Origin: Candidatus Nomurabacteria bacterium
GTDB taxonomy: Bacteria; Patescibacteriota; Saccharimonadia; Saccharimonadales; Saccharimonadaceae
Assembly (NCBI GenBank): GCA_031275815.1
Contig: JAISOF010000008.1
Span: 1-37,060, forward strand
DNA length: 37,060 nucleotides
Direction of reading: 5' to 3'
How positions within the stretch are numbered: position 1 is the stretch's first letter; the number at the start of each line of letters is the position of its first letter. The position numbers were made by a program, and so were the translations under genes. Under the pieces are notes generated by a model. It saw nothing but the letters and a program-made list of their open reading frames with translations. It made no database searches and had not been told where the DNA came from. Of the stretch, positions 1-37,060 are shown piece after piece.

Positions 1-160
1 CTAGTTTGATTAATAGGTATAACCGGATGGGACTGCCAGAGTATGCAGGGTAGTGGGGAGGGGTGGGGGGGTTTTGGTTTTTGTTTTTTTGGGGGGGGAT
101 TATGCAACAAGACCAAAAATCATAAAAATCCATAAACATTTAAAAAATATGTGTTAAAAT
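1..160. other. Non-coding, G-rich 5' edge upstream of lepB
   Basis: No gene is seen. Positions about 55-100 are a G/T-rich low-complexity stretch with several G runs. The short motif ATGCAACAAGACC at 102-114 recurs in related form near 2657 and 24481. The stretch just before lepB is AT-rich (TTAAAAT at 154-160) and could hold a weak -10 element, but no convincing -35 is visible. The G runs could be genuine or a contig-edge artefact. Confidence 0.4.
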
Positions 161-166
161 GGAAAA

Positions 167-790
167 ATGGAAAAGAAAGCAGGTTTTCTCACCCGCCACT
201 CGTTCTTGAAAGACGGGTTGAGCTTGGTGGTATTCATCTTCGCAGTGATTGTGGGCACGTTTATTTTGAATAGTTTTGTGTTCAAGAGCTTCAATGTGGT
301 CGGCTCCAGCATGGAAAACACCTTGCACTCCGGCGACCGGATTATCGTCAACCGCCTGCCCGTAACATGGGCGCACCTCTGGAACAAAGATTACGTGCCC
401 AAGCGCGGGCAAATTATCGTTTTTGAAAATCCCAACCACCAGCTCGGTGAAAAAGATCAATATATTATCAAACGCGTGATTGCTTTCGCGGGAGAACGCG
501 TGGTAGTGAAAGACGGGATTTTGACAGTTTGGACCAATCCGGAAGACGCGAGTACCGCTTTTCACCCCGATGAAGAAACCTATAAATCCGACACCGACGG
601 GCCAAAAAAGCACACCTCCGGCGAAATTAACAAAATCGTGCCTGAAGGCGAAGTTTTCGTGTCTGGCGACAACCGTGAGGGCAGCAATTCATACGATTCC
701 CGCAACGGGCTTGGCACTATCCCACTTTATGATATTGAGGGACCCGCCGGTGTCAAGATTTATCCTTTGAACCAGATGCGATTTTTCTAA
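167..790 (+). CDS. lepB: Signal peptidase I
   Basis: Membrane-bound serine protease (207 aa) that removes signal peptides from exported proteins. One N-terminal membrane segment lies at about residues 18-38. The catalytic serine is Ser48 in the GSSMENTL motif, the general-base lysine is Lys102 in IKRVIAFAGE, and the SGDNR box is at 166-170. These are the S26-family signature elements in the right order, and the length is normal for a compact bacterial enzyme. The ATG at 167 gives the full family N-terminus; an ATG at 159 is in another frame. The ribosome site is weak. It converges on parB, 63 bp away. Plausible substrates in the window are the DUF11 protein and the DGR target protein. Confidence 0.95.
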   Translation: MEKKAGFLTRHSFLKDGLSLVVFIFAVIVGTFILNSFVFKSFNVVGSSMENTLHSGDRIIVNRLPVTWAHLWNKDYVPKRGQIIVFENPNHQLGEKDQYIIKRVIAFAGERVVVKDGILTVWTNPEDASTAFHPDEETYKSDTDGPKKHTSGEINKIVPEGEVFVSGDNREGSNSYDSRNGLGTIPLYDIEGPAGVKIYPLNQMRFF

Positions 791-853
791 TAATATTTCG
801 TTCCACCAACAACCAAGCCTTTTGCTCAAAGACCTGTTTCGATTGTATCACAC

Positions 854-1702
854 TTATGCTAAAGCGTCAATAATCTTTTTCAACTCATCCTGACTCTTGA
901 AACTGATAATCACGCTCCCCGAGCCCTTGTTTGAAGATCGCACAACCACCTTGACACCCAACTTTTTCTCTATTTTCCGGATTTCCGTCTGGCTGGCGTC
1001 ATCCAACGCCTCGCCCTTTTTTATCCTGACTTTCAGCTGCTCCACATCGCGCGCACTCAGATTCTCATGCAAAATCCGTGGCAAAATCCGCTGAATATCC
1101 CCCTCGTCCATGCCCACCAGCGGGCGCACCTGCCCCTCTTTCAGACCGTGCGCAACAATCTCCTCCTTGATTTTCAGCGGCAATTTCAAAAGCCGCATGG
1201 TGTTGTTGATACTACTCACCGATTTACCAATCCGCACACTAATTTCTTCCAAAGACATATTGAACTGGTTGCGCAACTTCGCATAAGCCGTTGCCAGCTC
1301 AATCGCGTTCAAATCCTCGCGCTGCACATTCTCAATCAGCGACACCTCCAATCGGCTCTGGTCATCGTGCGATCGGATAATCGCTGGAATCGTCTTCTTG
1401 TCCGCAATCTTGGAAGCTCGATACCGCCTTTCGCCAGCCACAATCTGATAGCCTCCCTTTCCGGTCTTCGTCACCACAATCGGTTGCAACACCCCATGCT
1501 CGCGAATCGACGATGCCAAAGCCTGCAAAGCTTTCTCGTCAAAGTTCTTGCGTGGCTGATTGGGGTCGGGATGGATTTTGTCAATTGGCAAATCTTCCAA
1601 CTGCCGCATCCTGACATCTTCATCAATCGTCGGGTCGAACTCGTCGTCAATCACTTCTGTCGGAATCAACGACTCAAACCCTCTGCCTAAACCTCTACCC
1701 AT
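854..1702 (-). CDS. parB: Chromosome partitioning protein ParB
   Basis: DNA-binding CTPase-type ParB (282 aa) that loads at parS sites and spreads for chromosome segregation. The N-terminal ParB/Srx fold carries GERRYRA at residues 90-96. A helix-turn-helix follows at about 140-175 (MSLEEISVRIGKSVSSINN). The C-terminal dimerisation segment is at about 235-282. The start is 13 bp downstream of the parA stop, so the two are co-transcribed. The N-terminal MGRGLGRGFESLIP matches the conserved start of the family. No consensus parS palindrome was noticed by eye, but I did not search exhaustively. Confidence 0.95.
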   Translation of the reverse strand: MGRGLGRGFESLIPTEVIDDEFDPTIDEDVRMRQLEDLPIDKIHPDPNQPRKNFDEKALQALASSIREHGVLQPIVVTKTGKGGYQIVAGERRYRASKIADKKTIPAIIRSHDDQSRLEVSLIENVQREDLNAIELATAYAKLRNQFNMSLEEISVRIGKSVSSINNTMRLLKLPLKIKEEIVAHGLKEGQVRPLVGMDEGDIQRILPRILHENLSARDVEQLKVRIKKGEALDDASQTEIRKIEKKLGVKVVVRSSNKGSGSVIISFKSQDELKKIIDALA

Positions 1703-1715
1703 TTCACCTCCATGT

Positions 1716-2492
1716 TTATTTTTTATTATACTCCACTCGTTTGATAACTTCCGCCGTCAACTTTTTGTATGCTCGCGCCCCTTTGGAGAACCGGTCGTAC
1801 ACCCCAATAGGCACTCCATGGCTAGGCGCCTCCGCCAAGCGCACATTGCGCGGAATGGTCGTTTCAAAAACCTTATCCTTGAAAAACTTCTTGATTTCCG
1901 CCAACACCTGCGTGGAAAGCGAAGTTCTGGAATCGAACATCGTCGCCACCACGCCAAGTAGCCGGAGATTGGGGTTCATGCCCGACTTGAGTAATTTCAT
2001 TGTTTCAAGCAGTTGCCCCACCCCCTCCAAAGCATAAAACTCTGTCTGCACCGGAATAATCAAATAGTCCGCCGCAATCAATCCGTTAACCGTGAGTAGA
2101 CTAAGGCTCGGCGGGCTGTCAATCACAATATATTCATAATTGTCTTCAATGTCCTTAATTGCGTTCTTGAGTTGAACAAATTTCTTACTCATTGAGTTGA
2201 GCTCCACTTCCGCATTAGCAAGATGTGGTGTGGCCGGCGCCAGTTTCAACCCCTCAAACTTCATCTCCATCACTGCCACCGCGAGAGGCGCCTTGCCCAA
2301 AATCACATCCGTCATCGTCTTCTTGAGGCTGGCTTTTTCCGCCCCAAGACCACTTGTGGCATTGCCCTGAGGGTCAAAGTCCAACAGCAAAGTCTTGTGC
2401 CCCGCCCTCGCCAAATAATAAGCCAAGTTAACAGAGGTCGTCGTCTTCCCCACACCCCCTTTTTGATTTGTGATTGCAATTTTCGTTGCCAT
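1716..2492 (-). CDS. parA: Chromosome partitioning ATPase ParA/Soj
   Basis: Deviant Walker A ATPase (258 aa) partnering ParB. The motif KGGVGKTTT sits at residues 11-19. Further family motifs are DFDPQGNATSGLG, the Walker B-like IVIDSPPSLSLLT, and the C-terminal RNVRLAEAPSHGVPI. Length and motif order are typical of chromosomal Soj. It is the first gene of the parAB pair. The -10 box lies only 7 bp before the ATG, so the transcript is probably leaderless. Confidence 0.95.
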   Translation of the reverse strand: MATKIAITNQKGGVGKTTTSVNLAYYLARAGHKTLLLDFDPQGNATSGLGAEKASLKKTMTDVILGKAPLAVAVMEMKFEGLKLAPATPHLANAEVELNSMSKKFVQLKNAIKDIEDNYEYIVIDSPPSLSLLTVNGLIAADYLIIPVQTEFYALEGVGQLLETMKLLKSGMNPNLRLLGVVATMFDSRTSLSTQVLAEIKKFFKDKVFETTIPRNVRLAEAPSHGVPIGVYDRFSKGARAYKKLTAEVIKRVEYNKK

Positions 2493-2499
2493 AACCCCA

Positions 2500-2527
2500 A
2501 TTATAGCACAAGCATTCCGAAAATCAA
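2500..2527 (-). promoter_or_regulatory. Promoter of parAB (probably leaderless)
   Basis: On the minus strand TTGATT (2522-2527), 16 bp, TATAAT (2500-2505). The parA ATG begins at 2492, so initiation about 7 bp after the -10 would fall at or next to the start codon, leaving no room for a Shine-Dalgarno site. Confidence 0.65.
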
Positions 2528-2674
2528 AAATTACTTTTTAGAAACGGTTTTGTGGCATAAAGGTTTTAAGACTATGAGATTACGAAAAGAAGTTAAGACG
2601 GAATGAACATCAAACTGTTACCAACAAGACTGGCAAGTAAAATAAACCCAACAAAGGTGATTATGCAACAAAAC

Positions 2675-2980
2675 CTATATGGAAACAATCTCAATTTCTG
2701 AATACTTTTGGCGATGCCCAATTTCTTTGTGCACGCGTTTTTTGGATTTGTATCGAATCACTCGCAATTTCTCGCCCGCGACCTTCTCATTCTTGACTTT
2801 TGCACTCACTTTCACGCCCTTCACCACTGGGGTACCGACCTCTGTCTTCTCCCCATCAATGAGAAGCAAAGCATCAAGCGTGAGTTCTTTTGTGCCTTCA
2901 GGGAGGAGATCCACCATGAGGGACTCTTTCTCGGCGACCAAATACTGCTTGCCGCCAACCTTGATTACTGCTTTTTTCAT
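2675..2980 (-). CDS. rplU: 50S ribosomal protein L21 (bL21)
   Basis: Ribosomal protein of the large subunit (101 aa, family-typical). It starts MKKAVIKVGGKQYLVAEKE, the conserved N-terminal strand pair, and has the basic RYKSKKRVHKEIGHRQ segment that contacts 23S rRNA. In many bacteria rplU is followed by rpmA (L27); here the next 180 bp contain no L27 and then parA begins, so the pair is split. It has its own promoter inside the 3' end of the preceding ATP-grasp gene. Confidence 0.95.
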   Translation of the reverse strand: MKKAVIKVGGKQYLVAEKESLMVDLLPEGTKELTLDALLLIDGEKTEVGTPVVKGVKVSAKVKNEKVAGEKLRVIRYKSKKRVHKEIGHRQKYSEIEIVSI

Positions 2981-3004
2981 TTCGTTCCTTTATTAACTTT
3001 CCTA

Positions 3005-3033
3005 ATTATATCAAATCCGCTGCTCTTTTTCAA
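3005..3033 (-). promoter_or_regulatory. Promoter of rplU
   Basis: Minus strand TTGAAA (3028-3033), 17 bp, TATAAT (3005-3010), about 25 bp before the rplU ATG. The -35 lies within the last codons of the upstream ATP-grasp gene. The leader keeps a GGAACG ribosome-site-like stretch. Confidence 0.7.
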
Positions 3034-4153
3034 GCCCCGCCTTCGCGCTCATCACAAACTTCGCGTTCAACACCCCCGCATCCTCCAAATTGTGCATCGT
3101 GCTCATATTAATCCTGTCGTGCAAATCCACCAAAAAATTGCCCAGCGGCGAAATTAATTCCTCCGCCTTTTCCATCATACCAACCGGCAACTCATATTGC
3201 TTAATCCCCCCGTCCAAAATCCCCAAAATATCCGCCTGTTTCCCTTTCGTCAACCTCCCCAACCTGCCTCGCAAGTACCGCTCAATCGCCTCATGTAGTG
3301 GCATTTTCCTCATTTCATACCGCTCCAAATACCATTGCATCACCTCTCGCGGCACATCTTCGCCCGTCACCCTGTCCCAACCGTTCTGCCAACCCGGTGC
3401 CAAATTAACTTCCAAAATCTTATATTTACCACTCTGTTTCTCACGAATAATGTCCACCCCATTACACCCAGACAAAAACAATGATGACGCTCTGCACGCA
3501 AGCTTATTTATTTCTTGCAAAGTTGTCTCGTCTTCCTCTTTTGAAAAAATTGCGCCCTCAGATGAGTTAAAAACTTGATCCTGCCTCGCAACCTTTCTCA
3601 TAGCACCAATCGACACACCACCAACAACGAAAACGCGCCACTCCGCGTCACTCTCAATATACGGCTGGACCAAACCTGACACAACCGCCATTTCAAGCTC
3701 TTCCGCATTCTTGATAAACCCCAACCCTTTGCTGCTTGCGCCACGCGAGGGCTTCACCACCACCGGATATTTCAATTTCCCAATGCTTATGTATTTTTTT
3801 ACATCATCTTTATTCGCAATCACAAAGGTATCTACATGATAATCGCTCAAATCAGAATAAAGCAACACTCCTTGCTGAAAAAACTTACTAGCCGTCTCTG
3901 GAAATACTGACATGGCGGGGTTAATGGTGATTTTGTCTATCAAAGTTGGTTGAAAAATCGCCACACCGTCAAACCCAATGTCTGATAAACGCCACAACAC
4001 CGCATCGCCAATCTTTTCGTCTATTTGATTAAATTGGATTATATCTTTTGTAATTTTCAAAACCTCAACCGCAAACCCAAAGTTTTCGCCGCATCTCACC
4101 AACTCATCAAGCGTCCGCTCCGGCTTGCCGGTATGAATAATCGTCAACTTCAT
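3011..4153 (-). CDS. RimK-like ATP-grasp ligase
   Basis: ATP-dependent carboxylate-amine ligase family (380 aa). The ATP-grasp core is seen in PVVVKPSRGASSKGLGFI (about 130-148), in NGVDIIRE (about 227-234), and in the metal-binding ILEVNLAPGW (about 243-252). About 120 C-terminal residues (from about 260) follow the core and are not recognised. RimK-type enzymes add amino acids to protein C-termini; others make glutathione-like peptides or crosslink peptide side chains. The ATG overlaps the stop of the DUF11 gene by one base (TAATG), so it is the last gene of the surface-protein operon, which suggests a substrate there. Specificity cannot be read from sequence. Confidence 0.75.
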   Translation of the reverse strand: MKLTIIHTGKPERTLDELVRCGENFGFAVEVLKITKDIIQFNQIDEKIGDAVLWRLSDIGFDGVAIFQPTLIDKITINPAMSVFPETASKFFQQGVLLYSDLSDYHVDTFVIANKDDVKKYISIGKLKYPVVVKPSRGASSKGLGFIKNAEELEMAVVSGLVQPYIESDAEWRVFVVGGVSIGAMRKVARQDQVFNSSEGAIFSKEEDETTLQEINKLACRASSLFLSGCNGVDIIREKQSGKYKILEVNLAPGWQNGWDRVTGEDVPREVMQWYLERYEMRKMPLHEAIERYLRGRLGRLTKGKQADILGILDGGIKQYELPVGMMEKAEELISPLGNFLVDLHDRINMSTMHNLEDAGVLNAKFVMSAKAGLEKEQRI

Positions 4154-5382
4154 TATTTGTCTAAGCCGCTATTTTGGTTTTTACGCAACTCCACGTATGA
4201 CCGATAAAAATATGCCGCGCCCATGCTGAGCGCCAAAACCCCAAATACCGCCCCGCCGACATCCAATGGTCCGCTATATGGCAACTCTTTCGTCATTTCA
4301 CCGCCAACACAATCCTTGTTTACCTTCACCGTCGCGTCATCTTCCTGCGTCCCGTCGCCAGTCACCACATTCGCCGTATTCTTGAAGGTGTTCACCCCAC
4401 ACTCCAGCTGATCCGCATTTGGTACGCGCACTTTATATGTCACAATAGCTTCGCTACTGGGCTGGTACATGCCGATATTTATGCCGTTATTGAACAAATT
4501 ATCCGACACGAATTTCCCGTTCGCCCCATTGATGGTCAAAAAGGTCGTGCCGCTCAAATATTCCAGCCCACTCGGTTTTTTGTCCAGCAAAGTCACATCA
4601 TTTTGTTCAGTCGTGCCAACATTTTTATAGCTGATTTTGAAATCCACAATTTCGCCCGGATTGGCTTCCAGAACTTCCTGCCAAGCGCCCTCGCCGTCAC
4701 GGCTGACCGTTTTGTCCATCGTGAACTTGGGTAAATCCGCCTTAATCCGATAGGTCACATAACCAGCATACTCGTTGCACCCAGCCAAACTTCCCCAATA
4801 ATTCGCCGAGTACCCAATCGGCGTGCCGTTGTCAGAAAACAAATCCGCTGCCGGCAAGTTTGAGCCATTCACCGATCCGTCGCTGTGAATCACCGCCGAT
4901 CCGGGCACATATCTCAAATACAAGGTTTCCATGCTACTGATATACGCCTCGTCCCAAACTGTGGTCGGATCAGTGTTGGAAGAACTGATCACGCCGGTGA
5001 TTTCAGTTCGCCGTCCCGCCTCAAGCTTGCTTGGCACCTTCGAACTCATGCGGACGTTGTTCGCCATGCCGACGCCGCTGGCATTCAAACTGGCGGAAGC
5101 ATTATTGTGGAAATAAACATAGACCTCATATTCTTTACCCGCCTCCAGAGTCAGTTCTTCTTGGTATTTTTGTGTTCCCGCCACGCCTATTTGCACAAAA
5201 TTGGATCGCTCGTCACCCAACACGGGATTGTTGGTGATGGAGTTGATGGTGGGATGGTCCGCCGGAGCTTCCCATTTATACTGCGGGCGATCCGGCCCCC
5301 ATGCCAAAGCGCCACTAATCGGGATGAACACGCCGACCAAAAGCGTGAATAAAACCAATAGCGTTAGTTTTTTTGTTTTCAT
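4153..5382 (-). CDS. Secreted DUF11-type surface protein with C-terminal anchor
   Basis: A 409-aa exported protein. A signal peptide spans about residues 1-28 (KTKKLTLLVLFTLLVGVFI, then a small-residue site near ALA-W). The middle holds beta-rich repeats; about 225-350 matches DUF11/conserved-repeat style (FKISYKNVGTTEQNDVTLLDKKPSGLEYL). The C-terminus has LPYSG at about 368-372, a hydrophobic segment and a basic tail, which resembles an LPxTG-type sorting signal with Ser for Thr, although the tail is long. It could equally be a simple membrane anchor. Its ATG overlaps the stop of the preceding 1091-aa gene (ATGA), so the two are translationally coupled. Confidence 0.7.
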   Translation of the reverse strand: MKTKKLTLLVLFTLLVGVFIPISGALAWGPDRPQYKWEAPADHPTINSITNNPVLGDERSNFVQIGVAGTQKYQEELTLEAGKEYEVYVYFHNNASASLNASGVGMANNVRMSSKVPSKLEAGRRTEITGVISSSNTDPTTVWDEAYISSMETLYLRYVPGSAVIHSDGSVNGSNLPAADLFSDNGTPIGYSANYWGSLAGCNEYAGYVTYRIKADLPKFTMDKTVSRDGEGAWQEVLEANPGEIVDFKISYKNVGTTEQNDVTLLDKKPSGLEYLSGTTFLTINGANGKFVSDNLFNNGINIGMYQPSSEAIVTYKVRVPNADQLECGVNTFKNTANVVTGDGTQEDDATVKVNKDCVGGEMTKELPYSGPLDVGGAVFGVLALSMGAAYFYRSYVELRKNQNSGLDK

Positions 5383-8300
5383 CTGTATTCTCCATTTCCT
5401 CCATTACCATTAATTATGTTAGCGTTTTGTTCCGGTGTGTTGTTGGCGTTTTGACCAGCCTGCGCTTCTCTCTCTTTCGCGTCCGCTTCCGCCTCGCGCT
5501 CCGTCGCAATACCCTCTTGCGCTCGATCTTCGGCAGTCGGCAAACCATCACCCTCGCTCACCTTGTCAGCTCCATTTTGGACTTCCTCGATCGTCTTTTG
5601 TGACCCGTCCGGCATTGTCACGACGTCATCCAAGTGCTCATTGACGGCCTCTCCAGGAAGCTCGGCATCGTCAATTGTCTCAAACCCAATTAGGTTATCC
5701 GGCGCGCCGTCATTTGGCGAAGTTTCGGGTGGTTCAGCATCCTCAGGCGATTTATACTCATGTTCGCCTTCGCCGGTGTTTGTATCTTCGGTTTTAGGAT
5801 CAAGCCCATCTTCTTCCCCCGTTTCGTTTCCAGTTTCAGTACCCGTCTCCTCTCCAGTTTCTTCACCTGTCTCGTTTCCGGTTTCAGTACCTGTTTCTTC
5901 ACCTGTCTCATTTCCAGTTTCAGTACCTGTTTCTTCCCCCGTTTCGTTTCCAGTTTCTTCTCCCGTCTCATTACCCGTCTCAGTGCCTGTCTCATTTCCA
6001 GTTTCTTCTCCCGTCTCATTACCCGTCTCGCTACCTGTTTCATTGCCAGTCTCAGCGCCTGTTTCATTACCTGTCTCATTCCCAGTTTCGTTACCCGTTT
6101 CTTCTCCTGTTTCACTACCGGTTTCGTTTCCAGTTTCGCTGCCCGTTTCCTCTCCTGTTTCACTACCTGTTTCGTTGCCCGTCTCGCCACCTTCATACTC
6201 CACCGTCTCATCATAAACAATATCCCCCTTCACAATCACCTGCCCCGCGCCGCATTCGCCGCGCTGCAAAACGTGCCACTCAATATGCCCCGTCCGATGC
6301 GTAATCGTCTTGCTGCCATCAGGATTCAACACCTCTGTGTCCAATTCACCCCTGTTAGCCGCCAACAACTGCTCATATTCCTCCGTGCCGCTAAACTGCC
6401 CCTCAATCAACCGCTCCTCACCGCCGAACAACTTGAACACCTTGTCCATATTATAAATGCTCTTTCCTTCCGCATTCAATATCTCATACGCCGTCCCTCC
6501 ACTATTCGAGTTCAACGAAGTGCTAATATTATATATCGTTTCACCGCTACCATCCGTGTTCGTACAAATCCAAAACGAAGCATACCTGTGTCCAGTCAAA
6601 TCCACCTTATTAAAGCTGTGTATCCGCTCCATCACCGATTCTTTCACGCCAGCACTGTAAGAACGAAACGCACTCGGATCGTTCACAAGTTCGTGCGCAC
6701 GGTCGTTTAACCCGTGCAGATTCGTATAATTGTCGCCCGAATCTGTCAAATAATCATACAGCACCGACGTTTGCGGCAACTTGTCAATCCCCGCGCCTAT
6801 CTCTGATTTGAGGCTCGCCACGTCACCATCCAAAACATTCATACCCTGCAAAAAGTTTCCACGCTTGACATTAGAGCGCGCTTCTTCCACAATCTTCCAC
6901 GGCGAAGGCGTCTCTGCCTTAACCACAGTGCTAGCTAGCGCAGCCTCCGTACCCCCAGATTCCGCATGGTCGCCCAAATTGTCCAGAGCCATCGTATCAG
7001 TCTCGCCAATCGTTTGAGCCATCACATCCGGCGCGTCCGGCGCGTCACCTGCATAAACCTCGTCAACTCGAAAAGAATCCTTAATTGAAACGCCCAACGT
7101 CGCAACCTTGGCAAAAGCTTTCTCAACTCCACCCTGCAAAGAATCCAACACGCCCAGTTCGTCCAAAGCCCCCGCCGCCGCGCCAATCGCCGCGCCCGCT
7201 GCCACTCCGAAAGTAGCCGCTCCGCCAGCCGCCAACAGCCCCACGCCAACTCCCGTCGCAAATCCCAGAGCTCCCCGCGTCAACTTATATTTGCCAAAAG
7301 CCCGCCTCTTCTCTTTCAAGTCATTTTCAATTTCCTCAAGCTTCAACTTGGACTTCCCCACAACATCTTTATTGGCTTTTGACAGTTCCTCATTGCACTT
7401 GCGCAACATATCATCCAAAGCCGTTTCATACTCCGCGATATTGCCGCGACCGCCCGGATACACAAACACATCAATACCTTTCTCGTCCGCCAACGCCTTT
7501 TTCGCCTGTATCTCCGCCACACGACTTGCCAGTCCTTCCAAATCTGTCTCCTCGCCACCAAATTGCCCCAACTCATTAATCACTTCTTCTATATTTTCTT
7601 TCTTCACCCCAGTATTCGCCAACATCGTGTCCAGTTTCAGCTTCTTGGCTATCCAACTTTTTTCAATCGAGGCAACCTCCCCGCCTTTTTCTCCCAACGC
7701 TGCCATCTGCTCATATTTCACCCTATTCTTCTCCGCCGTATCACCGCCACGTAAAGCCCCAAAAATACCACCCACCACACCTGGCACACCAACGCCAACT
7801 ATCGCTTTCAAAGCCGCATTCAATCCCATCTTAGTTCCCATCGTACCGCCAACAGTCACCGCAGCTCCCAAACCGCCAGCCGCCAACAGTGCTGAACTTA
7901 TCTTGCTCCGCTTGGACTCATACGCTTTCGTTCTCAGCCCCACATTTTCTTTCTCACCGGTATAAACTTGCATGTTATTGATTTTCTCGGTGATAGTATC
8001 CAAACTCACCTGATGTGTGATCAAATTATCTATCGCGTCAGCCGTATAACCCAAGCCCACATTCAGCTCTCCTGCCTCAACTCCCTCCAACTCATTCAAT
8101 TCCTTGTTCAACTCCGCCCTCAATTCTTCCCGCACTTTTGCTAAAGCCTGTTCGCTTTCCTCTGTCAGCGCCTGCCCACCAGACAATTCGCCCAGTTTGT
8201 CATTCAAGCCTCTTGCATATTTACTGAGTGCCTCCCGCGTCTTCGCGGCTTTCCCCTCGTCCATATCCTTCATCTTATCCTGATCCAGACCCTTATTGAT

Positions 8301-8654
8301 AAACCTATCAACCAGAGCGCCCTCCGTTTTTTTGCTCATATTTTCCTGATTGTCGTCTTGCTCGCGATTCGCATAAAACCCCCGCTCGGCTTGCATTTTT
8401 TGCGCTGCTTCTTCAGTGTATTCATTAACCTTTTTCGACATGAAAATATTGTCTTTCACACCCTGCACGATGCGCTTGAGGCTGAACCCTTTGGCGCTGC
8501 TTTTCTCTTTCTCAATCCTCTCCAAAGCCACACTGAGCGCCTCCTGCCGCAAAGCCTCTCGCCCAATCTTAATACTGATAGCTTTCTCCAACTTATTGAA
8601 ATCGTCTTCAACGTCGTAACTTTCGTTTGGTTTTCTGATAGTTTCCCCAGCCAT
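5379..8654 (-). CDS. Large multi-region protein with Glu-Thr-Gly-x repeats
   Basis: Unrecognised 1091-aa protein. Residues 1-250 are charged and helical, probably coiled coil. Two Gly/Ala-rich hydrophobic blocks (about 252-302 and 455-500) look like paired membrane or glycine-zipper segments separated by another charged helical region. Residues about 590-815 are a mixed globular region. About 31 tetrapeptides of the form ETGx fill residues about 822-945, followed by an acidic, low-complexity tail. No signal peptide is seen, so topology is uncertain. It sits between the DUF5663-like gene (5 bp gap) and the DUF11 gene (ATGA overlap). A role in envelope structure or attachment is a guess from context. 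Confidence 0.6.
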   Translation of the reverse strand: MAGETIRKPNESYDVEDDFNKLEKAISIKIGREALRQEALSVALERIEKEKSSAKGFSLKRIVQGVKDNIFMSKKVNEYTEEAAQKMQAERGFYANREQDDNQENMSKKTEGALVDRFINKGLDQDKMKDMDEGKAAKTREALSKYARGLNDKLGELSGGQALTEESEQALAKVREELRAELNKELNELEGVEAGELNVGLGYTADAIDNLITHQVSLDTITEKINNMQVYTGEKENVGLRTKAYESKRSKISSALLAAGGLGAAVTVGGTMGTKMGLNAALKAIVGVGVPGVVGGIFGALRGGDTAEKNRVKYEQMAALGEKGGEVASIEKSWIAKKLKLDTMLANTGVKKENIEEVINELGQFGGEETDLEGLASRVAEIQAKKALADEKGIDVFVYPGGRGNIAEYETALDDMLRKCNEELSKANKDVVGKSKLKLEEIENDLKEKRRAFGKYKLTRGALGFATGVGVGLLAAGGAATFGVAAGAAIGAAAGALDELGVLDSLQGGVEKAFAKVATLGVSIKDSFRVDEVYAGDAPDAPDVMAQTIGETDTMALDNLGDHAESGGTEAALASTVVKAETPSPWKIVEEARSNVKRGNFLQGMNVLDGDVASLKSEIGAGIDKLPQTSVLYDYLTDSGDNYTNLHGLNDRAHELVNDPSAFRSYSAGVKESVMERIHSFNKVDLTGHRYASFWICTNTDGSGETIYNISTSLNSNSGGTAYEILNAEGKSIYNMDKVFKLFGGEERLIEGQFSGTEEYEQLLAANRGELDTEVLNPDGSKTITHRTGHIEWHVLQRGECGAGQVIVKGDIVYDETVEYEGGETGNETGSETGEETGSETGNETGSETGEETGNETGNETGNETGAETGNETGSETGNETGEETGNETGTETGNETGEETGNETGEETGTETGNETGEETGTETGNETGEETGEETGTETGNETGEEDGLDPKTEDTNTGEGEHEYKSPEDAEPPETSPNDGAPDNLIGFETIDDAELPGEAVNEHLDDVVTMPDGSQKTIEEVQNGADKVSEGDGLPTAEDRAQEGIATEREAEADAKEREAQAGQNANNTPEQNANIINGNGGNGEYR
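5820..6191 (-). repeat. 12-bp coding tandem repeat (about 31 ETGx units)
   Basis: A period-12 array in the 1091-aa gene encoding E-T-G followed by N, E, S, T, G or A. Third codon positions vary widely between units while the E-T-G amino acids are invariant, so the repeat is kept at the protein level and is not a fresh DNA expansion. The encoded segment is acidic, free of large hydrophobic residues and likely extended. Confidence 0.9.
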
Positions 8655-8659
8655 AGTGC

Positions 8660-9028
8660 TTATTGCTCCTTAATGTCAAGATAAAGGTTGCGGAACTCCG
8701 AAAGCGCCTTTGTGGTAATTTCTTCAATGCTTATCCCCAACTCATTAATCACATCATTCAAAACCTTCTGTCCTTCATCCACGCCAGTCTCAAAGGCCTG
8801 CTCAATGCGGTTCAACTGGTCTTCCGGAATCTCACCCAGCAAAGCCATATTGATGTAATCATTCAGTTTCACCCTCAGCTCGTTAAACAACTCTTTTCTG
8901 GTATCCGCGTCCACGTCTTTCAACCCTCTAGCATCCAACAACATGTTGATATACTGACCAATCAACTGCTCATTACTCAGTTGGTTATCTGTGCTGGTTT
9001 GAGTTGTGTTTTGGTGGTTTTCGTCCAT
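8660..9028 (-). CDS. DUF5663-like small helical protein
   Basis: A 122-aa acidic all-helical protein. Residues 1-20 are a polar, probably disordered tail. About 20-115 resembles the DUF5663 pattern seen in candidate-phyla bacteria (MLLDARGLKDVDADTRKELFNELRVKLNDYINMALL and similar), from memory of the family. Function unknown. It is the first gene of the surface operon, 5 bp ahead of the 1091-aa gene, with its own good promoter about 80 bp upstream. Confidence 0.6.
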   Translation of the reverse strand: MDENHQNTTQTSTDNQLSNEQLIGQYINMLLDARGLKDVDADTRKELFNELRVKLNDYINMALLGEIPEDQLNRIEQAFETGVDEGQKVLNDVINELGISIEEITTKALSEFRNLYLDIKEQ

Positions 9029-9109
9029 TTTACGACCCCTTTTTAAAAAGTTTTTGTGCTTTACGCCTAACCTTTTATATTATTTTTTATTTTGATATCT
9101 CACAAGTAC

Positions 9110-9139
9110 ATTATAACCACAACCAAAATTAAAAGTCAA
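9110..9139 (-). promoter_or_regulatory. Promoter of the surface-protein operon
   Basis: Minus strand TTGACT (9134-9139), 18 bp, TATAAT (9110-9115), followed by an AT-rich leader of about 75 bp and a ribosome-site stretch AAAAGGGG just before the ATG at 9028. Near consensus and correctly oriented. Confidence 0.75.
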
Positions 9140-9148
9140 TCCTTTTTA

Positions 9149-9181
9149 GCAAAAATAAGGTCGGGAAACTTGTTCCCGCCC
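9149..9181 (-). terminator. Intrinsic terminator after the 93-aa gene
   Basis: Inverted repeat CGGGAA/TTCCCG (9162-9167 and 9173-9178, loop 5 nt) with partial GG/CC extension. Read on the minus strand it is followed by CCTTATTTTTGC, a T-rich tail. It separates the 93-aa gene from the surface operon promoter. Confidence 0.55.
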
Positions 9182-9262
9182 CTATTTTAATTAGTTTTTA
9201 TGGCTTTTTGGTTTTTATTTTAGTATCACATCGGTGCCCCCCTTTCTCTTCAACCCACGTCA

Positions 9263-9544
9263 TTAAACCGCCTTCAAAATCGACTTTGGCTCCTCATAAT
9301 ATTGCTGGGCGTCCGCAGTCGATAACCTTTTCTTGAACGCCTCTCTCAACTCTTGCAATAGTACCAGTTGAGTTTCCCGCGCGTTCAGCTGATTCGCCTC
9401 CATGGAACGTTGCAAGATTTCCTTGCCTTCTTGTCGCGTCATGTTATTGTCCACGAACTCGCTATTCACTTCTTCCGGCAAAACAAACTCCTCTTCTGTA
9501 TAATCGAGTGGCAATTCATCATTTTTTTGTTGTTGTTTACGCAT
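9263..9544 (-). CDS. Hypothetical 93-aa acidic protein
   Basis: Not recognised. The N-terminal 30 residues are polar and acidic; the rest (about 35-80) is predicted helical and rich in Gln/Glu (EGKEILQRSMEANQLNARETQLVLLQELREAF). No signal peptide or membrane segment. It has its own consensus promoter and a downstream hairpin, so it looks like a real single-gene unit between ileS and the surface operon. Confidence 0.55.
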   Translation of the reverse strand: MRKQQQKNDELPLDYTEEEFVLPEEVNSEFVDNNMTRQEGKEILQRSMEANQLNARETQLVLLQELREAFKKRLSTADAQQYYEEPKSILKAV

Positions 9545-9617
9545 ATATTTTTACTTCTTCCTTTTTATGTTTTAATATTACTTGCTAGATTTTTGTTTTA
9601 TTATCTAACTCTTAAAC

Positions 9618-9646
9618 AGTATATCACACTTCCCCAAAAAAGTCAA
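9618..9646 (-). promoter_or_regulatory. Promoter of the 93-aa gene
   Basis: Minus strand TTGACT (9641-9646), 17 bp, TATACT (9618-9623), about 75 bp upstream of the ATG at 9544. It lies just past the end of ileS. Confidence 0.7.
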
Positions 9647-9709
9647 TAATCCTCACGCTTAATCTTAACAGGATGTCAAATCCACCTCTGTAAAATCTGG
9701 CAAAAATAT

Positions 9710-12700
9710 TCAAGCTTTTTGTAACGAAATCGTGACCTCCACGCCATCAACTTTTGCAATCTCGTCATAATCATAATTGCTGTTAGTGATTTTCGTAGCC
9801 AAAGTCTCTGTTTTTATTAACATCAACATTTTTTTCGGCAACTTCTCAAAATCATAACCCAAAATTGACAAAACTATCCTGTCGTCCACGCTCAGCCCCG
9901 CCTTCTTGCGCGCGTTTTGCACAAAACGAATCAGCTCGCGCACAAAACCCTCCACACGCAATTCTTTCGTCAACACCTTGTCCAATTTCATTGTCTTGCC
10001 CTGAACAACTTTTTTAACGTTAACCTCTTCGGCAATAATTTGCTCATAAAACGCGCTCAATTTGGTTCCCGTATATTCAAGTTTATTCAGAGGTTGGCGC
10101 ACCTTAATCTGTCCAAACTCGTCCTCTCTGTCCATGCGGAGCGCCAGACCTTTTTCGATGATTTCGCGAGTCGCGGCCATTTCGCTGACGACTTTTTGGT
10201 CAATCTCACCCGCCTCTGGCCAATCGAGCAGGTGCACCGACTCCCCACCGGTGAGTTTCTGATACAACTCCTCCGCCAAAAACGGCACGAACGGCGCCAA
10301 AAGTTGCGACAGATAAACCAAAACATAGTGCAGCGTCCGATAAGCCTCGTTTTTGTCCGCGTCGTCGTCACTCTTCCAAAAACGCCGCCGACTCCGCCGC
10401 ACATACCAATTCGACGCGTCGTCAACAAACGGCAAAATTGCACTCATCGCATCGGGCAAATTATAAGCATCCATATATTCGGTGATGTGGTTGCGGAGTT
10501 TGTGAATCCGGCTAATAATCCATTTATCAAGCGGACTTTTGACGTCGGCAGGGCTGAGGCTCGGCAAAGTTTTGTCTTTATATTCCCACCCGTCCACCTC
10601 CGCATACATCGTGAAAAAGTCGTACATATTCCAAATCATCGCCAGTTTGCGGGCAACATCGCCGACATCTTTGTCTTTGAGCGAGAAATCTTCGCCGGAC
10701 AGGAGCGGCGAGCTGGCTAGCAGAAAGCGTAATGAATCCGCTGAAAACTTGTCCATCAGCTCCATTGGGTCGGTGTAGTTGCCGAGGCTTTTACTCATTT
10801 TGCGGCCGTCTTCGCCGGCGATCGTGCCAGTTACAATCACATTTGAAAAGGCGTTTTCACCGAACAACGCCGTGCCGATGGCGTGGACGTAATAGAACCA
10901 AGCCCGCACCTGCGCCACGTATTCGACGATGAAATCCGCCGGATAATTTTGCTCAAACTTTTCTTTGTTTTCGAACGGATAATGGAATTGGGCAAACGGC
11001 ATTGAGCCGCTTTCAAACCAGCCGTCGAGGACTTCTTCGATGCGGGTGAAGTGTTCAACTTCGCCTTTTTGGCTGTCGCTCTTAACATTAAACCTCAGGA
11101 TTTCATCATTTGGCATATAGTATTTTGCTAATTTTCCATCTTTTGGCATTTTTTCAAAATAGAACTTGAAAGCCCGACTAACGCTACTATGAGCAACAAT
11201 CACAACTTTTTTGCCAGTATAATTGTCCTTCAGCCAGTCAATAAATGAATGGACACGTTCAAATAAATCTTTGATATTTTCACCTGGGCCGCTTAGGCTT
11301 TTTTCGTAGTCCCAACTGTCTTCATAGTTCTTCTGTGTTATTATTTTGCCTTTTTGGTCACCGTAATCCCGCTTGATCAACTCATTACGAATAATAAGTG
11401 GCGACTTAAAACTTTTGTTAATAATTTCAGCCGTCTCAATAGTATGTTTCATCGGCGAAACGAAAATTGCGTCAAATTTCGTGCCCATTTTTTTCAACTC
11501 TCCTCCGAGAGCTTTCGCTTGTTTCCTGCCTTCATCATTCAGCCCTACTTCTGAATCTCCCTGTATCCTTCCTTCTTTATTGTAGTCAGCCAAACCGTGT
11601 CGCACAAAATAAATCTCGGTGTTTTTGACGGGTGTGCCGTTGACCAAATCAAACTCGATTTTATCCACCCACGGGCGGTGGTAATCGTCGAGTTTTTGAC
11701 CGGAAAGTTCTTCCAGCTCGGCGTAACTGCCGACGACTTTGACTGTGCCTTTGTCGCCTTTCCAGACTGGCAGGGCTGTCGCCCAAAAGCGGTTGCGGCT
11801 CAAAGTCCAGTCGGGGGCTTGGTCGATGTTTTTGGCAAAACGGCCATTTTTGATGTGCGGCGGGAACCAATTTATCGGTTGGTTTTGAGCGAGCATCAAC
11901 GGCTTTTGCCCCTGAATATCCATAAACCATGAGGGAATCGCACGATACATAATACGTTGTTTGGAACGGGGGTTGAACGGATATTCGTGCTGGATGTAGT
12001 AGATTTTCCAGACCACGCCCTGCTCTTCCAGGCACTTGGCGATGAACTTGTTGGCCGCCCAGACCTCAATGCCCCGCTCGTCGGTGTCACGCACGCCGAT
12101 TTTGTGGAGCTGGTCGGCGGTGGCGGGGGTGTAATAGCCGTTGTCGTCGATGACGTGTTTGACGGGGATATTGTATTGTTTCGCCAAGTCAAAATCCGCT
12201 TCACCGTAGGCTGGTGCGATGTGAACAATGCCCGTGCCGCCCTCATTCTCCACAAAATCCGCTGAATAAATCTGGTGAGCTGAACTGTTTCTGGCCAAAT
12301 ACTCTTCGATTAATTTAATGTCTTTTTGGTCTTTTTCTCGGTTCATTGATTTCTTCCAGTCCAGCAAGTCCGGCAGATTAACAAAGTTCACCCCGTCGAT
12401 CTTCTCGGCTCGCTGAATCAACCCTTTAAAACCTGATTTCTCGTCGTACCAATCAAGCCAATCGTAGCCGCCAGATGTTTCAACTTCCATCCCGTCAACG
12501 ATTTTTTTACGCATTATCTTGTCGATAGCCTTTTTATAAACACTAGACCATTGGCCACTGTTTTCTATCGCCTCAAACACTTTGTCTGAAACAATCAAGT
12601 CAATGTCGTCGCTTTCTTTCATACCCAGAACGTCCATAATCCCCGAACCAAAAACCAGTACCTCGTCCAACGGAAGACCAAGTTTTTTAACAATGTCAAT

Positions 12701-14143
12701 AATCCGCCGATTAACGATTTTTCTGGAAACAACTGACGCTTCCACCTCTAGGAAAAGTGGAACATACTGAACGCCGACCAATTCTTTTCCGCTCATTTCA
12801 CGCACGATTTTTGCGTCTTTGCCCAAAACTTTTTCAACCAAATCTTTCGCTAAAACCAGCCGCTCGTCATTGATTTCAACTTCAACATATTTCAACTTCG
12901 GATTGACCGCTAAAGCCATATTCGCTGGCAAAGTCCACGGAGTGGTTGTCCAAGCCAGCAAATAGGATTCTTTTGTATTTAACAGCCGATATCCATGGTA
13001 GTGTGCGGGGTCATCAATGATTTTTTCTAAATTATCTTCATCGACCCATTCGATAGAAAATTGATCCTCATTTTCATCAAGGTTTCGTTCAACTTGCTCG
13101 TCATTTTCGAGTTCAAATAAAAGCGGCAAAAAATGCACAAACATATTTTTGTTTTTAACGTTTGAATAAAAATGATTATGAACTTTTTCAGAAGCTTTTT
13201 TGACAAGTTTGACATTTTTATAACCCGTTTCTTCCGCAATCTCACGCCTAGCGGTCTCGATTGGATTTTCGCCTTTTTCCATACCGCCACCAATAAATAT
13301 CCGTCCGCCCCAATTTTCGTGCCTTTCCCCCCAGTTCAAAACTAAAACTTGTTTCGTCTTTGGGTTTCGGACGATTGCGATAATTGCGTCTTTTTCCGTC
13401 TCGTCTGGTTTTTTGAGACCGAATTCTCTCTCGCCATTGTTATTTTTATCAACTATTTTAAATTTAACATAAACTGATGGGTCGGTGACAGTTTGATAGG
13501 CGTCGTTGTCCATCGTCACCTCCGCCTTGCTGACCGGCGTGGCGAATTTGGTGTCATACATCAGCACCTTTTCGCCCTCATAGATTTTGCCTTTTTTATA
13601 AAGTTCGGCGAACGCCCACCAGACGCTTTCCATGAAATCTTTGTCCATTGTGCGGTATGCGCCTTTGAAATCAACCCAACGGCCAATCCGGTCGATGTAC
13701 TGCTCCCAAGTTTCACTGTTCGCCACCATCATATCACGGGCGGTGGTGACGTATTCTTCTAGCGTAATTTCCTTTATTTCATCACCCGACTTTAACAAAA
13801 GCTCGTCCGGCTTGCCGCCAGCCTTACGTGACACCGTGCCATTCAAATGCTTTTCAGTAAAGTTTTCCGCCGGCAAACCGTGACAGTCCCAACCCCAAAC
13901 TCGCTCGACCCGCTTGCCATTCATCGTCTGATAACGTGGAATCACGTCCTTAACAACCGAACTCAGCAACGTGCCGTGGTGCGGCAACCCCGTAATAAAC
14001 GGCGGCCCGTCATAAAACACATAAGCGTCACCGCCCGCCCGCTGCTCGACCGATTTTTCAAAAATCTGGTTTTCCTTCCACCACTTCGCAATCGCCTTTT
14101 CGTATTCAATCGCTTTTCGGCGGGTGCCGTATTTGAATTTCAT
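9710..14143 (-). CDS. ileS: Isoleucyl-tRNA synthetase with Nudix, nucleotidyltransferase-like and histidine-phosphatase inserts
   Basis: Class Ia synthetase charging tRNA-Ile, archaeal/eukaryote-like form. The HIGH-type motif is PHHGT (54-58), an unusual variant; GWDCHGLP is at 84-91 and KMSKS at 1115-1119; the anticodon-binding region follows. At 1477 aa it is about 400 residues longer than usual because of three inserts. (1) About 233-390: Nudix domain with a perfect box G286-x5-E292-x7-R300-E-I-x-E-E-x-G307. (2) About 468-620: nucleotidyltransferase-like fold with FGSG (498-501) and DID (513-515). (3) About 840-1025: phosphoglycerate mutase-like domain with RHG (848-850) and a second His985. 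Editing-domain blocks TTTPWTLPAN and GTGIVHIAPAYGE flank the inserts intact. It is the last gene of the coupled operon (ATGA with pemK). Confidence 0.93.
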   Translation of the reverse strand: MKFKYGTRRKAIEYEKAIAKWWKENQIFEKSVEQRAGGDAYVFYDGPPFITGLPHHGTLLSSVVKDVIPRYQTMNGKRVERVWGWDCHGLPAENFTEKHLNGTVSRKAGGKPDELLLKSGDEIKEITLEEYVTTARDMMVANSETWEQYIDRIGRWVDFKGAYRTMDKDFMESVWWAFAELYKKGKIYEGEKVLMYDTKFATPVSKAEVTMDNDAYQTVTDPSVYVKFKIVDKNNNGEREFGLKKPDETEKDAIIAIVRNPKTKQVLVLNWGERHENWGGRIFIGGGMEKGENPIETARREIAEETGYKNVKLVKKASEKVHNHFYSNVKNKNMFVHFLPLLFELENDEQVERNLDENEDQFSIEWVDEDNLEKIIDDPAHYHGYRLLNTKESYLLAWTTTPWTLPANMALAVNPKLKYVEVEINDERLVLAKDLVEKVLGKDAKIVREMSGKELVGVQYVPLFLEVEASVVSRKIVNRRIIDIVKKLGLPLDEVLVFGSGIMDVLGMKESDDIDLIVSDKVFEAIENSGQWSSVYKKAIDKIMRKKIVDGMEVETSGGYDWLDWYDEKSGFKGLIQRAEKIDGVNFVNLPDLLDWKKSMNREKDQKDIKLIEEYLARNSSAHQIYSADFVENEGGTGIVHIAPAYGEADFDLAKQYNIPVKHVIDDNGYYTPATADQLHKIGVRDTDERGIEVWAANKFIAKCLEEQGVVWKIYYIQHEYPFNPRSKQRIMYRAIPSWFMDIQGQKPLMLAQNQPINWFPPHIKNGRFAKNIDQAPDWTLSRNRFWATALPVWKGDKGTVKVVGSYAELEELSGQKLDDYHRPWVDKIEFDLVNGTPVKNTEIYFVRHGLADYNKEGRIQGDSEVGLNDEGRKQAKALGGELKKMGTKFDAIFVSPMKHTIETAEIINKSFKSPLIIRNELIKRDYGDQKGKIITQKNYEDSWDYEKSLSGPGENIKDLFERVHSFIDWLKDNYTGKKVVIVAHSSVSRAFKFYFEKMPKDGKLAKYYMPNDEILRFNVKSDSQKGEVEHFTRIEEVLDGWFESGSMPFAQFHYPFENKEKFEQNYPADFIVEYVAQVRAWFYYVHAIGTALFGENAFSNVIVTGTIAGEDGRKMSKSLGNYTDPMELMDKFSADSLRFLLASSPLLSGEDFSLKDKDVGDVARKLAMIWNMYDFFTMYAEVDGWEYKDKTLPSLSPADVKSPLDKWIISRIHKLRNHITEYMDAYNLPDAMSAILPFVDDASNWYVRRSRRRFWKSDDDADKNEAYRTLHYVLVYLSQLLAPFVPFLAEELYQKLTGGESVHLLDWPEAGEIDQKVVSEMAATREIIEKGLALRMDREDEFGQIKVRQPLNKLEYTGTKLSAFYEQIIAEEVNVKKVVQGKTMKLDKVLTKELRVEGFVRELIRFVQNARKKAGLSVDDRIVLSILGYDFEKLPKKMLMLIKTETLATKITNSNYDYDEIAKVDGVEVTISLQKA

Positions 14144-14655
14144 TTTTTAACTCCTTTCACTTGACTTTTTACATTTGGTTTGCTATACTTGGGACACAAA
14201 TCGGCATTAGCCGCTACCCCGCTAGGTCTCTTGGTGGGGACAATTTTTATTGGCCTCTCCGCCATTAAACGCCTGACTCTCGTCAACTTTTTCTTACCAA
14301 TCGTGCCAATTCTTTCATATAGTCTGTTCGCACTAAATGACCTGGCTTGCGAAATCATCGCTACGGAAACAATTTCTTCCTCAATTTCACCTAACTCAAA
14401 ATAATAGTATCCCCGTTTCGATTGCGAAGTAAGTGGTACTCCAAAGAACATTACTTGGTTAATTTTGCCGATAATTAACACTGGTCGTGAATAATTTTCA
14501 CTTTTTCCATCTTGCTCAAAACTCACGTTCGTTCCGATATTCGCCCACCAAACCTCCCCCTCGTTGAAATTCGGAACCGACTCACGCTTGTCTAGCTTCT
14601 TCTTTAACCTGTTCCAGCCGTCAAAATCTTTTTTGTAGATAATTGTGTTGCTCAT
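14140..14655 (-). CDS. PemK/MazF-like endoribonuclease toxin-family protein
   Basis: A 171-aa protein with the MazF/PemK SH3-like barrel: GEVWWANIGTNVSFEQDGKSENYSRPVLII (about residues 33-62) and VPLTSQSKRG, followed by a basic C-terminal tail longer than usual. Family members cleave mRNA. No antitoxin gene is recognised beside it, so its role here is open. The ATG at 14655 is chosen because AGGGG precedes it; a longer frame would need a TTG. The ATG overlaps the stop of the preceding NYN remnant, and its TGA overlaps the ileS ATG. The last residues (SQVKGVKK) recur as a remnant before ridA. Confidence 0.75.
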   Translation of the reverse strand: MSNTIIYKKDFDGWNRLKKKLDKRESVPNFNEGEVWWANIGTNVSFEQDGKSENYSRPVLIIGKINQVMFFGVPLTSQSKRGYYYFELGEIEEEIVSVAMISQARSFSANRLYERIGTIGKKKLTRVRRLMAERPIKIVPTKRPSGVAANADLCPKYSKPNVKSQVKGVKK

Positions 14656-14768
14656 TCTTCCCCTTTCCACAAAAAACCTCCGCAATGGCGCAAACGCTCA
14701 AAGCGAAGGGCTGTGAGGTCATTATAACAAACAGAATTATCTCCGTCAATTAGGGTATAAGTTTTCAT
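14652..14768 (-). pseudogene. Truncated NYN-nuclease start (38 codons)
   Basis: The ATG-led frame begins MKTYTLIDGDN, matching the start of the intact NYN gene at 16965 (MISYILIDGEN) in protein and DNA. Homology stops after about 15 codons; the remainder (to LWKGEE) is unrelated, and the catalytic domain is gone. It stays framed between an ATGA with the 49-codon ORF upstream and an ATGA with pemK downstream. The remnant also contains the promoter described at 14721-14749. Confidence 0.6.
14721..14749 (-). promoter_or_regulatory. Internal promoter before pemK-ileS
   Basis: Minus strand TTGACG (14744-14749), 17 bp, TATAAT (14721-14726), within the NYN remnant. The TTGACG is made from the Ile-Asp-Gly codons of the old gene. 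It would drive pemK-ileS independently of the long operon. Confidence 0.6.
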
Positions 14769-14914
14769 TTTACGCCTCCAACCAAAAACCCCGCATTGCT
14801 CCTTGCGGACCATAGGCGTGGGTATGTAACCCCGTAATACCAAACCAAACCACCCACATCGACGACTTTTTTGCATCTTGCGGACCGTTGGCGCACGCTA
14901 TATTCAACCGTCAT
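14765..14914 (-). CDS. 49-aa ORF, copy 1 (leader-like, unrecognised)
   Basis: An ATG-to-TGA frame of 49 codons whose start overlaps the stop of the methyltransferase (ATGA) and whose stop overlaps the NYN-like ATG (ATGA). It aligns without gaps over codons 1-32 to the 49-codon ORF at 16962-17111. In the block KKVVDVGGLVWYYGVTYP most of the differences between copies are at third codon positions and silent, so this part looks translated and conserved. The 3' part coincides with a terminator hairpin. It may be a regulatory leader peptide or a small protein; no family is recognised. Confidence 0.55.
   Translation of the reverse strand: MTVEYSVRQRSARCKKVVDVGGLVWYYGVTYPRLWSARSNAGFLVGGVK
14784..14823 (-). 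terminator. Terminator-like hairpin (leader copy 1)
   Basis: RNA reading on the minus strand: ACCC(A)CGC (14816-14823) pairs with GCGGGGT (14788-14794), then a run of T (14784-14788). Inside is a small UCC-GCAA-GGA hairpin with a GNRA-type tetraloop. It lies within the 3' half of the 49-codon ORF and just before the NYN-like start, an attenuator position. The second copy (16980-17018) has the same plan with a UUCG loop. Confidence 0.55.
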
Positions 14915-15789
14915 TCTTTTACCTCCTTTTCAACCCTCATCACCACCACATCCGCATACGCCAAAAGTTTGCTAGTGACCTCTTCGTCAGAAAAATTCAA
15001 CTTTTTCGGCGACACCAGCTCATCTTGGACTTCCGTGAACGGGTGAAAATCGGTGCCAAAACCAAGACCACCAAAAAATTCCGCCATATGCGCCTGACTT
15101 TCAAACGCATTCCCCAAATCTTGCCGCTTGGTATTTGTGAGTATCGTCTGATTAGTACTTCCAGTCCGACTTTCGCCACCGAATTGCCTCGTTGCACCAT
15201 CCCCTGTAATCCAAACCCCGCCAAATTTGCTCAAAACAGCCCGGATATTTTCCGCCAACTTGGCTTTTTCAGCAAAAGTTAAATACCTGAGCAGCCCCTC
15301 GTTGACAACCGCCACGGGTTTATCAGGGTCAAAAAAGGCGGTGGCACGCTCAAAATCCTTACCCTCTAAAGCATTCCCGCCAAGAATGTGCAGATTTTCC
15401 GGCACTTCAACAATGCTATTCAATATATCCCGCTTGGTTTTTGCGACATCCGGCAAATCCAACTCAACATACTGAGCGCTACGGCGATTTTGCACAAAAT
15501 TAATCCCGCGCGGCGAAAAGCCAGCCGCAACCTCCAAAACCTGACAAGCGCCCGTTTCGGACAGCAATTTATCAATAAGCTTGTGCCTCGCCTCCAACTC
15601 CGGCGCCAAACGGCTCACCAACAAATCCTCACTAATCGACAACTCTGCCCTCCTCATCGCCGCAAAAATTTCCGGATAATACGGAATATCGCTGAATGTC
15701 CTGGGGTAAGCGGTCAAAATCGCCGTGGGGCTAATTTCCTTAAATGCCTCATTCAAACTGGTTTTATTGGAATTTTCGGGGTTTTTCAT
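14911..15789 (-). CDS. SAM-dependent methyltransferase, LCM/Tcmp-like
   Basis: A 292-aa class I methyltransferase. Motif I is VLEVAAGFSPRGINF (about 83-97), then YVELDLPDVAKTKRDIL, and VVNEGLLRYLT (about 158-168), a set typical of the leucine carboxyl methyltransferase / polyketide O-methyltransferase-like branch. These methylate carboxyl or hydroxyl groups; the substrate cannot be told. It starts by ATGA overlap with ridA and ends by ATGA overlap with the 49-codon ORF, placing it in the long coupled operon. Confidence 0.75.
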   Translation of the reverse strand: MKNPENSNKTSLNEAFKEISPTAILTAYPRTFSDIPYYPEIFAAMRRAELSISEDLLVSRLAPELEARHKLIDKLLSETGACQVLEVAAGFSPRGINFVQNRRSAQYVELDLPDVAKTKRDILNSIVEVPENLHILGGNALEGKDFERATAFFDPDKPVAVVNEGLLRYLTFAEKAKLAENIRAVLSKFGGVWITGDGATRQFGGESRTGSTNQTILTNTKRQDLGNAFESQAHMAEFFGGLGFGTDFHPFTEVQDELVSPKKLNFSDEEVTSKLLAYADVVVMRVEKEVKE

Positions 15790-16196
15790 TTCACCTCCTT
15801 AACCTTAATTGCCATAACCTCAATCTCAACCTTAGCACCCTTGCGGGTCATCCTATTGACTTCAACTAACGTCGAGGCTGGCTTTGATTCGGCAAAATAC
15901 TTATCTCGAATGCCAGAAATAGTTTTGAAATCGTTCATATTTGTGACGAAGATTTGCGCCTTGACCACATCACTCAAACTAGCACCTGCGGCTTGAAGAA
16001 TCTCTTGAAGTTGTCGAAAGATATCTTCAGTTTGCTCCGCAATATCGTCAGTAATAGCTTCGTTTTTGTCATTTTTGGTAACCTGCTGCCCAGACACAAA
16101 AATCAACTCCGCATTCCCCAAATCAATTTTTATCGCCGGCGAATACGTACCACGAGTTTGCTGCCATCCATCTGGATAAATTGATTGTTTTTTCAT
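15786..16196 (-). CDS. RidA-family (YjgF/UK114) protein
   Basis: A 136-aa protein of the Rid family, trimeric enamine/imine deaminases or related small-molecule binders. The fold signatures ELIFVSGQQV, the helix around DIFRQLQEILQAAGASLSDVVKAQIFV, and KVEIEVMAI are present. The arginine of the usual PARS-x-VEV motif, which binds the substrate carboxylate in true RidA, is replaced: here the text is PASTLVEV. Classical imine deaminase activity is therefore doubtful. It starts after GGAGC and overlaps the downstream methyltransferase start (ATGA). Its upstream 32 bp closely resemble those before ileS. Confidence 0.8.
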   Translation of the reverse strand: MKKQSIYPDGWQQTRGTYSPAIKIDLGNAELIFVSGQQVTKNDKNEAITDDIAEQTEDIFRQLQEILQAAGASLSDVVKAQIFVTNMNDFKTISGIRDKYFAESKPASTLVEVNRMTRKGAKVEIEVMAIKVKEVK

Positions 16197-16250
16197 TTTT
16201 TGGCTCCTTTTACTTGACTCTTTATGTTTAACCCACTAGTATCATACTTG
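16194..16250 (-). pseudogene. Remnant of a PemK-type C-terminal tail before ridA
   Basis: The minus-strand frame ending at the ridA start reads KY...LNIKSQVKGAKK-stop, with the TGA overlapping the ridA ATG. The pemK gene ends KY...NVKSQVKGVKK-stop, with the same overlap onto ileS. At DNA level 14141-14172 and 16194-16225 match at about 27 of 32 positions. This is either a leftover tail of a lost pemK-like gene or a copied junction. Confidence 0.5.
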
Positions 16251-16310
16251 CTAGTGTCAATAGGTAGTGTCCTGCACCTAAGCACTGCGAACAAATCAGG
16301 GAAAGCGCTG

Positions 16311-16344
16311 GAGAGCCATTTAAGCGAAAGCGGCTCTCTTTTTT
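16311..16344 (+). terminator. Terminator-like hairpin facing the plus strand
   Basis: GAGAGCC (16311-16317) pairs with GGCTCTC (16332-16338), followed by six T on the plus strand. No plus-strand gene is seen ahead of it, so it may end an unannotated antisense RNA, or act as a hairpin in the NYN-ridA gap (16197-16365), the only sizeable break in the coupled operon. Confidence 0.45.
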
Positions 16345-16365
16345 GATTTACGAGATGTATTAATT

Positions 16366-16965
16366 TCATTTGTTTGCCTCCTTGTATGCTTTCTTAACTT
16401 GCGAATTTTTGATAAAAATCGTTTTCGATGCGGTTTTTTCTAGCAACTTAACTTCTTGGTCTTTGAACGCCACGTAAATCACTTCCGCACTTCTTTGCTT
16501 GGCTGCTATAATAGCTGGCACCAAATCCGTATCTGATGAAACCACGAAAATTCTCGTGTTTTTACGGGCGAGATTGACGATATCAACTGCCATACGCACA
16601 TCAACGCCCTTCTCGCTCAAAACTTCCGTCTTGGCGCCGCATTTGATACATTTTTTACCATCACGTATGCGTAAGTAACCAGCTTTGATATAGTTTATGT
16701 TTTGGTTAGCTATATACGGCACCCAAAAATGATTCCAAGCCCGTATTTCTTCCACTTTTTTATAAAGTGGGTGATTTCTCTTTGGCAAACGGATAATCGT
16801 GGCATAATAATTCTTTATTGAATTTTCAAAAATATCTTTATCAAACAGTTGTCCAACTTCAATTCTTTTTAATTTTTGCCTATCCCTAATAACCTTTTGC
16901 ATCACTAGCACCGAAACAATTTTATGGGCAAAATTTTCACCGTCAATCAGGATATATGAAATCAT
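16366..16965 (-). CDS. NYN-domain (PIN-like) ribonuclease
   Basis: A 199-aa protein with the NYN fold. Acidic site residues are visible at Asp8 (LIDGEN), Asp122 and Asp128 (KGVDVRMAVDIV), and Asp145/Asp147 (VSSDTDLVPAI). A CIKC pair (106-109) could contribute to metal binding. NYN proteins of this type cut RNA, often in RNA turnover or regulation. The start is the ATG at 16965, 6 nt after GGAGG; a longer frame would use TTG. It overlaps the 49-codon ORF by ATGA. A truncated relative sits at 14652-14768 behind the same kind of leader. Confidence 0.8.
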   Translation of the reverse strand: MISYILIDGENFAHKIVSVLVMQKVIRDRQKLKRIEVGQLFDKDIFENSIKNYYATIIRLPKRNHPLYKKVEEIRAWNHFWVPYIANQNINYIKAGYLRIRDGKKCIKCGAKTEVLSEKGVDVRMAVDIVNLARKNTRIFVVSSDTDLVPAIIAAKQRSAEVIYVAFKDQEVKLLEKTASKTIFIKNSQVKKAYKEANK

Positions 16966-17111
16966 TTTTTCCTCCAATCAAAAACCCCACGATGCTTCCC
17001 GAAGGACCCATGGTGGGGGTGTGTAACTCCATTGTACCAAACCAAACCGCCAATGTCAACAACCTTTTCGTATTTCGTTACCTTGTGGCGGGTGTTATAT
17101 TTAATTTTCAT
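16962..17111 (-). CDS. 49-aa ORF, copy 2 (leader-like, unrecognised)
   Basis: Same length as copy 1 and homologous over its whole first two thirds (VVDIGGLVWYNGVTHP). It starts inside the last codons of the MazG-like gene (11-nt overlap) and stops by ATGA overlap with the NYN gene. Its first 16 residues (MKIKYNTRHKVTKYEK) also resemble the IleRS N-terminus (MKFKYGTRRKAIEYEK) in DNA and protein, suggesting this leader borrowed or duplicated an ileS start. GGAGGGG precedes the ATG. Function unknown. Confidence 0.55.
   Translation of the reverse strand: MKIKYNTRHKVTKYEKVVDIGGLVWYNGVTHPHHGSFGKHRGVFDWRKK
16980..17018 (-). terminator. Terminator-like hairpin (leader copy 2)
   Basis: On the minus strand CCCCAC (17013-17018) pairs with GTGGGG (16985-16990), extended inward with one mismatch, with an inner UCC-UUCG-GGA hairpin and a following run of T (16980-16984). 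It stands just before the ribosome site of the NYN gene, suiting transcription attenuation of NYN. Confidence 0.6.
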
Positions 17112-17532
17112 TCCCCTCCTCAACATACTTCTCCGGCTCCCTGCGAAACTTTTTTAACAGGCGCTGCCCGTCCGCCGAATTATCCTTAAGGTCAATCCAG
17201 TCTATCCAATACCCCTCCGCAAATCCGCCACGAGTGGTGATTTTTTGCTGTGCCACCGCTTCAATGTCCGCAGGATTAAAACCACGTGCCGCAATATAAG
17301 CGTCAATCAATGTCTTCAAATCAACAATTTCTTTCTTCTCGGCTTTTTCGTCACCCATTTTGTACGCCGCTGTCAACTCTGCCAGCTCCTCCGGCACCTT
17401 GCCAAGTATCGCACTCGCTAACTCTGCCCTATCAATCCGTCGCACCCCAAGTTTATGCCCGTCCGCCGTGTGTGTCGCTGGGATTTTGTCCCGCACCAAT
17501 TTACCTTTTTTGCCGTAATAAAACTTTGTCAT
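17101..17532 (-). CDS. MazG-like / phosphoribosyl-ATP pyrophosphohydrolase-like NTP hydrolase
   Basis: A 143-aa all-alpha NTP pyrophosphatase-family protein. The N-terminal KLVRDKIPA is the signature of the small house-cleaning MazG-like group. The helices PEELAELTAAYKMGDEKAEKKEIVDLKTLIDAYIAARG carry the metal-binding acidic residues in E-x-x-E and E-x-x-D arrangement. KITTRGGFAEGYWI matches the conserved ERGGF end. No histidine pathway genes are nearby, so a nucleotide-pool cleaning role is more likely than histidine synthesis. Coupled by ATGA to the preceding methyltransferase. Confidence 0.8.
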   Translation of the reverse strand: MTKFYYGKKGKLVRDKIPATHTADGHKLGVRRIDRAELASAILGKVPEELAELTAAYKMGDEKAEKKEIVDLKTLIDAYIAARGFNPADIEAVAQQKITTRGGFAEGYWIDWIDLKDNSADGQRLLKKFRREPEKYVEEGNEN

Positions 17533-18380
17533 TTCGCCTCTTTCCTCGCCACATAAACCTTATACCGAAACGCCCTAAGCGCCACCGCATCCTCATAAAA
17601 GTTCCCGCCCGCATTATTGGCAAAATGTTTCGCCAAATGTTCGTTCCAGCCGACCAAAAACCTTAGCGGTGCGGTCAACTTTTTCACTCGCTTCATTGAC
17701 GGGCGCACTTCCGCCGTGACGTCGAGTTCAGAGATTTTCACAAAGCCGGCTTTACGCAACTTTTTCGCAAACTCGCCCTTGCCAAATTGCCGCACGCCGA
17801 AACCGCCCCAATATTTACAGACAAAATCGAAAGTTTTTTGATACTCCGCCGTAAACTTGTCATAATCCCATTCATACTCCACAAAAACCGCCTTGCCGCC
17901 CGATTTCAAAACTCTGAATAACTCTTTCGCCGCTCGCTCCACATCCTGGGCGTGTGCCAGCGTTTCATAAGTGAAAACTTTATCAAAAGTCCCGTCCTTG
18001 AACCGCAACTTCTCAAAATCACCCAGTTCGAACTGCGTCGTGCCTCGCAAAGACCTGTGCCGTGCCAACTTCGTCGCCACATCAACTTCGTGCGGCGTGA
18101 CCGTAATCCCCGTCACCTCAGCCTCGTAATGCTCCGCCAAATAATGCGCCACCACGCCCTGCCCACAGCCCGCATCCAAAATCTTGTCGCTTTTTCTCGG
18201 CGCCAAAACCCGCGCAAATTGCTCCAGAGCGTTCCGCTGCGCTAATTTCTCCGTCCGGTGCTCAGCATTATATCGCCCAAAATGCTGCGCCCGCCCCAAA
18301 ACCAACGTATATCCAAACCACGTCCCAAACCTGCTGTAATAATCCCGTGCGTTGTTGACGATTGTTTGTTGGTCTTTCAT
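17529..18380 (-). CDS. Class I SAM-dependent methyltransferase
   Basis: A 283-aa methyltransferase of the UbiE / sterol-C-methyltransferase-like type. Motif I is ILDAGCGQGVVAHYL (about 67-81), with ELGDFEKLRFKDGTFDKVFTYETLAHAQD giving motifs II-III and ELFRVLKSGGKAVFVEYEW the post-motif strand. Preceding residues WFGYTLVLGRAQHFGRYN are typical of the small-molecule branch. Substrate unknown. It is joined by ATGA overlaps to the S51 peptidase upstream and the MazG-like gene downstream. Confidence 0.8.
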   Translation of the reverse strand: MKDQQTIVNNARDYYSRFGTWFGYTLVLGRAQHFGRYNAEHRTEKLAQRNALEQFARVLAPRKSDKILDAGCGQGVVAHYLAEHYEAEVTGITVTPHEVDVATKLARHRSLRGTTQFELGDFEKLRFKDGTFDKVFTYETLAHAQDVERAAKELFRVLKSGGKAVFVEYEWDYDKFTAEYQKTFDFVCKYWGGFGVRQFGKGEFAKKLRKAGFVKISELDVTAEVRPSMKRVKKLTAPLRFLVGWNEHLAKHFANNAGGNFYEDAVALRAFRYKVYVARKEAK

Positions 18381-19084
18381 TGTTCGCCATCTTCAATTTT
18401 CGTGCTTGGTTCCGCCTCCCCAATACTCTCCTCCAGCCACTCCCCCTCCGAAACAACCGCCACCCTGTCACCATCCACACTCACTGCACCCTCGTCGTCC
18501 ACCGCATACAACTTTTTCCCGTCAATCTGCCTCAGATTCTTCAAAGCACTTTGCAAATTATCTCGGTTCACTTTCTCATACCAGTCATTATTCATATGCG
18601 GCACAAATTGAAAATCCACCAACCCCAACCCCTTTCCGCCAAACTCATCAACATTCTCGTCAAACAAATCCTGTGCGCTGTTCATCACCGTCGGGCAAAG
18701 CACGCAACTTCCGGCGCTCGCACCCACCCAGACCTTGCTCTTCAGCAGTTTTGGCAAATGCTCTTCCAGCCCCGAGTCCTTGATACATTTTCGCAACCAC
18801 TGCGTGTTTCCACCCTCAAAATACAATACCTCCGCCGCCTCCATCCTCGGCAAAAAATTATCAATACCAATGCCGTTGATGTCACAAATATCAATCTTGA
18901 ACCCATATTTATCAAGCAAAAACAAGTCATTAATCAGCCAAAAGTTCATCTCGCCACCCTCCCAATTGGATGCCGATGTGCAAAAAAACAACCTCACGCC
19001 GTCAAAACTTTTGCCGAGCAAGCGTTTCAGTTCATTTTCAATAGTTTTGTTCGTTATGCCTGCTGATGTTAGTAATAATTTCAT
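18377..19084 (-). CDS. Peptidase S51 family (dipeptidase E / cyanophycinase-like)
   Basis: A 235-aa serine peptidase-fold protein. The nucleophile elbow is GASAGS with Ser123, preceded by the conserved VLYFEGGNTQWL (about 86-97). PHMNNDWY contributes the histidine region. PepE cuts Asp-X dipeptides; related S51 proteins act on other small acidic peptides, so the precise substrate is uncertain. The start follows GGAGG and overlaps the stop of a 19-codon ORF (ATGA). Confidence 0.8.
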   Translation of the reverse strand: MKLLLTSAGITNKTIENELKRLLGKSFDGVRLFFCTSASNWEGGEMNFWLINDLFLLDKYGFKIDICDINGIGIDNFLPRMEAAEVLYFEGGNTQWLRKCIKDSGLEEHLPKLLKSKVWVGASAGSCVLCPTVMNSAQDLFDENVDEFGGKGLGLVDFQFVPHMNNDWYEKVNRDNLQSALKNLRQIDGKKLYAVDDEGAVSVDGDRVAVVSEGEWLEESIGEAEPSTKIEDGEQ

Positions 19085-19140
19085 TTTTCCTCCTTATTTT
19101 TAATCCTATCCATCACACTAAACGCCACCGACTCAATCAT
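19081..19140 (-). pseudogene. 19-codon coupled mini-ORF
   Basis: The frame MIESVAFSVMDRIKNKEEK runs from an ATG overlapping the stop of the DUF5680-like gene to a TGA overlapping the S51 peptidase ATG; both overlaps are ATGA. GAGGAAAA near its end provides the ribosome site of the next gene. Too short to assign. It is either the residue of a deleted gene kept as a translation bridge or a chance spacer. Confidence 0.4.
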
Positions 19141-19616
19141 TTTATAACCCCTCCGTGACAATAAAGTCTATAAACTATCTCGCCGCCCTTACTAATTTCC
19201 TCCACGCCAGTGAAATAGTCAAGGTCGCCCTCGACTGAAAAAGTATATCGGTAATCGCCGTTTACGAACTCACGTGGTCCACGCAGCGGCAAAATTGCGG
19301 TATCTTCGCCGGCCTTCATCAACGCCGGCCGAAGAGCCTTATCCATCGCCTCTTCCGTCAAGTTCTCGTCCAGCGCCACGCCATAATAATTCATCCCCCA
19401 AACCGGTCGCCCCTCGCCAGCATAAACCACCTCCTCGCCGATAAACTTCTCACCACCAAAATAAGTGTCGTGATAAACCATTTTCACACCGTCAATTTCC
19501 GCCTCATAATGATAATCCTCAGAAAACGGCCGCAAGCTGGCGACTTTTTCAACATTTTGGTTGGCATAAGTCTGCTTTTTCGCCTCGATTAAAAATTTTT
19601 TTAGCTGGTTGTTCAT
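19137..19616 (-). CDS. DUF5680-like protein
   Basis: A 159-aa protein whose pattern matches DUF5680 as I remember it: FLIEAKKQTYAN at the start, SLRPFSEDYHYEAEIDGVKMVYHDTYFGGEKFIGEEVVY, then PVWGMNYYGVAL and the GPREFVNGDYRYTFSVEGDLDYFTGVEEI block. Function unknown; members are often found in mobile or accessory contexts. No signal peptide or membrane segment. ATGA overlaps on both sides. Confidence 0.7.
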   Translation of the reverse strand: MNNQLKKFLIEAKKQTYANQNVEKVASLRPFSEDYHYEAEIDGVKMVYHDTYFGGEKFIGEEVVYAGEGRPVWGMNYYGVALDENLTEEAMDKALRPALMKAGEDTAILPLRGPREFVNGDYRYTFSVEGDLDYFTGVEEISKGGEIVYRLYCHGGVIK

Positions 19617-20335
19617 TTTGCCTCCTCTATCTTTATCTCATCACCATCATCTGGAGCGAAAGCATTTGACGGTAAGTCAGGTAAATCATAATCACCACGA
19701 TGAATTAAATAAAATTTCTTGTTCGGGTATTGCTCAGCATATTCTAAAACGCCACCGATATTTAAATGAGTGTCATCAGACGGCAAATTTTTAGTTGAGT
19801 CAAGAAACGCCTGTGATGAACTTCTAATAATTTCGTCCAGTCCAACACAACGAGTAGAATCGCCACTAAAACTAACCTGATTTATTTGATAACAACTTGC
19901 TGGCCTACACTCGCCATGCTTAGCCGTTCTGGATATGATTTTATATCCATTGACTTCTTTCTCGCTATCAACCAGCTCGACAAAATCTATACCGATTTCC
20001 TCTATTTCGTCAGCCGTAGTAAAAATATCCGAACCATAATTTTTTATCATCTGAACGGTCATGCTTCTAATATTTTTCGGGCCGACAATCGTTAATTGAG
20101 ATGTGATTTTGTTAACTTTACGCCTCACTAAAAAACTCAAAACATCTGAGAAATGATCAGGGTGATAATGAGTAATAATAATCGTATTTATTTTCGCTAA
20201 ATCTTTACCAAGCATCTGAAGTTGCCTAATCGTGCCACTACCAACATCAAGCAACAACTCATCATTGACCAAAAAACTAGTCAACGCCCTATCATCAGCA
20301 CCATACGTGCCAGTCCCAAGATAAGTAATTTTCAT
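19613..20335 (-). CDS. Metallo-beta-lactamase-fold hydrolase (RNase Z-like group)
   Basis: A 240-aa MBL-fold protein. The N-terminal LGTGTYGADDRALTSFLVNDELLLDVGSG is typical of the RNase Z / arylsulfatase-like branch. The metal motif THYHPDH gives His56, His58, Asp60 and His61; HGECRP, SGDST and LIHRGD supply the later metal positions. Length is short for tRNase Z and no exosite is evident, so small-molecule or phosphodiester hydrolysis both remain possible. Coupled by ATGA to the RhuM fragment upstream and the DUF5680-like gene downstream. Confidence 0.75.
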   Translation of the reverse strand: MKITYLGTGTYGADDRALTSFLVNDELLLDVGSGTIRQLQMLGKDLAKINTIIITHYHPDHFSDVLSFLVRRKVNKITSQLTIVGPKNIRSMTVQMIKNYGSDIFTTADEIEEIGIDFVELVDSEKEVNGYKIISRTAKHGECRPASCYQINQVSFSGDSTRCVGLDEIIRSSSQAFLDSTKNLPSDDTHLNIGGVLEYAEQYPNKKFYLIHRGDYDLPDLPSNAFAPDDGDEIKIEEAK

Positions 20336-20604
20336 TTCGCCTCCTTTTCATTGTAAACTTCAATCTGACGTTCAACTTTTCGGCTACCTTCAACCTGAAC
20401 TTGTGCAATTTTTGCACAAGTTGCCTTCTCCGACAACTCGCCAGTTTTGTATATATTCCTAATATGTCGCAACACACCTGTCCGGTCAATTCCAAACAAA
20501 TCGGCAATCTGCTGATTAGCCACCCAAATCGTCTCCCCTTGATAACCAGCGTCAAACTTAATCTCGCCGTTCTTCCCCTGATAAATCACAATTTGCTTAT
20601 TCAT
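20332..20604 (-). pseudogene. RhuM-family N-terminal fragment (90 codons)
   Basis: The frame starts at an ATG preceded by GGAGG and reads IVIYQGKNGEIKFDAGYQGETIWVANQQIADLF, then GIDRTGVLRHIRNIYKTGEL: the N-terminal helix-turn-helix-like part of RhuM (virulence/DinD-like) proteins. Full-length members have roughly 330 residues and continue after VEYYNLD; here it stops soon after the matching IEVYN with a foreign EKEAK tail. The DNA-binding part may still fold. Both ends keep ATGA overlaps, as if deleted in frame. Confidence 0.65.
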
Positions 20605-21263
20605 ATTTTCCTCCTTTTTCTCTCCAGCCACTCTGGCACCGCACCAAATCGAATCTCCGGCCAAGCGTTAACCTCGTCACACGTCACGGCGTAATATTTT
20701 TCATAAACAATATCCACCGAGCCGTGCATCGCCTCCGACATTTTCAACCCTAATTTGTCAGCGATTTTCCCCATATCCGCCTCATTTTCAGTCTCCACCT
20801 CCACAAAAGCCGGCAGCCAAGGCCACTCATCCAGCTCGATTTCTGCCCCGTCCAAAGTCCAACTTTCCCGCCGAGTTTCCTCCGTCGATTTCTGAACCAT
20901 CCCAATCTGTTTCAAAAAATCCACCGCCTTATCATAATCATCCACCACCAAACAAATCTCTTTCGTCCCCGTCAAAGAATCATCCGCCGTCTGCTTATAG
21001 CTCATCGTCACCCTGTCGCTCTCATCCCGCACCCGCACCCTCGCCCCAATCTTCACCATCTTCTTCTCGGCATCATAAAACACCGCCCGCACCGAGGCCA
21101 AAACCTCCGGCTGAAAATGGTCGCCGTGCAAATGCGTCACCACCACTGCGTCAATATTATCAAACGCCGGCAACTCGTCCGTATACTCCACCGGATCGAA
21201 CAACAGCCCCCGCCCATCTTTCTCAAGATAAAAACACGAATGATTATATTTTGTGATTTTCAT
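20601..21263 (-). CDS. Chimera: N-terminal MBL-fold piece fused to a CYTH domain
   Basis: Residues 1-55 (from the ATG at 21263, preceded by GGAGG) read MKITKYNHSCFYLEKDGRGLLFDPVE and VTHLHGDHF: the start of a UlaG-like metallo-beta-lactamase protein. The rest of that fold is missing. From about residue 60 the sequence is the second part of a CYTH (adenylate cyclase class IV / thiamine triphosphatase) domain: RVRVRDESDRVTMSYKQ, KEICLVVDDYDKAVDFLKQIG, ELDEWPWLPAFVEVE. The CYTH N-terminal ExExK strand is absent, so a working tunnel is doubtful. Likely an in-frame fusion of two broken genes. It overlaps the Nudix gene by 20 bp. Confidence 0.7.
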   Translation of the reverse strand: MKITKYNHSCFYLEKDGRGLLFDPVEYTDELPAFDNIDAVVVTHLHGDHFQPEVLASVRAVFYDAEKKMVKIGARVRVRDESDRVTMSYKQTADDSLTGTKEICLVVDDYDKAVDFLKQIGMVQKSTEETRRESWTLDGAEIELDEWPWLPAFVEVETENEADMGKIADKLGLKMSEAMHGSVDIVYEKYYAVTCDEVNAWPEIRFGAVPEWLERKRRKI

Positions 21264-21792
21264 TTTCCTCCTTCTCATAAAACTCCAAAATCGCTTTTTC
21301 ACGCTCTTCAATCATCCTTATCGCCGCTTCTTCCGTAAACTCCGTTTCCATAATCTGCGCATCATCAATCAACTTAATCGCCCTTGGAACACTCTCAACC
21401 CAGCCAAACTCAAAACCATCAGCCATTTCATCCTCCATCAAATTGCGGCCCACAAACTTCGTGGCTCGTGCAACATAAACATACGACTTGCCTATCATAC
21501 AACAATTGCGCTTTTTCATTCTCGGATATTCCTCAATCGTATACCCAACATCCCGAATAATCTCACTTTCATATCCAGTCTCCTCAATAATTTCCCGTGC
21601 TAAAGCCACCTCTTTCGACTCATTCACGTCAATACCCCCCCCCGGCAACTTGTAAAATCCGCCATTTTTCGCAAAAATCATCCCGACACGACCGCCTTCG
21701 TCCAACAAAATCGCCCGCACCGCCTCACGAATCCGAACATTTTCTTCCGTCCGGTCAAAATCTGGACTTTTAATTTTTTTGATGAGTTTCAT
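21244..21792 (-). CDS. Nudix hydrolase (1)
   Basis: A 182-aa Nudix protein cleaving nucleoside diphosphate-linked compounds. The box is complete: GGIDVNESKEVALAREIIEETGY follows the G-x5-E-x7-REUxEExGU pattern. KLPGGG precedes it. C-terminal residues form a charged helix (EEREKAILEFYEKEENE). It starts after AGGAGG, with a possible internal promoter just upstream. The substrate cannot be inferred. Confidence 0.85.
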   Translation of the reverse strand: MKLIKKIKSPDFDRTEENVRIREAVRAILLDEGGRVGMIFAKNGGFYKLPGGGIDVNESKEVALAREIIEETGYESEIIRDVGYTIEEYPRMKKRNCCMIGKSYVYVARATKFVGRNLMEDEMADGFEFGWVESVPRAIKLIDDAQIMETEFTEEAAIRMIEEREKAILEFYEKEENENHKI

Positions 21793-21820
21793 TTTCCTCC
21801 TATGATTTACTATGATTTAT

Positions 21821-21850
21821 ATTATACGCCCGTTTCATCCCCATCCGTAA
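21821..21850 (-). promoter_or_regulatory. Possible internal promoter before Nudix (1)
   Basis: Minus strand TATAAT (21821-21826) with a weak TTACGG (21845-21850) 18 bp upstream, in the only gap between 22.3 and 21.2 kb (29 bp). The -10 is good, the -35 poor. Confidence 0.35.
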
Positions 21851-22307
21851 TTTTGCCAAAAATATACGCCCAAACCGGCTCCATCCCAGGGTTTTCACAC
21901 CACTCCTCCTCTGATATTTTGCCCGCCTGAAACTCTTTCGTCCGATTTATCAGCTGCTGCAAAGTTGCTTTATCGACAAATCTGTAATTTTTGACCTCGT
22001 CGGCGCTCGCCTTGATGTCGCCCGTCACCTCCACCTCATAAACTTTCCAGTGGTGCCAAGTGTCGCCGACCCGACGACAAGGATTGTCTATGCGCTGTTC
22101 CAAACACAGCCGCAGAGCGCCCGCCACTAGCCCGACCTCTTCCTCCAGCTCACGCCTCGCTGCGACCTCAAAACTCTCGTCCCCGTCCACGTGCCCCGCC
22201 GGCGCCGCCCAACCAAACGGCGGCTTTTTGCGCTCAATCAGCAACACCTCATCGCCCCGCCACACCACCATTCCGACGCTGGTGTGGTCGCAAACTTTTT
22301 CCGCCAT
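21822..22307 (-). CDS. Nudix hydrolase (2)
   Basis: A 161-aa Nudix protein. The box [23 protein letters not shown] fits the consensus exactly, after PFGWAAPAG, with a conserved [17 protein letters not shown] strand. The ATG at 22307 is chosen because it overlaps the stop of the preceding gene (TGATG) and begins [17 protein letters not shown], the family-like first strand; the longer frame upstream lies over another gene. Probably house-cleaning or nucleotide-sugar related. Confidence 0.85.
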
Positions 22308-22699
22308 CACTTCAACCTCTCCACAAGCTCGCTCGGCGTTTTCACGACCTCTTTTATCAAACTGTCCCGACATATTTCGTCTTTGTCGTGCGCCAAAGCA
22401 TAAATCGGCTTGTTTGCCGCAACCGCAAACCCCAGCTCCAAAGTGCAACTATTCCCCATATAACCATTTTTATTATAAATAAACACCACGTCGCCAGTGC
22501 GGATTTTCTGAAAATGGTCAAAGGTCAGCCCCAGCGCCACAAACTTCTGATAATCCGCCGGCAAACTCGCCCACGCCTCCTCGCTTTCTCGGTGCAAATG
22601 TGGCTCAAAAACCACCACACCCAAGTTCTTCAACTCACTGGCAAACCTGCGAATCTCCGGCTTAAACCGTGTGCTCCCGCACAGTACTACACTTTTCAT
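22307..22699 (-). CDS. Nucleoside 2-deoxyribosyltransferase-like protein
   Basis: A 130-aa Rossmann-like protein. VVLCGSTRF at the start is the nucleotide-binding loop, [35 protein letters not shown] carries the conserved Gly-Asn-Ser and catalytic-type Glu helix of the deoxyribosyltransferase superfamily. Members exchange or hydrolyse the base of deoxynucleosides. With HAM1, Nudix and MazG-like neighbours a nucleotide-pool role fits. ATGA overlap with the GNAT gene upstream and TGATG with Nudix (2) downstream. Confidence 0.75.
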
Positions 22700-23214
22700 T
22701 TTTCTCCTTTCTTCGGATAAATCCGATATTCCACTATATCCACCTCACCCCGCCAATTATTCTCCTTATATTCACTCACCATCACCCCACCCAAAGCCTC
22801 CGCAATTTTGTGACTGGGGACATTTTCCTTGACTACGGAGTATTTCAAATAATCAAACTCCAAATTGGCTTGAGCCCAATCCTCCAGCCCAGCCACCGCC
22901 TCTCGCCCGTATTTATTGCCCCACGCCGCCTCTTTTGTCCAAATCCCAAACTCCGGCGTCCGTGTGTCAAGATGATGCACCCCGCCAAGCCCAATAAACT
23001 CGCCCGTCGCCCTGTCTCGAATCGTAATTTGCAGGTTTGTCCCCGCCCGAGTTGCCTGAATAGCTGGCGCCAGCCACGCCTCAACTTCCTCAACGCTTTC
23101 TGACGGCTTCGACCGTGTATAAGTTGCGACCTTTTTGGTGTAACCCGCCAAAATCTCTGCTGCGTCACTCAATTTCGATGGCGCCAACACCAGCCGCTCA
23201 GTAGTGATTTTCAT
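22696..23214 (-). CDS. GNAT N-acetyltransferase (RimJ/RimL-like)
   Basis: About 172 aa, acetyl-CoA-dependent acetyltransferase fold: TTERLVLAPSKLSDAAEIL, GEFIGLGGVHHLDTRTPEFGIWTKEAAWGNKYGREAV (acetyl-CoA loop region) and LKYSVVKENVPSHKIAEALGG, a RimJ/RimL hallmark. Acceptor unknown. Two in-frame ATGs are possible: 23229, which overlaps the HAM1-like stop (ATGA), and 23214, preceded by GGAGGAGG. I prefer 23214 because the protein then begins with MKITTERL as in the family. Confidence 0.8.
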   Translation of the reverse strand: MKITTERLVLAPSKLSDAAEILAGYTKKVATYTRSKPSESVEEVEAWLAPAIQATRAGTNLQITIRDRATGEFIGLGGVHHLDTRTPEFGIWTKEAAWGNKYGREAVAGLEDWAQANLEFDYLKYSVVKENVPSHKIAEALGGVMVSEYKENNWRGEVDIVEYRIYPKKGEK

Positions 23215-23225
23215 TCCTCCTCCTT

Positions 23226-23915
23226 TCATTTTATTTCCTCCAAATTAGTTTTGTCATCAATTCCCGCCACCTCTGACCCCTCATACTCCGCCAACAACCG
23301 TCCCATCACCTCGCCCTGCTTGTCCCAATAAGCCCGCCAATTCTCCGCCTCCGACAACTCCGAATCATATCGCCAAACACCATCCACCTCAACCTTGCAA
23401 ATCGCCGAAAAACAAAACCCCTCAATCATCTTCCCACAGGGCACATCCACCAACTTGCCGTCCGTCCTAGCCAGCCCCGAAACCGCCTTAATCTTTCCGC
23501 CCTCCCACCAAGCCAAACCATAACCCCAATCAAACACAAAATCCACTTCCCTGCCATATTTCCTCGCCACCTCCGCAAAAACTTTCTCGCCATTCTCATC
23601 ACTGTACTCCCCAGCCCGCCGTGCCACAAACTCCTTGTTGTGGTTCTTGGGGTCATCCTCCTCGTCCACCCCCAGCAACCTCACCGTATCGTCCCGTGCC
23701 AACACCGGCAAATCCCGATACTGCTCGGCGTACCTCACAGCCTTCTCCAGCGCAATCTCCTCCGCCGTCAACTTCGTTTCCTCCGGCTCCGCCAAATCCA
23801 ACCCCAAATCCGCAAAACTCAGCGCTTCCCAACCCAACTTCCCCAGCACCAACTTCGTCGCCGCAATCTTCCCCGCATTCGTTGTCGCTATCAAAACCTT
23901 CTTCTTCCCCATCAT
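23226..23915 (-). CDS. HAM1/RdgB-like non-canonical NTP pyrophosphatase
   Basis: A 229-aa protein resembling the ITPase family: VLIATTNAGKIAATKLVL is the conserved nucleotide-binding start; SFADLGLDLAEPEE, TAEEIALEKAVRYAEQYRDLPVLARDDTV follow, with the usual acidic DDSG-type segment changed to RDDT. It is longer and more divergent than RdgB, so the substrate may differ. First gene of the long coupled operon; it has a GAGGAGC ribosome site. Confidence 0.7.
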   Translation of the reverse strand: MMGKKKVLIATTNAGKIAATKLVLGKLGWEALSFADLGLDLAEPEETKLTAEEIALEKAVRYAEQYRDLPVLARDDTVRLLGVDEEDDPKNHNKEFVARRAGEYSDENGEKVFAEVARKYGREVDFVFDWGYGLAWWEGGKIKAVSGLARTDGKLVDVPCGKMIEGFCFSAICKVEVDGVWRYDSELSEAENWRAYWDKQGEVMGRLLAEYEGSEVAGIDDKTNLEEIK

Positions 23916-24070
23916 ACAAGCTCCTCTTTAACCTTTATTTCTGGAATGTTGTAATTTTTACAACACCCATCCACCCCCAACCCGCGACCAACAACCGCCG
24001 GCGACAATCTTACCTCAAGCATACATGACCCCAACATTTTTTGCAAACCACTCCTCTTCAACTCCAGCGA

Positions 24071-24149
24071 TTTCGTCGCAGACGAAAAGCTACTTGATAT
24101 TGAGGTTGTTGATTGACTTGTTGGGTTTCGTTATGGACGAAAAGCTACT
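24071..24149. repeat. Two hairpin-forming direct repeats
   Basis: TTTCGT-5 nt-ACGAAAAGCTACT occurs at 24071-24094 and again at 24126-24149 (period 55 bp), only the 5-nt loop and flanks differing. Each forms a 6-bp hairpin. Two copies only, so not a CRISPR array. They could be protein-binding sites or a decayed repeat family. Confidence 0.6.
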
Positions 24150-24352
24150 AATAGATAATTCTTGGTCATACCAACGTTGGGGTTTCTTGAGGATGAGTTT
24201 TGAAGTTATTGGTGGTAATACTCCTGCCATCTACCCCCACCCCCTCAAGGGGACAATGCCCAAGCAATTACTATTAGCTAGCTTTTCTGTTGGGACAGAT
24301 GGGAGTTTTTAAATCGCAAAACACTAAAAAAACTTGACTAACCCCCATCAAG

Positions 24353-24490
24353 GTCTTGTTGGCACCAACCCCCACTTCACAGGGCTCTTCAATCTGTGAC
24401 GACAGATTGAAGCGAGGAGCCGACTGCCACCGGCAACGGCCGGCTGGCACGGTTCTGTACCTGTGAATGTGGGTGGTTGTGCAACAAGAC
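24353..24490. repeat. Large imperfect palindrome with two inner hairpins (three-way junction)
   Basis: Outer arms about 24353-24383 and 24460-24490 pair over roughly 30 bp with a few bulges (GGTCTTGTTG against CAACAAGACC; CACAGG against CCTGTG). Inside, TTCAATCTGT/ACAGATTGAA (24388-24397, 24402-24411, loop GACG), extended by GGCTC/GAGCC, and TGCCACCGGC/GCCGG-C-TGGCA (24425-24449, loop AACG) form two strong hairpins. It would fold as RNA on either strand or as a DNA cruciform. No coding or known RNA family recognised. Confidence 0.65.
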
Positions 24491-24599
24491 CGGCAAGAAA
24501 CTTGCACCAACAAAAGTATTGCACCAACGAGACCGGCAATAGAACCCCCAATAGACAGAAACCCACCACCGCCAACAACAGACCAACCTCTTTCTCTCT

Positions 24600-24869
24600 C
24601 TAAACCCCAGCGCTGAAATAATACTCCACCTCATTAATCAAAGGCAAAGGCAACCCCGTCTTGCAAAAACCAACCCGCCCGTCATCCTCCAAAAAAATCA
24701 CCGTCGGATAATCCACAATCTCATACGCTTTCGCAAAATCGTCCCCCTCTTTCGTTTCCGGATCCAAAACCTCAAACTCGTGCCCCGTCTGCCGCCGGAT
24801 GTCCTCAATATAATCTAACACCGTCCGCGTATAATCCCTGTTATTATAAAAAATTGCTACTGCCCTCAT
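24600..24869 (-). CDS. Thioredoxin-fold protein without active cysteines
   Basis: An 89-aa thioredoxin/glutaredoxin-like fold: AVAIFYNNRDYTRTVLDYIEDIRRQTG, EVLDPETKEGDDFAKAYEIVDYPTVIFLEDDGRV with the conserved cis-Pro in YPT, and GLPLPLINEVEYYF. The CxxC position is occupied by non-cysteine residues, so it cannot do dithiol redox chemistry; similar proteins occur in candidate-phyla genomes. Own promoter likely (CTGACA, 16 bp, TATAGC just upstream), AGGGGG ribosome site. Confidence 0.65.
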   Translation of the reverse strand: MRAVAIFYNNRDYTRTVLDYIEDIRRQTGHEFEVLDPETKEGDDFAKAYEIVDYPTVIFLEDDGRVGFCKTGLPLPLINEVEYYFSAGV

Positions 24870-24911
24870 TTTACCCCCTATCTTGATTTTTTATTTCGCT
24901 TATGCTATAAT

Positions 24912-25400
24912 TCATATACCCTCTTTGTCAGGGATGGTTTTTGAGTTCCCTTTTTTCCTCTGTACCTCTGTTAAAATCCGCTCAAACTCACCCAAACTCT
25001 TGAACTCTCGAAACACGCTCGCAAACCGCACATAAGCCACTTCGTTCGCCTCCGCCAACACCTCCAACACTTTTTCGCCAATCACTTTCGACTTTATCTC
25101 TTCTTCGCCCAACATATAAACCGCGTCTTCCACCTTGCTCACCACATCTTCCACTTCCAACTCCGACTCAAAAAACTTCCCCACCGATTTCCGAATTGCA
25201 TTCAGCAGTTTGCCTCTGTCGAACAACTCCTTTTGCCCGCTCTGTTTCAGCACAATAATCGCCGGCCTCTCAATCCGCTCATAAGTTGTGAACCGAAACT
25301 TGCCATCCAACGTCTCGCGCCGCCGCCGGATCATCATGCCGTCATTACTTTCGCGCGACTCAATCACCTTGCTGTCCCCAATCTTATACACCGGATTCAT
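24912..25400 (-). CDS. nrdR: NrdR-like regulator lacking the zinc-ribbon cysteines
   Basis: A 162-aa protein matching NrdR, the ATP-cone repressor of ribonucleotide reductase genes. SKVIESRESNDGMMIRRRRE and RFTTYERIE are the conserved zinc-ribbon flanks; the ATP-cone (IVLKQSGQKELFDRGKLLNAIRKS ... YVRFASVFREF) is complete. All four zinc cysteines are gone: the N-terminal CPxC is NPVYK and the second pair in RRRRECxxC is RRRRETLDG. It lies 10 bp after ftsZ, probably co-transcribed. DNA binding at NrdR boxes would need a zinc-free fold. Confidence 0.85.
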   Translation of the reverse strand: MNPVYKIGDSKVIESRESNDGMMIRRRRETLDGKFRFTTYERIERPAIIVLKQSGQKELFDRGKLLNAIRKSVGKFFESELEVEDVVSKVEDAVYMLGEEEIKSKVIGEKVLEVLAEANEVAYVRFASVFREFKSLGEFERILTEVQRKKGNSKTIPDKEGI

Positions 25401-25410
25401 GCTATCAACC

Positions 25411-26649
25411 TCAAACCTTATTCTGGTCAGCTTGATTTTTCATGCGGTTTTTCAGCAGCGCTGGGATGTCGTCATCATCATTCTCCAACACCTGATTCAT
25501 TGACTCTTCCATCGTGATATCCGTCGGATTGTGGTGCCCGTTCACAAAATCGCTGGTCGCTATCGGGTCGCTCACCCAATTGCCGTCCTCAGCAATAGTG
25601 TTTTCTGCTACCACCGCCGGCTCCAACTCCGGCTCTCTCACTGGTTCTGGCATCGCCACACTCACCGCCTCTTTGGTGCTCCGACCGTCATAGTCCACAT
25701 CAAACCCCGTCGCAATCACCGTCACAATCAACTCGTCATCCAATTCCGGACGAATAGTCGCTCCGAAAATAATATTTGCATCCTCCGCCACCGAATTTGT
25801 AATCACTTCCGCCGCCTCTTGAATCTCGCTCATACTCATGTCCGCGCCGCCAATCACGTTGAACAGCACACCTTTCGCCCCATCAATCGACACTTCAACC
25901 AGAGGTGACTCAATCGCTTGCTCCGCCGCTTGCACCGCGCGATTTTCTCCATTAGCCCGACCGATACCCATCAGTGCCGACCCCGCGTTTTTCATCACGG
26001 TCTGCACATCCGCAAAGTCCAAATTAATCAAACTATGTTCAGTAATCAGCTCCGAAATGCCCTGCACGCCCTGTCGCAACACGTCATCCGCAATCTTGAA
26101 CGTGTCTTCCAGGCGCGTCTTGGGGTCAATCGTCTGCAACAGGCGGTCGTTGGGAATTGTAATCAAGGTGTCCACCTCGTGGCGCAACTTGTCAATCGCC
26201 CAATCGGCATTCGCACGGCGTTTCGCCCCCTCAAAAGTGAACGGTCGCGTCGCCACCCCCACTGTCAAAACCCCCATCTTGCGCGCCTCTTCCGCCACGA
26301 TATGCCCCGCGCCCGATCCGGTGCCACCGCCGGCGCCAATCGTGATGAACGCCATGTCCGCGCCCTCTAAGGCTTGCCTGATGTCCTCCCGTGACTCTTC
26401 CGCCGCCTGTTCGCCGACCATCGGGTCTGCACCAGCACCCAAGCCGCCGGTAATCTTCTGTCCAAGGTGCACCGTGCGATCCGCTCGGGAATTGTGTAAA
26501 GCTTGCGCATCGGTGTTCATGGCAATGAACTCCACACCCCTTAAATTAGCTTCTTTCATTCTGTTTACCGCGGATCCACCGGCGCCACCAATACCGATAA
26601 CCTTAATGCTGGCAAACTTTTCAACTTCATCTGGCTTTATTTCAGGCAT
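25411..26649 (-). CDS. ftsZ: Cell division protein FtsZ
   Basis: Tubulin-like GTPase forming the division ring (412 aa). [13 protein letters not shown] (19-31), the GGGTGSG tubulin signature (107-113), and the T7-loop-like [11 protein letters not shown] are all present. After the GTPase and C-terminal domains an acidic linker ends in [14 protein letters not shown], the conserved C-terminal peptide that binds FtsA. The ftsA gene lies directly upstream in the same direction. Confidence 0.97.
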
Positions 26650-26672
26650 AGTACCTCCATTTATATAAAATA

Positions 26673-26697
26673 ATTATACACCTGTTCAATAAAAAAT
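26673..26697 (-). promoter_or_regulatory. Promoter of ftsZ-nrdR
   Basis: Minus strand TATAAT (26673-26678), with an AT-rich upstream region that offers TTTATT at 16 bp spacing; the -35 is weak. It lies between ftsA and ftsZ, 24 bp before the ftsZ ATG, which has its own GGAGG. Confidence 0.5.
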
Positions 26698-26701
26698 AAA
26701 A

Positions 26702-27919
26702 CTAGATTTTTGTGATTTTTGCCCAAATTTTTTTGAACAACCCGCCGCCACTTTTTGCACCACGTTTTTGTTCAGCCACGTTCTCTGTTAATATGTCCTC
26801 AAACGCGAGTCCAATCGCCGTCGCAAACTCCGGCTTGGCCACCGCGCCCAACGTGCCGGACAATCCCATCGGCGTGCCGATTTTCACCGCCAACTCCAAC
26901 CGCGTTTTGGCATAAACATCAATGTCGCGCAATTTCGCGCCCCCACCGACCAACACCACTCCCTCCGGCAATCTCCGGTCATATCCCGCTTTTTTGAACT
27001 CCTTGCGCACCAAATCGAAAATCTCATCCAACCGCGCCCCAATCACCTCTTGAATATCCGTCTTTTTGAACCGGTTCTCAGTCCGGTTTTTGCCAATCGC
27101 AATTTCATCGCTATCCCCGTCGCCAGTCGCCGACACGCGCCGTTTCAAATCCTCCGCCACTTCCGGAGAAGTTTGCAGACAAATCGCCAAATCATTCGTC
27201 ACATTGTTGCTGCCGAGCGGCACCACGCTCACCCATTGCAAATCGCCCTCTTCAAAAATCGCAATCGAGGTCGTGGCAAACCCAAAATCAATCACCGCCA
27301 CGCCATTTTCCATTTGTTTTTCCGTCAGCACAGCATTCGCTGCCGCCACCGAGCTTGCCACCAACTTTCTGGCAAACACCCCCGACAGTTCCGCCGTCTT
27401 GCGCACATTTTGACACAACGGCGTCAACCCTGAAACCACACCCGCGTTCATCTCCAATCGCGTGCCATTCATGCCAATCGGATTCTTAATGCCGCCCTGT
27501 CCGTCCAAACGATAACCATAAGGAATCAGTGCCAACACCTCACGATTGGCAGGAATCTCGCCAGTCGTGGTCGCCATGTCTTCCACTCGCCGCACGTCCT
27601 CCGCTGTAATTTCGTGATCCATCGCCCCCACCGCAATCATGCCATTCGTGCGCGTGCACAAAATATGCGCCCCGTTCACGTTCACCACTGCTGAATCCAC
27701 TCGATATCCGCTCATCTTCTCCGCGTCAAGCAAAGCCGCGTCAATCGCTTTCGCCGGCCCCTCCAGATTCACCACCATCCCTTTGCGCATGCCACTATTT
27801 TCAACTTCCTTGTGCCCGACAATCACCGGTTTTTTCTGCCCGCTGATACTCGCCACAATCACCCGCACAGAACTTGTGCCTATATCGATACCAACAGCAT
27901 GTTTTGGGGCTTCTTCCAT
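26702..27919 (-). CDS. ftsA: Cell division protein FtsA
   Basis: Actin-fold ATPase tethering FtsZ to the membrane (405 aa). VGIDIGTSSVRVIVA is phosphate loop 1, VIDFGFATTSIAIFEEGDLQ phosphate loop 2, and GVVLVGGGAKLRDIDVYA the adenosine motif; the SHS2-like 1C region lies at about 85-170. The C-terminus ends with a basic amphipathic stretch (GGGLFKKIWAKITKI), as expected for the membrane-targeting helix. Confidence 0.95.
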   Translation of the reverse strand: MEEAPKHAVGIDIGTSSVRVIVASISGQKKPVIVGHKEVENSGMRKGMVVNLEGPAKAIDAALLDAEKMSGYRVDSAVVNVNGAHILCTRTNGMIAVGAMDHEITAEDVRRVEDMATTTGEIPANREVLALIPYGYRLDGQGGIKNPIGMNGTRLEMNAGVVSGLTPLCQNVRKTAELSGVFARKLVASSVAAANAVLTEKQMENGVAVIDFGFATTSIAIFEEGDLQWVSVVPLGSNNVTNDLAICLQTSPEVAEDLKRRVSATGDGDSDEIAIGKNRTENRFKKTDIQEVIGARLDEIFDLVRKEFKKAGYDRRLPEGVVLVGGGAKLRDIDVYAKTRLELAVKIGTPMGLSGTLGAVAKPEFATAIGLAFEDILTENVAEQKRGAKSGGGLFKKIWAKITKI

Positions 27920-27925
27920 ACTATT

Positions 27926-27954
27926 ATGTTAATGCTAAGCCGCTATCTTGTCAA
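27926..27954 (-). promoter_or_regulatory. Promoter of ftsA (probably leaderless)
   Basis: Minus strand TTGACA (27949-27954), 17 bp, TAACAT (27926-27931), starting inside the last codons of map. The ATG is 6 bp after the -10, so the transcript would begin at about the start codon. Confidence 0.6.
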
Positions 27955-28686
27955 TACCTCAACGCCTTTTTCCGTAATCAAAACCGTATGTTCGTAATGC
28001 GCGCCCAAGCTGCCGTCCTTCAAAAACACCGTCCAACCATCGCTCCCCACCACTGTTTTGGGGCTGCCCAGCGACGTCATCGGCTCCACACAAATCGTAT
28101 CCCCAGCTTTCAAAATCGCGCCCGTTCCTTTTTTTCCATAATTCGGCACCTCCGGTGGTTCGTGGATTTTTTCGCCAATGCCGTGCCCAATATATTCCCT
28201 GATAATCCCCAATTTCGCCCGATTCAACACTTTTTCCACCTCAAACCCAATATCCCCCGTCGTCGATCCAGCCTTAATGCCCTTAATCCCCGCCCAAAAA
28301 CTCTGCTCCGTCGCCGAAATCAAGTGTTTTTGCGCCGCCGTCATCTTGCCGCCAATCACCATAGTGAAAGCGCTGTCCACGCACATTCCGTGATAACCGA
28401 TTGTCAAATCAAAACTCACCTTGTCGCCATTTTGCAAAATATTATCTTCCGGCAGACCATGAATCAGCTCATCATTCACCGAAATACAAATCACCCCTGA
28501 AAAATTGTCCGCCTGCTCCAAATACGATGCCGTCGCGCCCTGTCGGATGATTTCCTCCGCCACAAAATCATTTAACGCCAACTCATTAACGCCAGCCCGC
28601 GCTTTTTCCCGCAACTCTCGAAAAATCTCCGCCATAATTTTACCCCCCTGCCGCTGCGCTTCGATTTGTTCAAGTGTTTTGTTCAT
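27943..28686 (-). CDS. map: Methionine aminopeptidase, type I
   Basis: Removes N-terminal methionine from new proteins (247 aa, normal length). The metal ligands appear in SFDLTIGYHGMCVDSAFT (two Asp), GHGIGEKIHEPP (His), CVEPMTSLG (Glu) and EHTVLITEKG (Glu). It overlaps the adk stop (ATGA), as in the common adk-map pairing near ribosomal genes. Confidence 0.96.
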   Translation of the reverse strand: MNKTLEQIEAQRQGGKIMAEIFRELREKARAGVNELALNDFVAEEIIRQGATASYLEQADNFSGVICISVNDELIHGLPEDNILQNGDKVSFDLTIGYHGMCVDSAFTMVIGGKMTAAQKHLISATEQSFWAGIKGIKAGSTTGDIGFEVEKVLNRAKLGIIREYIGHGIGEKIHEPPEVPNYGKKGTGAILKAGDTICVEPMTSLGSPKTVVGSDGWTVFLKDGSLGAHYEHTVLITEKGVEVLTR

Positions 28687-29228
28687 CTTAACCCGCTTTC
28701 TGTCAATATTTGTTCAATTCTTTCTGCCACCGTTTCAACCGACCCCGCGCCATCAATATCCACAAATCTTGTTCCCTGTTCCTCAAGTAGTGTGCGGATT
28801 GAATACATATTTTGTTCATACACTTCAAAACGCTCCCGCGCCACCGCCTCGTTGTCCGTCTCTCTGCCGCGCAGTTGAATCCTTTCCCAAGCCTCCTCAA
28901 ACGTAAGCTCAATGAGCAACGCCACGTCCATTTTCAAATCGTGCTCCACCATCAAACCAACTTGCCGAGCCGTTCTGGGATACCCGTCAATCACCGCCAC
29001 TTGAACATGCTCAGCCCTCGCCTTTTCCAATTCCGCCACCAACAGCCCTGTCACATATTCATCATCAATCAATTTACTGGTCGCAAGCTGCCGCAAAATC
29101 TCCTCATTTCCATCCTTGCGCAATAGCTCCCCCGTGCTAATCCATACCCAACCGTCAAAGCTCGCCAACCTCTGCCCTTGCGAACTCTTGCCGCTGCCTG
29201 CCGGCCCGAATAAACCTATGGTTTTCAT
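28683..29228 (-). CDS. adk: Adenylate kinase, short form
   Basis: Makes ADP from ATP and AMP. P-loop GPAGSGKSSQ (8-17), AMP-site ISTGELLRKDG, and VIDGYPRTARQ are clear. At 181 aa it lacks the zinc/LID domain of the usual 215-aa enzyme, as in many candidate-phyla bacteria. Coupled by ATGA overlaps to yqeY upstream and map downstream. Confidence 0.92.
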   Translation of the reverse strand: MKTIGLFGPAGSGKSSQGQRLASFDGWVWISTGELLRKDGNEEILRQLATSKLIDDEYVTGLLVAELEKARAEHVQVAVIDGYPRTARQVGLMVEHDLKMDVALLIELTFEEAWERIQLRGRETDNEAVARERFEVYEQNMYSIRTLLEEQGTRFVDIDGAGSVETVAERIEQILTESGLR

Positions 29229-29677
29229 TGCAAATTATCTTTTACCAACCTTGCCACCGCCGCCCCGTCAGCCGCCCCGCCAACTTTCGCCTTGACCAAC
29301 CCAATGATCTTGCCCATATCCTTGTCTGAAGCCTCGCCAAACGCCGCTATCACCTCTTGCACAATCGCCGCAAGCTCCGCCTCGCTCAGTTGTTTTGGCA
29401 AATATTTCTCCAAAACCTGAATCTCTTCCTCCTCGCTTTCCGTCAATTCCGGACGGTTGTTCGCGCGATAAACTTCCACGCTTTCTTTGCGCTTTTTCAC
29501 CTCTTTCGCGATAATTTTCTCAATTTCCGCGTCACTGAGCCCATCCTCGCGCACGCCAAGTGCCACTTCGCGATCCAAAATCGCCGCTTTCAGCCCCCGC
29601 AGGGCATTCACCGCATTCTTGTCGCCGGACAACATCGCCTCTTTCAATCCAGCCCCTACCGCCGCTTTCAAAGACAT
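29225..29677 (-). CDS. GatB/YqeY domain protein
   Basis: A 150-aa YqeY-family protein, related to the C-terminal tRNA-binding tail of GatB. LKEAMLSGDKNAVNALRGLKAAI, VYRANNRPELTESEEEEIQVLEKYLPKQLSEAEL, and KDMGKIIGLVKAKVGGAADGAAVARLVKDNL are diagnostic. Probable tRNA-related function. It follows rpsU (the common rpsU-yqeY pairing) and overlaps adk by ATGA. Confidence 0.9.
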   Translation of the reverse strand: MSLKAAVGAGLKEAMLSGDKNAVNALRGLKAAILDREVALGVREDGLSDAEIEKIIAKEVKKRKESVEVYRANNRPELTESEEEEIQVLEKYLPKQLSEAELAAIVQEVIAAFGEASDKDMGKIIGLVKAKVGGAADGAAVARLVKDNLQ

Positions 29678-29679
29678 GC

Positions 29680-29898
29680 CTACCTCAATCCCAACTTAAT
29701 TTTTTCCGTCTTTTCCAGTTTTCGCGCGTCGCGGATAATCGCTTTTTTCCGCCTGTCACGCTTGCTGATGGGTTTGGAAAACCTTAGTCCCGCTTTTGCG
29801 TCCGTCAAAAGTCCGCTTTGCAAAACCTTGCGGTTAAACCGGCGAATGATGTTCTCATTAGCCTCTCTCTGATCTTTTCTTGTTACTTGTATTGCCAT
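29680..29898 (-). CDS. rpsU: 30S ribosomal protein S21 (bS21)
   Basis: A 72-aa basic protein of the small subunit. ENIIRRFNRKVLQSGLL and RFSKPISKRDRRKKAIIRDARKLEK are the bS21 pattern. Two bases separate it from yqeY. A leaderless-type promoter stands upstream. Confidence 0.85.
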   Translation of the reverse strand: MAIQVTRKDQREANENIIRRFNRKVLQSGLLTDAKAGLRFSKPISKRDRRKKAIIRDARKLEKTEKIKLGLR

Positions 29899-29907
29899 AA
29901 TATTCCA

Positions 29908-29936
29908 AGTCTACCAGATTTTTATGTTATTATCAA
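29908..29936 (-). promoter_or_regulatory. Promoter of rpsU-yqeY-adk-map
   Basis: Minus strand TTGATA (29931-29936), 17 bp, TAGACT (29908-29913), 9 bp before the rpsU ATG, without a recognisable Shine-Dalgarno site. Confidence 0.55.
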
Positions 29937-29978
29937 CTATTTATCACAAAAAGTCATAAGGTCAGACCCTAACCCACC

Positions 29979-30045
29979 CGGACTGGGTTGTTTTGGCTTC
30001 GTGAAAGACGCAACCACCACAGGTTCACCATACGCAGACGTCGCT
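29979..30045 (-). pseudogene. Fragment of a second DGR target gene, inverted
   Basis: Read on the minus strand: TCGGCVFHEAKTTQS, matching TCGGQALHETKAVQS, the segment just before the variable region of the intact target at 31246. Silent differences (CAC/CAT, GAA/GAG) show a diverged paralogue, not a copying artefact. Upstream the frame is broken by a TGA. The match ends exactly at the 10-bp sequence CGGACTGGGT (29979-29988), whose inverted copy opens the template-like repeat at 30325. Confidence 0.65.
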
Positions 30046-30107
30046 GTAGTAATGTTAGTGCTACTTATGAATATTGATTTTATGATTTGGGCGTGGCACA
30101 GTACTAT

Positions 30108-30189
30108 AAAATTTTATAGTAGCTTTATAGTAGGCACTTTTAACAGGAGTCGGCGCACCCTTAAAAATTTTATAGTAGCTTTATAGTAG
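30108..30189. repeat. 26-bp direct repeat pair
   Basis: A 26-bp AT-rich sequence containing TTTTATAGTAGCTTTATAG occurs at 30108-30133 and 30164-30189 without mismatches. It lies inside the inverted segment between the target fragment and the template-like repeat. The stretch 30050-30320 has no other recognised content. Confidence 0.7.
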
Positions 30190-30324
30190 ACGACTTTAGC
30201 AAAAAAATTACTTAGAGAGCAGGCTGTTGCGAAGTTATTGTTCTTCATCATCATGATGGTCGTGCTTATACGCACACTCCCCAAAACCCACCGCGTGGAG
30301 TATAATAAAAAAGGTGTCGGTTCG

Positions 30325-30516
30325 ACCCAGTCCGTTTCGTCCAACGATCAGTCGTGGGGCTCGGACTACTCGAACTTTGTGAATTCCAGCAATCCGTGGT
30401 TTGAACGCGGTGGCAACGCGAACAATGGCTCGAACGCCGGTTTGTTTGCCTCGAACAACAACAACGGCAATGCCAACAACAACATAGGCTTTCGGGTGGT
30501 CTTGGGTTCGTTTTAG
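30325..30516 (+). repeat. DGR template-repeat-like sequence (Asn-codon rich)
   Basis: A 192-bp stretch that reads in frame like the C-terminus of an FGE-sulfatase-fold DGR target (SWGSDYSNFV, PWFERGGNANNGSNAGLF, GFRVVLGSF, stop). Sixteen of about 62 codons are AAC/AAT, clustered where the intact target's variable region differs: at 11 of these 16 positions the target has G, Y, S, L, V or D. Asn codons at variable sites are the mark of a template repeat subject to adenine mutagenesis. Non-adenine differences from the local variable region are also many, so it is not that region's recent template. Alternatively it is the 3' end of a broken second target gene. Confidence 0.65.
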
Positions 30517-30622
30517 TGATTGTGGCGTGAGCTCGGCTTTCGGTTTTCGGTGGTTGTGGCTTGGCTCGTTTCGTGGCGTTTCTGGGTGGTTTCGGGCTTT
30601 TTCCCGAGTACATATAATCTCC

Positions 30623-30724
30623 TTAATCTTGAGCTTGCTGCGAGATATAATTGCCAATCGGAATGCCAATAGTCACATCATTGGTACGATTTTTGATGTC
30701 AATGCTTAGCACAAACCGCTCTTT
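30623..30724 (-). pseudogene. Possible DGR reverse transcriptase core fragment
   Basis: The minus-strand frame ends RFVLSIDIKN ... TIGIPIGNYISQQAQD-stop. GIPIGNYISQ fits RT motif 4, and IGNYISQ matches the [I/L/V]GxxxSQ form that separates DGR reverse transcriptases from other bacterial ones; SIDIKN resembles the motif before it (DIKxFF). The sequence between is far too short, and no YxDD motif is present. If real, it is a heavily deleted remnant, in the opposite orientation to the tail at 30811. Confidence 0.35.
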
Positions 30725-30810
30725 GGCTTTTTCCGCCTCTTTTTCTTTTTCGGATTTTTCGGCAATTTTTGTAGATTGCAAATTTTCACCCCTGTTGAGG
30801 GTCAGACCTT

Positions 30811-31114
30811 GCTGTTGGCTATTAGAACATCTTTTCCTTTGACGGGGGACAGTCCCCCTACCAAAAACGGTGACAAGGAGGAGTTCTTGAAGAGTTTGCA
30901 AAGTTGGCGGGCGCACGTCTCGCACGCCAACAGCCAGAATTATCAGGACACGATATTCCAGAGTATCTGTGCTGAGTTCTTTGGCTTAGTGGTGGAATGT
31001 CCGGAACACAAGAAGGATTTTCACCCCGACTGTATGGATTGTTATGCTACCCAGCAGGACAAAAACCACATTTGGGAGATATTGAAGTCGTTCTTGACTG
31101 ATGAGGAGGAGTGA
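30811..31114 (+). pseudogene. Reverse transcriptase C-terminal remnant
   Basis: The open frame contains KEEFLKSLQSWRAHVSHANS, close to the SLQSxLGxxSHAN signature near the C-terminus of DGR and related reverse transcriptases, followed by about 55 residues with C-x7-C-x2-C (VECPEHKKDFHPDCMDC). All catalytic motifs are missing; the frame begins just after a REP-like palindrome. It sits downstream of the template-like repeat on the same strand, the usual TR-RT order, and ends before two terminator hairpins. Confidence 0.5.
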
Positions 31115-31129
31115 ACCACAAAAAATCCG

Positions 31130-31185
31130 GCGCGGTCGCTCTTCAGGCGACCGCGCGAGTGGGGCAAAATCGTAGATTTTGCCCC
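31130..31185 (+). terminator. Two hairpins between the convergent DGR genes
   Basis: GCGCGGTCGC/GCGACCGCGC (31130-31139, 31147-31156, loop 7) and GGGGCAAAAT/ATTTTGCCCC (31161-31170, 31176-31185, loop 5), the second followed by TGTTTTGTT. They lie just after the plus-strand remnant and before the end of the minus-strand target gene, suitable as a bidirectional terminator. Confidence 0.7.
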
Positions 31186-31216
31186 TGTTTTGTTACTAGT
31201 TCTAAAGCCTATTAGA

Positions 31217-31245
31217 CATAGGTAGGGCTTGTTGCCCTACCTATG
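31217..31245 (-). promoter_or_regulatory. Perfect 12-bp hairpin directly after the variable region
   Basis: CATAGGTAGGGC/GCCCTACCTATG with a TTGTT loop begins next to the stop codon of the target gene. In characterised DGRs a DNA hairpin/cruciform just downstream of the variable region helps target recognition. It may also act as a terminator, but it lacks a T tract. Confidence 0.6.
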
Positions 31246-33324
31246 CTAATATGCGCCGGCGACCGCCCGCCAACCGTAGTTGTTCGCGTCCCCGCCCCCG
31301 CCGTTCGAGTCCCACAAACCAGCGTTCGACCCAACGAGGGCGCTGCCCCCACGGGCGAACCACGGGCTGAGCACGTACACGAAGCCCGAGTAATCTTCGC
31401 CCCAAGACAGAACGTTGCCTGAAAGGGACTGAACTGCTTTGGTCTCATGCAAGGCTTGACCACCACAGGTTGCGTAAGTGCAGTAATTGTTGTTCGTGTA
31501 AGATGATGTCGGGGCAGTGAATGGGTTGCTTTGGTTGTATGTATTTAGATATTGATTAGCGGGGAATTGAATTGGATTAGTTACTGTACAGGCTGTGGAG
31601 TATGGGCTGGTGCTACTGTAACAAATGCCAGCGGAAGTGCCGTCAACCGTAAAACCGGAGTTTTGGGAGGTAGAATTGCCGGTGCGGGGGTCACCATTAC
31701 TGTCGGTATAGACTGCCATTTGGTATTCGTAGGTGCCTCCTGCCATGTCGTAGATGCCGTAGATGTTCCCTGTCGTGGAGGCTTGTTGCCCGATGGTGGT
31801 GTGGTATTGGTAGAGGGTTTTACTGAGGCTATCAGAGTGCGTGGCGACTGGACCGGCGCCAGTAATGTAGCGGCAACCGGTGGCGGTGGTGGAGACGTCT
31901 AATGTGACTGGGGTGGTGGAGCAGGTTTGGTTGGAAGAGATACTATTATTGTAGTAGCCATTGTTGTAGGTCTTCTTGAAGTTGGTGGAACAGGTGGTGT
32001 CAGTGCAGGTTTCGTCTCCCACTCCATAGGTTGAGGTGCTAAGGTAGGTGGCTGCTCCCCAGTGATTGTTGGTGCTCATGTGGGTGTTTTGGTTACTTAG
32101 GTTGTGGGCGGTTTTGATGTATTCGGCGGAGAGGTATTGGATGGAAACTTTTTGATGGGTGGCGGGGGCATAGTTTGGTTTGATGGTGGCGTAGAGGCTG
32201 GTAGTGTTTAGAGGAACACCAGTATCATTGGTACTGCTACCTCCATTGCAAGAGGTGGTGTGGCAATAATAGTTGTCGCTTCTGGAGCTTTCAAATTTGC
32301 CGTACCAGAAACCGCTGAGTTCAGTGCTGCCGACGGTGAAGGCGGGGTGGGTTGCCCAGGCGTTGTCTGCTCCCACGTTGGTTTGGTAATCGCCAGTGCC
32401 GGTGTAGGCAGTCGGGGTGGCTTTGGGGTCAGTGGTTTTTTGGAAAGTGATGTTGAATGGGGTTTGGGTGCGGTAGTTGGTGTTGTCGTTGGTAGCGTTG
32501 TATCTTGTAACCTGATATTTGTATCTCGGGATGTAGGTCCAGTAGCCGAGAATGTCGTCTTCTGAGACTTCTGTGCCAATCGGGGCGTGGTCTTTGTAGT
32601 ATTCTAGTGGCGTATATTGTCCACTGCCATCAGTGTGTCTAGTCCCATCTTGGTCGTATGAGTTGAGGCTGGTTTTGTTGTTGACAAGCGTGAGTGCGTT
32701 TGCCCATTTCTTGTTGTCGTAGTTTGCCCATTCGGTGTTGGCTGTGGCAAGGTCGGTGTTATAGACTACTGGGAGCATGTTGGCGTCTTTGTCGACGGTG
32801 ATGTTGGTTGCGCTAGCTCCTGTGAGGGCGGTGGTGGATTTGACCCAGCCGCTCAGGGTGGTGGGGGCTAGATTTGCGGTTTCGTCATAGGCGATGTCAA
32901 GGGTATAGGCACCGATGTTGGAGTTTGCGGGGATGGTGATGACGACTTCAAAGGTGGTGGTTTCACCGTTGGTGGTTGTGGCGTTGTTGTTGGTTGTGAT
33001 GAGAATATTGGTGGGCGTGGAAGAAAGGGCGCAGGGTGTGGTTTTGGGACATTCAGAAGAGGTGTCACTGCCTACGGTGATGGTGGCGCCGGTGAGGTTG
33101 TTGGCGGAGATTTGGGCGGTGAGGGTGTAGCCGTGGGTGGCGGAAGTGTCTTTGACGTTGACTTCGGAGGTGCGGGTGATGGTGGTGATATTGGTATCTT
33201 GGGTGGTGGTGAGGGTTTGGTTGTTGTTGATGACAGTTATGTTGCTTGTTGCAGCTTCAGTGGGGGCGAGGGAGCGATAAAACACAAAAGTCAGAGCGCC
33301 AACCAGAACAATTGACGCAACCAA
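31246..33324 (-). CDS. DGR target protein: secreted FGE-sulfatase/C-type-lectin-fold variable protein
   Basis: A 692-aa protein as opened by a TTG start. Residues 1-24 are a membrane segment (SIVLVGALTFVFY). About 25-160 is a Thr/Asn-rich beta domain, about 200-690 a formylglycine-generating-enzyme-like domain: YWTYIPRYKYQVTRY, GNIYGIYDMAGGTYEY (about 519-534), and the final PWFARGG-4-GSNAGL ... GWRAV. This matches known DGR targets of candidate-phyla bacteria, displayed on the cell surface to bind ligands. The TTG start lies within the membrane segment; the frame is open for another 160 bp upstream, and a better ATG at 33447-33449 with GGAGG is out of frame only because of the (GA)10 tract. 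Confidence 0.8.
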   Translation of the reverse strand: MVASIVLVGALTFVFYRSLAPTEAATSNITVINNNQTLTTTQDTNITTITRTSEVNVKDTSATHGYTLTAQISANNLTGATITVGSDTSSECPKTTPCALSSTPTNILITTNNNATTTNGETTTFEVVITIPANSNIGAYTLDIAYDETANLAPTTLSGWVKSTTALTGASATNITVDKDANMLPVVYNTDLATANTEWANYDNKKWANALTLVNNKTSLNSYDQDGTRHTDGSGQYTPLEYYKDHAPIGTEVSEDDILGYWTYIPRYKYQVTRYNATNDNTNYRTQTPFNITFQKTTDPKATPTAYTGTGDYQTNVGADNAWATHPAFTVGSTELSGFWYGKFESSRSDNYYCHTTSCNGGSSTNDTGVPLNTTSLYATIKPNYAPATHQKVSIQYLSAEYIKTAHNLSNQNTHMSTNNHWGAATYLSTSTYGVGDETCTDTTCSTNFKKTYNNGYYNNSISSNQTCSTTPVTLDVSTTATGCRYITGAGPVATHSDSLSKTLYQYHTTIGQQASTTGNIYGIYDMAGGTYEYQMAVYTDSNGDPRTGNSTSQNSGFTVDGTSAGICYSSTSPYSTACTVTNPIQFPANQYLNTYNQSNPFTAPTSSYTNNNYCTYATCGGQALHETKAVQSLSGNVLSWGEDYSGFVYVLSPWFARGGSALVGSNAGLWDSNGGGGDANNYGWRAVAGAY
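31249..31431 (-). other. DGR variable region (VR)
   Basis: The last about 61 codons of the target gene, from the CAG of VQSLSG to the final Tyr. It aligns with the template-like repeat at 30325-30516 with one codon indel. At template Asn positions VR codons are GGC, TAC, AGC, CTC, GTT, GAC and the like: third base pyrimidine in 15 of 16, as expected when AAY is altered at adenines only. Confidence 0.7.
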
Positions 33325-33421
33325 AACAAGAGGTTTGGAGTATTTGGGAGGTTTGGATAAACTGAGATGTTTCGCCCTAAAGGGGCGTACTCTCTTAAAT
33401 GACTCTACGCGGCGCGCGCCG

Positions 33422-33441
33422 TCTCTCTCTCTCTCTCTCTC
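33422..33441 (-). repeat. (GA)10 dinucleotide tract at the target gene start
   Basis: Ten TC units on the plus strand, GA on the coding strand. They follow ATG TTC AG at 33449 and encode Arg-Glu repeats. In the given length the ATG frame ends after 18 codons; loss of one GA unit, or gain of two, would join the ATG to the long frame, adding about 41 N-terminal residues before the membrane segment. Confidence 0.8.
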
Positions 33442-33571
33442 CTGAACATAACACTGGTACCCCCTCCAATTCTTACTTAACCTTAACTAACTATAAGTAG
33501 TATAACATACCACCCCCACCCCGCGCAATACTTTTTCAAGTTTTTTGTTTGCGATGGTGATTATTAAAACT

Positions 33572-33640
33572 GTTCACATTCAACATGCAGATGTGAACGA
33601 TTTTACAAAAAACGTTCACATTAGGCTTGCAGATGTGAAC
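33572..33640 (-). terminator. Tandem hairpins after alr
   Basis: GTTCACAT-11 nt-ATGTGAAC occurs at 33572-33598 and 33614-33640 (period 42 bp). Only 6 nt in each loop and the spacer differ. On the minus strand the first-read copy is followed by GTTTTTTG; on the plus strand the distal copy is followed by GATTTTTTT. This suits a bidirectional terminator between alr and the DGR target, or a pair of binding sites. Confidence 0.6.
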
Positions 33641-33656
33641 GATTTTTTTCCAATTA

Positions 33657-34775
33657 TCAGCCGCTAAAATCAATTTCCCGTCGCATAGTATCCGATATGT
33701 GCACCAAAACATCGTGCGGATACAGCCCAAACTCCCGATAAATGGCGCTGATTGAGTTCTTGTCGGTGTTTTTATTGCTGAAAATCGTCACTTCGTCGCC
33801 CTTCTTGAAATTAGTCTTGCTGATATCCACCATCGCCATGTTCATGCAAATCCGCCCCACAAAATCCAACTTGTTGGACAAATCGCGCGGAATTGCCTCA
33901 TAATATCCCATCGGTATCACCCCAATCCGCATTGGGCCGTCCGCCACAAACGTCCCCTCATATCCCACCTTATCGCCCTTTTTCAAATCAATCGTGTGCA
34001 TGATGGTCGAGGTCATCTTGAGCACCGGTTTCAAATCTTTCAATTTGTGAAACTGGGGATCCTGTGGCGCCAAAGGGTTAATCCCATACACCCCAAGCCC
34101 AATTCGCACCGCCGTCGCAAACTTGCTTTTCACTTTCACGCTGCCCGCCGATGCCGCGCAATGAATGATGGATGGGGAAAATCCCGCGTCCAAAACCTGT
34201 TGCACCACTCGGTCAAATATCTCCACCTGTTGCAAAGAAACCGCGTTGTCAAGCGCCAACGCGTCATACAAATGCGTCATCACCCCCTCCAACTTCAACC
34301 GCGACGCCCCTTGCAAAATCTTCAAGGCTTTCGGCACCTCCGCCTCCAACAGCCCCAATCGGTTCATCCCCGTGTTGATTTTCAAATGTATCTTGATGTG
34401 GAACCGCGATTTCGCCAACTCTTTCAAATCGTCCAAATCCGCCACCACAAACGACATCTTGTGCCGGTTCGCCAACCGCATATTGTGCAAAGTGGTGGGG
34501 TTCATCACCAGCACCCGCTTGTTCGTCGCCATCTGCAACTTGTTCGCCTCAAAATACCCGTCCACCACCACCATCTTGACTCGCTTGGCTTGATTCAAAA
34601 TCTCCGCCACCTCTTTCAAACCATGCCCATAAGCATTGGCCTTCAACACCGGCATTACCTCCAACCCCGTCAGCTCCTCAAACAATTTCACATTACCCAA
34701 CAAACTGGGCGCGGAAATCCGAATAATATTATACGGAATGAACTCATATCTGCAGATTTTTTCTAATAAACCCAT
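33657..34775 (-). CDS. alr: Alanine racemase
   Basis: PLP enzyme making D-alanine for peptidoglycan (372 aa). The PLP lysine is Lys45 in VLKANAYGHG, the second catalytic residue Tyr272 in KVGYEGTF, and the substrate loop RICMNMAMVD is at 308-317. HLKINTGMNRLG and GVMTHLYDA are family blocks. It follows recJ in the same operon, 15 bp apart, and ends before tandem hairpins. Its presence implies that the cell makes or remodels peptidoglycan. Confidence 0.95.
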   Translation of the reverse strand: MGLLEKICRYEFIPYNIIRISAPSLLGNVKLFEELTGLEVMPVLKANAYGHGLKEVAEILNQAKRVKMVVVDGYFEANKLQMATNKRVLVMNPTTLHNMRLANRHKMSFVVADLDDLKELAKSRFHIKIHLKINTGMNRLGLLEAEVPKALKILQGASRLKLEGVMTHLYDALALDNAVSLQQVEIFDRVVQQVLDAGFSPSIIHCAASAGSVKVKSKFATAVRIGLGVYGINPLAPQDPQFHKLKDLKPVLKMTSTIMHTIDLKKGDKVGYEGTFVADGPMRIGVIPMGYYEAIPRDLSNKLDFVGRICMNMAMVDISKTNFKKGDEVTIFSNKNTDKNSISAIYREFGLYPHDVLVHISDTMRREIDFSG

Positions 34776-34790
34776 GTCCCACCCATCATA

Positions 34791-36446
34791 TCACACATCG
34801 CCGGTGGCTTCCAGTTTCAAAATCCGCGCTTCCACCGTCGTCACGCCATTCCACTTGTTTTCTATCAGCGTCACCCACGCCCGCACCGGCTCGCCCTCCG
34901 CCACAAACCACGCTTTCGGCGCAAAAAAAGCCACCAATTTCAAGATTACGCCATCCCTGCCCCGCACGGTCAGTTTGAGATGTTGGTTTTCCGTCCCCAT
35001 CCCCCGCACATCCAAAACCAACACATCTTTCAACAAAATCACCGGCTCCGGATTCCCCTCGCCAAACGGCGCAAGCAGCTCCAATTCCGCCAAAAACGCC
35101 TCGCTTAGTGGCGCCAACTCCGCCGTCTCAATCTCCGCCCGCACATCAAAAAACTTTTGCTGGTTGGCAAGCTTCAAAGATTGATAAAACTCTCCCGTCA
35201 TCTTCTTCAAAGTCAAAAAATGCTTGCTCTTGATTGTCAGTCCGCCCGCTCCGGCATGCCCGCCGCCTTTTATCAACAGCTTTTTGGCGTGAAAAATCGC
35301 CTCCGCCACCGAAAAATCACCAAAACTGCGCGCCGAACACTTCAACTCATCTTCCCCCGTGAACACAAACGCCGGTTTTTGGTATTTCTCCACCACTTTC
35401 GACGCGATAATCCCAATCACCCCCTCATGCCAATCCGCCTTGTGCACAAACACCACATCCTCCTGCTCATCAATCTGTTGCTGTTCAATGAACTTCAACG
35501 CCTCCTCTTGCATGTTGCGCCGCTCGGCGTTCAACTCGTCCACTTCTTGCGCCAACCCCATCGCCTCGCTCTTACTCTTCACGGTCAACAACTCCAAAGC
35601 CAACCTCGGACTGCTCATCCGCCCCGCCGCATTAATTCGCGGGCCAAGCAAAAATCCCACCGCAAAAGAAGACATTTTGTTCACTTTCACCACTTCTTTC
35701 AAAGCTCTTAAGCCCGCCCGTCGGGTCTTTTCGAGCACTTTCAACCCATAAAAAACATACGTGCGATTTTCGCCCGTCAGCTCCATCTGGTCGCAAATCG
35801 TCCCCAACGCCACAAGATCCAACAGCCACTTCTCCTGCCCGCTCGGCAATCCCTCCAACTGCTTCTGCAAAGCCAACACCAACTTGAAAGCCACTCCCAC
35901 CCCCGACAAATTACGAAAAGGATACCGGCTGTCCTTGCGTTTCGGATTCACCACCGCCACCGCCTCCGGCAGCTCACCCGCCACATCATGGTGGTCTGTG
36001 ATAATCACATCCACTCCCAGCTGCCCAATCTCTTTCACAATATCCGCGTTGGAGCTCCCGCAATCCACTGTAATCAACAGTTTAATCTGTTCCTGCTTTA
36101 TTTTCTCTACCACCCTCGCCGGCAACCCATATCCGTCACTCGTGCGCTCCGGCAAATCATAAGCCAAGTTTTTCAACCCCAAACTGCCAAGCGCGTCCAG
36201 CAGCAAAGCCGTCGCCGTAATCCCATCCACATCATAATCGCCAAAAATCATCACCTTTTCATGGCGCAAAACCGCCTGTTTAATCCGCTCCACCGCCTTG
36301 TCAATATCCGGCAACAATCCCGCGTTACTTACCTTTTCATACTTTGGATACAAAAACTCCGTACTCTCCTTTTGATTACCGAGCCCTCTCGCCCGCAACA
36401 ACTGCCTGAATAACGGACTAAACTCGCGCCCCATCTTCGAACTCAC
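34791..36446 (-). CDS. recJ: Single-stranded-DNA exonuclease RecJ
   Basis: DHH-family 5'-3' exonuclease (551 aa). FGDYDVDG gives Asp70, 72 and 74; LLITVDCGSSN and ITDHHDV (DHH 151-153) complete the DHH core. RINAAGRM and the DHHA1 motif GGGHAGAGGLTI (about 382-393) follow, then an OB-like C-terminal region. Length is normal. Its ATG overlaps the stop of the winged-helix gene (ATGA). Confidence 0.95.
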   Translation of the reverse strand: MSSKMGREFSPLFRQLLRARGLGNQKESTEFLYPKYEKVSNAGLLPDIDKAVERIKQAVLRHEKVMIFGDYDVDGITATALLLDALGSLGLKNLAYDLPERTSDGYGLPARVVEKIKQEQIKLLITVDCGSSNADIVKEIGQLGVDVIITDHHDVAGELPEAVAVVNPKRKDSRYPFRNLSGVGVAFKLVLALQKQLEGLPSGQEKWLLDLVALGTICDQMELTGENRTYVFYGLKVLEKTRRAGLRALKEVVKVNKMSSFAVGFLLGPRINAAGRMSSPRLALELLTVKSKSEAMGLAQEVDELNAERRNMQEEALKFIEQQQIDEQEDVVFVHKADWHEGVIGIIASKVVEKYQKPAFVFTGEDELKCSARSFGDFSVAEAIFHAKKLLIKGGGHAGAGGLTIKSKHFLTLKKMTGEFYQSLKLANQQKFFDVRAEIETAELAPLSEAFLAELELLAPFGEGNPEPVILLKDVLVLDVRGMGTENQHLKLTVRGRDGVILKLVAFFAPKAWFVAEGEPVRAWVTLIENKWNGVTTVEARILKLEATGDV

Positions 36447-36763
36447 TGCACCAGATTCTTCGGATGACCGCCCGGCACCTGTTTAGTTGATTGCTGAGAT
36501 TTAATCACCATGCTCTGAATCTCCTTGAACAACAAAAAATCCTTATTCGCGGCATAAATATTGGAGTTCCCTTTCTTCTCAACCTTCAAAAACCCATTCT
36601 TTTCCAACCGCCGGAGCTCTCTCTGGATATTCCCCGCGTCTTCCTTAATCAATTTCGACAACCCCCGCACATGAGTCTTGAACCCCGGAAACTTCGCAAA
36701 AACAATCACAATCTTGCGCCGAACCCGAGAAGTAATAAAAATATCTAACACCTTAACCCCCAA
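36443..36763 (-). CDS. Winged-helix transcriptional regulator (ArsR/MarR-like)
   Basis: About 106 aa (TTG start at 36763; a GTG four codons in, at 36751, is also possible). The fold shows RRKIVIVFAKFPGFKTHVRGLSKLIKEDAGNIQRELRRLEKNGFLKVEKKGNSNIYAAN: recognition helix followed by a beta wing. No ligand domain. It leads the recJ-alr operon, and a direct repeat covering its promoter suggests autoregulation. Overlaps recJ by ATGA. Confidence 0.75.
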   Translation of the reverse strand: MGVKVLDIFITSRVRRKIVIVFAKFPGFKTHVRGLSKLIKEDAGNIQRELRRLEKNGFLKVEKKGNSNIYAANKDFLLFKEIQSMVIKSQQSTKQVPGGHPKNLVQ

Positions 36764-36768
36764 TTCAT

Positions 36769-36805
36769 ACTATCAATATACCCCCTTTTGCCCCAACTAT
36801 CAATA
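36769..36805 (-). promoter_or_regulatory. Promoter of the regulator-recJ-alr operon with direct repeat
   Basis: Minus strand TTGATA (36798-36803), 17 bp, TATATT (36775-36780). The 10-bp sequence ACTATCAATA (plus strand) occurs at 36769-36778 and 36796-36805, once over the -10 and once over the -35, an operator-like arrangement. The start codon is 11-23 bp downstream of the -10. Confidence 0.6.
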
Positions 36806-36826
36806 CTTTTTTACAACATTTTTGCC

Positions 36827-36890
36827 CCGCGGGCGCCCCCGCCCCCCCGCCCCGCCGCCGGCCCCGCCGGCCCCCCCCCCGCCGCCGCCC
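36827..36890. other. Extreme GC low-complexity tract
   Basis: About 65 bp of almost only C and G (runs of up to ten C, GCCGCC repeats) in a genome of otherwise moderate GC. It directly joins a coding sequence that lacks its N-terminus. This looks like an assembly or sequencing artefact, or a collapsed repeat at the contig edge. Confidence 0.6.
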
Positions 36891-37060
36891 GACGCCCAAC
36901 ACACCCACACCCTCTTTGAATATGACGACTACACCAACATCGTGAACCAGTTGCAAGCCATTGGGCTTGACTTCACCAAGCGTGCCACCATTGCCATTGA
37001 CGAAATCCAATATTCACGCAATATCCCCAGAGTTATCAAGTACCTCTATGACCACTATAA
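36891..37060 (+). CDS. AAA-type ATPase (DUF4143-associated group), partial
   Basis: The open frame runs off the window: HTLFEYDDYTNIVNQLQAIG, then TIAIDEIQYSRNIPRVIKYLYDHY. The IDEIQ block with the following NIPRVIKYLYD is the Walker B region of the AAA_14/DUF4143 ATPases common in bacteria and archaea. The Walker A part and start codon should lie where the GC-rich tract now stands, so the 5' end is missing or misassembled. Confidence 0.75.

Follow-up and report, generated by a model that had tools for sequence, protein, structure and literature searches.

A working diversity-generating retroelement (DGR) uses an error-prone reverse transcriptase (RT) to copy the RNA of a template repeat (TR); adenines are misread, and the cDNA replaces the variable region (VR) at the 3' ends of target genes. 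In the DGR of Bordetella phage BPP-1 the mutagenesis falls on adenines, the VR lies at the 3' end of its gene and a hairpin follows it. CPR DGRs, assigned to clade 2 by Roux et al. 2021 (PMC8144416), are cellular elements of Patescibacteria whose targets have few recognisable domains, and the group has been reported with lower activity. Treponema denticola strains without RT and TR keep 2 to 6 targets, in which VR differences after loss of the core fall mostly at adenine-derived sites (PMC4891356). Thiohalocapsa PB-PSB1 carries 15 targets of several template classes at nine loci, some of them disrupted (PMC10907252). Decayed multi-target DGRs are therefore already known, and the locus reported here is a new, well-preserved case.

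The window, by which we mean the whole analysed stretch of 37,060 nucleotides, is contig C30 of a Candidatus Nomurabacteria assembly (1.07 Mb in 43 contigs, 93% complete); other loci of this genome are labelled by contig in the same way (C5, C6, C17 etc.). The locus resembles the CPR DGRs in its cellular, patescibacterial setting and in the scarcity of recognisable target domains, but only a stump of the RT is left here, and one 1.07-Mb genome holds no fewer than 16 target paralogues, a large family for its size. As in T. denticola, left-over targets remain; however, a TR and a piece of the RT can still be recognised here, and the targets are more numerous (16 versus 2-7). PB-PSB1 has intact RTs and variation continues at most of its loci, whereas no intact RT was found here, and in contrast to BPP-1 neither a working RT nor, near the TR, an Avd was found. 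Very probably, the window holds the remains of one DGR cassette that is now dead, its target having been written earlier by an unassembled template of the GWRAV class. Features of the locus and of an intact cassette from the same family are given in Table 1.

Table 1. Features of the DGR locus in the window and of the intact cassette L079 of genome G004
Feature	Position	Strand	Description
Window: target-gene scrap TCGGCVFHEAKTTQS, with stop codon	29981..30051	-	ends where the TR begins on the other strand
Window: TATAAT box, probable TR promoter	30301..30306	+	just upstream of the TR; putative function
Window: template repeat (TR)	30325..30516	+	63 codons plus stop; 16 are AAC/AAT at VR-variable columns
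Window: probable inverted RT scrap TIGIPIGNYISQ (DGR motif 4)	30638..30673	-	12 residues, E about 0.03 within the stretch
Window: DGR reverse transcriptase stump	30869..31099	+	last 76 residues (293-368 of 369), inside ORF 30776-31114
Window: candidate target-site hairpin	31217..31245	-	12 bp, perfect; directly after the target stop codon; no T-run
Window: variable region (VR), GWRAVAGAY class	31249..31434	-	at the 3' end of the target gene
Window: target gene	31246..33324	-	ORF; 692-aa protein; start codon (TTG 33324) uncertain
G004 L079: TR	5509-5700	+	
G004 L079: Avd-like ORF	5935-6282	+	weak match to bAvd, E=0.001
G004 L079: RT	6279-7388	+	IGNYTSQ and YMDD; RVT_1 E=4e-18
G004 L079: target	7590 onward	-	convergent with the RT

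The repeat on the plus strand is a genuine DGR template. All 16 of its Asn codons sit at columns that vary among 11 gap-free VRs of the genome; Asn fills 16/16 of these columns in the TR as against 0 to 6 in any VR (log10 probability of -12.6 under the VR column frequencies), and the translated repeat is 80% identical to the TR of the intact G004 cassette, which also has a TATAAT upstream. The surrounding element (30293-30321) has a second copy on the opposite strand, 132 bp past the C17 target stop (24/29 identity, genome E=0.014), perhaps the trace of another deleted cassette. A preliminary description had aligned the TR with the 3' end of the neighbouring target gene. That alignment is real, with a local score of 121 compared to a maximum of 40 among 500 codon shuffles. 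Where 11 of 16 Asn codons had been counted as changed, the codon alignment gave 10 different among 15 aligned and one deleted, and the pyrimidine third bases, put at 15 of 16 VR codons, were recounted as 14 of 15. In the base-by-base table that had been proposed, differences occurred at 24/41 template A, 15/49 C, 8/50 G and 20/46 T, so that the expected adenine excess was present (p=9e-4). At the same time 43/145 non-A positions were changed, and the window TR therefore did not write the window VR, as the preliminary description had concluded for recent times.

The protein encoded by the window target has a hydrophobic segment at the N-terminus, a long stalk and a predicted C-terminal FGE/C-type-lectin-like domain. 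Its profile touched the DGR protein TaqVP (5VF4, E=0.04) and sulfatase modifying factor 2 (SUMF2, E=0.5), both weakly; no useful match was obtained in Pfam, NCBIfam or PHROGs, and an AlphaFold model of the target domain (aa 148-692, 11 sequences) was discarded at a pLDDT of 35. The DMAGG...RGG...GSNAG...GWRAV frame on which a known DGR host fold had been proposed is present, and a C-type-lectin fold of the C-terminus would be plausible, though weakly supported. The window VR groups with those of C5, C21 and C42 and with that of C66 of the same-genus genome G001. It differs from C42 at 26/41 TR-adenine sites and 22/145 other sites (p=5e-9), and from C5 at 27/41 and 20/145 (p=2e-10). Judged by these patterns, it is a genuine VR, but its template class is not that of the neighbouring TR. 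On L183:1-2307 (JAISFI010000195.1), a contig binned as Dysgonamonadaceae (Bacteroidota), a gene with Bacteroidota-like neighbours encodes a protein that shares 48% identity with the window target over 576 columns; the target domain may have been transferred horizontally, or the contig may be misbinned.

Hairpins comparable to the one behind the window VR follow C42 (17-bp stem with one mismatch) and the G004 VR (12-bp stem). After most other VRs no hairpin was found, and the loops of those present, including the one in the window, are not GRNA, unlike in BPP-1. A GRNA hairpin of the BPP-1 type was not supported as a general feature.

Beyond the features described previously, the analysis revealed the RT stump and 15 more paralogues of the target elsewhere in the genome. 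The at least 16 target C-termini lie on C5, C6, C16, C17, C20, C21, C23, C24, C25, C29, C30, C34, C35 (two), C38 and C42. Eleven VRs were set against the TR codon by codon, and the TR adenines were used as a mask for differences between VRs of one class; C16, C25, C38 and the second C35 copy are more diverged, and our claim of adenine mutagenesis does not extend to these four. Between C6 and C34, 25/43 TR-adenine sites differed as against 5/146 others (p=5e-15). The corresponding numbers were 27/43 and 22/146 for C17/C29, 30/43 and 19/146 for C17/C35, 31/43 and 16/146 for C29/C35, 18/43 and 13/146 for C42/C21, and 21/43 and 13/146 for C42/C5. While 30/189 bases differ within the VRs of C6 and C34, the 66 bp upstream show 0 differences and about 70 bp downstream are identical save for one indel. 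At the Asn-template columns, codon positions 1, 2 and 3 carried 31, 20 and 0 differences in class C42/C21/C5, and 27, 24, 6 and 36, 37, 11 in the other two classes; the third base was a pyrimidine in 166/176 Asn-column codons (p=4e-11). Since the changes fall at TR adenines and at codon positions 1 and 2, and the C6/C34 flanks are nearly identical, they reflect localised adenine mutagenesis rather than selection on loops. A dozen of the at least 16 surface-type genes clearly bear DGR mutation scars.

The VR closest to the window TR is that of C17, yet it has 21/146 non-adenine mismatches; the window TR therefore wrote none of the assembled VRs recently. Templates for the classes C6/C34/C20 and C42/C21/C5 were found nowhere in the assembly, so that at least two further templates are missing. 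By these comparisons the DGR was at work in the lineage until fairly recently, with C6 and C34 showing recent activity. A silent-cassette (gene conversion) reading was dropped, as the short frames of C6 and C34 are contigs ending inside ordinary target genes. Two isolated pieces of the family were also noted. On C24 (~13930-14015; L189 ~2430-2515) an orphan VR tail GSYPGLFASASRYGSALNGTGWRAVAGAY stands in frame behind an unrelated short N-terminus, adjoins probable tRNA genes and shares its last 32 bp with the C42 VR end; on contig C7 (L078:4568-4648) there is a lone scrap of the conserved target stretch FYSNDICTWSTCGGQALQTTK with no VR behind it.

In the same-family genome G004 the cassette is intact. 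TR-to-VR changes in G004 affect 16/47 A and 0/132 other bases, and in G015 23/40 and 1/149. The best PDB match of the G004 RT is 8ub7 (E=3e-47), which we take to be the BPP-1 bRT complex. The window and G004 have the same order and strands of TR, RT 3' end and convergent target; the distance from TR to target stop, however, is ~0.7 kb in the window versus 1.9 kb in G004. The RT stump is 63% identical to the G004 RT (E=3e-31) and is the sole RT match in the genome. Residues 1-292 including the catalytic YxDD are missing, so the catalytic four fifths are gone; no RVT_1 domain was detected in the 93% complete genome, and the G004 Avd as query found no match and no remnant near the TR (29900-31300). 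With only a stump of the RT, no RVT_1 and no Avd near the TR, the window cassette is dead. Neither the RT stump nor the VR profile found relatives in IMG/VR, and no viral source was therefore seen.

Two smaller scraps bear on how the enzyme was lost. The motif-4 scrap matches at the DNA level over 22 bp (91%), the motif reading IGNYTSQ in G004 and G015. The target-gene scrap upstream of the TR matches the C6/C34 genes over 71 bp at 70% and the window target over 46 bp at 74%, which suggests an inversion of ~340 bp at the 10-bp inverted repeat CGGACTGGGT. Neither the motif-4 scrap nor the inversion is as well supported as the RT stump. The original order would have been TR, Avd and RT on the plus strand, with a surface-type target gene running towards them on the minus strand. 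A deletion of ~1.2 kb together with one or two small inversions would have taken out Avd and the RT core, and the cassette would no longer be able to write. Its target would carry the writing of a different GWRAV-class template, and the targets would stay as intact, now frozen variants unless another cassette works in the cell. Of the two explanations that the preliminary description had left open, decay of the locus is shown by the RT stump and the lack of RVT_1 in the genome, and another template elsewhere must once have existed, since no template of class C5/C21/C42, to which the window VR belongs, is present in the assembly. The genome search it had proposed, for a DGR RT and a template of 31249-31431, yielded the stump only and no matching template in the assembly.

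The strongest alternative leaves the window cassette dead but adds an unassembled or unbinned intact cassette (RT plus templates of the other classes) that writes the VRs in trans. We hold it to be somewhat less than an even chance. The templates of C6/C34/C20 and C42/C21/C5 are missing although the C6 and C34 VRs diverged recently, and trans action of DGRs is documented in Thiohalocapsa PB-PSB1 (PMC10907252). Moreover, C6 and C34 end, and C23, C35, C38 and C42 begin, inside target-family genes; as the genome is 93% complete and its contigs break at these very genes, an intact cassette may be absent from the assembly. Against this, the stump is the only RT in a 93% complete genome, the same-genus genome G001 (74% complete) has two targets and no RT, and drift has changed 2 to 15 of 63 third codon positions between VRs of one class. 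The recent writing of C6/C34 and the lack of templates in the assembly speak for a second cassette having been present until lately, while drift at synonymous sites within classes, and the failure to find any RT, speak for loss of the DGR from the cell. The trans-writing cassette concerns the cell and the dead window cassette concerns the locus, and the two are compatible.

An assembly artefact, in which a mis-join between strains removed the RT from a locus that is really intact, is improbable. The TR and VR are inverted copies, a kind of repeat favouring mis-joins, intact and disrupted variants of a DGR locus coexist in PB-PSB1 (PMC10907252), and, judged from the assembly alone, a chimeric join or strain mixture may be present at 30517-31114; but the stump lies in an open frame, order and strand are conserved, and several independent scraps point to a real rearrangement. 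An ordinary paralogous surface family with loops varied by duplication and positive selection, the TR being a degenerate gene end, can be dismissed even though the family is large, the TR frame closes with a stop like the targets and its flank is somewhat similar to C17, because in Asn-template codons the changes are concentrated at the first two positions and the third base is kept, the template columns are Asn in 16/16, a DGR RT stump lies beside the TR and the intact G004 cassette has the same order.

Elsewhere in the window, an isoleucyl-tRNA synthetase of 1477 aa (9710-14143, minus strand) has a NUDIX domain inserted at aa 252-383 (E=6e-16) and a histidine phosphatase domain at aa 844-1003 (E=6e-35); a third insert, at ~aa 480-610, is nucleotidyltransferase-like by eye. 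When aa 221-664 were compared with 61 family genomes, only G064 had a long stretch over part of the third insert (60% identity), and the NUDIX stretch was found in no other genome. A 1091-aa protein (5379-8654, minus strand) carries a long ETGSETGNETGEETG repeat tail and has no Pfam match. Near the contig end an abrupt C/G-only low-complexity run (36830-36895), possibly a sequencing or assembly artefact, precedes a truncated ATPase-like frame.

The dead window cassette offers a snapshot of DGR death in a tiny, uncultured and probably host-dependent bacterium, with the RT core and Avd lost but the template, and written targets across the genome, retained. We propose only tentatively, and as rather unlikely, that this patescibacterium keeps its at least 16 surface-type proteins, at least 12 of them visibly hypermutated from at least 3 template classes, although its own mutating enzyme is gone, either as a frozen repertoire maintained by selection or with an orphan TR served in trans by the RT of another element. 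With a syntenic cassette still intact in a genome of the family, what the loss of targeted hypermutation costs such a bacterium, and what it brings, can be tested on population reads.
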